NCBI RefSeq assembly: GCF_024166365.1
Contig: NC_064826.1
Span: 19,058,001 to 19,122,000, forward strand
Direction of reading: 5' to 3'
Length of the DNA: 64,000 nucleotides
DNA from: Elephas maximus indicus
Lineage: Eukaryota; Chordata; Mammalia; Proboscidea; Elephantidae
Shown here: piece by piece, positions 1-64,000 of the stretch
Layout: every line of letters begins with the position of its first letter
Numbering within the stretch: the first letter of the stretch is position 1
Position numbers and translations under genes: made by a program
The notes under the pieces: generated by a model
Databases searched by the model: none
What the model saw: the letters and a program-made list of their open reading frames with translations, nothing else
Told to the model about the DNA's origin: nothing

Positions 1-13
1 AGGATTCATGTCA

Positions 14-175
14 TTCAATCAACAAGTATTTATTGAGCACCTACGGTGTGCCAGGCACTGTACTAGGCATTGGCGCTAAAGCACTGAACAAAATACCCCC
101 CAAATCCCTGCCCTGATAGAGCTTACATTCTAGTGGAGAAAACATACGAGAATTAAGGTGTGAGTTAAGTAACAT
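14..175 (+). repeat. Ancient mammalian interspersed repeat, 5' part
   Basis: Starts with the common mammalian repeat motif reading 'tattgagcacctacggtgtg', followed by a 'ccctgccctgatagagctta' block and 'cattctagtg'. The same head recurs near 41850 and 52301, where it leads into a long noncoding repeat. I recognise the family but cannot name it with certainty (MIR/L2-like head). It is strongly diverged and has no coding content. Confidence 0.6.
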
Positions 176-891
176 GGGAGCTGGACAGGGCTAACGGCTA
201 AGGAGAAAGAGGCAGGAAGGGGGAGGGGACAGCAGGAGGTGGGGGGGGTGGGGAGGAGTGGGTGGGTGGGGGGTGGGTGGGTTGGGGTGTGGGTAAAGCA
301 GTTTCAGGTGGAGAAGCCAGGGAAGTCAACGCCTAGAGGAGATGCACTCACAAGTATTGGTCTGAGACAGTTAACCTGGCCCATCTGCTGTGGCTTGTTG
401 TGGGGTGGGGAAGGGGAGAGGGCAGGGATTCAAACGTTCCCCACTCTGGGTCAGTCTCCACCCCAGACAGCCTCTCCTGCTGAACTCAGCAGCATCCAGC
501 TACCTCCCCTCCGCCCAGGGCCTCCGCTCTCCAGCACAGATCCATTCTCTAAATCACATCCCTGGCCTCCGCCGCTACTATGGCCTCTGTCAGAGACACT
601 GGAGCCCAGGGCCCCGGTCCAGGTCCCTTCACAGAGATGGAGAAGCTCACTCCCCTGACCTCCCAGAGCCTCTCAGGCCTCTCCACGCCTCTGGGTGGGC
701 CAGCCAAGACAGAACACCGTCCCCCTCCCATTTTCAACCACAGAACTAGTCATCCCTGAAGATGACATGCAGAAAGGTCTTCAGGGCCCAAACAGGCCAT
801 TCTCAAATGAAACAGTCCAACACTGACCTATCTCCTGAGGTCTGGAGTATTCCATCTCAGCCAGGTACCTGGTCCTAAGAGTATTCTGGCC
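176..891. other. No gene seen
   Basis: Apart from the G-rich tract this is C/T-rich unique-looking sequence. Open frames at 239-658 and 390-749 are low-complexity, overlap each other and resemble no known protein. Nothing else is supported here. Confidence 0.6.
215..293 (+). repeat. G-rich simple tract (possible G-quadruplex)
   Basis: Nearly uninterrupted runs of three to eight G separated by T, A or AGT, densest at 236-293. Many G runs lie within 60 bases on the + strand, enough for several alternative intramolecular G-quadruplexes. The tract sits in noncoding sequence with no gene nearby, so any role is unknown. Confidence 0.7.
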
Positions 892-1085
892 CAGGGGTCA
901 GCAAACCTTTTCTGTAAAGGGTCAGGTAGTGAATACTTTAGGTTCATGGGCCCCATAGATTTCTGTTGCTCCTCTTCCTCCTCCCCCTCTTGTTTGTTTT
1001 TTTACAACCCATTAAAAATGTAAAAAAAGGTTCTTAACTCATGGTTGTACAAGGACAGGCCATGGGCAGAGTGTGACAACAACCT
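892..1085 (+). mobile_element. hAT-Charlie-type DNA transposon relic
   Basis: The left end reads 'caggggtcagcaaacctttt' and then 'ctgtaaagggtcaggtagtg', the typical terminal sequence of a mammal-wide nonautonomous hAT family. The matching right terminus was not found and the right limit is approximate. It is noncoding and old. Confidence 0.6.
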
Positions 1086-1280
1086 GTCGTCAATCCATTT
1101 GTACCCTACATATATTAATAAGTTGTTTTTGTGGTTTACCAATCAGCCCCTTGTTCCTACGCTGCTTCACATAATGTATGTAAAGTGACCTTCGGAGACC
1201 TGGCACTCAGCAGCCGCTCAATCTGCGGCAGGGAGAAAAACAATGTATTATTTCAATAGCAGGGATCAGATCCCAAGGAT

Positions 1281-1450
1281 GTCCCTGGGTGGTACAAATG
1301 GTTAACGCGCTCCGCTGATAACCGAAAGGTTAGCAGTTTGAGTCCATCCAGAGGCTCCAAAAAATCAGCTGTTGAAGACCCTGTGGAGCACGGTTCTACG
1401 CTGACACATTGGGTCACCATGACTTGGAGTCTACTTCACAACAGGTGTTT
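1281..1450 (+). mobile_element. AfroSINE, second subfamily ('ccctgggtggt' head)
   Basis: tRNA-like head with an A-box-like 'ggtggtacaaatggttaac' and a B-box-like 'gtttgagtcc' stretch. A body and a degraded tail follow, with the 'gggtcaccatga' segment still readable. The head and the 'aaaatcagc...gttgaag' middle distinguish this subfamily from the commoner 'gccctggtggcacagtgg' type. Other copies are at 6232, 19880, 42010, 46552 and 53890. Confidence 0.8.
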
Positions 1451-1615
1451 CCCAGATCCTAAACCTCCACTTTGGGCTTTTCCTTTTTTTTTTTTTTTTT
1501 TCTTCACAAGCAAGTCTGTGCCTAACTTTAAAACAAAACAAAAAAACCAAAAACAATAGGACTTATTAAAGATATGGAGAAGATCAAAGAATTAGAAGAA
1601 ATGTTGAAGAATTAA

Positions 1616-1811
1616 GGAGCCCTGGTGGCACAGTGGTTAAGCACTCAGATGCTAACCAAAAGGTCGGTGGTTTGAACCCACCAGGTGCTCCGCAGGAGAA
1701 AGATGTGGCAGTCAGCTTCCGTAAAGATTACAGCCTAGGAAACCCCACGGTGCAGTCCTACCCTGTCCTATAGGGTAGCTGTGAGTCAGAATCGACTCTC
1801 AGCCATGAGTA
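1616..1811 (+). mobile_element. AfroSINE, long form
   Basis: Head 'gccctggtggcacagtggtt', B-box region with 'ggtttgaaccc', and a 3' end with 'tagctgtgagtcagaatcg'. It contains an extra middle segment (cagtcagcttccgtaaagat) that short copies lack. tRNA-derived SINEs are transcribed by Pol III from the A and B boxes and copied by LINE machinery. Confidence 0.9.
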
Positions 1812-2517
1812 TTGAAGAGCTAGCCTCAGAAAAGTGGCACTGTCAATAGAGCCAGTTGGTCAAGGTCAACAGGCAGCAACTCTGCTTGAGATTCACAGTC
1901 CAGGAAGTCAGCCTCTGGTTGGCCTGGCTTGGCCATGGGCCGATTCCTTGGCCTAGAGTTGGGAGGACACCTTGGCAGCCCTGCTGGGTCCATGTCCGTT
2001 AGAGGAAGGTGTTCCCCAGTGCAGACCGGGGTACAATGATCTGGAAAGGTGGGCACACTGGACAAGCCAAACAACAGATGTCCACTCCCTCCACTGCACA
2101 CCAGCAGCTCCTGTGAGTGCAATTTAGGAAATCAGGAAACATTCTGATCATGCGCAGTAGAGAGGAGGGAACAGCCATGGAAGGTGAGCGCTCAATAGAG
2201 ACAGGGACACAGAGCCAAAGGTAACTGAGAACACGAGCCTAGAAGTTTACATAAATCCTCCAGAGGCCGTTGGGACTTCCCCAGGATGCTGGAAGAGGCT
2301 TGAACCAATTTTTTAAAAATTCTAGGTTACATTTGATTTCTCTCACCCCATTGCTTAACTTAATACCCTGTAGCTCTGCTGAACCTGGACGATTAAGAGT
2401 CAGGTCCGACAAACTGCGCAGCACCCCAAGGTCTGTGCCTGAGCAGCCCCTCACATTTAAACAAGGGGTCTGCTGTATAATAACCATATCAGGAAGACAC
2501 CAATACATGGATCCTGT
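1812..2517. other. No gene seen
   Basis: Unique-looking sequence. Short open frames on both strands (1826-2122 minus, 2270-2554 plus, 2239-2508 minus) overlap one another and show no domain or codon pattern. No repeat was recognised. Confidence 0.5.
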
Positions 2518-2725
2518 TGTTGTTGTTAGGTGTCAATTTGTCATGCTGTGGTAGCTTGCATGTTGCTATGATGTTGGAAGCTATGACACCAGTATTTCAA
2601 ATACCAGCAGGGTCACCCATGGTAAGCAAGTTTCAGTAGAGCTTCCAGACTAAGACTAGGAAGAAAGTCCTGGCAACCTTCGCCCAAAACTTAGCCAATG
2701 AAAATGTTATGGATAAAAACATGGA
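2518..2725 (+). mobile_element. RTE-type LINE, 5' UTR fragment
   Basis: This matches, in the opposite orientation, the segment at 40335-40556: both contain the block 'accagcagggtcacccatgg' or its complement, next to a 'gctatgatgttggaagctat' block. I recognise it as the 5' region of the elephant BovB/RTE-type element. Only the 5' part is present and no coding sequence remains. Confidence 0.65.
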
Positions 2726-2811
2726 TCCTAGGATTCTGAAATTAAGGAGGGAGTTCTTCTGAGAGTCTCTCTTCACTCCCTTCATTTACCTGCCCACATG
2801 GGCTCTAAGCC

Positions 2812-3105
2812 GGTAGTTCTCAAAGTGTGGCCCCCAGACCAGCAACCACCTGCATCACCTGACACTCCTTCTAAAGCCCACTCCAGACCTTCTTGTTGCT
2901 GTAAATTGCCCTCGAGTCAGCTCTGACTCATGGCAACCTTACATATAACGGAACGGAACATTGCCTGGTCCTGTACTAGCCTCACAATTCACCTCAGACT
3001 TACTGAGCCACATTTTGGGAAGAGGAATGGGTGAGGAGGCCAAGTAATCAGTATCAAACAAGTCCTCCAGGCACTTCTGACACAGCCTAAACTGAGAATC
3101 GCTGT
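2812..3105. mobile_element. MER5-like hAT relic split by an RTE tail
   Basis: The left half (2812-2889) begins 'ggtagttctcaaagtgtggc', typical of MER5A-type nonautonomous hAT elements. The right half (2991-3105) carries the matching 'acctcagacttactgagcca' and 'caagtcctccaggcacttct' blocks. The halves are separated by the RTE fragment at 2890-2990, so the transposon predates that insertion. Confidence 0.6.
2890..2990 (-). mobile_element. RTE-type LINE, 3' terminal fragment
   Basis: Contains the RTE 3' end in reverse: 'cgagtcagctctgactcatg', then 'aacggaacggaacattgcct' and 'cctcacaattc'. The same block occurs at 7765, 34385 and 48153. Only about 100 bases are present, a heavy 5' truncation. 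Confidence 0.75.
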
Positions 3106-3189
3106 TCACAGGGATTTGCCCAAAGCCACAGGTGACTAGTAAATACTCTAGAGAAGTTTCCCGTTCAGGCATCTTCCAGGTCTCATTCA

Positions 3190-3366
3190 GCTCACCTGCT
3201 AACCGAAAGGCGGTTGGTTTGAACCTACCAGCCACTTCGTGGGAGAAAGACCTGGCTATCTGCTTCCTTAAAAATTACAGCCTAGGAAACCCTATGGGGC
3301 AGTTCTACTCTGTCCTACAGGGTCGCTATCAGTCGGAATGAACTCAACAGCACCTAACAACAATAA
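3190..3366 (+). mobile_element. AfroSINE, 5'-truncated long form
   Basis: Begins inside the tRNA-like head (ctgctaaccgaaaggcggtt). It carries the long-form middle and ends with 'ggtcgctatcagtcggaatg' and a CAA-rich tail. Confidence 0.85.
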
Positions 3367-4430
3367 CATGCTCTAAGTAGTACTATTTCATTCCAGTTAA
3401 CCCAGACTCTGTGCCCCCAACTAGTAGATTCCTAGACTGCTCCTACAATTATGCCACCATTGCAAAGATTTGTTTTCCTTCTTTCCACGAAGCCAGTCCA
3501 GACTATAGTTTAGGCACTGGTCTTCCCCTGAGACGATGAGGGAGGGCCAGTCTGTCCAACCTCTTCTCCAACCCCTCTCCTGTCAGTGACTTCAATTCCC
3601 TGCCCCGCGGGTGCCAGTAACAGTGTACCTAATTCAGAGAAGGGTGGAGGCTAATTTGGCTCACAAAACCTAGGGACGTTTTCTGGCCTCATGATGGTCA
3701 CCAGCATCACTGAAGAGGCAATGCATAACTTCAAGCACAGTCCAAAGGAGTCTACACTGGCCACAGCTCATATAAATCAAGAGCCGCTTCTTCCACTGTG
3801 CCATTTTCTCAACGTTCCCCTAGTTTATGTCCCTCTAAGCACCATAACAACCCAATGCTGTGAGAAGATATGAAGATGTTATGAAAGAGTAAGTCTTCCA
3901 GTGTGGCCTCCCAAGACCAACACAGGTATTTGTTCTCAGAGAAATCCAGCCATCTTGTTCCTCTCATTGGATTGGCCACCTGGTAACATACAGCACTTTT
4001 CCCTGACTACCTCAGTGCTCCCCAATCTGGCCCTCCTAATATCTGGGCTCCCCTCATGGGATATCCTACAGCATCACTTTGATAATGGAATCAAATATCA
4101 AAATCACATAAGTCCTACATAACAATTTGGGGAAGACTGGCATTCACTATGGAAGATGGTAGTCTCAGGCAAGTTCTTACCGGGGAGCCCTGGTGAGGGA
4201 ATCCCAAAATGCAGGCTGTTGGAAGGCTGGAAAACAAAGGGAAGAGAAACACTAGCCAAAGCAGGTTTAAAGGCAGGGCTGTCCAATGCTCACGCTGAAG
4301 GCCCAGTATTCCTTCCTTACCTGGGACTCAGGGATTTGTTAGGACTGCCTCAGTGTGTTTGTCCTCTCTCTACACCCACAAGGGATAGCAGGACACTAGG
4401 GATCCTTCTGTCCTTTTCCCCCTTTTAAAT
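3367..4430. other. No gene seen
   Basis: Unique-looking sequence with no recognisable repeat. Open frames of 60-90 codons (3691-3873, 3901-4122, 4104-4286, 4156-4428) overlap on opposite strands and look like chance. Confidence 0.5.
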
Positions 4431-4488
4431 ACATTTTTAAAACAAAATTGGGATCATACTATATTTACAGTACGTAATCAGTATTTTT

Positions 4489-4714
4489 GAAGCCCTGGTG
4501 GCACAGTCCTATAGGGTCGCTATGAGTCGGAATCGACTCAACGGCACTGGCACTGGCTCTGGCTGGTGGCACGGTGGTTAAGAGCTCAGCTGCTAACCAA
4601 AAGGTTGGCAGTTCAAATCCACCAGCTGCTCCTTGGAAACCCTATAGGGGCAGTTCTACTCTGTCCTATAGGGTCACTATGAGTCGGAATCAACTCGATG
4701 GCAACGGGCTTTTG
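4489..4714 (+). mobile_element. Tandem AfroSINE pair, first copy internally deleted
   Basis: The first unit (4489-4561) joins a SINE head (gaagccctggtggcacagt) directly to a SINE tail (cctatagggtcgctatgagt), lacking the middle. The second unit (4563-4714) starts at 'tggtggcacggtggttaaga' and is nearly complete. The spacer is a short 'actggcactggctctggc' repeat. Confidence 0.85.
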
Positions 4715-4898
4715 AATCAGTTTTTTCATTTCACAATTTATCGACAACTTATTTTCATGTTATTGTATATTTTTCTATACCAGTAATGCCTATATAGAAT
4801 TTCATTGTAAATAAATAGCCACCATAATATAACTAACTAGCCCTCTATTTGGAGGCATTTATGTTCTGGACTTTACTGCCTTCATAAAAAAAATAAAA
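4715..4898 (-). mobile_element. Probable old L1 fragment
   Basis: AT-rich sequence resembling the minus strand of an old L1 3' region, like the flank at 4431-4488. It is too diverged for a firm call and no reading frame remains. Confidence 0.35.
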
Positions 4899-5039
4899 GC
4901 CATTGCCATCGAGTCAATTCCGACTCACAGTGACCCTCTAAGACAGATTAGAACTACCCCATAGGGTTCCGAGGTGGATTCAAACTGTCGACATTTTGGT
5001 TAGCAGCCAAAGGCTTAACCACTGCACCACCAGGGTTCC
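4899..5039 (-). mobile_element. AfroSINE
   Basis: Reverse-oriented: the tail complement (gccatcgagtcaattccgac) is on the left and the head complement (ccactgcaccaccagggttc) on the right. It is near full length in the short form. Confidence 0.9.
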
Positions 5040-5560
5040 AAGTACATTTTGTAATTTATTAATACAAATTTTTAATAAATACATAATTTGTTAATATAAA
5101 AATAATTACACTTGTTCCATTTAATATTTTGGTATTGAATTCTACTTTGTATGACTGCATTTGCCTTTATATTTTTATCCATCCTATTACCTTTCAATTT
5201 CTCTGTCATTTAGTGACATGTATATAAAAACACATACAAACACACATACATGCACACATACACACATACTTTTTGTAAGTGGCTTATAAAAATCTCATTT
5301 TTTCAATTAAATCCGATAATCTTGTTTTTTGATAGAATATTAAAAAAAAAAAACCTTGTAATTCACATTTAATATGACATGGTTTTTGTTCTATCAAATT
5401 TATTTTATGACTTCTATTTGTAATTCTCTCCTTTTTTTTTTTTTCTTCTTTTTTCTTACTGTAGCAATCCAGCTCACTTTTTTAAAACCATGACTTAGAA
5501 GTTATACACCTTTTTTTTTCCTACTAGGGCTTACTTAATTTAAAATCTATAAATATATCT
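5040..5560 (-). mobile_element. Old L1 (L1M-type) fragment, AT-rich
   Basis: AT-rich sequence with blocks typical of the complement of an old L1 ORF2, such as 'aaatccgataatcttgtttt'. A CACATA-type microsatellite lies inside it at about 5228-5272. Reading frames are destroyed. Confidence 0.5.
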
Positions 5561-5575
5561 GAAATACACCTCTTT

Positions 5576-5758
5576 TTTTAAACTGTACTTTAGATGAAGG
5601 TTTACAGAATAAACAAGTTTCTCATTAAACAGTACACATTGTTTTATGACACTGATTAACAACCCCATGACATGTCAACACTCTCCCTCCTCAACCTTGG
5701 GTTCCTATTACCAGCTTTCCTGTTCCCTCCTGCCTTCTAGTCCTTGCCCCAGGCTGGT
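5576..5758 (-). mobile_element. L1 3' end, severely 5'-truncated, with TSD
   Basis: Contains the older elephant-type L1 3' UTR in reverse, including 'actttagatgaaggtttaca' and 'caaccccatgacatgtcaac', after a T-rich (A-tail complement) start. The flanks are 'gaaatacacctcttt' (5561-5575) and 'gaaatatacctcttt' (5759-5773), a 15-bp target-site duplication with one difference. The same UTR type recurs at 49531 and 56330. Confidence 0.85.
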
Positions 5759-5966
5759 GAAATATACCTCTTTATTTCACTAACTTTTAAAATTATACAA
5801 GTAAAATATAAATACATTTTCATTTTGAAAGTTCGACTAAGACTAAAGTAGAGTGAAAGTGAAAATTCCCCACTAGGGTCCCCCAATCTCATTGCCCTCC
5901 CCAAAGCTTGATATGTACTTATCCAGACCTCTTTCTACACATTTCTGCATGTGTACAGATTTAGAG

Positions 5967-6130
5967 CAGCCCTGGTGGTGCAGTGGTTAAGTGCTCGGCT
6001 GCTAACCAAAAGGTTGGCAGTTCGAATTCACCAGCAGCTCCTTGGAAACCCTACGGGACAGTTGTACTCTATCCTACAGGGTCACTATGAGTTGGAGTTG
6101 ACTCAGCAGTAACACGTTTGGTTTTGGGTT
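5967..6130 (+). mobile_element. AfroSINE with perfect 13-bp TSD
   Basis: Complete short-form copy ending in a 'gtttggttttgggtt' tail. The target-site duplication 'tacagatttagag' is at 5954-5966 and 6131-6143, identical on both sides. The intact duplication suggests a fairly recent insertion. Confidence 0.95.
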
Positions 6131-6231
6131 TACAGATTTAGAGAATTAAAAAAAATCATAAATAGAATCAATATGCATATTTTCCTGCTACTTGCTATTT
6201 AAATTTAATAATACATTTTCATTGTAAATAG

Positions 6232-6443
6232 TAAAAAAAAATCAGTTGCTGTCAAGTTGATTTTGACTCTTGGCGACCCCGTGTATGTCAGAGTAGAACT
6301 GCGCTCCATAGAGTTTTCAATGGCTGATTTTTCAGAAATAGATTGCCAGGCCTTTCTTCCAAGGCATATCTGAGTGGACTTGAACCTCCAACCTTTGGGC
6401 TAGGATCTAAGCATGTCAAATATTTGCACCACCCAGAGACTCC
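6232..6443 (-). mobile_element. AfroSINE, second subfamily
   Basis: Reverse copy beginning at an A/T tail, then 'caagttgattttgactcttg', with 'gccaggcctttcttccaagg' in the middle and the head complement 'tttgcaccacccagagactc' at the right end. Confidence 0.85.
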
Positions 6444-6445
6444 TG

Positions 6446-7747
6446 TAAATACATAAATACAGTATTATACTGATAAAAGTCTTGGTATTTACATGTGTCA
6501 TTTGTACTGGTCCCTGACAAGCGTTTACCTAATTTATTGAACTACTCCTCTGCTGATATTTAACTTGGTCCTTATTTTTCACTACCACAAACGATACATT
6601 AATAAAAACTCTTTTGTAGACATCTTTGTGCATCTCATTAACAATCTGAGGTAGCAGATGACACCACCTTGCTTGCTGAAAGTGAAGAGGACCTGAAGCA
6701 CTTACTGATGAAAATCAAAGACCACGGCCTTCAGTATGGATTACACCTCAACAGAAAGAAAACAAAAATCCTCACAACTGGACCAATGAGCAACATCATG
6801 ATAAACGGAGAAAAGACTGAAGTTGTCAAGGATTTCGTTTTACTTACATCCACAAATCAACACCCACGGAAGCAGCAGTCAAGACGTCAAACGATGTATT
6901 GCACTGGGCAAATCTGCTGCAAAGGACCTCTTTAAAGAAACAATATTACTGAGTCAAAAGCTACGTACATTTAAGTTTTTGAGAGCTACTGCCAAATTCT
7001 CTCTCAGTTATACCAATGTACACATTTTCAAAACCACAGGGGTATCTGTTTTCTCGTACCTTTACTAATTTTGAGTTTTAACAGTCCTTAAAAGTTTCAT
7101 CTACCAGACAGCTGAAAATATATTGTTTCTAATTAGTAGCTCATTGATTGATAGTGAGGTTGTGAATCTTTTCATATGTTTATTGAACATACGATTTCTT
7201 TCTGTGAACTCCCTGTTCATATCCTCTTTCCATTTGTCTATTAATTATTTATCTTTTTCTTATTGATTTGTAGACACTCCCTGTTTTATGGATCTTAACT
7301 GTTTGTTACATACGCTGAATACATATGCACACAATCTGTGGCCTGATTTTTAAGCTTGTTTGTGGTGACGTTTGTCATAGCAAAATTTTCTGTTTTGTAG
7401 TAGTCAAATCTGTGAGTCTTTTCCTTCATGGATCCTGGGTTTCACGTCTTCCTTTCCTACTGCACAATTATAAAGATAGCCTACTTTTTTTCACAACACT
7501 TTTAAAATTCACATTTAAAATCTCACTCTTGGTGGTATGTCACTCTTGAGTTTTAACAAATGTACACGACCACGTAACCACCACCACAAACAAGATACAG
7601 GATGGTTGTAACACCTCCAAACTTCCTTCATGCCCTTCTCTCCATCAGCCCAGCCCATGGCAACCACGCATCTGTTTTCAAGGCATTTCTATAGTTTTGC
7701 ATTTTCCAGAAGGCTTATAAATGAAATCATAAACTATGTAGCCTTTT
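6446..7747 (-). mobile_element. Old L1 (L1M-type), left part of a split copy
   Basis: Minus-strand L1M 3' sequence. The recognisable UTR region at 7556-7740 includes 'aaccaccaccacaaacaaga' and 'ggcaaccacgcatctgtttt'. It is interrupted by an RTE fragment at 6641-6938 and again at 7747. It appears to resume at 12339, because the last bases (tatgtagcctttt) are repeated there. Confidence 0.65.
6641..6938 (+). pseudogene. RTE-type LINE reverse transcriptase fragment
   Basis: Plus-strand remnant of an RTE/BovB-like reverse transcriptase, open from 6669 for 88 codons. The left edge encodes VADD where RTE elements have the catalytic YADD, followed by TTLLAESEEDLKHLLMK. The downstream KTKILTTGPMSNIMINGEK segment is also typical. 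The frame shifts near 6830 and the element lacks its own 3' end, so it is a broken internal piece lying inside the old L1. Confidence 0.8.
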
Positions 7748-7754
7748 TAAAATT

Positions 7755-8296
7755 TGTTATTTTTAGGTGCCGTTGAGTCAGTTCTGACTCATAGTGACTC
7801 TATGTACAACAGAACAAAACACTGCCCGGTCCTGCGCCATCCTCACAATCGTTGCTATGTTTAAGCCCATTGTTGCAGCCACTGTGTCGACTGATCTTGT
7901 TGAGACTTTTCCTCTTTTTCTCTGACCCTCTACTTTACCAAGCATGATGTCCTTCTCCAGGGATTAGTCTCTACTGATAACATGTCCAAAGTAAGTGAGA
8001 CATAGTCTCACCAACTTTGTTTCTAAGGAGCATTCTGGATGTACTACTTCCAAGACAGATTTGTTCGTTCTTCTGGCAGTCCATAGTATATTCAATATTC
8101 TTCACCAACGTGATAATTCAAAGGCATCAATTCTTCTTCTGTCTTCCTTATTCATTGTCCAGCTTTCACATGCATATGAGACGATTGGAAATACCATGGC
8201 TTGGGTCTGGCACACCTTAGTCCTCAGAGTGACATCTTTGCTTTTTAGCACTTTAAAGAAGGCAGCAGATTTGCCCATGCAATACATTGATTCCTA
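7755..8296 (-). mobile_element. RTE-type LINE, 3' part (left piece of a split element)
   Basis: Minus-strand RTE: the 3' terminus is at left (ggtgccgttgagtcagttct), then the C-terminal coding region. Reading minus, a 61-codon open frame (8102-8287) matches the post-RT region with SYACESWTMNKEDRRRIDAF. The element stops at 8296 and continues at 10311 with exactly the next part of the family sequence, so these are one RTE split by a 2-kb insertion. Confidence 0.85.
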
Positions 8297-8359
8297 TTTT
8301 TTTTTTAAGCAAAAAGCAAGTTTTATTTGGCATATATATATTCAAAACGGCAAAAGTAG

Positions 8360-8640
8360 GAAAATGGACAAGCATGCTGCCAGAGCTAATGTCTGCCCAA
8401 ATCCGAGGAGATAACACATAACAGACAAAGGTTAGAAAACAGACAAGCATGCTACCACAGCCATGTCTGCCCAAGTTCAGAGAATATTACAGAATAGGCA
8501 AGAATGGGAAAACAGACAAGCAAGCTGCCACAGCCACGTCTGCCCAAGTTCAGAGAATATTACAGAATAGGCAAGAATGGGAAAACAGACAAGCATGCTG
8601 CCACAGCCATGTCTGTCTGAGTCCAGAGAAAGTTAGAGTC
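8360..8640. repeat. 73-75-bp tandem repeat, four copies, in the ERV LTR
   Basis: Units start at 8360, 8435, 8508 and 8581, giving periods of 75, 73 and 73 bases. Each opens with 'gaaaacagacaagc' or a close variant and continues 'atgctgccacagccatgtct'. Copies two and three are almost identical, the first is diverged and the fourth incomplete. Direct repeats in a U3 region often act as viral enhancers; here that is inference. Confidence 0.9.
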
Positions 8641-9572
8641 ATCAGTGTATATTAACATTACAAAATGGGCATAACCATTGAAAGCTTCACCTTTGCACAG
8701 ATTGGCTAGAAACTGTGATCCCTACATTTTGCATCGCCTTTCTTAACAACCATTGGTGCAGGTTTCAGTAATGACAGTCAGGAGGGTCTTCATTGGTCCA
8801 ACAGATTTTCTATTCACTAAATGCTAATAGAAAAAGAGTTGAATGTCTTTTGTGTTCTGTTTGATTGGCTTATGTGAAAGGTTTCCTAAAAGATATTTTC
8901 CAAGATTATTCTATTGTCTTTATACCTCAGGGCCCAATTGACATGTCCTTGTGAGCCCTTGTGGGCCCAGCTCCAGCTGGGTCACATTCTCTATGCTTAT
9001 GAACAGGGAATAATGATTCTAATATTACTTCCTAAATCATTCCCTCCTTTTGATCGGAGATTGGAGATAACACATCAAAGATCAATACCTGGACTTAGTG
9101 AAGCTCCTAGATGGTGGCCACTGCAGGCCCTTTAAACTCACAGTGCTGGTTTTCCACCAGATACCATTTGGTTCTTCACCAGGATCTTAAGTAAGAGCAA
9201 TGTTCTCATCAATCACATTGCCGGGGTGAGTGGACTCAACAAGCATCAATATTTTAGCCCGAGGCCTCTTAAGTGTGTAAGACGATAGAAGATAAATTTT
9301 ACTATGCCTAATACTATCGGGATACAGAGTAAGAATACTGCTATCCCTTGCAGTAGTGATTAGCCCATGTACATATTCCTGATGGCATCCAACCAAATAA
9401 ATCTGGTGTTTGTAAGGGTGTTGTAAGGGTGAGTAACCAGGTAGCTTGCTGTCTAACTCTACGTATACCTTGTTCTACTTCTCCTGTGTTATTTACTCAA
9501 ATGCAACAGGAGGTATTTGCTACAGCACAGACTATGCTTTCTTGGACTAATAAAAAATCTAAGGCTGTTTTG

Positions 9573-9773
9573 TTACTTTATGTCACCTTGGCTTAATGAG
9601 GTCAGAGATTGCTGTAGTGTTTCCATTCCGTTAGCAACTTCGTCTGTTATTTGTCCCAGAGTGACTGATAAATTTCTTAAAGATTTTTCCAATTCAATTA
9701 TATCATAAGTGGTAATTAAATCTACCAACCATACCCTGAGTGTTGGACCAATGAGTTTTCTTCTGACTTTCAT
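9573..9773 (-). pseudogene. ERV transmembrane env fragment
   Basis: A 66-codon open stretch whose middle has the leucine-rich heptad spacing expected of the N-terminal coiled coil of a retroviral transmembrane subunit (LEKSLRNLSVTLGQITDEV). It stops before the immunosuppressive/disulfide region, and the next segment is out of frame. The membrane span and cytoplasmic tail lie further left at about 9390-9190, with an internal stop just before the span. It is a dead fragment. Confidence 0.65.
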
Positions 9774-10100
9774 TTTACAATGTGTAACAAATTAACATTA
9801 CCTTTCCAGTATTTACTAGCACCATTACTATGAACATCTAAAGGTAATCCTAAGATTCCCAAAGTGCACTGCCCACCCATTTGTCAGGAGTCTAAAGAAG
9901 AGATTGCCCGCATAAATTCCGTCAGTTGGAAAGGGATCATCTAAATTAGTATAGTTGGATCTGCCACATAAAAACACATATCCATAAGAAGCACACAGTT
10001 TGTCTGAAGAAAACAGAAGGTATAGAAAAATTTACATGGGACAAACAAGTTGTCATTAAAGAATACACGATGAGCAAGATAATACAGGATGGCATTGTTT

Positions 10101-10310
10101 CATTGCTTTTTTTTCTTTTAATTTTTATTGTGCTTTAAGTGAAAGTCTACAAATCAAGTCAGTTTCTCATACAAAAATTCATATATATACTTGCTATATA
10201 CTCCTAGTTGCTCTTCCCCTAATGAGACAGCACACTCCTTCTCTCCACCCTGTATTTCCGTTTCCATTCAGCCAGCTTCTGTTCCCCTCTGCCTTCTCAT
10301 CTCCCCTCCA
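10101..10310 (-). mobile_element. Young-type L1 3' UTR fragment
   Basis: Reverse copy of the elephant L1 3' terminus: a T-rich start, then 'attgtgctttaagtgaaagt', 'caaatcaagtcagtttctca' and 'aatgagacagcac', ending 'catctcccctccag'. About 200 bases, so heavily 5'-truncated. The same terminus begins the L1s at 50110 and 60856. It sits between the retroviral copy and the continuing RTE. 'ttgattcct' (left of the poly-T at 8297) and 'ttgatttct' (right of this piece) may be its duplication. Confidence 0.85.
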
Positions 10311-11501
10311 GATATTTGATTTCTTGACAGCTACTTCCATGAACGTTGACTGTGGATGCGAGTAAAAGGAAATCCTTGACAACTTTGATCTTTTCTTCGT
10401 TTATCATGATGTTGCTGACTGGTCCAATTGTGAGGATTTTGATTTTCTTTATGTTGAGGATTAATCCATACTGAAGGCTGTAGACTTTCATCAGTAAACG
10501 CTTCAACTTCTCTTCCCTTTCACCTAGCAAGGTTCTATCATCTGCGTATTGCAGCTTGTTAATGAGTCCTCCAATCCTGATGCCACATTCTTCTCCATAT
10601 AATCCAGCTTCTCGGATTATTTGCTCAGCATACAGACTGAGTAAGTATGGTAAAAGGATACAACCCTGACACACATCTTTCCTGATTTTAAACCATGAGG
10701 TATCCCCTTGTTCTGTTCAAACGACTGCCTCTAGGTCTATGTACAGGTTCCTCATGAGCACAATTAAGCATTCTGGAATTCCCATTTTTTGCAATGTTAT
10801 CCATAGTTTGTTATGATCCACATAGTCAAATGCTTTAGCATAGTCAACAAAACATGGGTAAACATCTTCCTGGTATTCTCTGATTTCAGCCATGATCCAT
10901 CTGACATCAGCAATGATATTCCTCGCCCTACATCCCCTTCTGAACCCAGCTCAAATTTCTGGCAGTTCTCTGTCAATGTACTGCTGCAACTGTTTTTGAA
11001 TTATCTTCAGCAAAATTTTACTTGTGTGTGATATTAATGATATTGTCGATAATTCCGAGTTCTGTCGGATCACCTTTCTTTGAAACGGGCACAATATGGA
11101 TCTCTTCCAGTCAGTTGCCCAGGTAGCTGTCTTCCAGATTTCTTGGCATAGATGAGTGAGAACCTCCAGCGTTACATCCCTTTGTTGAAATACCTCAGTT
11201 GGTATTCCATCGATCACTAGAGCCTTGTTTTGTGACAATGCCTTCAGTACATCTTAGATTTCTTCCTTCAGTACCATCGGTTCTTGATCATATACTGCCT
11301 CCTGAAATGGCCGAACATCAACCAATTCTTTTTGGTACAGTGATTCCGTGTATTCCTTCCATCTTCTTTTGATGCTTCCTGTGTCATTCAATATTTTGCC
11401 CACAGAATCCTTCAATATTGCAACTTGAGGCTTAAGTTTTTTCTTCAGTTCTTTTCAGCTTGTATATTTCATTATAATGCTTTGCTTTCTCAAGCCGCCT
11501 G
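10311..11501 (-). pseudogene. RTE-type LINE reverse transcriptase (right piece of the split element)
   Basis: Minus-strand continuation of the RTE begun at 7755. A 125-codon open stretch (10297-10674) contains the C-terminal half of the RT palm, with catalytic YADD in LQYADDRTLLGEREEK, preceded by GCILLPYLLSLYAEQIIREA, the family's QGC-to-AEQI region. A further 95-codon stretch (10951-11238) is the N-terminal RT region, including KALVIDGIPTEVFQQ and CQEIWKTATWATDWKRS. Frames are shifted relative to each other, so it is inactive. RTE elements encode endonuclease plus RT and are thought to supply the machinery for SINEs sharing their 3' end. Confidence 0.85.
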
Positions 11502-11502
11502 A

Positions 11503-11704
11503 GTTTAGAGACCATCTCAAGAATAGATATGACACATTGAACATTAATGATCAAAGAAAGACCAGACAAGTTGTGTGATGATATCAAGGACATCACACAT
11601 GAAGAAACAAAGGTCATTGAAAAGACAGGAAGGAAAAAAAAAAAACCAAGATGGTTGTCAGAGAGACTCTGCTCTTGAATGTAGGGCAACCGAAGTGAAT
11701 GGAA
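11503..11704 (+). mobile_element. Inverted 5' segment of the same RTE
   Basis: At 11502 the RTE flips strand. The 200 bases to the right read forward through RTE sequence, with 'gaccatctcaagaatagata' and 'gatatcaaggacatcacaca' upstream and 'gtagggcaaccgaagtgaat' at the end. Forward orientation of the more 5' segment next to the reverse-oriented body is the hallmark of twin priming during LINE insertion. Confidence 0.75.
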
Positions 11705-12338
11705 TTTTTTAATTTATTTTATTTGTTGGTTGTTCTTGCTGAAAATATCCATAGCAGAACATACACCAATTCAAATAGTTTCTGCATGTTTTATTCAGTG
11801 GCATTGATTATATTCTCTAGTTGTGCAATCACTCTCATCCTCCTTTTCTGAGCTGTCCCCCCCCCATCAACTTAAACTCACTGCCCCCTAAGGTTCCCAT
11901 CCAATTTTTTGAGTTGCTGTTGTCAATTTGATCCCATGTAGATAGAGCTGAAAACGGCATAATGCTCAAGGCAGACATTCTTTATTAGTTAAGCTAAACT
12001 GTTGTCAGATTTAAAGAAGACTTAAGGGATATTTTTGGCTCAAGGTTTAAAGATTAACTCAGGGCACTTGTTTTGGGCGTTCACCCAACCTCCATGGTCC
12101 CAGAAAGACTGGATTCCATGACAATTTTAAATTCTTTTCTGCACCGCACCCCCGGCCCCTTTTGATCAGGATTAGTCTATAGAATCTTTTATTAAAATGT
12201 TCAGTATTGATAGCCAAGCACCATCCAACTCTTCTGGTCTCATGGCAAAGGAAGCAATTAGTTGTTCATGAAGGCAGTTAGCAACATATTCCATTTCCTC
12301 CTCCTATTCCTGACTCTCCTTCTTCCTCTGTTGCTAAG
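11705..12338 (-). mobile_element. Older afrotherian L1 3' UTR
   Basis: Minus-strand copy of an L1-type 3' region. It shares long blocks with the plus-strand copy at 36972-37344, for example 'gggatcaaattgacaacagc' read on the minus strand here. Its right part carries 'caagcaccatccaactcttc' and 'tggtctcatgg', related to the 3' UTR of the L1 at 50640. Its A-tail complement (ttttttaatttattttattt) is at 11705. Duplicated 'tatgtag' sequences at 7735 and 12339 suggest it was the first insertion into the old L1. Confidence 0.65.
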
Positions 12339-15300
12339 TATGTAGGCTTTTGAGTCTGATTCCTTTCACTTAGCATAAGACATCTGAGATTCATCCATGT
12401 TGCTGTGTGTATCAGCAGTTTGTTCTTTTATTGCTGACTAGTATCCCACTGTATGGAAGTACCGCAGTGTGTTTATCCGTTTGCCAGCTAAGGCACATTG
12501 GGTTGTTTCTGGTTTTTGGTTATTATGAATAAAGCCACTCTGACCATTCATACATAGTCTTTTGAACAAATGTAAGTTTTCGTTTCTCTTGACTAATTTT
12601 TAAATACCTAGGAGAGGGATTGCTGGATCATCTGGTGAGTACGTGTTCAACTTTATCTTCCAAAGTGGCTGTCGTTTTGTATGAGAGTTCCGGTTGCTCT
12701 GCACTTAGCATTGTCAGTTTTATTTTTTCCAACCGTTCTAGTAGGTGTATGGTGGTATCTGATTGTGTTTTTAATTTGCATTTCCCTGACAACTAATAAT
12801 GTTGAACGTCTTTTCGTGTATTTATTTGCTATCCGCATACCTTCTTTGATGAAGCGTCTATTCAAATCTTTTTGAAATACTATTGATTTGAATAGATTTG
12901 AATACCATTGATTTGAAATCCCTGCAACCTTTCTAAAATTACTGATTAGTTCTAGTAACTTTTTGGTATATTTTTTTGGATTTTCTAAATAGATAATCAT
13001 GTCTAAAATAGAGTTTTACATCTTCCTTTCCAATCTGTATGCCTTACGTTCATTTTCTTGCCTTAATGCACTGGCTAAAACCTCCAGTACAATGTTGAAT
13101 AGAAATGAGAGAGCAGACATCCTTGGTTTGTTTCCAATCTTAGGGGAAAAACATTCCCCAGTAAGTGACTTTTTTTTTCTTTAATGAAATGAGTAATTGT
13201 TTGTTATCCTTTAATAAACTATTTCACTTGAAATATCACTTTTATCATATCCTGTAGTCTCATATATAAGGGACTCAGTTTCTGGACCCTCTCTTTTGCT
13301 CCTTCAATTTATTGGTCTATTGCTATGCCAGCACCACACTAAATCAGTTTACTAAATCTTTATGAAATGTTTTAATTTGCTAGAAAAATGTTATTCCTGC
13401 CATTTTCCTCTTCCAGATGAACTTCAATCAGCTTGTCAAATTCCATACAGATATTTTAATTGGGATAGCATTAAATTTATAAATTATTTGTGGAAAGAAC
13501 TGTTATAACACTGAGTGTTTCTGTTCAGAGACTGTATTTCTCCATTTATTCATATCTTCATTTGTAAACTTCAGTTTTATACCTTACTTTATGAAGGTCT
13601 TTATACAGTCAACTGCAAAAAAAAAAAAAAAAAATGACAGTTTTGTATCTTTCTCTCCAGTATTTATATATCTTACTTCTTTACATTTTTTTTTTGTATT
13701 ATTGCCTTGAATGGGATATATTGTTTAATACTAAATGCTAGAGATAAGGATATCCCTGTATTATTTCTAATTTTAACTAGAATGCTTCAAGTATTTCATG
13801 ATTAAACATGTTTGTTACAGATTTTTGGCAGATACCCTTTTTCAAACTTGAGCATGATACAGAATTCTATTAAAACATTGCTATTTTTTTTGTATACTTC
13901 ATATGCTAATAGTTTATTTAGCAATTTTACACTTACAATAATAAGCACGATTATTACTGTTATGTTTTTTTCAGTCCTACTCTCATCTGATTTCAGAGCC
14001 AGGTTAATATCTTGTGATGTTTTGGAAGGTTTTCAATCTGTTTTATGGGCTAGAATCACTTAAGTAACATTCGAAATACCTGTTCCTCAGTTTTAATACC
14101 TCCCTCTAGTTTGCAAAACTGCTTGCATCTAGTGGGACTTGTTTGTTTGTTTGAATAGATCTTAGATTATTTTTCCATTTATTTTTAGGTGATAATTCAT
14201 GGAGATTTCCCCCTTCTTATTGCACAAACTTTGGTGATTTGCATTGTTACAGATCAAACATTTCATCTTATTTTTAAATTGCATAGTAATAACTCAGCTT
14301 TTCCCACATTTCTTGTTCCTTATGTAGATCTTCTTTCTCTCTTTCTAAAATCAGACTCACCGAGCATTTACAAATTTTTTGGTTTTGCTAAAGAATTAGT
14401 ATTCAGTTTTACTAATGAAGCCTGTTCATTTCTATATTTCTTCTTCTTTTCTTCCTTTGATTTTTCCTGTTCTTTTTCTAGCTCTGGAGTCAAATGCTTA
14501 GTTTGTTTATTTTCACAATTTGTCTTCTGTGCCAGCACTCAAGATTGTATGTAAATCTTCCCACTTATACCTCTCTGGCAGCACTCACAGATTTTGAAAT
14601 GTAGTGTGTTCATTTCTAAGTAGTCTATAATTTCTATTTTAATTCCACTTTAATCTAAGTTAATTAGAAGTGTGCATTCTCATTTTCGAGAGTCTAGTTT
14701 TTTGGGTTTTTTTTGGGGGGAGAGGGTCTGGTTTTTGTTACTTTTTGCTACCTTTTTGTTGTCTAATGGTAATTTTATGCATGTGGTCAGTGAATGTAGA
14801 TTGCATAATTTCCACCTTTTAGAATCTATTGAAACGTTCTCTGTGAGTATTCCATGTCTGTTTAAAAAGAACAGATCTATTATGTCTTGAGTACAAAGCT
14901 TCTCATTAACGTTAACTGAACCTTCCATGTGCTTTTCTGTCTTACTTAAAATATTAATTTGGTTTTCTTTGTAAACATTTGCAGAATATATTTGTTTTTA
15001 TTACTTAATTTTAAATTCCTGGGTCTTTTTTTTTTTTTAACTCCAGTCTGAGGGGTTCTGTCTTTTCATAGGGGTTAGTAAATCCATTCACATTTATTAA
15101 GATGATTAATACTCTGGACTAATTCTTGGATCTTATTTTGTTTTCTATTTACCATACTTTTTTATTGCTTCTCTTTTTCCCTCCTTTTCCCTTTTGTTGA
15201 ACTGATATTTTCCCTATTTTATTTCTTACCCTTTAATGATTAGGTAGTTAGTTATAAATGGTTATGAAGGTTTTATACAGTGAAATATGTGAGAGCTGCA

Positions 15301-15985
15301 ACTCAATGGGACTGCCTTGTTTTTCCAGGTCTTGTAAGTTTACCACCTTTGCAGGGTACAGTCACCACTTTTCTATCACTCTCTATTTAAACACGGCAAA
15401 TATTTTAGTTTTCCTTCTCTGACAGGTTCCTGCCCTTACACAGGTTCCAGGTTTTGCAGGTTTTACGGTATACCCTATTTCAATTTTTCCAGTGGTTAAG
15501 TCTTTTTAATTCTTAAGCACATATTTAAACTTACTTTATAAAATCAACATCTTCAGTTATTCAACATATAACTAGCTTCTCTCTGAACAAGTCAAGACCT
15601 TTCCTGCTTTTATTTTTCTCCTTCGGCACGACACCTCCCATGTAAAGATCACTAGGGATTTTCATTCCACAGCACTGTTATTCCTTTCCCTCTCGTGTGT
15701 GTGTCTCTCTCCTCAGTCAATAATTAAATTTCACGACACTTTTCACTGGGTTTTGACACCAGAATTTCCTATCACTCATGTCTTCCTCTCTGATTCGTTT
15801 TTCATTTTCCTGGGATATATTGTTTACTTATCTTTTCGGAGAGGGTACTTGAGTGGTATATTTTCTGAGCCCTGACATTTCTGAAAGCTTCTTTCATACG
15901 TGAATGATGGGCTCACCTGAGTATAGAATTTTAAGTTCAAAATAATTCTCCCTCAGGAGCTTGAAAGCCTTATTGCGTTGTCTGA
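12339..15985 (-). mobile_element. Old L1 (L1M-type), main body
   Basis: Minus-strand L1M. The 3' region is at left (cacttagcataagacatctg; gggattgctggatcatctgg), then decayed ORF2. An RT remnant at 13000-13160 has the complement of the LARAI-type region (ctggctaaaacctccagtac). Further right is AT-rich ORF2/ORF1-like sequence, ending near 15985 with 'ggagcttgaaagccttattg'. No reading frame survives beyond about 120 codons. A poly-A run lies at 13617-13634. Confidence 0.65.
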
Positions 15986-16189
15986 TTCAACGGTTGCTGG
16001 AGAGCAGCTTCGCTCCAATAGCCAAAGTGGCCATTGTGCCCCTTCTCAGGCGCTGGACAGCAGCCTTTCAGAGAAGCCCAACAGTCTGTTCCTAGCCTGC
16101 TTCCACAGTCCAGGGCACTTTTTAACCACTCATTCATTCAACAAAGATATTTTGAGCAGCTAATGCTCTAGGATCTCAAGTGCAATTTT

Positions 16190-16950
16190 TTTTAATCAAG
16201 TATTTCATGCACTCAGAAAGGTACAGAGAATAATATAACAAATAGCAATGTACCCACCATCCATATTGACAAATCTTATTATTTTGCCATAAATGAAACA
16301 CTACAGAATCCATTAAAACCTCAATCCTTTCTTAACCACTATCCTAAATTTGATGTTTATCACTCCCACTAATGTATTTTTAATATATCCATATAGTGCT
16401 TAGTACATGACATACGTGAACTAATGGAGTTCTCACTACATCCCAGGGAAGTAGGGACTATTATTGTACACTTTTTATAAATGAGCAAAGTAACTTAATC
16501 AAGGTCACAGCTCGTAATGGGGCCAGACCCAGCAACAGAGTATGTGCTATTAACAACACAAGTAATACAGTAATAAGTCCCATGTATTTAAACGTTGGAT
16601 AATATAGTAACAACTCCCATGTATTCAAACTTTGTATAAATGGTATCATATGGAACACATTCTTCTAAAATCTTGTTTTTTATTCTGCTCTATCACTAAG
16701 CAGAAAATATTTATCCATGATCTAGCTAGTTCTGGTTTGTTCATTTTTATTATGCTATAGTGTTGCCTTGGATTTTAAATGAATACTTAGATTGCTTAAA
16801 AAATTTGCAGCGAATGCTGTATAGACGTCTCCTGGGGCTCAAGTACAAGAGTTCCTTTAAGGTATATGCCAACGCATGAAATGTCCAAGTTCTAGGGCAT
16901 GCAAATCGTCATCTTCACAAGTTATTGTCAGATCGCTGCATCAATTTACA
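16190..16950 (-). mobile_element. Old L1 3' UTR fragments with a MIR-like piece
   Basis: 16190-16340 contains 'aacaaatagcaatgtaccca', typical of an old L1 3' UTR complement. 16580-16950 has similar L1M blocks (atggtatcatatggaacaca; catcaatttacattcccacc). Between them, about 16435-16555, lies a plus-oriented MIR-like segment (gactattattgtacactttt; aaggtcacagctcgtaatgg). Confidence 0.5.
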
Positions 16951-17288
16951 TTCCCACCGTGGGAAAGCAGAGGGTCCTATGTTTTGTGTTGCTGGCATTT
17001 GGATTCCAGCTAAAATCTTGCTGAGCTATGGGGCTATTTATTATACTGTCGACCCTTACATTACCCACTTTTTTTTCCTTCCTAATATAGATACCTCAGT
17101 GTGGCCTTTGCTTTCAGTCTCCTTATGTAAAAGTGTTTACTGATTATTTATTATGTGCCCTCTCTTACTGTTGCTGCTTATCTTCTCAAAGTTCACAACA
17201 CTGTAAGCAGCGAAAAGTCTCTGAAATGAGTCAAATAAAGGCTTACCTGTTTTTCATAGGGTCATGTATTGTTTAAAAAAAAAAAAAC
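16951..17288. other. No gene seen
   Basis: Unique or unrecognised AT-rich sequence. A 72-codon frame at 16925-17143 begins in L1M-derived sequence and is not supported as a gene. Confidence 0.5.
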
Positions 17289-17435
17289 AGACAAGTCAAT
17301 TCCAACTCATAGTGAACCTCATAGGACAGAGTAGAACTGCCCCCATAGGGTTTCCAAGAAGTGCCTGGTAGATTTGAACTGCTGACCTTTTAGTTAGCAG
17401 CCAAACACTTAACCACTGCACCATCAGGGCCCCCA
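17289..17435 (-). mobile_element. AfroSINE
   Basis: Reverse copy with the tail complement 'gtcaattccaactcatagtg' at left and the head complement 'ccactgcaccatcagggccc' at right. A/T tail at about 17275-17288. Confidence 0.9.
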
Positions 17436-18359
17436 TGTATGGTTCAGCTGGACCTAAAATAAATCAGACAGCTAGAAACATAAGGGTTTTACCAAAAATT
17501 GAAATTGGATCTAAAATATTGAATTATTATACTTTATAAAATAGAAAAAAATTCTATTCTTATGTTTTAAAACTAAACTACTAGTTTTAACAGTGTGCAG
17601 ATGTCTTATCATCATACTAAAAAATTATTAAACTAATAATTATATACGGCATTTTGAGAAACTCTGCCAAGAGTTATAATTCCTGTCCTCCAGGATTATA
17701 CATATAAAAATAAATCAGTTTTTAAAAATTCCTTTATCCTGTTGCTCAGCCAAGGATGCAGGCCAGACCTCCAACTGCAAGAGCAACAGATTCATCTATT
17801 CAATTGCCTGCTCAGCAGCCCTGCTTGGGTGTCTAAGAGGTATCTCTAAGTATCCAAAACCAGTCTCTTAATTCCTGCTTCTTCTCAAGTCTTCCCATCT
17901 CAGAATAGAAAGGAGGCTTCAGTCCCTGGGCTGAAATCCTTGGCGTCATGCTTCAGTCCTCTCCTTCTCTTATTACCTACATCCAATACATCAGGAAATA
18001 GTCCTCACTTCAACTCCAAAAGACATCCAGAACCTGACCACATCTCACCTCTTCCACTCCTACCACCCTGGTCTAAACCAACCATGGTTTGCTTGGATTT
18101 CTGTAATAGCCTCCTGACTGGTCTCCTGCTTCCACTCCTGCCACCACTATCATCTGTTCGCCACACAGTAGTAACCAGAGGGAACTTCTAAAAAGTAACT
18201 CATTCAGATCACGTCACTCCCCGGCTCAAAATCCTCCTGAAGACTTCCCATGTCACTCCGTACAATGGCTCAAGGCCCTACGTGACCTGGAGCCCACCCC
18301 ACCAACACCAGTATCTCTGAACTCATTCATTTTTGACCACGCTTCCCTCTGCTACTTTG

Positions 18360-19069
18360 CTTCAGCCTTGTGGTTGGCAGAAAAATGGGTCCCCAAAGAT
18401 GTCTACTTCCTAACCCCAGAACCTGTGAACATGTTACTTTACATGGCAAAGGGGGATTAAGTAAGGTTGCAGATGGAATTAGGTTGCAAATCTGCTGACT
18501 TTAAGATAGGGATTAAGTCTGGGTTATCTGGGTGGGCCCAATGTAATCACCAAAGAACCAAACCAAACCCACTGCCATCGAGTCAACTCTGACTCATAGC
18601 GACCCTATAGGACAGAGTAGAACTGCCCCATAGGGTTTTCAAAGAGCACCCGGTAGATTTGAACAGCCAACCTTTTGGTTAGCAGCCGTAGCACTTAACC
18701 ACTATGCCACCAGAGTTTCCAGTGTAATCAGAATGGTCCTTAAAAGGGGAAGAGGGAGGCACAAGAGGAGATCAGGGTGATGCCACTCAGAGAAGGACTT
18801 GACCCATCATTGCTGGCTTTGAAGATGGAGAAAGGGGTCCAAGGGCCAAGGAAGGGAGATGGGTTCTAGAAGCTGGAAAAAGTCAAGGAAATAGGCTCCT
18901 AGAGTCTCCAAAAAGGAACATAGCCCTGCCAACACCTTGATTTTAGCCCAGTGAGACCTAATTTAGACTTCTGACCTCCAGAACTGTGAGAATAAACATC
19001 TTAGTTATTTTGAGGCACTAAGTTTGTGGTAATTTGTTAGAACAGCTATAGAAGGATAACATAGCCTCT
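18360..19069 (+). mobile_element. MaLR (MLT1-type) solo LTR, split by an AfroSINE
   Basis: Plus-oriented LTR with 'cctaaccccagaacctgtga', 'tgggtgggcccaatgtaatc', 'gccctgccaacaccttgatt', 'cctccagaactgtgagaata' and a terminal 'aatttgttagaacagctata'. These are in the order expected for MLT1-family ERVL-MaLR LTRs. It lies inside the L2 and carries a SINE at 18550-18720. Confidence 0.8.
18550..18720 (-). mobile_element. AfroSINE inside the MLT1 LTR
   Basis: Reverse copy with tail 'aaccaaaccaaaccc', then 'gccatcgagtcaactctgac', ending at the head complement 'ccactatgccaccagagttt'. Flanked by 'aatgtaatca' (18540-18549) and 'agtgtaatca' (18721-18730), a short duplication with one difference. Confidence 0.9.
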
Positions 19070-19459
19070 AAGCTGCATAACCTTAAAACATGCCAACCAC
19101 ACTCCTGCCTCAAGACTTTCACACTGTCTGTTCTTTTCTCTCTCAGATTCCTCCAAGACTCAGTCCCTCGAGTTCTCCTCATCAAATGGTCTTGCTTGAC
19201 CACCCTACACAAAATATCCCCTTTCGTAACTCACCAACTCACTTATCCTGTTCTACTGTCCTCCATAGCATCTATCACTATCTGAATATTATACGTTTAC
19301 TTACTTATTAGCTTATGGTCAGTTCTCCCAGAACATGAGCCCTATGGCGGCAGAGGCTGTTTTGTTCGTTGCTTTATTTCCACTGCCTCGGACCATGTCA
19401 GGCAGAGAACAGGCACCTGATAAATATTTGTTAAATGAATGAATGATTGTGTAACAGAA

Positions 19460-21111
19460 AGGACACAATTTATACTGGAGGCATTAGGCCTCTCTGAGAA
19501 AGCTATGTTAAAGCTTAGAATGAAAGCTGTATAGGAGTTATTTGGGTCAGGAGTAAAGGAAAGAGCAGTCTAGATTGAAGTAACAGCACGTGCTAAGGTT
19601 TTGAATCTGAGCATCTGAGGAGCTGGCGTTTTCAAAGAGCAGTGTAGTTGGAACATGGTGAGTGAGGTGGGGGATGAGGCAAAGGAGCAGGCAGCAGCAA
19701 GATCACTGTTGACCATTTTGGATCTTAACCGTGATAGGAAGCTTTTGTTTGGGATCTTATCTTCATTGGGATGGGAAGATTTTGATGACTTTTACCACCT
19801 AGCAGCTAAATGGGGAGAGACGGTACGGGGCAAGAAAGAAAGCAGAGAAGCCATTTAACAGAGTCCATTATTACATTGGCTTCCCTGGGTGGAGCAAACA
19901 AGTAACATGCTCAGTTGCTAACTGAAAGACTGGAGGTTCGAATCCACCAGTTCTACTCTGCCACACATGGGCTCTCCATGAGTTGGAATCAACTCAATAA
20001 CTGCTTATTGTTATTATTACAGTAGTCTGACCAAAATATGATGGTGGTTGGATTAGACTGGCAAGGAGAAAGAAAAAAGTGAATGGTCAAGATATCTTTC
20101 GAAGGTAGAATTAACCAAATTAGAAGAATTATATGGAAGGACTGATGGAGAGGGAGGTGTCAAGAACAGCCCCCAATTTTCTAGCTTGAGGAACAGAATG
20201 GATGGAAGATCTATTTACTGAGACAAGGAAGAATGGAAGAGGAGATTTTGGGGGTAACAGCTTTTGAATATATTAAGTTGGCGAGATCTGTGACATTCCA
20301 GGGGGGGTGGGCAGCTCTCAAGTAGTCAGATGGATATACTACTACCTGATATCCTTGGGAGAGAGAACTGGGCTAACAATTATAATTCTTTTTAAGTTGT
20401 TTGTTTATAGGTGTATTTAAGTTATGAAAACTGTTAAAATTACCTAGAGCAAGTGGATAGAATTGGGAGAAAATAGCCTAGGATATTCTGCAGAACTTTA
20501 CATTTTAGAGGTTGGCTAAAGGGGAGAAATGAATAATTAAGACTGAAAAGGAGCCCTTAGAAAAAAACCAGGGAAGCCCAAAAGAATGTGCTATGATGGA
20601 AGCCGAAAGAAAAGTGTGCTTCACAGAGAGTTTCACTGCTCCCAACATTCTAGTGATTTGAAGATGGGATTTACCAACATGGAAGTCAACGTCAACCTTA
20701 ACAAGAAGAATTTCTGTAGCAAGGTGAAGGTTAACTATTGGAGCGAGTTTAATAACACATGGGGCTAAGGAAGTGCTAATAAGGAATACATTCAGCTCTT
20801 GATAAACTTGATGTTGAAAGGGAATATAGTTATGTGACAGTAGCTAGAAGAGAATGGAGAGTCAAGGCAGAATTGAGAGCTTGTTTTTTAATCAGAGGTA
20901 TTACCCTATTATTGAACACCGATTCAACTTATTTTGAAGGGAAGGGTAGACAGATGACTCTGGAGAGAGGAGATATGGTGTGGATGTATACACTGAGAAA
21001 ACAAGAGGTAATGGGGCTAGAACTCATGAGAACGGACTGGCCTTTGCCAAGAGGTGGGGAGACTGGCAGAGATACAAGCAGGGTTGCAATATTTCTGAAA
21101 ATGTTGAATAT
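19460..21111 (+). repeat. Long ancient noncoding repeat, copy 2
   Basis: About 1.6 kb of purine-rich sequence resembling the copies at 41846-43830 and 52301-53170. Shared features include the 'ggtgagtgaggtgggggatg' region and 'ggatcttaaccgtgatagga'. A SINE interrupts it at 19880-20006. Open frames such as 20834-21142 are chance products of the purine-rich strand. I recognise the family from other mammals but cannot name it. Confidence 0.5.
19880..20006 (+). mobile_element. AfroSINE, second subfamily, internally shortened
   Basis: Head 'cttccctgggtggagcaaac', B-box region 'ggaggttcgaatccaccagt', then directly 'tctactctgccacacatggg', so the middle of the element is missing. Tail ends 'aatcaactcaataactgc'. 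Confidence 0.8.
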
Positions 21112-21268
21112 CTATTTGAGATTGGTAATCATGGGTGAATAGTGATACTAACCTGTCAGTCTATACATTCCTATTCATCCAGTCTATGTACCTTTATAGA
21201 CTGCCTCCTATGTGCCTGTCCTGAACTGCGATGACCAAAAGATAGTTCGGAATTCCTGATGTAGTAGA
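21112..21268. other. Unassigned sequence
   Basis: Short stretch between the ancient repeat and the L1 3' end with no gene or recognisable repeat. Confidence 0.4.
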
Positions 21269-21713
21269 ACAGTGGGATGCAGATCTCAAATTCTTGTAAA
21301 AAGACCAGGCTTAATGGTCTCCCTGAGACTAGAGGGACCCTGGAGTTCATGGTCCCCAGACCCTTTGTTAGCCCAAGACTGAAACCATTCCTGAAGCCAA
21401 CTCTTCAGACAGAGACTGGCCTGGACTATAAGATAGATAATGATACTGGTGAGGAGTGAGCTTCTTGGCTCAAGTAGACACATGAGACTATGTGGGCAGC
21501 TCCTGTCTGGAGGGGAGATGAGAAGGAAGATGGAGGCAGCAGCTGGTCGAATGGACACGGGGAATACAGGGAGGAGAGGAGGAGTGTGCTGTCTCATTAG
21601 AGGGTGAGCTGCTAGGAGTACAGAGCAAGGTGTGTATAACTTTTTGTATGAGAGACTGACTTGATTTGTAAACTTTCACTTAAAGCACAATAAATAATTT
21701 TTTTTAAAAAAAG
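21269..21713 (+). mobile_element. L1 3' UTR, 5'-truncated
   Basis: Plus-oriented elephant-type L1 3' end. It starts with 'agtgggatgcagatctcaaa', contains 'ctgtctggaggggagatgag' and 'tgacttgatttgtaaacttt', and ends with 'cacttaaagcacaataaata' and a T/A-rich tail. It corresponds to the complement of 60880-61300. No target-site duplication was obvious. Confidence 0.85.
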
Positions 21714-22364
21714 AGGCAGTCCAGCCTTCATGAATTTCTCTTTGATGTTGCTCCTGGAAGCTTCTGAATGGGCCTGGGAGATTATTATTCAGTAACATTT
21801 ACTTCAATGCCACAGTATACACTAGGCTCAGAAGTTACCCCTATTCTATTTCCCCTTTCAAATAATCCTCAGTCATATTCTCAATCATCTCATGAGAGAA
21901 TATTGGATAATGTGCCCCATTTACAGAAAAGCTCAGTGATATAACAGCAGCAGTATAAAAAAAAAAAAAAATGTCTTGTCACCAACTTGAACAACTGACT
22001 ACCTCCCCATAATCAGGTAAATTCCTTGATCCCAAGAGACAACAAGAAAACTCTTCCCCCTTTCCCAGAGAAATTACCCATGTGCAAAGCCATCTCCTCT
22101 CTGCATTTCCCCCCATTCTGCTGACTCTCAGGCACAGAAGCCTCACGGGAGTAGAATCTGAGGTTGTTCCCAGCAGCTGGGGCCTGGGTGTCTTCCACTG
22201 AAACTAGAGGAGCGCTCCTTCAGCACCCCCAAACCTGTATTTGTGTTCCAACCCCAAGTCCCTCAGACCCACTCCTTTTCCAAAATTCAAGAGGATCACC
22301 AAGACAATTTGCAGTATCAGCTCACATCCACAAATTAAGAAAACAGAAGCAAATACCTACACTA
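21714..22364. other. No gene seen
   Basis: Unique-looking sequence. A poly-A run lies at about 21957-21971. Short frames (22013-22198 minus, 22164-22433 plus) are unsupported. Confidence 0.5.
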
Positions 22365-22487
22365 GAATGTCAACTCCATGAGGCCAGGAAGATTTGCTTT
22401 GTTTTAATCACATGTGTAACTCCCACTGCCTAGGAGAATACCTAATACACAGAAGGTCATCAGTGCGAATTTGTTGAAAGAATGAAA
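22365..22487 (+). mobile_element. L2 LINE 3' terminal fragment
   Basis: Contains 'actagaatgtcaactccatg', 'tgcctaggagaatacctaat' and 'aatttgttgaaagaatgaaa', the ordered blocks of the L2 3' end. About 120 bases, diverged. Confidence 0.7.
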
Positions 22488-22989
22488 TATGCAGAACCAC
22501 TTGCCAACACCATGGCAGAAGATTCTCTTAGCAAAATTATGTTTCCAGATTCTAATATCCTGACAAATGTCTTCTGTTTCTGGGACCACTAGCCTTAAAG
22601 ACAGATGTATCTGCTTTTGCAGAAAGAGCTTCGATAAGCTTATCACCTACGTGACAGTACATATCACCGGTCCTGCACCGTTGGTAGGAAGGCTCCCATT
22701 ATCCAGAGAAAAGCAGGGAAAATTCTGAAAATTTAGCAGTTTAAGAAGTCACAGTTAAATTAGGAAGGATTTAGAAATGAATGACAATAAAAGCACTGCT
22801 TTGAAGGCTTCTGGGATACTGATAAAGCAAGAGAAATTTCCCACCCAGGAAAACTTGTGGCCCTAAATTATACATTAAATTAGAAAATAAAAATGATTGG
22901 ATATTAATGAGTCAAAAATATAACTAGAAAGGCTTTTTAAAAAGGAATAGTACATTAAACTCACTGAAAATAAAATGAGGGATTAATCA

Positions 22990-23132
22990 ATTCGATGGCA
23001 GTGGGTTAACCAAAAGGTCAGCAGTTCAAATCTACCAGCTGCTCCTTGGAAATCCTATGGGGCAGTTCTACTCTGTCCTATAGGGTAGCTATGAGTCAGA
23101 ATCAACTCGACACTAAAGGATTTTTTTTTTTT
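22990..23132 (+). mobile_element. AfroSINE, headless, preceded by a second SINE's tail
   Basis: 'ttcgatggcagtgggtt' (a SINE tail) runs directly into 'aaccaaaaggtcagcagttc', the middle of the tRNA-like head of another copy. That copy then continues to its own tail and a T run (23118-23132). Confidence 0.8.
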
Positions 23133-23610
23133 AATAGCAATGGGTAATAAAAATAAATACAGAAAATAAACAAATATATATATTTTAAAAGGAGCAAATA
23201 TGATCAACAAAATCTATTGGAAAAGGCTAATGATATACACAAACTTCTGTTAAGACAAAAAAGAAAAACAGAATTCACAAATAAACACTATCAGGAATGA
23301 AAAGTGGAATATAACTACAGGTACTGTAGAGATATTTAAAAAATAGTAAGATACTATATACCAAAATTTTTGAAGGCTTAAGTGTAATGTCTAAATTTTT
23401 AGAAAAATATGAATTACCAAAATCGACTCAAAAAGAAATGGAAAACCCATTGAATTAAACTACACTGAATTTTCTAAATATCACGGCTTCACAGATGAGT
23501 TTTACCGAACATTCAAGGAACAGATAAAATCTATCTCACACTAACTGCTACAGAAAATAGAAGAAGAGGGAAATTTCCAAATGCGTTTTATGAGGACATA
23601 TAACCCTGAT

Positions 23611-23763
23611 GGAGCCCTGGTGGTGCAATGGTTAGGAGCTACACTTGCTAATCAAAAGGCTGGCAGTTCGAATCCATCAGCTGCTCCTTGGAAAGCCTAT
23701 GGGGCAGCTCTACACTGTCCTACAGCTTCTCTATGAGTCAGAATCGACTCTACAGCAATAGGT
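23611..23763 (+). mobile_element. AfroSINE with TSD
   Basis: Complete short-form copy (ggagccctggtggtgcaatg to 'atcgactctacagcaatagg'). Flanking duplication 'tataaccctgat' (23599-23610) versus 'tataatcctgat' (23764-23775), one difference. Confidence 0.9.
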
Positions 23764-24623
23764 TATAATCCTGATACCAAGCCTCAACAAAGACAGTGCA
23801 AGGAAAGAAAATTATCGGCCAATATCACTTATGAACACAGATGCCAAAGTTGGAAAAAAAAAAAAAGCATTCACAAATTGCATGTGGCAGCGTATTAAAA
23901 AAATACTAGTGCATTATGGCCAAGTAGAAATGCAAGAATAGGACCACATTAGAAAAACTGACCAACATCACCCACTATATTAACATATCAAAGACAAAAC
24001 CATATCATGATCTCAACAGTTGTAGCAAAAGCATTTAATAAAAATTAATATTCATTGTACAGTTTTAAAATATTCCCCTATTAAGCATGACTGGGATAGA
24101 AGGGAACTACCTTAACCTGATATGTGGTTTCTACTGAAAACTTACAACAAATACTATCAATAAAGATGACACATTAGAAGCCTTTAAATTAGTTAGAAAT
24201 GGGAAAACATTGCTTGTTCTCACCCTTACTGTTTGCTGCTCTATGGGAAGTGCTAGCCAATCCAGTGGAAGTAAAAATGTGGAAAAGGTATCAGGATTGT
24301 TATTTACAGATAATATGATTATCCACATGAAAATACAAAAGAATCTGCAAATAGACTATTAAGTAAGTTCAGCATGTTTGCCAAAACAAAATCGGTATTC
24401 CAAAACCAACAGCATTTCCAAACAGCAGGAATAACCAATTAAATATTTTAATAGATAAAGTACCACAATATAATAGCATAAAAGCTATAAGGTATCTAGG
24501 AATAAATCTAACAAAAAGAGGTCTAAGAGTTTTATAAACAAAATGATAAAAAGTATTGAAAGATTATTTTAAAATCAGAATAATATTAATGTATCGGATG
24601 ACTCAATTTCATAAAGATGCCAT

Positions 24624-24831
24624 GTTATTGTTGTTGGATGCCATCAAGCTGATTCCCACTCTTAGCAACCCCGTAGGACAGAATAGAACTGCTCCATAGG
24701 GTTTACTTAGCTGTAATCTTTATGGAAGCGGATCACCAGGTCTTTCTCCTACAGAGAAAGTGGGTGAGTTTGAACTGCCAAACTTTTGGTTAACAGCCAA
24801 GCACTTAACCATTGCACCATCAGGCCTCCGG
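24624..24831 (-). mobile_element. AfroSINE, long form, with TSD
   Basis: Reverse copy starting 'gttattgttgttggatgcca', with the long-form middle (aatctttatggaagcggatc). Flanked by 'aaagatgccat' (24613-24623) and 'aaagatgtcat' (24832-24842), one difference. Confidence 0.9.
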
Positions 24832-25021
24832 AAAGATGTCATATCTCCCAAAATTTATCCTACAAATCTAACTCAAAAAAAAGTCCCACAAAGTCTTTTA
24901 ACCGGATGTGACAAACTGATGCTAAAGTTAGTATGGAAGAGTTGAAGCCAAAAATAGCCAGTACAATTTTAAAGCTGAACAAAGCGGAGACGTGCTCTTC
25001 CAGACATCAAGACTTTTCATA

Positions 25022-25188
25022 AAACCAAAAAAACAAACCCAATGCCATCAGGTCTATTTCGACTCATAGTGACCCTATAGGACAGAGTAGAACTGCCCCA
25101 TAGGGTTTCCAGGAAGTGGCTGGTGGATTCCAACTGCCGACCTTTTGGTTAGCACCCATAGACAGCTCTTAGCCACTGTGCCACCGGA
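25022..25188 (-). mobile_element. AfroSINE
   Basis: Reverse short-form copy with 'gaccctataggacagagtag' and the head complement 'ttagccactgtgccaccgga'. An A-rich flank lies at left. Confidence 0.9.
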
Positions 25189-27400
25189 GAAAGCCATAGG
25201 AATTAAAACAGTGTGGTATGGGCTCAGAACTGGTTTGATCAGTGGGAAAGGACAAACTAGAAACACATCCATGAATATATGGAAATTTAATTTTCAGTTA
25301 TGGTGGTATCTACATCAATAAGGGAATGAAGGACAGTTCAGTACATCGGATCAGAACAACAGCCTTTCCAAAAGGGGAGGGGGGAGTGCAATTAAATTCC
25401 TATTTTACACTAAAAGAAAACTAAATCTCAGGTTAATTTTCATAAGTGTGGAAAGCAAAATTTTAACACATTAAGGGACATACACACACAGAGGAGATTA
25501 TCTTCATAGTATCAGATATGGAAAGGTTTCTTTAATAAGATACAAATGACATCAACTATAAAGAATGAGTATGAATACGGCTACAATTTTCTATAGTACA
25601 AAAGACATCAAAAGCAAAATGAAGCACAGGCTGAGAAAATATATTTAATGTTTATATGCATGGAGCACGTACAAACCAAGAAGAAAAAAAAAGATACACA
25701 GCCCACTCGAAAAATGGGCAAAGGTTATGAAAAAAAGAAATCACAGCCTAAGAAGTTTCAATAGTCAATAAATCTATGAAGAAGTGCTCAACCTCACTGA
25801 CAGTGACGGAAATTCAAATAAAACCACCAGATCCTGGGTTTTTAAAAAATCAAATTGACAGAATATGAGGAGTCTGACTCTCCACAGTATTGAAGGTCGT
25901 GGGAGACAGATAAGAACCCTCATTCACTGCTAATGGGTTTGCAAACTTGAGAACAATCTGACAGTCTCTAGTTAAACTGAAAATGTGTGTGCAGCGTAGC
26001 AATGCCCTATGCAGGTACATGCAGGAAAGTTTCGCATCCATGCAAGGAGAGTAGAGCTACATGGGTTCATATTAGCATTGCCTGTAATTCCCAAAAAACT
26101 GGCAGCAGCTGAACTGTTTGCCATCAGGGGAATGGATCAACACGGCACAATCATATGCATGAATCTATGATACAAAATGTATGAACTGCATCTAGATTTA
26201 CCAACATGGAGAGAAAAATAAAAACATACTGTCAAGGAAAATAAAAACAAGCTGCAGAATTATATGTATCTTCTAACACCACATATATACATTTAAAAAA
26301 TCATACAAAGCAATACGTGGGTCCAGACATTGTAAAGGTATAAAACCTAGATTTGAGAGTTACATACCAAGTTCATGAGACTGTTTACCTTTGGGGAAAG
26401 GGTGGAGAATGATATTGGGAAGTAGAGCAAAAGGAACTTCAATTTTATAGGAAACATTGAATAGCTGAATTGTTAAAAATAGATCTGAAGCAAACATGAC
26501 AAACTGTTAACACTTATTACATGAGATAAGTACGTAAACACCGGTAATATTTTCTTCATATTTGTCACATCTTTACATTTTTCTAAATAATAAAATTAAA
26601 AGAAAAGCAGCTAGTAAAGAATTCTACCTCTGAGATTTTTTTGGACATGTATAGATTAATTGTGAGTTGGTTCTCTAAAGTTTTGAGACAAGATACTTTA
26701 TAATAAATGTCTTTTTTTTTTAATGGAACCTTCTTAAAAATAAAGCTGACAATATTTTAAAACTGCTAAAATGACTGAACAAATTTCTATAGGTATCAAC
26801 ACCAATAGTTCTCAAAATCATATTGAGGGGGAAAAAGCAAGCTGCAAAGTGGTATGTTCACTCTTGTATAATTTAGAATGAAAATTTTAAATATGTTATC
26901 GTGGATATTTATATATACTCACACACATATATGTAATAAAGATATAATAACTAATGCTGGAAGAATACACACTTCACAATACTGATTACTTAGGGAACCA
27001 AGGAAGGAAAAAGGTGAGTGAACCTGGGAGGGAAATAAAGTGACATTCAATTCTGTCAATGTTTAATTCTTAAAGATAAAAAAAATCTGAAACATATACG
27101 ATAAACATTCACATTGGATTATCCTAAATAGCATGTACAAGAATGAATATTACTTTTGGTGTATATGTATTTTTTAATTTTCAAAATAAAAAAGAAAGAT
27201 GCTGAAGAATTGCAAATAAAAGGCACATAAGTCAGTAACATACAAGAAAATCTTGTTTACATCAAAAACCAAGATATGACTATTTTTAGAAATCATTCTG
27301 TTTACTTTTCTATATGTTTTTAAGTTTTTAAAAATAAAAAGGAGAAACAAATGAAATGAAGAACTCAGAGAGAAATTATACATACGTTTGATAATATAAA

Positions 27401-28009
27401 AACTTCCATAATCACAAAGCACCATAATAACATTCTATATCATTTTCTGCATTTTCTTATTTGTAAATTTTGTCTAAAGAAAAATAGAAGATGTTGCCTA
27501 ATTGGAAACGTGACTTTCTATTATTAATATTGTGGGAGTCCATTTTAACGTGTTTATCTTGCTGCTAGTCTATAATTTATGTTTCAGCGTGGAAATTTGT
27601 TTGCATGCCTGTGACAGGTTAATGCAGTTTCAACATGCGTTTTTCTTCCGTTCGTTGAATAGTTAAATCTTTACTCAAAGGATTTTAAGTTTCAATTTCA
27701 ACCATGAGAGGATTCTCCGCGTTTTCAAGGTTAAAAACGCTTCTGGTTCTCAACGTTATTAATTAACATCTACGTAGAGAATCTATTTAGGGCACTGCCG
27801 GCGACCCTGGATTCACAGCTGAAGTGTTCAACGAGAAAACTTTTGGATGCCGAGTTCGGGATTTTTGGCATTGGGGCTTAGAGCGAAGGACAGGAGTAAA
27901 TGCCATTCCAGACCGCTTCACGAGCGATCGCAATGATGAATCGAAAGACAGTCAGGTATTAGCAATTTTTTTTTCCTTAAAGAAAAAAGTTGCTCAGACT
28001 GGGCCGGAC
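27401..28009. other. KLF14 upstream flank, no gene seen
   Basis: The sequence changes from AT-rich to balanced toward the CpG island, and no lineage-specific repeat was recognised. There is no convincing TATA box near the island. An open frame at 27824-28036 has no known domain. Confidence 0.5.
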
Positions 28010-28149
28010 ACTCGGCTGGCGGGGGCCCAGCGCTAGGGGTGCGCCCGGCAGGCTGCCCAGAAGTTCCGACCGGGGAGTTCGCGCTTTAGGAACATTACCT
28101 GGCTCGCCAGCGGACCCCAGATCTCGAGGACTAGATAATTTCGGAGCGG

Positions 28150-28200
28150 CGACCAATAGCTTAGCGGGGCGGCGCGCGGGGGTCTTGGCCGGGCGGGTCC
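28150..28200 (+). promoter_or_regulatory. Candidate KLF14 core promoter (CCAAT and GC boxes)
   Basis: CCAAT at 28153-28157, GGGGCGG at 28166-28172 and GGGCGGG at 28191-28197 lie about 210-250 bases upstream of the start codon. No TATA box is visible, as is usual for CpG-island promoters. The transcription start site cannot be placed from sequence. The role is inferred from motif clustering. Confidence 0.5.
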
Positions 28201-28247
28201 GCGCCTCAGCGGCTCCGGTGCGTCAGGGCGCGTCAGGCAGCGGCTCC

Positions 28248-28249
28248 GC

Positions 28250-28280
<31 letters not shown>

Positions 28281-28286
28281 GCGGCG
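28248..28286 (+). repeat. GCG trinucleotide tract in the KLF14 5' flank
   Basis: (GCG)9 at 28248-28274, then two GCA and two GCG units and more GC-rich sequence. The tract is about 130 bases upstream of the KLF14 ATG, probably in the 5' UTR. Such runs are length-variable and can form stable RNA structure. No ATG lies between it and the KLF14 start. Confidence 0.85.
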
Positions 28287-28404
28287 GGCGGCGCTCGGCT
28301 CCTGCGCGGCTCTGCCAGGCGGCGGGACGGACGCGCCCGAGGACTCGCGCGCCCGCGGCCGGCCGCGCTCTGACGGCGCCGGCGGGCGCCCCGGCGGGGC
28401 CGGC

Positions 28405-29337
28405 ATGTGGGCAGCCAGCGCGTGCCTGGACTACTTCGCCGCCGAGTGCCTGGTGGCCATCGCCGCGGGCGCCGTGGTGCACCGCCGCCCGCCGGACCCC
28501 GAGGGCGCGGCTGCCACCACTGCGGGTGCGGATGAGGGAGCGGCGGGGCCCGAGCGCGCCGGACCGGGACCCCCGGGGTCCGCCGTGCCGCCCCTGTTCC
28601 CCTGGGCTCGCGCGCCCAGCCCCGGCGCGGCCGCCGCCTCCGCGCCCCACCTGCTGGCTGCCAGCGTCCTGGCCGGGTGGCGCGGCGCCTCCGAGGTGGG
28701 CTCCGGGGAGACCTCGGGGGCCGCCCTCCCGGCCCCGGCCGACGCCCGCGGCCTGCCCACCGCCGCCTGCCCGGCCCCGGCCACTAGTGCGGCCTCACTC
28801 TCCGGCCCCCCGCGTTCCTCAGCCGTGGGTTCTGGCCCAGATTCCAGCTCCGACGTGTGTCCCGGGACGGCTGGGGCCCCGGGCGCCGGCCCTGCCCCAG
28901 CCGTGGGCCCCGGGCCCCGCCGGCGACCAGTCACACCTGCTGTCAAGCGCCACCGCTGCCCCTTCCCTGGCTGCACCAAAGCCTACTACAAGTCGTCGCA
29001 CCTCAAGTCCCACCTGCGCACCCACACAGGTGAGCGCCCTTTCTGCTGCGACTGGCTCGACTGCGACAAGAAGTTTACGCGCTCCGACGAGCTGGCCCGC
29101 CACTACAGGACGCACACGGGCGAGAAGCGCTTCTCCTGCCCGCTCTGCCCCAAGCAGTTCTCTCGCAGCGACCACCTGACCAAACATGCCCGCCGCCACC
29201 CAGCCTATCATCCTGACATGATTGAGTACCGGGGGCGCCGTCGTACACCCCGCGTCGTCGACCCTCAACCCGCAAGCCTAGAGGACAGCTCCGACCCCAG
29301 CCGCTCCCAGGTGTCCAGCTTCACTACCAGCCTGTAG
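28405..29337 (+). CDS. KLF14: Kruppel-like factor 14 (single-exon zinc-finger transcription factor)
   Basis: Encodes a 310-residue nuclear DNA-binding protein of the BTEB-like KLF group (KLF9/13/14/16). The N-terminus (residues 6-28, [10 protein letters not shown] and VVHRR) is the Sin3-interaction-type helix. Residues 30-175 are Ala/Pro/Gly-rich and poorly conserved. Three C2H2 fingers follow: C185-C190-H203-H207, C215-C220-H233-H237 and C245-C248-H261-H265, joined by HTGE linkers and contacting GC/GT boxes through the KSSHLK, RSDELAR and RSDHLTK helices. The tail keeps [16 protein letters not shown], typical of KLF14/16. The human protein, as I recall, is 323 residues, so the difference is in the low-complexity middle. 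The start is chosen because [10 protein letters not shown] begins six residues in, as in other KLF14 proteins; the context is G at -3 and T at +4. The frame is intact with no intron, as expected for this KLF16-derived retrogene. Known roles are repression or activation of metabolic genes, notably in fat, with maternal-allele expression. KLF16 or KLF13 is less likely because those genes have introns and different middles. Confidence 0.95.
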
Positions 29338-32300
29338 GACTGTCATTGCTGCTATTCGTCCCCGCTATTGCCCCTGCTTTCTCACTGCGCGACCCTCTTT
29401 CCCATCGTCACTAGACCAAGGCACAGACTGGTTCCTCCGCTCTGAGGGTGGGTCATGGCAGGCACTTTGGACTCTGGGGAGGGACTGGGGGCGAGAAAAC
29501 AGCGGGAATTCTTGCACATATATCTCATCCTAAAAGGGGGGGGGTGCCTCAAGACAGCCCCCTGGAACTGGTGCCTAAGAGTTGAACCCTGTGCTCTCCA
29601 GAGTCTTGAAGATGTGAAACTGGAATTCTCAGGTGCCTGGGGATCTCCCAGTCTCAAAGGACTCTGTTGGCTCACCCACCCGCCAGGGTGGACCTTGGAG
29701 AGGGTGTCAAGGGTGGCAGTCTTGGAAATGTCCAGGACTGGGATGGTGAGAGGCCTTTGGAAACAGAAATGATTTCTATTTCTGTAAACAGCAATGTTTA
29801 CTAATTTCTTTTTAGTTACATTTAAACAGTGATCCCAGGTTGAAATGGGAGGCTGATCTCCTCCACTCCCTATTCACCCAGCTTCCTCTGCTAGGAGAAG
29901 CCATGTAATTGTCCCTGTGGATGTATGGCTGGGAGATGCTTCTTGGTGGCTGGGAGCTGTGTGAGTCTGTTTGCAGGTCATGTTGTGTAGGATGGGCCCC
30001 TGCACTTGCGTCGTAGCCCTTCTCCCTACTTGGGGGTGGTAACCTCCTGCTCACTCACACAATGAGATTGGTTCAACAATTTGGAAACAACCATAAAAGT
30101 ACCAGAAAGAAAAGGGTGGTCCTGACTAGCCTCCCCTTCACCCAGAGGGTATACCCAAGCGATTTTGGAGTGGGATGACTTTGGGGTGAGATGGGTCCAA
30201 GACAACATTCAGGGGAACAGTGGTTCCAGCTGCCCCGCCCCAAGTAATCATCAAGGATGATAGATTCTATTAATTTCTTAGCGACTAACTAGGGATTTAT
30301 TTATTTCCCTTTGGGTTTGTGCATTTTTGTTTATGAGATAGATAAGTTGATGGATGGGGAAAGTGAATGTGAGACACCAGCTTCTTCCAAAGAGCAGGCT
30401 GACCCGGATTTGGGGAAGGAGCAGCAAGGTGATAACTGTTGTCAAATAGGAAGACCCTTCACCTCTGATCCTGAAGTCCCTCCCCTTCCTGCAGGAATTG
30501 AGCATCAACAGTATTGGTTTTTTCTATGTATATCTCTGCTCCTCTGGATGATGTGTACCACTGTGTGTATGTGTGAGTGTGAATACCTGTGAACCTTTTG
30601 TTAGGGATGAGGTTAAAAGACATTTCCTGCTCTGGTGAAACTCCCTTTGGCCCCCTCCTGAATAACCTTGATAGTCCATCAGTCACACTTTTGAAGAATG
30701 CCCTAATCTCACAGGACCATACCAGGCATCTGGTTAAACAGACTGCTTTTCCCTGTTTTTTCAGATGAAGACACTGAAGCCTAGATAAATTCAAAGTCAC
30801 ATACTGAGTTGCTCACAAGAGCCATGACTAGAACTCAGGTGCCTGGTCTCCAAAGTGGTTCCTTCCTTCACACTTGGTCACCCCACCCCCTCTCTTCTGG
30901 GCACCTAGTTAAAGGATACCACTCGACCTTCCTGCCGCCTGGACCCCTTTCCCCCCTCCCTCCCTATTTCCTATCACTTCTATGTACCTTCAAGCTTCTG
31001 GTCTCTACTGAGCCCTTAGCCTGCTGTGTTTAACCCAAAAGCCCTTTTTCTTAACAAATTGAGTCCATTCTCTCCCTCCATACCATGTGGACTTAAAGTG
31101 AGAAAGAGTCTTTGGCATCCTGGGAGTCTTTATCTTTTCACCCGATAGATTAATGTTTTCTGCCAGTTCTATTCTTTTTGTGGCCTTGGACATTCCAGTA
31201 TCCTTGAGAGAGTGAATGATGTGAATCTGGTGTTGAGACTCTACTAAGTGCCCCCAACTAAGTGAGGCAGAGTCCTTGGAAAGGACGCTGAAGAATTTCT
31301 TGATGTGGAATAAGCAGAGCATGTGGGCCTCTCTTTGAGTACAGATGGAAAATGACGGCCCCAGTTGTAGAGATGATTTTTGGTGGTAGGAAAAGTTCTC
31401 CCTTTGCTCCATTTGTCTCCTCGCTAAGGGCCCCTTTGTCTCAGATATTCAACAGAAGATCCAGCATTGGGTCAGTGGACCAATGAAACCAACAGGAGAG
31501 GGACTCCCACCAGCCATTCTGAAACTGGTCTCAGCAAAGCTTGGCTTTTCCAACCACCCGTTGATAAATCGCTGTTGATCCTCAACTTCCCAAATAGTGT
31601 CCTTACTTGGGTTCTTCTACCTTGGAGACCCTTGTCTGATTAAATGTGATATGTCTTTTATCTTTTACTGACAGAGAATTGACTCCTCCTAGGTCTTGGG
31701 GTGGTGGGAAGGAGACACCTGGGACAACAGGGCAACCTGATAATGGAGGCAAGATTTGTAGACAGGTCTTTCTTAGTTTTGGTATTGTTACCCTTTTTAC
31801 TCCAGCGGCCACATAGCTCTTCCGGAGCAATTATTAGTGAAATGCCTTGGAAGGGGCTTCCTAGTTTTATTGGTATTTCTTTTGCTTCTTCATGTTAACC
31901 AGTGAAGCTCAGCAAGTGAATCTGTCTGGGGGCTGGGGTCATCCCGAACCTTTGGGCCCTTCCGCCAACCCTGCCATCATGAGTTCTGATAATGACCCAG
32001 TACCAGGCTCTATTAGTAAAACTCTTCCTGAAATCTGGGTTGGAAGCTGGGAATGAATTCCAGGTCAGACCTTGGTTCTGGGGGAGTTGGATCCCCTGAC
32101 CTTGATGGAAACGGGAACAGTACAAGCCTTGCCCCTACTCGTGGAGAAAGAGTCTGCCATCTGTATTTCCCTGTTCTGCTCCAAGCAAGGAACCATACTG
32201 GAATACCATTCTTGGCTCCTGTCTCTCTTACTCACTTCTCCCTAAAGGAAAAAGATTGTCTTCTCTAATGGAGACAGAGAGAGAGGTCATTGTCCACATA

Positions 32301-33824
32301 GGTTCTCTCCATCCTGTCTTTGCCTCTCCCCGCCTGCAATATGTATGCACTCAACTCAGTTCCCGCTTTCATATGGTAAGCACACCTGTGCAGGCCCAGG
32401 CCTGCCTTTGGGATGCAGGTCTGAAGAGCATCTCCGCGTCCCCACTTTTGGGGCAGCCATGGCCTGGCAGCTGTCCAGGTAAGTGTCTCCTTTGCATGTT
32501 CTCCTTTGGGTGGATCATCCCAAGGCCAGGAATTGGGGGATGGGGTGAGGGATGATGGGGTTGTGGGGAGGAGGCAGTGGAGGGATGGTATTAGAAAGTC
32601 CAATTCTGGCCATAGATAGAGCTTCATCAGGAAAAAGCTGAGGTTTTGATCCACATTTGTCAGACTCCTGCATCTATTTCTCAATTGGTTGAGAACTTGG
32701 AGAGGAAATGTGTACAATTAATTTTCTCCCTTACTGCCAAACACAACCGACTATTCACTGGCTGTTAAATTTTGAGAAATATGTCCCCCAATTGGCATTA
32801 AGGGGCAAAATAATACGTGTGGAGATTAGGACTTCTGGTGCAGGGGCTGGGGTTATCGTGTTTTAGTGATCTGGGGCCTTTCAGTTCTTTGACCTTTTTC
32901 AAGTCATAGCAGCTAATGGTGGCTAGTGTCCATAGGCAGGCCACTGGGTTTTAGAGGTACCAGGCATAGGCCTTAGCAACAGTGGAATACACAGGCCACT
33001 GCTGCTGATGTTGATTCACATAGATGTAACCAAAACAGGCTTGCTGCAGAAGGGAAGGCACTATTGAATGGAACAAATTGTGCTGCCTGTATTCTCAGCC
33101 AGTATTGCAGGAGAGGACCTTAAGCTGCAATGGCATAATTTTCATGTGTATTTCAGAGCACATATGGGAAATTCTAGCCTTTAAATTGTGCTGGGGATTA
33201 GTGTGTGGCATTAGCTCAGTTTCACCCAATTGGATTTCCCTTTATCTTGATTTGAATTGCACTCATTATAGAGCCAGGGTGACACCTATGGGAGGAGCCA
33301 AGTTCTTTAATTCATGGTGGGTATCCAGAGTCACCTACTCATGTCTCAAGGTAGTACCAGATTTGCTGAATATATAAGCCCTAATAGTGGAATTTCTGGG
33401 ACCCAGGCTGTGTGACCCACCTCAAAGGAATGGTGGGTTTTATAATAAATACATAAAGACAAATGGAAGTGTGTATTATATAGGCAAACTGAGGTAGAGA
33501 GAAACAATGCATTAAAGATCTCAAAAGCTAGGAAGAATATTTAAAAGTGTTATGCTTGGACTCTTCTCTCCCTAGGAATCAGATCTATTCAGGAAATCAA
33601 GTAGGAACCATATTTGTTTCAAAATGTATTTAGATCTTTAAAACAGAAGCAGGGGGAGGATGAAAAAGGCATAAAGGAAAACAGGCTGATTAAGCTAAAA
33701 GAAAAGAAGGATATCTTGAGTAGAAAAGTGTTTTTAGAGGACAGAGTTGTTGGTACAAAAAGGGAAAAGACTAGGACCCAACTAATGTTAAAGATGGAAT
33801 TATAACAGAGGGTAATATTTAGTC
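29338..33824. other. KLF14 3' UTR and downstream flank, repeat-poor, no second gene seen
   Basis: The stop codon ends at 29337. I could not place the polyadenylation site with confidence; an AATAAA at about 33442 is too distant to assign. A MIR-like segment lies at about 30735-30850 (cagatgaagacactgaagcc; ctaggactcaggt-like end). No SINE, RTE or young L1 is present. Open frames of 60-150 codons on both strands (for example 31005-31412 and 32265-32717, both minus) have no recognisable domain. Confidence 0.6.
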
Positions 33825-33836
33825 ATTACTAAGTTA

Positions 33837-33984
33837 ACCCAGTGCCATCGAGTCGATTCTGACTCATAGCGACCCTATAGGACAGAGTGAAACTACCCCA
33901 TAGAGTTTCCAAGGAGTGCCTGGCAGATTCGAACTGTTGACCCAGCAGCCGTAGCACTTAACCACTATGCCACCAGAGTTTCCA
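33837..33984 (-). mobile_element. AfroSINE with perfect 12-bp TSD
   Basis: Reverse copy from 'gtgccatcgagtcgattctg' to the head complement 'ccactatgccaccagagttt'. The part around the B box is shortened. The duplication 'attactaagtta' occurs at 33825-33836 and 33985-33996, identical. Confidence 0.95.
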
Positions 33985-33996
33985 ATTACTAAGTTA

Positions 33997-34384
33997 GAGA
34001 AGGTGATTGGGACCCAAAGAGACCTACCAGAAGAATGGAAGCAAGTTCTCACAGAGAAAACAGGAATGCCCACCTCCACCGGGGCTCTTAGAGCCAAGAA
34101 ATTTTGACAAGTACCTACCTGAATCTGTGAAGAGACAATATACTAAGAGCATAGGGAGATCATCCCTTCAACACCGAGACAGGTATACTAGATGGCTACA
34201 GAACATGTAGCTATTACTTCCAACATTTTTAGCTGAGCTGCAGTGATATTACTGTTGTAAGTGGGACTACAAATATGGCTTGGGAAATGTGCAGAATTAA
34301 GTCTCTAAGGGAAAACGAGACACACGAAATACATCAAAGTAATTAATTGATATGACTTAGGAAGATAAAAGCATGATCACCTCA
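33997..34384. other. No gene seen
   Basis: Unique-looking sequence between a SINE and an RTE fragment. A 67-codon frame at 34007-34210 is unsupported. Confidence 0.5.
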
Positions 34385-34776
34385 ATGTTCTTAGGTGCCA
34401 TCGAGTTGGTTCCGACTCATAGTGCCTCCACATACAATAGAACGAAACACTGTCTGATCCTGCACCATCCTCACAATTGTTGTTAATGCCTGAGCCCATG
34501 GTTACAGCCACTGTATCAATCCATCTCACTGAGGGTCTTCCCCTTTTTCGATGACCCTCTGCTTTACCAATCATGATGTCCTTCTCCATGGACCGATCCC
34601 TCCTGATAACATGTCCAAAGTGTGTGAGACACAGTCTCACCATCCTTGCTTCTAAGGAACATTCTGGTTGCACTTCTTCCAAGACAGATTTGTTCGTTCC
34701 TTTAGCAGTCCATGGTATAGTAAATATTCTCCACCAACACCATGATTCAAAGGCATCAACTCTTCTAATAAGCATT
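34385..34776 (-). pseudogene. RTE-type LINE 3' end fragment
   Basis: Minus-strand copy, about 390 bases. The 3' terminus (gtgccatcgagttggttccg) is at left. A 132-codon open stretch reading minus (34377-34775) covers the end of the RTE protein, including MVRLCLTHFGHVIRRDRSME, IGKAEGHRKRGRPSVRWIDT and the terminus. 5'-truncated, with no RT domain. Confidence 0.85.
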
Positions 34777-34789
34777 TGTTAAAACAACA

Positions 34790-37470
34790 CTAACTTGTGA
34801 TTCGATTTAAAAACACCTTAGCAAACTGGTAACAAAACATAATTTCTTAAAATGATAAAGGGTGCCCACCAAAAACTTGCAGTGAAAATCAGGTTTAGTG
34901 TTGAAAGATTGCAAGTGTTCTGTTGACCAGATGATGAGATAGAAAGTCTCAACAAACTGCAGGTTAGTGATCATAAAACTAAAAATCTATATGTTGGGAA
35001 ATTTAACAAATCTCTACAGAACTCAGGTGAAAGGGAAAAATTACCAAACTTTAGAACCAAATGAAAACAAAATACACTACGCAGGAAAGCTTACGTGATG
35101 AAACAAACAGTACTGGGAGAGGGGGTACAGTTTATAGCCTTAACTATTTTTAATTCAAAAAATTGAAAGTAAATGAACAAAACTTTCAACTAGAGAAGAA
35201 AAGAAAAACCAACCCTCCAAAAATAGAAAAAGACACTACCATAGACCAGGCATTCTCAACAGGGAAGGTATGGCCTTTGAGGGAGTAAAAATTGGTTCTT
35301 GGTGGCGGGGGGTCGGGGGAGGGAGGTGAAAAAATCTTAGATATTACAGTGGGTATGGCCCTCCAAAGGGTCATGCTACATAAACAAATAAGCAGTATAT
35401 GTAAATTTTAGGAGAGAGGACAACTAGGAAAAAAATATCTAAAAAGGCTCCTTAAAAAAAAAAAAAAAAAAAAGGCTCCTTAGGGGGGTTATAATGAAAA
35501 AAAAAAAAAAGGTAAAAAATGCACTACCAAATAAAAGCAGAAATTAGTGAATCAGAAGAAAAAACAGGTAGAACTGAGCAAAACTTTTTTAAAAAAACTA
35601 ATAAAAATAGATTTCTTTGACAAATATGATAAAGAAAAAAGAGAAAAGGCACAAAAACACGATCAGGAATTTTTAAAAAGGGCATAAAAGCATAACACAG
35701 GAGCAAATTTTTTAAGTTATAAAAGTATAATGTAACTTTATATAAATCCAAAAAAAAAAAAAACCATGGGTTGAAAAAATTATAAGGATAATTTTATAGG
35801 AAAATACAAAATTTCACAACAGTCCAAGATAACGTAGAAACTCTGAAACTGAAATGGTAGTCAAAGATCTACCCCATAAAAAGGCACTAGTTCCAGGCAG
35901 TTGTATGGGCAATTTCTCCTGAACCTTCAAGAAAGGGAGGATAGAAAAAGACAGAAAATCATCCCATTTATAGAAACTCTGATTTATAGAAAATTATCCA
36001 ACTTTTTTTATATAGTTAAGACAACCCTGATACGAAAACAAGACAAGTAAAAGACATGAAAGAAACACTGCTGTAAATATGTATGCTAGAAAGTCTAATT
36101 CAGCAGTGAATGAAAGAATCACACATCACGATCATGTGAAGTTACCTCAGGAATGCAAGATTAATTCAATAATAGAGCTCTATCAATGTAATTCACTACA
36201 TTAATAGAATAAAGGAGAATATCAACAACTTTCTTATGTGTCGGCAATCATCAGTCAGAAAATGTAATAGACTAAGTGATCCCATATACAGTAACAGTAG
36301 CAACAATACAAAGAACCATTATGGAGAAAACTATAAAACTTTTACTGACTGATATAGAAGATCTAACTAAGTAGAGATTGACCATGTGTCCATTGATGGT
36401 AAAACTCAATATTATAGAGCTATCAGTTCTTTCCTCAAATTAATCTATATATTAAACACAATTCCAATTCAAACCCCCCAAATTATTTTTTCATGAAATG
36501 TTTTGAGTAAATATTACAGAAGAACAGAGGGGGAGGAGGGTGATGGAGAATTGCTTTATCAAAATATTATGAAGCTACAATAATTACGACAGTGTGATAG
36601 TGTGATATGGTGGAGGCATAGAAAAATGGAACCACGTAAAGAGCTCAGAAGTAGACCTGGAAAAAAAGACAGGCTAGCCAATAAATGCTACTGGGATAAT
36701 CGTCTCTTCATGAGAAGGAGAAAAAAAAAAGAAAGAAAAAAACAGGATAAAATGCATCATGACATTCTATCTCAAACCATACACAAAAACAAATTGCAGA
36801 TGGTCAAGACCTAAACATTTTTAAGCTTAATAAGTATTAGTAGGAAATACAGGAAAATCTCTGTATCATCAATGGATAAGGAAAGTCTTCTTGTTTAGGT
36901 TACAAAGATTTAAAAAGAACAAAAATTCAGAGAAGGAGGGGACAGATATATTTGCCTGCATCAAAATTTTGTGTCTATGGATGAACCCCTGAAACTACTG
37001 TCCTGAGATAATATTTAAACCTTAAACCAGAAATATCCCCTGAAGCCTTCTTAAAACCAAACAATAGTTTAGCTTAACTAGTAAAAAATATCTGCCTTGA
37101 GCATTGTGCTCTTTTAAGAACTATGTGGGATCAAATTGACAATAGCAACTTAAAAGATTAGATAGGAACCTTAGGGGCCAGTGAGCTTATGTTAATGGGG
37201 GAGGAACAACTCAGAAAAGGAGGGTGAGAATGGTTGTACAACTCAAAGAATATAATCAATGTCACTGAACTGTACATGTAGAAACTGTTGAATTGATATT
37301 TGACTTGCTATGTATGTTCTCAGAAGCAACAGCAAAATAAAATTAAAATTTTGCCTGTAAAAACATAAGTAAAATTAAATATCAAGCTACACTCTGAGAG
37401 AAAATGTTTAAGATTAATATCCAGAGTATATAAAGAACCAAAAACTCAAGAGATAAGAAGAACAACAACA
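34790..37470 (+). mobile_element. Old L1 (L1M-type), plus strand
   Basis: Decayed ORF2: 'gggtgcccaccaaaaacttg' near the RT start, 'aaaacacgatcaggaa', 'caattccaattcaaaccccc', 'gaattgctttatcaaaatat' and 'gcatagaaaaatggaaccac' follow the usual ORF2 order. It is split by another L1 3' end at 36972-37344 and resumes at 37345 (aaaacataagtaaaattaaa; ccagagtatataaagaacca). No frame exceeds about 75 codons. Several poly-A runs (35453-35472, 35500-35514, 35750-35763). Confidence 0.7.
36972..37344 (+). mobile_element. Older afrotherian L1 3' UTR, with TSD
   Basis: Plus-oriented copy of the element seen in reverse at 11705-12338. Shared blocks include 'gtttagcttaactagtaaaa' and 'tgggatcaaattgacaatag', ending 'gcaaaataaaatt'. 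The duplication 'aaaattttg' occurs at 36963-36971 and 37345-37353. Inserted into the old L1 above. Confidence 0.75.
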
Positions 37471-38322
37471 ACAAAATGATCAAAGGATACTAACAGGCAA
37501 TTTAAAGAAAGAAGCTGGATTGAGAGACCCAGGGGTCTTTAACCTTCTATATAATGCTTTCACTCTTAAAAAAAAAGAATTATTTTCATGGATTGCTTGC
37601 TAAGTAAAAAAAAAAAAAAAAATTAATATAATATTTTAAAGGAGGAAAACAAAATACTGTTTGTCAAAAAAACAAAAGCAGATGGTAGGGTGGGAAATGA
37701 TATATGAGGCAAATGTTAATAAAAGAGAACAGGTGTGACAAGATTAACACCAGAGTCAAAATACAATGCTAAGGGCACAGTATGGGGAGGACAAAGATCA
37801 TTGTTTGTGTGGACAAAACGTGAAGTACACTAAGAGCCTAAAACACTCAAAAACCTTTTTGCACATATATTAGAGGCATCATGGGCCATTTTTTCAGCTC
37901 AGGAGCTCTGGAGCCTATTCCAGAGCTGGGTCGGGGGAGTGCTGTCCCCTTCCCTAACTTGGAATTCAAGGACCCACCCCCATTTTCTGAAGCTTCATTG
38001 CAGGGTGTAAGGTGGGGGTGGTGTGTGAACACATGTTAAACAAGACATGAACTGAACCCAATTTCCCTCAGGAAATCTTTCTTTTCTTAGGGCACTTGCT
38101 TCCTTTCACCTCCTCCCCAATGCTCTTTGCTTCTCTCATTTCTGCCTAATGATAGTTGAAGAGCCATTAGACCCAGCACACAAATCACCAAAAGCCAGCT
38201 CCCCTTTCAAACTCTTCTAGTTTAGTAAAGCTGAAGAAAATCAGCTCAAACATACATACATTTACAATTTGCAAACAACAAAAAAATCATAGTATTTTTT
38301 TTATCATCTAGCTCTAAAAAAG
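37471..38322. other. No gene seen
   Basis: Mostly unassigned sequence with a poly-A run at 37607-37622. A 61-codon frame at 37847-38032 minus is unsupported. The left part may be further L1M decay. Confidence 0.45.
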
Positions 38323-38470
38323 ACAAAACCAAACCCATTGCCACTGAGTCGATTCTGACTCATAGAGACCCTATAGGATAGAGTAGAACCGTCCCATAGG
38401 GTTTCCAAGGAGTGACCCGTAGATTCAAACCGCTAACCTTTTGGTATGCAGCCAAGCTCTTAACCACTAA
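38323..38470 (-). mobile_element. AfroSINE, head partly missing
   Basis: Reverse copy beginning with the A-tail complement region 'acaaaaccaaacccattgcc' and ending at 'caagctcttaaccacta', so the outermost head is lost. Confidence 0.85.
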
Positions 38471-39026
38471 TCACATCTTATTAACACGCCCCACACCTGT
38501 TAATGATGGAGGAAAGCTTAAACTTGTCAGTTAAATGTAACTTAGTCACTTTCAGCTTAAAATATTCCCTTTCAGTCTAATTCAGTCTCTTTGAGATAAA
38601 TATTCAATCAATTCAAAGTTCAAATTCACGTTCAGGGCTGCCTTCTCCCAAGGGTCTCCCCCTCCTTCCCACCAAGGTTTCTGAACGTGGGGAGTTTACA
38701 TTTTCTCACTAAGGCAGGAAGGAAGGCAGTCCCAGGGCTGTGTGCCGTGGTCTGGGGCCTCACTCATTTTCCAGCCCTGTGACTGTTCTGGGGGTCTCTG
38801 GGATACAGTGCTAGTATCCAACAAATTACAACGAATCCCGTCTGGCTTTGGGGTGCCTATCTGGCACTCACTGCTGAAGTCTGTGATCCTACTATAGCCT
38901 CTAGTTGTGAGGTCTCTGCTGGGAGTGACTTTCTCATCCCAAATGCAGATCTCTTCTGGCTCTTGGGTTCTCTCAGTTGTGCACTCTCTCACCAAGGCAT
39001 GAAAAATATTCTGGATCCCCTCTGCC
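38471..39026. other. No gene seen
   Basis: Unique-looking sequence. A 118-codon frame at 38696-39052 minus crosses into the LTR and has no recognisable domain. Confidence 0.5.
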
Positions 39027-39855
39027 TTAGTTTCTTTCGGCTGCCATAACAAAACCCCACAAAGTAGGTGGCTTTAAATAACAGAAATGTATTGCCTCAC
39101 AGTTTTGGAAGCTGGGCCATGCTCTGTCTGCTCTAGAAAATCCTTCCTTGTGTCTTCTAGCTTCTGGTAGCCCTGGGCATTTCTTGGCATTCCTTGGCTT
39201 GCAGTTGTGTCTGTCACATGGCCATTCTTCCTCTTGTGTGACTCTGTCTGATCTCCGTTTTTATAAGATACCACTCAGAAGGGTTTAGGACCCACCCTAC
39301 TCCAGTATTAACCTAACTGATATCATCTTCAAAGAAAAACCCTATTTCCCCAAACACAGTGACATTCACAATTACAGGGGTTAGAATTTCAACATCCAGG
39401 CTCCCCACCCCCATCCGAAAGTAGAGCGTTCCTGTGAACCCTTTCATAAGCCGAGATGACATCAAGTGAAGAAGCAATTACCATCCATTTATACAGGAAA
39501 ATTTTTTGAGCATTCCCAGACTCAAAAAATAACCTACCAAATCATACCAAATAACACATAAAACCTAAAATGACACTAAAATATAGTAAAAACAGGAATG
39601 ATATGATAAATACACAGCCTATTTAAAGAAGATGCTAGGTGTAGTTCCTGGGGAACAAGCTTGGCAAAATGACGTTCACCTTGTGCGCTGCTTCTTCAAC
39701 TGCTCGCTGCAAAACAAACACTGAATGCTGTTTCTGCTTCTTGCCTTTTTTGGTATTAATGTAGGTCTTTCATAACAGCAGAGTGGCATAAAGCGAACTT
39801 TTCAAAAGAGGGGGATACCTGTATTTTTTTTGTGAGACACAATTCAATCCATGAC
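39027..39855 (-). mobile_element. MaLR (MLT1/MST-type) LTR, split by a DNA transposon
   Basis: Minus-oriented LTR: 'ctgccttagtttctttcggc', 'ctgccataacaaaaccccac', 'gtattgcctcacagttttgg' and 'gttagaatttcaacatccag' on the left of the insert (39027-39404), and 'gtgagacacaattcaatcca' on its right (39829-39855). The order matches MaLR LTR complements. Confidence 0.75.
39405..39828. mobile_element. Nonautonomous DNA transposon with imperfect terminal inverted repeats
   Basis: About 420 bases inside the LTR. The left end (ccccatccgaaagtagagcg) and right end (aaaagagggggatacctgta) are imperfect inverted repeats of the form ATCCGAAAGT / CTTTTCAAAAGAGGGGGAT. Internal blocks 'aaataacctaccaaatcata' and 'aataacacataaaacctaaa' are familiar from a mammal-wide DNA element whose name I cannot give with certainty. 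No transposase. Confidence 0.55.
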
Positions 39856-40334
39856 ACCCTCCATACCACGCCCATGCCACAGGGAACTGGGGTGCAAACA
39901 CAGGTCTATCTGCTAGACACCTCTCAGCCATTTCAGAATTGCCTCTTGAGTGGCACCACGTTTCTCCAGCACCGCGCTAAATATGTAGTGGAAGTGGACA
40001 AACAGCCCATAAGCTTCAGATTCTACCTCAACTCATCCACTGTTGCTGATGTCATGACCATCTTCCCCATTCTGGGCCAAGGCCAAAGGAAAGATGGGGA
40101 TGGTGGGTCCCTTCTCAGGGATCCAGGCACCAAGTAAGTCTAGTCTCAACCCCTCTGACCACTCCCCTCTCCTTGGCTTCCTCCATCAGTAGGAGGCAAC
40201 TTCCTACTGTCATACCCGAAATTTGCTCTGTTAATTATAATAAAAAGTTACATCCAGACTGCAGGTTTGGCTGGAGGTTTTGGAATTCGGAACTTCCTTC
40301 GCTTTTGCAATAAAACCTTTGAGATTGTTACTTA
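39856..40334. other. No gene seen
   Basis: Unique-looking sequence. A 101-codon plus-strand frame at 39832-40137 starts in the LTR end and is unsupported. Confidence 0.45.
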
Positions 40335-40556
40335 GTTATGTTCCGCTGCTATTCATAAGGCTTCCACTTGCTAATTTTTTTCAGAAGTAGTCCACCAGGT
40401 CCTTCTTCCTAGTCTCTCTTAATCTGTAAGCTCAGCTGAAACCTGTCTGCTATGGGTGACCCTGCTGGTATTTGAATACCGGTGGCATAGCCTCCAGCAT
40501 CACAGCAACACACAAGCCCTCACGGTAGGACAAACTGACAGACACTTGGGGGGTCT
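40335..40556 (-). mobile_element. RTE-type LINE, inverted 5' segment
   Basis: Reverse-oriented RTE 5' region: 'ttccgctgctattcataagg', 'aggtccttcttcctagtctc' and 'atgggtgaccctgctggtat'. The complement of this sequence is the fragment at 2518-2725. It abuts a forward-oriented RTE 3' half at 40561, indicating a 5' inversion. Confidence 0.75.
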
Positions 40557-40560
40557 GTCA

Positions 40561-41181
40561 CAGTTGAAGACTGAAGTTGTCAAGGATTTCATTTTCCTTG
40601 GATCCACAATCAATGCTCATGGAAGCAGCAGTCAAGAAATCGAACAATGCATTGTGTTGGGCAAATCTACTGCAAAAGATCTCTTTAAAGTGTTCAAAAA
40701 GCAGGTATGTTACTTTAAGGTCTAAGGTATGCCTGACCCAAAACATGGTGTTTTCAATCGCCTCATATGCATGTGAAAGTTAGGCAATGAATAAAGAAGG
40801 CTGAAGAATTGATGCCTTTGGGTTATGGTGCTGGTGAAGAATATCGAATATACCATGGACTGCCAGGAGAACGAGCAATTCTGTCTTGGGAAGAAGTACA
40901 GCCAGAATGCTCCTTAGAAACAAGGATGGAGAGACTTCGTCTCACATACTTTGGACATATTATCGGGGGGACAAGTCCCTGAAGAAGGACATCACAATTG
41001 GTAAAGTAGAGGGTCGGCAAAAAAGAAGACCTTCAGCTAGATGGACTGACACAGTGGCTGCAACAATGGGCTGAAGCATAACGATGACACTGAGGATAGC
41101 GTAGGATGGGGGAGTGTTTCGTTCCGTTGGACACAGGGTCACTGTGAGTCAGAACCAACTCCATGGCACCTAAAAACAACA
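40561..41181 (+). pseudogene. RTE-type LINE, C-terminal coding region and 3' end
   Basis: Plus-strand RTE from 'actgaagttgtcaaggattt' to the 3' terminus 'agtcagaaccaactccatgg' and an A/C-rich tail. Open pieces encode EVVKDFIFLGSTINAHGSSS near the start (40456-40725) and, in a different frame, FSIASYACES at 40783 and then the IGKVEGRQK region (40886-41074). Frameshifts and a stop after the ACES motif make it inactive. The RT catalytic region was not copied. Confidence 0.85.
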
Positions 41182-41845
41182 AGCCAAACAGGCTTCGGAG
41201 CCGATTTTGAAAATCAAAAGCTAAATTATGGTCATTATCTACATTTGCATGCCTGCTGTGACAATCCTCGTGCTCCTGGGGGAAATAGATGCCACTGGCT
41301 GAAAAGGGAACAGCCACAGGGATGAAAACAAAGGAAAAATAAAAATCACACTAATATTTTTCAAAACTTATTTTCTCCCTCACACCTGGGTTTTAGTCTG
41401 GATAAAGGTTAATCCTGAGTTCTAACTAAGCAAATATCTTTTTCTCTCTAACAAATTGGATCCTTACAAGAAAACAGACTTAATGAATGTAAATAAAACA
41501 AAAGCAAGCTCTAAACTGTCTCCTGTAGACCCCTGGCCTCAGGAAAATCCGCTGGGGGAGGAAGGATTATAGCTATTATTGCTCCAATCAGGCTATGGCA
41601 CAGTAGTTGGTGGGGAGGGGTCCATCAGCATCCTGTCACCCAGCTGGTCCCCAAGGAGGTCTGGGTCCACTCATCCAGTCAAGAGAGATGGCAGCAACTC
41701 GGTGGGTGGGGTCCAGCAGGTGTCAGCGGTGGATTGGGCTGGAGTGCATCTAGCAGCCCCAGAGGCAGTACCAGGGGCTTTTTCCTCCTGGCTGTGTGTG
41801 GTCAGGGCTTTTGTGTAAAATCACCGGGCTGTCATGGGCTGGGTC
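41182..41845. other. No gene seen
   Basis: Unique-looking sequence, partly G-rich (41600-41830). Frames at 41579-41818 and 41734-41952 overlap and are unsupported. Confidence 0.5.
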
Positions 41846-42009
41846 AGACAATTCAGCAGACACTTATTGAGCACTTACAATGTGTCAGGCACTGGGAACC
41901 AAGGTGTATGAATAGTAGTATTTATAAGCACTTGGGATGTATCAGTGAATAAAACAAAGATCCCTGCCCTCATGATTTTATATTCCTGCAGAAGGAATAT
42001 AGACAGTAA

Positions 42010-42235
42010 AAACCAAACCAGTTTTGTTAAATTGATTCCAACTCATGGTGACCCCTGTGCCTAGAAAGTGAGTTTCTCTTCTAACAATCAGAGTAGAATT
42101 GTGATCCATAGGGTTTTCTGTGGCTGGTTTTTGGAAGTAGATCACCAGGCCTTTCTTCCAAGGTGCCTCTGGGTGACTTGAACCAACTTTTGGTTAGCAG
42201 TTTGAGTATTAACAGTTTGCAGCACCCAAGACTCC
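42010..42235 (-). mobile_element. AfroSINE, second subfamily, with TSD
   Basis: Reverse copy: 'ttaaattgattccaactcat', 'tagggttttctgtggctggt', 'caccaggcctttcttccaag' and the head complement 'tttgcagcacccaagactcc'. Flanked by 'atatagacagtaa' (41997-42009) and 'atatagacaataa' (42236-42248), one difference. An unusual insert of about 25 bases (cctagaaagtgagtttctct) interrupts its tail region. Confidence 0.9.
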
Positions 42236-42719
42236 ATATAGACAATAACAATAAGTAAATAATATCGTATGTTAGATAATAAAGAATAGGGAATGAATAA
42301 AAAATGGAGCAGGCTAAATGGGAGTAGGACTGTTGGTGTGGGGTGAGGGGTTAGGCTGGGTAATAACTAGGGTGATCTGGATAGGTTTCATTGTGCAAAT
42401 GAAATATGCATAAAGACTTGTAGGATCTGAGGAAGTCAGCCAGGAGATATCTGGGTGGAAAGTGTGCCAGATAGAAGGAACAGCTAAAGAAACAACCCTA
42501 GGTGGAGAGGTCAAGGAACAGGAAGGAGACCAGTATGACCACAGCAGAGTTATGGTCAGGAGGAAAGAGGGGTGCCAGACTACTATGGCCTTCTAGGCCA
42601 TTGAAACGACTTCAAACTTTTCTCTGAGCAAAATGGAGAGCCACTAACGATTTTGAGCATAATCATGATATGGTCTGCCTTATGTTTAAAAGGAACATTC
42701 TAGTTCTGTATTAATACAA

Positions 42720-42894
42720 AAAAAAAATTAAACCCATTGCTGTTGAATCGATTCTGACTCATAGCAACCCTATAGCGACCCTCTAGGACAGAGTATAACT
42801 GCCCCATAGGGTTTCCGAGGAGCAGCTGGTGGATTTGAACTGCAGATCTTTTGGTTAGCAGTTGATCTCTTAACCATTGACCCACCAGTGCTCC
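42720..42894 (-). mobile_element. AfroSINE with a small internal duplication
   Basis: Reverse copy; the tail region contains 'gcaaccctatagcgaccctc', where the 'gaccctatag' step is repeated. Head complement ends 'gacccaccagtgctcc'. Flanks share only 'gtatta'. Confidence 0.85.
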
Positions 42895-43960
42895 GTATTA
42901 GAGAGGTTTAAATGAGGAGATCTGTTAGAAAACTGTTTCACTAATCTAGGTAAGAGATGATGGTGGCTGGGACCAGAGAGATGGTAGAGGACATGGTGAG
43001 AAATTGTCAGCTTCTGATGTATTTTAAAGGAAGAGCCAACAAGCTTTCTAACAGATTGAATATGGCGAGTGAGAGAATGAGAAGAGTCAAGGCTGACTCT
43101 AAGCTTTTTGGCCTGAGCAGCTGGGAGGATGGGGAAGGCTAGAAGTGGGACGGACTTTTAGGGGAAGAACAAAAGTTCAGTTTTAGATATGTTGAGTTTG
43201 AGATGTATATTAGACATACCAGTTGAAAATTTGAGTAAACAGTGGAATAAATAAGTACAGAGGGTGGGGGAGGAGGGAGATCTGGGCTGGAGATAAAAAC
43301 TTGGGAACTATCAACACAAAGATTTATTTAAAGTCTGAGACATCACCATGAGAGTGAATGTAGAGAAAAAAGAGAAGAAAGGCTAGGGACTGATCCCTGG
43401 GCACTACACCATGAAGGGCTGAGGGAGAGGAGGAGGAACGAGCAAAGAAGATAGAGAGGGGTTGACCACTGAGATAGGAAGAAAGAAAAGAGTGTGATGT
43501 CCTAGAAGCCTAGAAGGGAAAATGTATCCAAAAAGGGAGTGGTCCACTCTGCCAGATGTTCGTGCAAAGTCAAGTAGGATGAAGGCTTGGAACCTGACAT
43601 TGGCTCTAGCCACTCCAAAGTCATTGGAAACCTCGACAAGAGCAGTTAGAGTGGAGTGGTAAAAGCAAATGCCTGATTGCAGTGGATTTAAGAAAGAACG
43701 AGAGAAAAGGAACTAAAGACCATGAGTATAGGCCATTAGTTTGAGACATTTTGTTGCAAAAGGGAGCAAAGAAATATGGTGGGAGTTTGCAGGAAAATGG
43801 GGTCAAGAGAAGTGATTTTTTTGTGTGTGTGCATTTTTTTTTTTTTTAAGATGAGCCAAAAACAGTCTGCTTATGTGCTGATGAAAATGATCCAAGAGGT
43901 AGTAAAAAGTTGTTTATGTAAGACAGAGAGCTGGGAGAATTTCAGGAGTGATATCCTTAA

Positions 43961-44148
43961 CACCAGCGCTCCTTGGAAACCCTATGGAGTAGTTCTACTC
44001 CATCCTAAAGGGTTGCTATGAGTCGGAATCCACTTGATGGCAGTGGGTTTGGAAACCCCGGTGGTGTAGTGATTAAGAGCTATGGCTGCTAACCAAAAGG
44101 TTGGCAGCTGAAATCCACCAAGCACTCCTTGGAAACTCTATGGGGGAG
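43961..44148 (+). mobile_element. Two adjacent AfroSINE pieces
   Basis: 43961-44050 is a SINE 3' half (ctccttggaaaccctatgga to 'cttgatggcagtgggtttgg'). 44051-44148 is a SINE head (ccccggtggtgtagtgatta) through the B box to 'ctccttggaaactctatggg'. A copy may have inserted into another's tail, or a head-to-tail dimer has lost its outer parts. Confidence 0.8.
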
Positions 44149-45860
44149 GCAAGGGTGGTGGGATCTAGTGTACACATGGAGGGATTGACTTTAGACAGGA
44201 GCTCGGATATCTTAGCTGGGAAGCAGTTAAAAAGGCAGAATATGTGGAGGCAGACACTGGTAGGTGGATGGAAGTGGTGGTGGGAGTCTGTGGAAGTCTT
44301 TCTTGATTATTTAAATTTTCTTATTAAAGTAGAAAGCAAAGTCATCGACTTACTTTGTAATTGAAGCGACTGAGACAGACTGTCTCGTCCATTTTGGTAG
44401 TATACTGGCCATTAAAGTAGCTATAGTAATGTCCTTGCAACAGGCAGTTTTGCCTTGTTGCCCGGGAGAACCTCCAACACGTATTCAACCCTAGTCAGAG
44501 GTTCACTGTGATTGTATTCAGTCTGGCCCCTAAGGCCCATTCCAATGTAGTTCCTATGGATAGAGGTGTTATTATTAGTTTTACAGTTGCAGAAAATAGA
44601 CCTACTTTCCCATTATCTCAGGTATTTGTGTAACTATACAAATAACGGCAGTGGTTTTTTTTTATACAAATAAAGCAAAAAATTTGGGAGGTGACGCTGA
44701 TGAGTCCAGTGGAGATAGATCCAAAAGAAAGCATTGGCCACTTCGATGGCAGCAAATAATTGCAATAAATGTTGTATTTGAGCTAAGTTGAAGACCTGCA
44801 CAACTGTCTCTGTGAGCCACCTTTGGCCAATCTTTTTAAGAAGCCATATGGGAGAATTAAAGGAATCAGTGGTAAGAAAATGGCCCTTGCTGGGGTCTTC
44901 TATGACTATCCGACCAGTTGCTGAATTTTCCTTTAAAACCGCAAGGCACTAGACATTGCCTTGTCATTTTGGGTCCCAGCAAGAACCATACAGCACACTC
45001 AAATTGGGTAAATAGAGGAGAGTTTAATAAAGTAACTATTTTCAAATGTGTGAGTATATGTTAGTCAAGGGATAGTTCCGCATCCCGGAGCCAGTAACTT
45101 GGGGCACCATTACCACTTCTAGACTTGAAGGAGCAGGGGAAGGTGCTTGGCAGCAGGTTACCAGAGCCTGAAGAGAGAGGGTTTTGTAGAGAAGGTCACT
45201 GACAGGTGTGATGTCCTTCAACTAAGGAATGAAGCCAGCCAGTTCATGGTAAGCCTTCCGGGAGGGAGCCAGGAAAGAAAAATACCAACATCTCACTCAC
45301 CTCCCTCTGAAGATCTCTTGTTACTTGCTTACGACTGGCCAAAACCAACTGGAAGCCAGAGAACAAGAGAGTCTTTTGACTAAGTCAGACTTTTGGGGAT
45401 GAAGAAGGACAGAGAAAGTTGGGAGTGGTTATGGAGGAACATCAGAAAATATTCAGCAAAATATCACTAATATTGGGGGACAGGAGGAATGCCAGTGGTC
45501 CTACTTTTTTGACTTGCTTTGATCATAGAACAAAAGATCGCCCCTACACTCAAAATAGGAGCTCTAGACCACATATTAAGGAAATCTAAGTTATATTTCC
45601 TAAGAAAAGCAATAACTATCAGGTGGTTGAGATGGACAACAACAGGCTTGTCCTTGAAAAACACTGGATTTTTCCAATTTAATCATTTTAATGCTCTTTT
45701 ATCCTTATTACAAAGCACAAAGCAATACGTTTTCTTGGTAGAACATTTAGAAATGTAGACAAACCAAACGGAGAAACTAAAGCTCTTGTAATCTCACACT
45801 CTAGTGACAATCACTGTGTTTTTTAAAGTTTCTTAATCATACCTTATGTGTGTGTTTATA
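44149..45860. other. Unassigned sequence, possibly LTR-derived in part
   Basis: 44149-44960 holds no recognisable gene. About 44960-45400 (gagtttaataaagtaactat; ggccaaaaccaactggaagc; agaaaatattcagcaaaata) resembles an old LTR-type repeat I cannot name, related in style to 54520-55140. Short frames are unsupported. Confidence 0.35.
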
Positions 45861-46085
45861 TTTCCTAAACATTTTATTTTGATATAAATTTAGACTGACA
45901 GAAAAGTTGCAAGAAAAGTACAAAAATTTTCCCTATATCCTTCACAATGATTCTTCAAATGTTAACCATTTATCACATTTGCTTTATTTATTGTACGTAT
46001 CACTCGCACATTATACACACACATGCACACACATACACACATACGTATCAGTGTTTTTTCCTGAACCATTTGAGAGTAAGCAGCT
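45861..46085 (-). mobile_element. Old L1 3' UTR fragment with CA microsatellite
   Basis: Minus-strand L1M UTR: 'agaaaagttgcaagaaaagt' and 'tcaaatgttaaccatttatc', followed by an 'acacacatgcacacacatac' run at about 46013-46045. Confidence 0.6.
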
Positions 46086-46551
46086 TTTAAAATTTAACAG
46101 AGGTGAGTTACGCCAATAACCTCTGAACCATTCAATATCTCTAACTATAACAGGCAATCCTTAAAATAAGAAATAAGAGAGAATAATAGTGATGACAGAA
46201 TCTTTATCAAGACATTTCCATCAGCTCAGAATAGACTTAGCTAGAAAATGGAGACCCTCAGACCTTTGTAAATGGCCTGGGGCCTGATTGCAATCCTGAG
46301 ACAGACCACGAAAGGTCCTGTGTGACAAATACTCAGCCACACTCATATTTATGGGGTGAGACTGTCTAAACTGGGCTAGCCTGAAAGATGCCAGATGTCA
46401 CCAGAGGGCTCAGAGACCTCAGAAAGTCACTTGGGAGAGGCTGCCTGGAGATGCTAAGACAGCCCGTGGATAGCCAGGCAAGTGACGCACCATTTCAAAG
46501 ATCTTGTTGCTTGGCATTGAATCTAATTTACAGCATAGCGTATCATTTTGG
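46086..46551. other. No gene seen
   Basis: Unique-looking sequence; no repeat recognised. Confidence 0.45.
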
Positions 46552-46730
46552 GGAGTCCCTGGGTGGTGCAAATGGTTAACTTGCTCAGCTACTAACCAGT
46601 GTACCCAGAAGCACCTCGGAAGAAAGGCCTGGCAATCTACTTCTGAAAAATCATCCGTTGAAAACTCAATGGAGCATGGTTCTACTCTGCAACACGTGGG
46701 GTCATCATGAGTCAAAATCAACTCAGCATT
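46552..46730 (+). mobile_element. AfroSINE, second subfamily
   Basis: Nearly full length: 'gtccctgggtggtgcaaatg', 'ctcggaagaaaggcctggca', 'tgaaaaatcatccgttgaaa' and 'gggtcatcatgagtcaaaat'. The B-box region is damaged (actaaccagtgtacccag), which would impair Pol III transcription. Confidence 0.9.
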
Positions 46731-47269
46731 AATTGGAAATACGGTTTCAGAGAAGCTAATTCCGGGCGTCCAATTGTAAGTGTTTGGCATAGAAGATAGA
46801 GGGAGCAGTTTTGAAACTAGTCATTCTAGTCAGAGTATAAACAACCTCCCCACATGGAATCAAGTGAAAAGCAAGGCCTTCTGTTACCTATCGGTACTGA
46901 TTTAAGCAGAATATTGTGTTGGGACTGGGTTAGATAATTTTTTCAGAGGTAGCACATCACCTGGAGCCTCAGCACAAAATGAAGCCAGATTGATGGTTTT
47001 CCAGAGTTGGGTCTGTCCCCGAGGTGTGCAGTTGAGGTTATCAGATTGTCCATACTTTAAAAGCCAAAGGCAAGGGGCTTAGCAACAGGGTCAAAGTGCT
47101 ACAAGAACGACATCGAGCTGGGTCTCAGTAGACACTGAGCCAAGCAATACCAGCCCAGGCTCACCACGAAGAAGGGCCGTGCCCCACCTGATGCCAACTT
47201 GGCCCTGTTTTAAAAAAGAAATTGCATTATTTTCCGTTTAAACTGAGACTTCCCAGTTTCAACTAATTT
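46731..47269. other. No gene seen
   Basis: Unique-looking sequence; no repeat or coding region recognised. Confidence 0.45.
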
Positions 47270-47282
47270 AAGAGATTGTTTT

Positions 47283-47502
47283 CACTTGAGACTATGTTGG
47301 CATCTCCTGCCTGGAGGGGAGATGAGAGGGTGGAGGGGGTTAGAAGCTGGCGAAATGGACACAAAAAAAGAGAGTAGGGTGTCTCATTAGGGGGAGAGTA
47401 ATTGGGAGCGTGTAGCAGGGTGTATGTGGGTTTTTGTGTGAGAGGCTGACCTGATTTGTAAACTTTCACTTAAAGTGCAATAAAAATTATTAAAAAAAAA
47501 AA
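47283..47502 (+). mobile_element. L1 3' end, 5'-truncated, with TSD
   Basis: Plus-oriented 220-base L1 3' UTR: 'gcatctcctgcctggagggg', 'gtgtctcattagggggagag', 'ctgatttgtaaactttcact', then 'cacttaaagtgcaataaaaa' and a poly-A run of 13. The duplication 'aagagattgtttt' is at 47270-47282 and 47503-47515, identical. Confidence 0.95.
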
Positions 47503-47515
47503 AAGAGATTGTTTT

Positions 47516-48152
47516 ACACAAAGAAAAAGGCTCATTTTAATATAGTAATTCCTCGGGAAATGAGTTTCCTGAGGATTCTTATAAATTCCTACAAGGAATC
47601 CTGGCACTTGGTACTCCAGGTGAATGTCTTCTTCACCACAGGACTTGATGTCCGCTCTATGCTTCCTGAGAGCAGGAGAAAATAATGGAGGAGGGATGGC
47701 ATGGTGGGGGCTAACAAGGAAGAGAGGAAGCCAGGACCACTGCCTCCTCTCCAAGAGTCCAGTTCCTGGGAGGAACAGCATATTGATACTTCAAATACCT
47801 ATGGGCTCAAGTGTCAGCTGCAGAGATGGATGAGACTGGGGACTACCATCTTGGTGGGACTTCCACAGTGGGAGAAGATTCACACACATAAAAGGAATGT
47901 GACGAGAGGTCCCCAGCTGGAATTAGCCAGGTGGAGAGCTGCCTGAGAGTGAAGACTGGTATGAGGAGCCCAAAATGGCCAGGATGTAGTCTTAGCTCCC
48001 GGCGCAGTGGAACCATTGTAGATACGGAAGCATCGCTTCCTTTGGTATTAAGAGCTTTAACCATGCAAAGCCCGGAGTGGTGGGGAGGGGAAACACAAAT
48101 CAACGAGCGGACCATTAGATGTGATATGAAAACACCACTCCAGAAGTCACCC
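47516..48152. other. No gene seen
   Basis: Unique-looking sequence. Overlapping frames on both strands (47470-47781, 47701-47946, 47843-48115) show no recognisable domain. Confidence 0.45.
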
Positions 48153-48215
48153 TGTTGGTGGTGTTAATCGGCTTCAACTCATGGTGACCTTTTGTGTAAC
48201 AGAACAAAACACTGC
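48153..48215 (-). mobile_element. RTE-type LINE, short 3' terminal fragment
   Basis: 'ttggtggtgttaatcggctt', 'caactcatggtgacctttt' and 'aacagaacaaaacactgct' match the RTE 3' end in reverse. About 60 bases. Confidence 0.7.
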
Positions 48216-49509
48216 TTGTCAATAAGCAGAGTCGAAGTCAAGGTAATAAGAATCTGGTTCTCACCTGGAATACACTGAGTTTTTTTTGGAAAAAAAATAT
48301 TATAATGGTAAATCATATTTGCCTTCATATACTTCAGGGAGAAGCCATATCATTTCAGGAAAAAAAGATACAGATGAGTTCCCCCATAATGTCCTAGACT
48401 CATTCTGTTGTACTGCTGCCTGGCCGCCTTTTGGTGGATCTCGTTTCCTTCGAGTCCTATCTCCATACATGACCTGGACCCATTCCTCATGGCATGTGCT
48501 AGCCATGCTTCAACTACAAGACCTATGTCAACTTGGAACTCACAGAATAATGCCGAAAGGATCTCTGATAATTTTTCTGACCTTCTTCTCTTATTAGCCT
48601 GTCTAAATTTTCTGTAACCATCTTGAGTAGCCATCTAGAGAAAGTCCCCCAATTGTTCTAATGAAGGACTTTCTATCTGTCACCATCAGAGGGCGACTTT
48701 CAATAATTTCCTGGATCTAGGCTCCTGCTTGGGGTATGATTCCAAATTGCTCCCTAATATCATTCCTTTCCTCTGCAATTAAATGTCTTTGGGACAAAGT
48801 TATTTTCCCAGACTTACTATCATCAAAAACACTCCCACAACCCTTGTCCTCAAATGTAAAAGCAGTTAGGTCCAGGTATAAAATGGACGGACACTTGTTT
48901 TTCTTTTGTTTAAGATTATTTTTGACATTTCATATCTCATGTCTTCCCCTGAGTGGCAGTCTGTCTTCATTCATCGGCTGATATATCCCTAGTTTGCCTT
49001 CCGTCATTTCTAAAGCTAATATTCCCCAGTCATAGTTCTTTGTTCACTTGAAACTCCCATTAGATTGATCTTGTGTGCTGACCAAGGCCCTCCCGCCTGA
49101 TTCTGGGCCAGTGTGATTCCTTAAGTAAAACATTCCAGACTTAAGCTTGCCATAGTGATTTTTCAGCCTTTAGATTGGTACTCTTTTATTCTCCTTGTGA
49201 GAAGAGGTCTTCTTTCTCTTTCTCTTTATCTCTCTTTATCTTTATAGGCATTTGCTATATTGCTGTGGTATTCATGCCAGGGCCAAACTGAGAGCACAGA
49301 AGCTATACAGATAAACCATATAAATCCTTTGATAGTGGTTCCACCCTGATTTCTTCTTGGACCTAGTATTTCTTCTTTAAGAACAAGATAAAAAGGAGGG
49401 AAATTTGAGATGGCTATCTAGTACCACCGATAATGCTTAGCACTAAAAAATAAAAAATCTCACAGATGCTTCATGGAAACTTACTTTTTGTCAGTTGAGT
49501 TTTCAGTCA
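48216..49509. other. Unassigned sequence
   Basis: No repeat named with confidence. A 94-codon minus frame at 48350-48634 overlaps 68- and 103-codon frames in other phases. Its composition is not random-looking, but I recognise no family; a decayed retroviral gag is possible. A CTTT-rich run lies at 49208-49245. Confidence 0.3.
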
Positions 49510-49530
49510 CTCAATCAACAAATATTTATT

Positions 49531-50109
49531 TTATTTTTATTATTGTACTTTAGATGAAGGTTTACAGAACAAACTAGCTTCTCATTAAACCCTTAGTACA
49601 CATATTGTTTTGTGACATTAGTTACCAACCCCATGACATGTCAACACTCTCCCTTCTCAACCTTGGGTTCCCTATTTACCAGCTTTCCTGTCGCCTCCTG
49701 CCTTCTAGTCCTTGCCCCTGGTCTGGTATGGGCCTGTCTAATCTTTGGCTGAAGGGCAAACCTCAGGAATGACTTCATTACTGAGCTAAAAGAGTGTCCA
49801 GGGGCCATACTATCAGGGTTTCTCCAGTCTCTGTCAGGCCGGTGAGTCTGGTCTTTTTTTTGTGAGTTAGAATTTTGCTCTACATTTTTCTCCAGCCCTG
49901 CCTGTGACCCTCTATTGTGATCCCTGTCGGAGCAGTCAGTGGTGGTAGCCGGACACCATCTAATACTAGACTCAGTCTGTGGAGGCTGTGCTAGTTGTGG
50001 TCCATTAGGCCTTTGGACTAACCTTTCGCTTGGGTCTTTAGTTTTCTTCATTCTCCCTTGCTTCTGACGGGGTGAGATCAGTGGAGTGTATTACATGGCT
50101 GCTCACAGG
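49531..50109 (-). mobile_element. Older L1 3' UTR, left part, split by a younger L1
   Basis: Reverse copy starting from the A-tail complement, then 'actttagatgaaggtttaca', 'ccatgacatgtcaacactct' and 'ttcattactgagctaaaaga', up to 'tgctcacagg'. It resumes at 52125. Its outer duplication 'aacaaatatttatt' is at 49517-49530 and 52301-52314, identical over 14 bases. Confidence 0.9.
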
Positions 50110-52114
50110 GTTTTTTTTCTTTTGTTTTGTTTTTGACTTTACTACTGTAGTTATATACATATATTTAATTTTTATTGGGCTTTAATGAAAGTTTACAAAC
50201 CAAGTCAGTCTCTTACACAAAAACTTACATACAAAAAAAAAAAAAAAACACCTTGCTACATACTCCCAATTGCCCTCCCCCTAGTGAGACAGCCTGCTCC
50301 CTCTCCTCTCTCTCTTTTCATGTCCACTTCGCCGGCTTCTAACCTCTACCCTCTCATCTCCCCTCCAGGCAGGAGATGCCAACATAGTCTCAAGGGTCCA
50401 CCTGATCCAAGAAGCTCACTCCTTACTAATATCCGTCTTCAACCCATTGTCCAGTCCAATGCCTGTCTGAAGAGTTGGCTTTGTGAATGGTTCCTGTCCT
50501 GGGCCAACAGAAGGTCTGGAGGCCATGACCACTGGGGTCCTTCTAGTCTCAGTCAAACCATTAAGTCTGGTCTTTTTATGAGAATTTGGGGTCTGCATCC
50601 CACTGATCTCCTGCTCCCTCAGGGGTTCTCTGTTGTGCTCCCTGTCAGGGCAGTCATCAGTTGTAGCCAGGCACCATCTAGTTCTTCTGGTCTCATGCTG
50701 ATGTAGTCTCTGGTTTATGTAGCCTTTTCTGTCTCTTGGGCTCATAATTACCTTGTGTCCTTGGTGTTCTTCCTTCTCCTTTGATCCAGGTGGGTCGAGA
50801 TCAATTGATGCATCTTAGATGGCCACTTGCCAGCGTTTAAGACCCAGACGCCACTCTCCAAAGTGGGATGCAGAATGTTTTATTAATAGATTTCATTATG
50901 CCAGTTGACTTAGATATCCCCTGAAACCATGGTCCCCAAATCCCCGCCCCTGCCACGCTGGCCTTCGAAGCATTCAGTTTATTCAGGAAACTTCTTTGCT
51001 TTTGGTTTAGTCCAGTTGTGCTGACCTCGCCTGTATTGTGTGTTGTCTTTCTCATCACCTAAAGTAGTTCTTATCTACTATCTAATTAGTGAATACCCCT
51101 TTCCCATCCTCCCTCCCCCCTCTCGTAACCATCAAAGAATATTTTCTTCTCTGTTTATTTCTCGAATTCTTAAAATAGTGGTCTTATACAATATTTGTCC
51201 TTTTGCAACTGACTAATTTCACTCAGCATAATGCCTTCCAGATTCCTCCATGTTATGAAATGTTTCACAGATTCATCACTGTCCATTATGGATGTGTAGT
51301 ATTCCATTGTGTGAATATACCACAATTTATGTATCCATTCATCCGTTGATGGGCACCTTGGTTGCTTCCATTTTTTGCTATTGTAGACAGTGCTACAATG
51401 AACATGGGGGTGCATATATCTGTTTGTGTAAAGGCTCTTACTTCCCTAGGATATATTCCAAGGAGTGGGATTACTGGATCGTAAGGTAGTTCTATTTCTA
51501 GTTTTTACAGAAGCGCCAAATCGATTTCCAAAGTGGTTGTACCATTTGACATTCCAACCAGCAGTGTATAATTGTTCCAATCTCTCCACAGCCTCTCCAA
51601 CATTTATTCTTTTGTGTTTTTTGGATTAATGCCAGCCTTGTTGGAGTGAGATGAAATCTCATTGTAGTTTTGATTTGCATTTCTCTAATGGCTAATGACC
51701 GTGAGCATTTCCTCATGTACCTGTTAGCTACCTGAATGTCTTCTTCAATGAACTGTCTGTTCATATCTTTTGACCATTTTTTTATTGGGTTATTTGACCT
51801 TTTGTAGTTGAGTTTTTGCAGTATCATGTAGATTTTAGAGATCAGGCGCTGATCAGAAATGCCATAGCTAAAAACTTTTTCCCAGTCTCTAGGTAATCTT
51901 TTTACTCTTTTGCTGAAGTCTTTGGATGAGCATAGGTGTTTGATTTTTAGGAGCTTCCAGTTATCTAGCTCTTCTTCTGCATTGTTAGTAATGTTTTGTA
52001 CACTGTTTATGCCATGTATTAGGGCTCCTAACATTGTCCCTATTTTTAATTCCATGATCTTCATCATTTTAGATTTTATATTTAGGTCTTTGATCCATTT
52101 TGAGCTCATTTTTG
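50110..52114 (-). pseudogene. Younger L1, 5'-truncated, inside the older L1
   Basis: Minus-strand L1 of about 2.0 kb. The 3' UTR (50158-51169) starts 'attgggctttaatgaaagtt'. The ORF2 C-terminus lies at 51170-51415 (LWYIHTMEYYTSIMDS). A 207-codon open stretch (51498-52121) upstream carries the C-terminal region, with RPTRLALIQ-like and CHWECK-like segments (GCGEIGTIIHCWLECQMVQP). No RT or endonuclease is present. Flanked by 'tgctcacagg' at 50100-50109 and 52115-52124. Confidence 0.9.
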
Positions 52115-52300
52115 TGCTCACAGGTTTTTAAGACCCCGGATGCTACTCACTAAAGTAGAATGTAGAACATTTTCTTTATAAACTATGTTATGCCAACTGT
52201 TCTAGATGTTCCCCAAGACCCTGGTCCCCACAGCTCTCGGCCCAGTAATTTGGCCTCTCAGGGAGTTTGGATGTGTCTATGGAGCTCCGACCTTGCCTTA
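52115..52300 (-). mobile_element. Older L1 3' UTR, right part
   Basis: Continues the family sequence exactly where the left part stopped: 'aagaccccggatgctactca' and 'ttatgccaactgttctagat', matching 56940-57110. It ends at its 5' truncation beside the outer duplication at 52301. Confidence 0.9.
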
Positions 52301-52456
52301 AACAAATATTTATTGATAGTGTGTCAAGTACTATTGTTCTAGGAACTGGGAGTAGAGTAGGAATCCAAGCATAGCAAAGTCCTTGCCACATTGTAGTGTA
52401 CGTTGTAGTGAGGGAGATGGAAAATAAATTAACAAATATATAAATTTAGGTAGAGC

Positions 52457-52505
52457 TATAGGGTCACTATGAGTCAGAATCAACTCGATGGCAGGAGGTT
52501 TGTGT
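52457..52505 (+). mobile_element. AfroSINE 3' tail fragment
   Basis: Only 'tatagggtcactatgagtca', 'gaatcaactcgatggcag' and a 'gaggtttgtgttttta' tail remain. A very short 5'-truncated insertion. Confidence 0.75.
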
Positions 52506-52539
52506 TTTTAGGGGGTTTAAGGGCTGTGAAGAATGTCGT

Positions 52540-52764
52540 TGATGTTGTTACTGGATGCCGTTGAGTTGATTCTGACTCATAGCGACCCCATGTGACAGAG
52601 TAGAACTGCCCAATAGTATTTTCTTGACTGTAATCTGTACAGAAGCAGTTTACCAGGTCTTTCTCCTGCAGAGGCACTGGGTGGGGGGGGTGCGGTGGAG
52701 GGAGTTCCAACCACCAACACTTTGGTTGCAGCCAATCACTTAACCATTTGCACCACTAGGGCTC
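52540..52764 (-). mobile_element. AfroSINE, long form
   Basis: Reverse copy: 'tgttactggatgccgttgag', the long-form middle 'cttgactgtaatctgtacag', an internal G run (52681-52690) and the head complement 'tttgcaccactagggctcct'. Confidence 0.9.
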
Positions 52765-53477
52765 CTTTAGGCCTATGAAGAGTAAAGTATAACAAAGAGT
52801 TAGATGGGTTTGAGTGCGTATTTGGGGCAACTAAGGAAGACCTTTCTTATAAGGTGACATATGAGCAGAAAAATGAATGATGTGAAGAAGCAAGCCACAG
52901 GAAGTCCCTGAAGAAGACTGCTCCAGGTGAAAAGAATACAATAAACAGGAGCGCTGAAATGGGAATGAGTTTAGAACTTTCAAGGAAGAGAGCAAGAAGT
53001 TCAAGATGGCTAGAGTCACCAACAGGGTGGAGAGACGAGTGGGAGATGAAGGTGGGGAGGGGACAGGGGAAAGTCACACAGGACCTTGTCTAATATGGTG
53101 AGGAGCTTGAATTTTATTCTCAATGGGATAGGAAGGTATTGACACCTTCGAACAGGAAAATATTGTGATCTTTTTTGCATTAAAAAAATCTGTCTATAAC
53201 AGAATGTTCTATAGTCAATTTCTAGGGTGTCTCTTAGCTATAAAGCAGTTCAGATGATCTTCGTATAATCCCTGGACAAAACTCTCCTGTGATGTGATGA
53301 AAACTATCTGCACATAAGGGAGATGAGAATGATTAAATGTGAGTTGAGTTTTGTTGTATTATATCAAGATCATGAATACTTAAAGAAATAAAATCGTTTT
53401 ATGTTGGGGGAAAACAAAAAAAGGATCTCTCTACAGAGCTACATTTGCTCCTTTCCTTTCTCCTATGTGCCTTTTCT

Positions 53478-53636
53478 GGAACTCCGCTGGCGCAATGGTT
53501 AAGAGCTCAGCTGCTAACCAAAAGGTCAGCAGTTCGAATCCACCAGCCACTCCTTGGAAACCCTGTGGGGCTGTTCTACTCTGTCCTATAGGATCACTAT
53601 GAGTCGGAATCGACTTGAGGGCACCAGGTTTGTTTC
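53478..53636 (+). mobile_element. AfroSINE with perfect 13-bp TSD
   Basis: Complete short-form copy with a good A box (tggcgcaatggttaag) and B box (agttcgaatcc). The duplication 'atgtgccttttct' is at 53465-53477 and 53637-53649, identical. Confidence 0.95.
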
Positions 53637-53889
53637 ATGTGCCTTTTCTACTGTCTCTTGACTTGACTAGGTGTTAGTAAAAGCCTACATGAAGTAGGCC
53701 TGCTTGCATGCTCAGGGAGTGGCATACTTTGGCCACCATTCGTACCTTCTCCTGAGGGCTGGTAAAGACCATTCAAAACTAGTTCTTAGGTCTACCATTT
53801 CTTAAGGAAAACGGAACTGATAAGAACTGTCAACATGCTGTCTAATCTCTGCCTGATATATTGTCCACTCCCCAACATTAAATCAAAAT

Positions 53890-54242
53890 CAAAAGCCAGT
53901 TACCATTGAGTCAATTCCAGCCCATAGTGATCCCACATGTGTCAGAGTAGAACTGTACCTTACAGGGTTTTCTGTGGCTGATGTTTTAGAAATAATAAGC
54001 GTTTGGCTGCCAACCAAAAGGCCGGCAGTTTGAATTCACCAGCCACTCTTTGGAAACCCTATGGGGCAGTTCTACTCTGTCCTATATGGTCACTACGAGT
54101 TAGAATAGACTCAGCGGCAACGGGTTTGGTTTGTTTTTAATCGCCAGGCATTTCTTCCAAGTCACTTCCAGGTGGACCTCAAACTGCCAAACATTTGAGT
54201 TAGCAGCTGAGTGTGTTAACTATTTGCACTACGCAGGGATTC
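53890..54242 (-). mobile_element. AfroSINE, second subfamily, split by another AfroSINE
   Basis: The left half (53890-53995) runs 'gagtcaattccagcccatag' to 'ttctgtggctgatgttttag'. The right half (54140-54242) runs 'gccaggcatttcttccaagt' to the head complement 'tttgcactacgcagggattc'. The two join in family order across the insert. Confidence 0.9.
53996..54139 (+). mobile_element. AfroSINE inserted into another AfroSINE
   Basis: Plus-oriented, head truncated (gtttggctgccaaccaaaag), complete to 'gactcagcggcaacgggttt' and a 'ggtttgtttttaa' tail. It is in the opposite orientation to the host SINE. Confidence 0.9.
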
Positions 54243-54292
54243 CTGGTACATAGTAGGTATTCAATAGATATTTGTTGAATGAACACATACAT
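54243..54292 (+). mobile_element. L2 LINE 3' terminal scrap
   Basis: 'ggtacatagtaggtattcaa' and 'atatttgttgaatgaacaca' are the L2 terminus; about 50 bases. Confidence 0.7.
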
Positions 54293-54865
54293 TAATAAAT
54301 ATAAGTCTGAGACTCTTGTGATTTGCAATCCTGGCCTGTAGCCCTGGCTGAGCAGAGGATAATAAAAAAACAAGCTATGGCAACAAACACAAGACTATTT
54401 TTCCGTGCTCCAAATACCCACACACCAAAGTTCTCCTGGTTCCAAGGAAACCTTCCCTGGCCTTATCATGAATGTGCTCTCTTTGCATTAAAATCCAATC
54501 AGCAAAATATAGCAACCCCACTAGGTATTTCAAATACAAGGGATTTAATTCAGAAAACTGATTACGCAGGAGTTGGAAGGTTGAAAGAGTGGGAAAAAGA
54601 TGACAGTGAAGTAGCACAAAAATGGTAACTGCAGGAAGCAGCTGCCCCCTTTGGACTAGGGGAGCAGAGGACAGAGGTAGGGTTACCAGAGCCGGTGCTT
54701 AGACAGCTAAGCGGGTTCTGTGCGAGCTGGGAGATAGCACAGGTGGGGCCAGTTGCTTCTGCTAGAGGGATGCTGACTGGAAACCAGGAGGGACCTTTTC
54801 TCCCCCCCTCATCTTCCAATCTCCCTCTAGTTCCTCCTTTTGGCAGAACCTAGTAGGAAGCCCAA
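54293..54865. other. Unassigned, possibly an old LTR-type repeat
   Basis: 'aagggatttaattcagaaaa', 'ccagttgcttctgctagagg' and 'ttttggcagaacctagtagg' resemble an old repeat known from other mammals, name uncertain. It continues beyond the SINE at 55104-55140. No coding region. Confidence 0.35.
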
Positions 54866-55090
54866 GAAGGAACCCTGGTGTTACAGTGGTTAAGCACTCA
54901 GCAGCCACTAAAATGTTGGCAGCCCGAACCCTAGGACCCACTAGCCACTCCGTGGCAGAAAGAGGTGGCAGTCTGCCTCTGTAAAGACTACAACCTTGGA
55001 AACTCTACGGGGCAGTTCTACTCTGTCCTATACGGTCGCTATAAGTTGGAATCGACTTACAGCAATGGGTTTAGGCTTTTTTTTTTTTTA
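54866..55090 (+). mobile_element. AfroSINE, long form, with TSD
   Basis: Head 'aaccctggtgttacagtggt', a duplicated-looking 'ccctaggaccc' near the B box, long-form middle, tail and a T run. Flanked by 'agtaggaagccca' (54852-54864) and 'agcaggaagccca' (55091-55103), one difference. Confidence 0.9.
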
Positions 55091-55103
55091 AGCAGGAAGC
55101 CCA

Positions 55104-56129
55104 CTGGCAAGGAATGTGGGAGATGTACTTTGCATCCCAGGATGGCTGATCAAATGGCAATGTGAATTTCCTTCTTGAGGGTAATCAATGTGAAAGAAGA
55201 TCCTTCCCCGAGAGATTCTCCTTCCCCATTCTCCCTCTCCACCACCCTACGCCTACTGACATTGATGTTTTTAAAGCTTTTGCCAGCATTAAAATTCAAC
55301 CTATAGTTTGGTATGAAAATGTAATGTATGGAAAGATATACAGTTTGGTATGTTTATGCACTATCCTACACTGCTGCTGCTAGCTACTAGACCATGCAGA
55401 GTCCAGTGTGATTTGGAGAAACTGGAAGGATAGAGAAAATAAAAGAGTAGGGGATAGGGCAGGGGGCAGGGGGCAGGGGGAGCTTCTTGGTTTGAGCCTC
55501 ATGAAAATGCCAATACACTGGTGCTAGTTACCTAGAGTCCACCTTTGGCAGGTGGACTCAGTTATGACACTCAATTGTGACTCAGTTGTGACATTATGTC
55601 TCCAGAATTGGGGCAGAAACCTGTAGCATTAACAAATGCCTCCTTTCTTGGAGACAGGTATCTGAAGCGATCATTTTACTTCCTAACTCTTTCTGCTTAC
55701 ACTTGAGTTCTTGATGCCTGGACTTAAAGCTGAGACTCCACCATGTTTTTCCAGGGTTCTACCAGATAAACGGGGAGAAAAGTCTCAGGAGACAAGAAAC
55801 CTGCCTCGTGGGCATGGGGAAGTCCCTGAATGGAAAGGGACATCTACTCCTGCTTCTTGCATCGTCCCACCAAGCTTGAAACATTTAGAAACTGGCGGTG
55901 CGGCCATCTCCAGGCCCAAGGTGTTTTCTGGGCCCCCCCCTCCCCCGCCCGGTCTACCCCTCACTGTTTATCTTGTATATTTAAACCCTCATTTTTTTTT
56001 TTGTTCTTTTTTGTTTCTCTTTTGGACCCCATATTTCTGGCACTCCAGTGCTAAAGTGAATGAGAGATCTGTGTAGAGAGACAAATTCCACCCTTTCTTA
56101 TGAGTAGATTAACTGGCCTTTTTTTCTTT
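55104..56129. other. No gene seen; G-rich run
   Basis: Unique-looking sequence. A GGCAGG-type run at 55452-55481 has four or more G tracts. Frames at 55711-56076 and 55830-56054 overlap and end in low-complexity sequence. Confidence 0.45.
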
Positions 56130-56328
56130 TTTAACTGAAAAACTCTTTATTTTGAAGTAATTACAGACTCATAGGAACTTGCAAAGATAGTGTATGGAGT
56201 CCCCATGTACTCTTCCCCCAGCTTCCCCAATGGTGGCAACTTGTATAACTGTAGTACAATATCAAGACCAGGAAATTGACATTGGTACAGTGCCATTAAG
56301 TAGACTACAGATCTTACTCAGTTTTCTT
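56130..56328 (-). mobile_element. Old L1 3' UTR, interrupted at its right by a younger L1
   Basis: 'ttattttgaagtaattacag', 'ccccaatggtggcaacttgt' and 'gtagtacaatatcaagacca' are typical of an old L1M 3' UTR complement. The sequence is cut at 56328 by the next L1. Confidence 0.6.
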
Positions 56329-56329
56329 T

Positions 56330-59300
56330 CTTTCTGTTTTGAACTTTAGATGAAGGTTTACAGAACAAATTAGTTTCTCATCAAACAGTTAGTATACACA
56401 TTGTTACATGAAATTGGTTAACAACCCCATGACATGTCAGCACTCTTCCCTTCTCAACCCTGGGTTCCCTGTTACCAGCTTTCCTGTTCCCTCCTACCTT
56501 CCAGTCCCCGCCCCAGGGCTGGTGTGCCACTTTAGTCTTGTTTTCTTCCATGGGCCTATTCAATCATTGGGTGAAGAGTGAACCTCAGGGGTGACCTCAT
56601 TACTGAGCTAAAAGGGTGACTGGTAGCCCTACTCTCAGGGTTTCTCCAGTCTCTGTCAGACCAGTAAGTCCAGTCTTTCCTTTTGAATTAGAATTTTGTT
56701 CTACATTTTTCTCCTACTCTGTCCAGGACCCTCTATTGTGATCCTTGTCAGAACATTCAGTGGTGGCAGCCAGACACCATCTAGTTATACTGGACTCAGT
56801 CTGGTAGAGGCGGTGGTAGATGTGGTCCATTAGTCCTTTGGACTAATCTTTCCCTTGTATCTTTAATTTTCTTCATTCTTCCTGGCACTCAAAAGGGGTG
56901 AGACCAGTAGACTATACTAGATGGCCACTCACAGGCTTTTAAGACCCCAGACACTACTCACCAAAGTAGAATGTAGAATATTTTCTTTGTAAACTATGTT
57001 ATGCCAATTGAGCTAGATGTTCCCTGAGACCATGGTCCCCACAGCCCTCAGCCCAGCAATTCGGTCCCTTAGGTAGTATGGATGTGTCTATGGAGCTACC
57101 ATGGCCTTGCCTTGTACAGGTTGTGCTGGCTTCCCCCGTATTGTGTACTGTCTTACCCTTCACCAAAGTTACCACTTACCTATTGTCTATTAAATGTTTT
57201 TCCATCCCCACCCCTCCCCTCCCTCATAACCATCAAAGATTGTTTCTTTTTGTATGCAGACCTTTTCATGAGTTTTTACAATAGTGGTCTCATACAATAT
57301 TTGTCCTTTTGTGATTGACTTATTTCACTCTGCGTAATGCCCTCCAGATTCACCCATGTTCTGAGATGCTTCACAGATTCATCCTTGTTCTTTATCGTTG
57401 CGTAATACTCCATTGTGTGTATGTACCACAGTTTGTTTATCCATTCCTCTGCTGATGGGCATCTAGGTTGTTTCTTTCTTTTTGCTATATAAACAATGCT
57501 GCAATGAACATGGGTGTGCATATGTCTATTCGTGTGATGACTCTTCTTTTTCTAGGATATATTCCTAGGAGTGGGATTGCTGGATCATATTTCCATTTCT
57601 AGATTTCTAAGAAAGCGCCATATCATCTTTCAAAATGATTGTACCATTTTGCATTCCCACCAGCAGTACATAAGAGTTCCAATCTCCCCACAGCCTTTCC
57701 AACATTTGTTATTTCCTGTTTTATTGATTCATGTCAGTAATGCCAATGTGAGATGGTATCTCACTGTGGTTTTGATTTGCATTTCTCTGATGGCTAGAGG
57801 TCGTGAGCATTTCCTCATGTGTCTGTTGGCGGCTTGAATGTCTTCTTTGGTGAAGTGTCTGTTCATATCCTTTGTCCATTTTTTAATTGGATTATTTGTC
57901 TTTTTGTTGTAGAGGCGTTGGATTTTCTTGTAGATTTTAGAGATTAGACCTTTGTCTGATTGTAATAGCCAAAAAAATATTTCCCGTTCTGTAGATTCTC
58001 TTTTTACTCTGTAGATCAGCGTAAATGTTTAATTTTTAGAAGATCCCAGTTATCTAGCTTACCCTCTGGAGCTTGTGTGTTGTTGGTTGTTGTTTGTATC
58101 CCGTTAATGTCATGTATTAGGGCCTCTAGCATTGATTCTATTTTTTCTTCTATGAACTTCATAGTTTTTGGCTTTATATTTAGGTCTTCGATCCATTTTC
58201 AGTTAGTTTTTGTATATGGCGTGAGGTGTGGGTCCTGTTTCATTTTTTACAAATGGACATCCAGCTTTGCCAGCACCATTTGTTAAAAAGACTGTCTTTT
58301 TCCAATTTGATGGACTTTGGGCCCTTGTTGAAGATCAGGTCACCATAGGTGGATGGATTTACATATGGGTTCTCAATTTTGTTCCATTGATCAATGTATC
58401 TGTCATTGTACAAGTCCTAGGCTGTTTGACTACCGTAGCTGTATACTAGGTTCTGAAGTCAGGTAGTGTGAGTCCTCCTAGTTTATTCTCCTTCTTCAAT
58501 AGTGCTTTACGTATCCGGGGCTTCTTCCCTTTTCTTATAAAGTTAATGATAAATTTTTCCATCTCTTTAAAGAATGTTGTTGGTATTTGGATTGGGATTG
58601 CATTGTATTTGTAAATCACTTTGGGTAGAATTGTCATTTTCACAATGTTGAGTCTACCTATCCATGAGCATGGTATGTTTTTCCATTTATGTAGATCTCT
58701 TTTGGTTTCTTGCAGGAGTGTTTTGTAGTTTTCTTTGTATAGGTTTTTTACATTCCTTGTTAGATTTATTCCCAAGTATTTTATCTTTTTAGGGGCTGTT
58801 ATAAATGGTGTTATTTTCCTTTTCATTGTTCTCTTTGTTGGTGTATAGGAATTCAACTGATTTTTGTATATTTATCTTGTATCCTGCTAATCTGCTGAAT
58901 CTATTAGTTCCATTAGGTTTCTTGTGGAGTCTTTTGGGTTTTCTCTGTATAGTATCACATCGTTCACAAATAGGGACAGTTTAACTTCTTCATTACCAAT
59001 TTGGATGCCCTTTATTTCCGTTTCTTGCCTTATTGCTCTAGCTAGGACTTCCAATGCAATGTTAAATAGGAGTGGTGATAAAGGGCATGTTTGCCTTCTT
59101 CCTCTTCTCAAGGGAAATGTTTTCAGCCTCTCTCCATTGAGAATGATGTTGGCCATTGATTTTGCATAGATGCCCTTTATTATACTGAGAAATTTCCCTT
59201 CTATACCTATCTTATTGAGAGTTTTTGTCAGGAATGGGTGTTGGGCTTTGTTGAATGCCTCTTCTGCATCATTTGAGATATCTTGTGATTCTTTTCTTTC

Positions 59301-60855
59301 TTTTTATTTATGTGGTGGATTATGTTGATTGATTTTCTAATGTTGAGCCATCCTTGCATACCTGGTATGAATCCCACTTGGTTGCAGTGTATTTTTTTTT
59401 TTTTTTGATGTGATGCTGAATACTATTGGCTAGAATTTTTTTGAGAATTTTGCATCTATATTCATGAGAGATATTGATCTGTAATTGTCTTTTCTCTGTG
59501 GTGTCTTTGCCTGGTTTTGGTGTCAGGGTTATGCTGTCTTCATAGAATGAATTCAGAAGTATCGCTTCCTTTTCTATGATCTGAAATAGTTTGAGTCGTA
59601 CTGGTGTAAGCTCTTCTCAGAATGTTTGGTAGAATTCTCTAGTAAAGCCATCTAGGCCAGGGCTTTTGGGAGGGGGGAGTTTTTTTTTTTTTACCTTTTC
59701 AATTTCTTCTTTTGTTATGGGTCTTTTTCGATTTCCAACATCATTTTGTGTTAGTTTGGGGAGGTAGTGTGTCTTTTGAAATTTATCCATTTCCTCTAGG
59801 TTTTCAAATTTGTTGGAATATAGTTCCTCATAATACTCTGTTATGATCCTTTTATTTCCATTGGGTCTATTGTAATGTCCCCCATTTCATTTCTTATCTG
59901 GATTATTTGCATCCTCTCCTGTTTTTCTATCAATCTGGCCAGTGGTTTGTCGATTTTGTTGATCCAATCAAAGAACCAACTTTTGGTTTTGTTGAATCTT
60001 TCTATCGTTTTTCTATTCGTTTCATTTATTTCTGCTCTGATCTTTATTATTTCCTTTCTTCTGGTGGCTGTGGGCTCCTTTTGCTGTTCTCTTTCTACTT
60101 GTTCAGGTTGTATAGCTGATGTTTTGATTTTGTTCCTTTCTTCTTTTTTGGTGTGTGCACCTATTGCTATAAATTGACCTCTGAGGACTGCTTTTGCTGT
60201 GTTCCAAAGATTTGGTGTGATGTGTTCTCATTCTTGTTTGATTCTAGGAATTTTTTTTATTCCATCTCTGATTTCTTCTATTACCCATTGGTTTTTAAGC
60301 AGGGTGTTATTCAGTTTCCATATGATGGAGTTTTTTCCTTACTCTTCCTGTTGTTAATGTCTACTTACATGACCTCGTGGTCAGGGAAGACACTTTGTGT
60401 TATCTTAATGTTTTGGATTTTGTTAAGGATTGCTCTGTGGCCTAAGATGTGGTCTGTTCTGGAGAACGTTCCATGTATGTTGGAAAACAATGTGTACTTT
60501 GCAGCTGTTGGGTGGATTGTTCTATATACGTCTATGAGGTCAAGTTGGCTGATTGTGCTCTTTAATTCTTCTGTATCTGTGTTGAGTTTCTTTCTAGATG
60601 CTCTGTCCTTTACCAAGAGTGGTGTGTTGAAGTCTCCTATTATTAATGCAGAACTGTCATTTTCTCTTTTCAGTGCTGTTAGGGTTTGTTTTATGTATTT
60701 GGAAGCCCTGTCATAGAGTGTGTAGATGTTTATTATGGTTAAGTCTTCATGACATGTTATCCTTTTAATCATTTTATAGTGACCTTCTTTGTCTTTTTTG
60801 GTGGATTTTGTTTTAAAGTCTATTTTATCTCAGATTAGTATTGCCACTTCTGATT
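56330..60855 (-). pseudogene. L1 with 3' UTR and decayed ORF2
   Basis: Minus-strand L1 of the older elephant type. The 3' UTR (56330-57275) begins 'actttagatgaaggtttaca'. The ORF2 C-terminus is at 57276-57521 (LWYIHTMEYYATIKNK). Pieces of ORF2 follow rightward. At 58446-58856 is the post-RT region ([20 protein letters not shown]). At 58887-59156 is RT, where the catalytic motif reads FVND in place of the usual FADD. At 60365-60772 is endonuclease with LIIGDFNTPL and a DHILGHRAIL segment. Many frameshifts separate them, so it is inactive. It is cut off at 60855 by another L1 within the endonuclease N-terminus. Confidence 0.85.
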
Positions 60856-63800
60856 TTTTTTAAATAATTTTTATTGAGCTTTAAGTGAAAGTTTACAAAT
60901 CAAGTCAGTCTGTCACATATAAGCTTATATATGCCTTACTCCATAAAAAAACTCCCACTTATTCTCCCCCTAATGAGTCAGCCCGCTCCCTCCTTCCAGT
61001 CTCTCCTTTTGTGACGGTTTTGTCAGTTTCTAACCCTCTCTACCCTCCTATCTCCCCTCCAGACAGGAGATGCCAACACGGTCTCAAGTGTCCACCTGAT
61101 ACAAGTAGCTCAGTCTTCGTCAGCATCTCTCTCCAACCCATTGTCCAGTCCCTTCCATGTCTGATGAGTTGTCTTTGGGCATGTTTCCTGTCCTGGGCCA
61201 ACAGAAGGTTTGGGGACCATGACCGCCGGGATTCCTCTAGTCTCAGTCAGACCATTAAGTCTGGTCTTTTTATGAGAATTTGGGGTCTGCATCCCACTGA
61301 TCTCCTGCTCCCTCAGGGGTTCTCTGTTGTGCTCCCTGTCAGGGCAGTCATCGGTTGTGGCCGGGCACCATCTAGTTCTTTGGGTCTCAGGATGATGTAA
61401 GTCTCTGGTTCCTGTTGCCCTTTCTTTCTCTTGGGCTCATAGTTATCATGTGACCTTGGTGTTCTTCATTCTCCTTTGATCCAGGTGGGTTGAGACCAAT
61501 TGATGCATCTTAGATGGCCGCTTGTTAGCATTTAAGACCCCAGACGCCACTTTTCAAAGTGGGATGCAGAATGTTTTCATAATAGAATTATTTTGCCAAT
61601 TCACTTAGAAGTCCACTTAAGAAATGGTCCCCAAACGCCTGTCCTTGCTCCGCTGACCTTTGAAGCATTCAGTTTATCCCGTAAACTTCTTTGCTTTTGG
61701 TCCAGTCCAGTTGAGCTGACCTTCCGTGTATTGAGTATTGTCCGTTCCTTCACCTAAAGTAGTTCTTATCTACTAACTAATCAGTAAATAACCCTCTCCC
61801 ACCCTACCTCTCTCCCCCCATCGTAACCACAAAAGTATGTGTTCTTCTCAGTTTATACTATTTCTCAAGATCTTATAATAGTGGTCTTATACAATATTTG
61901 TCCTTTTGCCTCTGACTAATTTCGCTCAGCATAATGTCTTCCAGGTTCCTCCATGTTATGAAATGTTTCACAGATTCGTCACTGTTCTTTATCGATGCGT
62001 AGTATTCCATTGTGTGAATATACCACAACTTATTTAACCATTCATCCGTCGATGGACACCTTGGTTGCTTCCAGCTTTTTGCTATTGTAAACAGAGCTGC
62101 AATAAACATGGGTGTGCATATATCTGTTTGTGTGAAGGCTCTTATCTCTCTAGGGTATATTCCGAGGAGTGGGATTTCTGGGTTGTATGGTCATTCTATT
62201 TCTAACTTTTTAAGAAAACGCCAGATAGATTTCCAAAGTGGTTGTACCATTTTACATTCCCACCAGCAGTGTATAAGAGTTCCAATCTCTCCGCAGCCTC
62301 TCCAACGTTTATTCTTTTGTGTTTTTTGGATTAATGCCAGCCTTGTTGGAGTGAGATGGAATCTCATCGTAGTTTTAATTTGCATTTCTCTAACGGCTAA
62401 TGATCGAGAGCATTTTCTCATGTATCTGTTAGCTGCCTGAATATCTTCTTTAGTGAAGTGGGTGTTCATATCCTTTGCCCACTTCTTGATTGGGTTGTTT
62501 GCCTTTTTGTGGTTGAGTTTAAACAGAATCATATAGATTTTAGAGATCAGGCGCTGGTCAGAGATGTCATAGCTGAAAATTCTTTCTCAATCTGTAGGTG
62601 GTCTTTTTACTCTTTTGGTGAAGTCTTTAGATGAGCATAGGTGTTTCATTTTTAGGAGCTCCCAGTTACCTGGTTTCTCTTCCTCATTTTTGGTAATGTT
62701 TTGTATTCTGTTTATGCCTTGTATTGGGGCTCCTAACATTGTCCCTATTTTTTCTTCCATGACCTTTATCGTTTTAGTCTTTATGTTTAGGTCTTTGATC
62801 CACTTGGAGTTAGTTTTTGTGCATGGTGTGAGGTAGGGGTCCTGTTTCACTTTTTTGCAAATGGATATCCAGTTATGCCAGCACCATTTGTTAAAAAGAC
62901 TATCTTTTCCCCAATTAACTGACACTGGGCCTTTGTGAAATATCAGCTGCTCATACGTGGATGGATTTATATCTGGGTTCTCAATTCTGTTCCATTGGTC
63001 TATGTGCCTGTTGTTGTACCAGTACCAGGCTGTTTTGACTACTGTGACTGTATAATATATTCTAAAATCAGGTAGAGTGAGGCCTCCCACTTTCTTCTTC
63101 TGTTTCAGTAATGCTTTACTTATCCGGGGCTTCTTTCCCTTCCATATGAAGTTGGTGATTTGTTTCTCCAACACATTAAAAAATGTCATTGCAATTTGGA
63201 TCGGAAGTGCATTGTATGTATAGATGGCTTTGGGTAGAATAGACATTTTTACTGTGTTAAGTCTTCCTATCCATGAGCAAGGTATGTTTTTCCACTTAAG
63301 TAGGTCCTTTTTAGTTTCTTGCAGCAGTACTTCGTAGTTGTCTTTGTATAGGTCTTTTACATCTTTGGTAAGATTTATTCCTAAGTATTTTATCTTCTTG
63401 GGGGCTACTGTGAATGGTATTGATTTGGTGATTTCCTCTTCGATGTTCTTTTTGTTGATGTAGAGGAATCCAAGTGATTTTTGTATGTTTATTTTATAAC
63501 CTGAGACTCTGCCAAACTCTTCTATTAGTTTCAGTAGTTTTCTGGAGGATTCCTTAGGGTTTTCTGTGTATAAGGTCATGTCATCTGCAAATAGAGATAC
63601 TTTTACTTCTTCCTTGCCAATCCGGATGCCCTTTATTTCTTTGTCTAGCCTAATTGCTCTGGCTAGGACTTCTAGCACAATGTTGAATAAGAGTGGTGAT
63701 AAATGGCATCCTTGTCTGGTTCCCGTTCTCAAGGGAAATGCTTTCAGGCTCTCTCCATTTAGAGTGATGTTGGCTGTTGGCTTTGTATAAATGCCCTTTA

Positions 63801-64000
63801 TTATGTTGAGGAATTTCCCTTCAATTCCTATTTTGCTGAGAGTTTTTATCATAAACGGGTGTTCGACTTTGTCAAACGCCTTTTCTGCATCAATTGATAA
63901 GATCATGTGGTTTTTGTCTTTTGTTTTATTTATATCGTGGATTACATTAATGGTTTTTCAAATATTAAACCAGCCTTGCATACCTGGTATAAATCCCACT
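60856..64000 (-). pseudogene. Younger L1 with long ORF2, running off the window
   Basis: Minus-strand L1. The A-tail complement at 60856 is followed by the 3' UTR (60880-61872, 'attgagctttaagtgaaagt'), then the ORF2 C-terminus at 61873-62109 (LWYIHTMEYYASIKNS). The longest open stretch is 439 codons (62587-63906): a first RT motif at residues 4-16 ([13 protein letters not shown]), FADD at residues 106-109, and WRGCGEIG-type sequence further on in a second stretch (62191-62532). In-frame stops lie at its end (62584-62586), between residues 'LEIE' and 'PYN' near 62190, and at about 63957-63959, so ORF2 is dead but recently so. The endonuclease lies beyond the right edge. Confidence 0.9.

What the first reader, a model, noticed from the sequence alone, without database searches (positions are those of the whole stretch)
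8297..10100. Retroviral env-LTR copy that ends in a poly(A) tail
Read on the minus strand, env, polypurine tract and U3 are followed by AATAAA and, 15 bases later, ten A residues, with no U5 beyond. That is the structure of a polyadenylated retroviral RNA, not an integrated provirus. It suggests LINE-mediated copying of an ERV transcript, as known for some human ERV-W copies, here in an afrotherian.
Basis: partly seen in the sequence, partly recalled or inferred. Interest (0 to 1): 0.75.

Follow-up and report, generated by a model that had tools for sequence, protein, structure and literature searches.

The report
LINE-copied endogenous retrovirus RNA fragment
A broken piece of an ancient retrovirus in this mammal's genome was written back into DNA from a polyadenylated RNA, most likely by the cell's LINE-1 jumping-gene machinery rather than by viral integration, and it is one of about a hundred or more such copies, a behaviour described mainly for one human retrovirus group.

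Summary
Observation confirmed, interpretation supported. On the minus strand the ERV piece runs from 10092 (env) through a polypurine tract and U3-R to ten A (8306-8297). Full LTR copies in the same genome run on at this point, without an A run, into about 33 bases of U5. R+U5 patterns number 1294, R+poly(A) 102, reversed controls 0. Poly(A)-ended copies have varied 5' ends and long target duplications there (median score 8.0 against 5.75, P = 2e-7); 8 of 22 LTR copies read by eye show perfect 4-base duplications. One copy about 6.4 kb long has R-U5 at its 5' end and a 13-base duplication. Five of six starts at a U3 repeat unit carry an extra, cap-like G against 1 of 98 internal units. Poly(A) ends scatter on the LTR tree like shuffled labels. 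The window copy lies behind an older LINE-1 end inside an RTE element; a target copy between them favours two successive insertions. Closest known: HERV-W processed pseudogenes. Nine literature searches listed no non-primate case that I recognised (partial library). At least 26 of 84 listed internal-bearing places outside one tandem array are poly(A)-ended; 55 were not read.

The parts
8297..8306 (-). Poly(A) tail, ten A
   Evidence: Read; full LTR copies have U5 here instead.
8322..8327 (-). AATAAA polyadenylation signal (inside R, if R starts at the last U3 repeat unit as in the C8 copy)
   Evidence: Read; conserved in most matched letters; C8 copy starts 73 bases before its AATAAA.
8307..9039 (-). 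3' LTR, U3-R only (U5 missing)
   Evidence: The nine LTR-only loci start at query positions 60-64 (window 9041-9037; five of nine at 9039); those that reach R share similarity to 8307.
8359..8630 (-). 73-base tandem repeats (3.7 copies) within the LTR
   Evidence: Tandem Repeats Finder.
9040..9051 (-). Polypurine tract AAAAGGAGGGAA
   Evidence: Read; PPT-LTR pattern found at 170 places in the genome, reversed control 0.
9052..10092 (-). Broken env 3' part, 5'-truncated at 10092; CX6CC stretch in the open piece 9497-9577
   Evidence: Similarity to 11 of 20 other loci starts at 10089-10092. Window pieces give no Pfam match above cut-off; the corresponding piece of copy L010 hits the Syncytin-2 transmembrane part in PDB, E = 0.0017.
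10093..10108 (-). Copy of the RTE target site between LINE-1 tail and ERV start; its last 9 bases (10101-10093, GAAACAATG) are read as the 5' copy of the ERV target duplication
   Evidence: 14 of 16 bases equal the RTE copy in L038 (best of four RTE copies tried); 90 of 20000 composition shuffles score as high.
8285..8293 (-). 3' copy of the ERV target duplication, GAATCAATG
   Evidence: 8 of 9 bases equal 10101-10093 (sequences printed).
10109..10312 (-). Older LINE-1 3' end with A-rich tail (neighbour, not part of the ERV copy)
   Evidence: 83% identical over 209 bases to window 21506-21713 and similar to further 3' ends in the window.
10315..10700 (-). RTE-type element, upstream half of the split target (extends further)
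   Evidence: Matches window 6634-6891 and 40567-40644; the ORF 10297-10674 matches RVT_1 at E = 7.5e-7, 29.5 bits, just under the curated cut-off of 29.6.
7700..8284 (-). RTE-type element, downstream half of the split target
   Evidence: Matches 40645-41182, which directly follows 40644, so an uninterrupted site exists in another copy.

Best explanation
A transcript of an endogenous retrovirus with a gammaretrovirus-like env ended at the polyadenylation site in the R region of its 3' LTR. LINE-1 proteins copied it into DNA by target-primed reverse transcription: nick in an A-rich site, priming on the poly(A) tail, copying through R, U3, polypurine tract and part of env, stop at 10092, joining with duplication of the target. 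In this window the site was the border between the A tail of an older LINE-1 end and the RTE element that carries it. Shown by sequence: U3-R-poly(A) structure, absence of U5, existence of U5 in full LTR copies, varied 5' ends and long target duplications across the family, one long copy with R-U5 at its start, many copies that are not one clade. Inferred: that LINE-1 rather than another reverse transcriptase did it, and that at the window the LINE-1 end was there first.
For: U5 follows R in full LTR copies, poly(A) in the others, at the same place. 102 against 1294 places, reversed controls 0 and 0. Among 30 poly(A)-ended loci the 5' limit, where it could be set, varies from 135 to more than 1500 bases before the R end. 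Target duplications at 21 of these limits: median score 8.0 against 5.75 for 420 swapped pairs, 12 of 21 at or above the null 95th percentile, 9 of 21 at or above the 99th, P = 2e-7. Of 15 loci, four show long duplications at the 5' limit: L016 16 of 16 bases, L020 14 of 15, L029 12 of 12, L030 13 of 13. Tail start differs among the 30 loci by at least four bases, as in RNA 3' ends. The C8 copy (ends read only) starts 73 bases before AATAAA, runs into U5, ends in poly(A) 6387 bases on, and has an exact 13-base duplication; the longest chance match against 30 other flanks was 11. Extra G at 5 of 6 such starts against 1 of 98 internal repeat units, P = 4e-7. On a tree of 57 LTR pieces the poly(A) label needs 18 changes; shuffles average 19.2. 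Of 28 internal-bearing copies among the 40 scored rows, 19 end in poly(A), the window copy included; of 9 LTR-only copies checked none does (P = 0.0004).
Against: The window copy's own duplication is degraded (8 of 9, or 11 of 16 with the preceding bases), and its A tail is only ten bases beside an A-rich neighbour. 9 of the 21 tested loci scored below the null 95th percentile, and 9 of the 30 loci were left out of that test (limit outside the locus or unclear). In 11 of 15 loci no duplication was found at a recognised limit (in several the limit lies outside the locus). The endonuclease motif was judged by eye only. The six starts with the G test were picked after seeing them, and L054, L060, C7 and C8 were added by eye. 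Two of the 19 poly(A) calls are irregular (L029 has T before the A run, L095 an altered R end).
Confidence: 0.95

Rival explanations
1. One insertion made both neighbours: a LINE-1 / ERV chimera, by template switch from the ERV RNA to a LINE-1 RNA, or a LINE-1 transcript that read through its own end into an ERV and stopped at the LTR signal (3' transduction).
For: LINE-1 end and ERV lie between two copies of the same RTE sequence. LINE-1 chimeras are known (PMC13174262, abstract and section list seen).
Against: A third copy of the RTE target lies between LINE-1 tail and ERV (moderate statistics, 90 of 20000 shuffles), and the ERV start coincides with its end; a single insertion leaves it unexplained. 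L049 and L052, also behind LINE-1 tails, show weak A-rich repeats of the flank at the junction, as insertion into A tails would give, but one search's scores overlap its null.
Confidence: 0.12
2. A truncated provirus: normal integration, later loss of U5 by deletion, the A run being target DNA (for example the LINE-1 tail).
For: A LINE-1 A tail is at hand on the upstream side.
Against: The same kind of end recurs at 102 places, with different flanks in the 30 read, varied 5' ends and long duplications.
Confidence: 0.03
3. A DNA-level family: one poly(A)-ended copy arose and was then multiplied by segmental duplication or as its own repeat family.
For: Tandem multiplication of this ERV does occur (array on C1).
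Against: 5' limits, tail start sites and flanks differ from copy to copy, and poly(A) copies are scattered on the LTR tree (18 changes, 175 of 500 shuffles as low; but well-supported branches alone force only 3).
Confidence: 0.03

Closest known systems
HERV-W processed pseudogenes (human and other catarrhine ERV-W)
   Same: 3' LTR ends at R, poly(A) tail, variable target duplication, 5' R-U5 in long copies (here seen in one, C8), mix of proviral and LINE-1-made copies. PMC5016936 gives 135 processed, 65 proviral, 13 undefined of 213, with 5-15 base duplications and a TT/AAAA motif (passages seen).
   Different: Different host; relation of the ERV to ERV-W not tested. Here at least 26 of 84 listed internal-bearing places outside the C1 array are poly(A)-ended and 55 were not read.
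Platyrrhine ERV-W-like elements
   Same: ERVs with LTRs in a LINE-1-bearing mammal genome.
   Different: PMC6995185 reports no processed copies there (passages seen); the present family has many.
Ordinary LINE-1-made processed pseudogenes
   Same: Poly(A), 5' truncation, long A-starting target duplication (general features recalled).
   Different: The template is a retroviral transcript that ends in an LTR.
LINE-1 chimeric insertions (PMC13174262, abstract and section list only)
   Same: LINE-1 3' end next to another transcript-derived piece.
   Different: A target-site copy separates the two pieces here, so successive insertions fit better.

Membership tests
LINE-1-made ERV processed pseudogene (HERV-W type) | 3' LTR has U3-R and lacks U5 | tested here: met
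   U5 present in full LTR copies, absent in the window.
LINE-1-made ERV processed pseudogene (HERV-W type) | Poly(A) tail after R | tested here: met
   A10 at 8306-8297; 102 places in the genome.
LINE-1-made ERV processed pseudogene (HERV-W type) | Target duplication of about 5-15 bases | tested here: met
   Window 8 of 9 bases (degraded, by eye); family 12 of 21 above the null 95th percentile; L016, L020, L029, L030 of 15; C8 13 bases exact.
LINE-1-made ERV processed pseudogene (HERV-W type) | TT/AAAA-like endonuclease site | tested here: inconclusive
   By eye several clear cases start with A after T or C (L038 CATT/AAAAAACAGC, L031 TGTT/AAATG); no statistics made, and in the window the site is inside an A tail.
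LINE-1-made ERV processed pseudogene (HERV-W type) | 5' end is R-U5 in long copies, or a 5' truncation | tested here: met
   Window truncated in env at 10092. C8 copy starts 73 bases before AATAAA with U5 behind it. C7 copy starts 222 bases before AATAAA, three units up, so its start holds some U3 repeat.
ERV-W group | Sequence relationship to HERV-W | not tested
   No HERV-W sequence was held or typed; the PDB hit of a relative's env piece was Syncytin-2.
Provirus / solo LTR | Complete U3-R-U5 LTR with short (4-base) duplication | tested here: not met
   Window lacks U5. LTR copies of the family do show it: perfect 4 of 4 in 8 of 22 read by eye (L004, L012, L014 of 9; L063, L084, L087, L089, L090 of 13 outside the array).
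LINE-1 chimeric insertion | LINE-1 and partner joined inside one target duplication with nothing of the target between them | tested here: not met
   RTE target copy between them, 14 of 16 bases.

The most novel reading that the evidence does not exclude
A gammaretrovirus-like ERV lineage outside primates, not known to be ERV-W, had its RNA captured by LINE-1 so often that poly(A)-ended retrocopies make up a third to two thirds of its loci that keep internal sequence. In addition the LTR itself seems to make short capped, polyadenylated RNAs of about 240-315 bases, from a U3 repeat unit to the R site of the same LTR, which were retroposed like a SINE (L042, L051, L054, L060). LINE-1 capture would then be a repeatable property of certain ERV lineages rather than a HERV-W peculiarity.
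Probability: 0.5. Interest if true: 0.65.

Novelty: new member of a known kind. Interest (0 to 1): 0.54.

Why it matters
A 2017 review calls HERV-W the sole human ERV group specifically mobilised by LINE-1 (PMC5537654, passages seen). Its close relatives in New World monkeys show no processed copies, and the authors can only speculate on unidentified sequence differences or low LINE-1 activity (PMC6995185, passages seen). A second, apparently independent family with many such copies gives a comparison that could show which RNA or expression features let LINE-1 take up retroviral transcripts. It also warns that poly(A)-ended copies of this family should not be dated by LTR-LTR divergence or counted as viral integrations.

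Tried and rejected
Internal A run in the LTR: rejected, because full LTR copies lack it. Single LINE-1/ERV chimera or 3' transduction: considered because both pieces lie between RTE halves; made less likely by the target copy between them. The genome search for another such junction (window:9850-10320:-) did not complete. A free search for target duplications over 1300 bases upstream was too weak (observed scores overlap the swapped-pair null), so the test was repeated at the 5' limits only. A search for a duplication of L041 in 4.5 kb upstream found none. Pfam on the window's env pieces gave nothing above its cut-off; one piece had a weak PDB hit to a designed coiled coil, E = 0.0085; TLV_coat on the L010 piece was E = 0.25, below the curated cut-off. 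A protein search with that piece found nothing. Phage collection: no match. L046, L049 and L052 were first taken for a host gene ended by an LTR; they are LINE-1 3' ends next to, or about 100 bases from, the LTR piece. A census of 3' ends that ignores the 3' end in the query stayed incomplete: 170 PPT-LTR places exist, 100 are listed, 16 of these lie in the C1 array; of the other 84, 26 end in poly(A), 3 have U5, 55 were not read.

Full report
What is there. On the minus strand the window reads: RTE element to about 10315; a LINE-1 3' end 10312-10109 with A-rich tail; 16 bases 10108-10093; env remnants from 10092; polypurine tract 9051-9040; LTR from 9039 with 73-base repeats; AATAAA at 8327-8322; last R base 8307; ten A at 8306-8297; then RTE again. 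The RTE halves match another copy in the window that is uninterrupted at this point (40567-40644 followed by 40645-41182). The 5' limit of the ERV part was set by comparison: in 11 of 20 other internal-bearing loci the similarity begins at 10089-10092, and by eye those 11 continue upstream in a common sequence. So the ERV piece is 8297-10092.

Is the missing U5 real? The genome that holds the window was searched with 9100-8297 (40 places scored of 3357 candidates; 30 loci). Full copies continue after R with about 33 bases of U5 that end in CTACAACA or similar, and have no A run. A pattern for R+U5 finds 718 + 576 = 1294 places, one for R+poly(A) 51 + 51 = 102 places, up to 3 mismatches each, reversed controls 0 (100 places listed in each). 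The 102 is a lower bound: the list holds 13 of the 19 internal-bearing poly(A)-ended copies.

Mechanism of the family. In the 30 poly(A)-ended loci L031-L060 (five of them are places also found) the A residues begin after GCTT, GCTTTA, GCTTTAC or GCTTTACT, with a few irregular ones, as alternative RNA 3' ends would. The 5' limit, where it could be set, varies from 135 to more than 1500 bases before the R end. At 21 limits (nine loci left out: limit outside the locus or unclear; two of the 21, L057 and L059, lie so near the locus edge that they may not be true limits) the flanks were compared with the sequence behind the tail. The median score was 8.0 against 5.75 for 420 swapped pairs; 12 of 21 reach the null 95th percentile and 9 of 21 the 99th; P = 2e-7. 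Clear cases are L035 (15 of 15), L038 (13 of 13), L053 (15 of 16), L054 (13 of 14), L058 (18 of 20), and, 4 of 15 loci: L016 (16 of 16), L020 (14 of 15), L029 (12 of 12), L030 (13 of 13). In contrast, LTR copies with U5 show perfect 4-base duplications in 8 of 22 read by eye. Of the 40 scored places, 28 carry internal sequence: 19 end in poly(A) (the window included; L029 and L095 irregular), 9 in U5; nine LTR-only places checked all have U5, three were not checked (P = 0.0004). These places were chosen for similarity to a poly(A)-ended query, so a pattern that ignores the 3' end was used as well. PPT-LTR junctions: 86 + 84 = 170 places, 100 listed. Sixteen lie in the tandem array on C1; of the other 84, 26 have poly(A), 3 have U5, 55 were not read. 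So at least 31% of these are poly(A)-ended.

A full-length case and the RNA start. When I checked this report I crossed the listed U5 places outside the array (83 of the 100 listed, themselves only the exact matches of 1294) with 80 of the 100 listed poly(A) places and found two same-strand pairs 6366 (C7) and 6387 (C8) bases apart. Only the ends were read. The C8 copy begins 73 bases before AATAAA, runs into U5, ends in poly(A), and is flanked by an exact 13-base duplication, AAGCCAACTTTTT; the same 5' flank shares at most 11 bases with 30 other 3' flanks. That is the R-U5 ... U3-R-poly(A) form. The C7 copy begins 222 bases before AATAAA at another repeat unit, with RTE-like sequence on both sides and AAGATGGAAGG / AAGATCAAGG at its ends by eye. 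Four short copies, L042, L051, L054 and L060, also begin at a repeat unit (three of 13 limits inside the LTR lie within 2 bases of a unit start, P = 0.005 under a rough uniform model; L054's start was placed by eye behind its duplication). At these six starts GGACT or GAACT is preceded by G in 5; at 98 internal unit starts by G in 1 (TT 75, CT 19, TC 3, TG 1; P = 4e-7). An extra G is what copying of an RNA cap gives (recalled). The six were picked after seeing them. I read the unit start as the transcription start, so some short copies are whole LTR-only transcripts rather than truncated ones. This raised my confidence in RNA copying from 0.93 to 0.95 and interest from 0.52 to 0.54.

Many events, not one. 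A tree of 57 LTR pieces (29 poly(A), 28 U5; left out: 16 of the 30 loci L031-L060 as repeats, too short or unclear, L061, L062, and array copies other than L065 and L066) needs 18 changes of the label; 500 shuffles average 19.2 and 175 are as low. Well-supported branches alone force only 3, and the bootstrap had not settled. The median end branch is 0.089 changes per site, so the copies are old, tens of millions of years at usual mammalian rates (rate recalled).

The window copy's own site. The 16 bases between LINE-1 tail and ERV equal the RTE target of L038 in 14 of 16 places (best of four RTE copies); 90 of 20000 shuffles do as well. The last nine, GAAACAATG (10101-10093), pair with GAATCAATG (8293-8285) behind the A tail. 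The same RTE bases also stand before the LINE-1 end (AAGAAATCAAA). I read this as LINE-1 first, with its duplication, and then the ERV copy at the LINE-1 tail / RTE border, with a second duplication. L030 is a poly(A)-ended copy in another RTE at the same bases without a LINE-1 end, with a 13-base duplication. L049 and L052 also lie at LINE-1 tails.

What virus. Window env pieces give no Pfam hit above cut-off. A stop-to-stop piece of copy L010 matches the Syncytin-2 transmembrane subunit at E = 0.0017 and has a CX6CC stretch; the window piece 9497-9577 has the same motif. That suggests a gammaretrovirus-like env (motif meaning recalled). Downstream of the LTR in most array copies stands TGGCGTAGTCG, in L085 an altered form, which resembles a tRNA-Ser primer site (recalled, untested).

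Against what is known. HERV-W is the described case: 135 processed copies of 213, with U3-R, poly(A), 5-15 base duplications (PMC5016936, passages), called the sole human group so mobilised (PMC5537654, passages). It occurs through catarrhines (PMC5775608, passages) but was not found in platyrrhine relatives (PMC6995185, passages). Pavlicek 2002 was not held. Nine answered searches listed none that I recognised as reporting such copies in elephants, afrotherians or other non-primates; for most hits only titles and abstract starts were seen, and the library lacks most subscription journals.

Verdict. The finding is right, and its real interest is that the window copy is one of about a hundred or more. 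It is a new member of a known kind; the share of the family made this way, and the short LTR-only copies, remain the open points.

Noticed in passing
G000 C1:82.7-87.4 Mb (L065-L081): Tandem array of this ERV: many same-strand exact R-U5 matches, often about 100-130 kb apart, with a U5-bearing LTR 5.3-5.4 kb before the PPT in 8 of 12 places compared, so a large unit carrying a short provirus was multiplied.
   Followed up: partly
L042, L051, L054, L060: Short poly(A)-ended copies (237-315 bases) that start at a U3 repeat unit with an extra G: they look like whole LTR-only transcripts retroposed like a SINE.
   Followed up: partly
L049, L052 (and L046, with about 100 bases between): Poly(A)-ended LTR pieces behind LINE-1 3' ends, like the window copy; LINE-1 A tails may be frequent landing sites.
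   Followed up: partly
L030 and window 8285-10108: Two poly(A)-ended copies landed at the same bases of two different RTE copies.
   Followed up: partly
8359-8630: 73-base tandem repeats in the LTR whose number varies between copies; the unit start seems to be the transcription start.
   Followed up: partly
28405-29337 (+): Uninterrupted 310-residue ORF with C2H2 zinc fingers that looks like an intronless KLF14-type gene (name recalled), with GCG repeats nearby at 28248-28293.
   Followed up: no
62587-63906 (-): 439-residue open stretch of LINE-1 ORF2 with RVT_1: comparatively well preserved.
   Followed up: no
most array copies (L066-L081) and L085, after the LTR: TGGCGTAGTCG (altered in L085) five bases after the LTR, resembling a tRNA-Ser primer binding site (recalled).
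   Followed up: no
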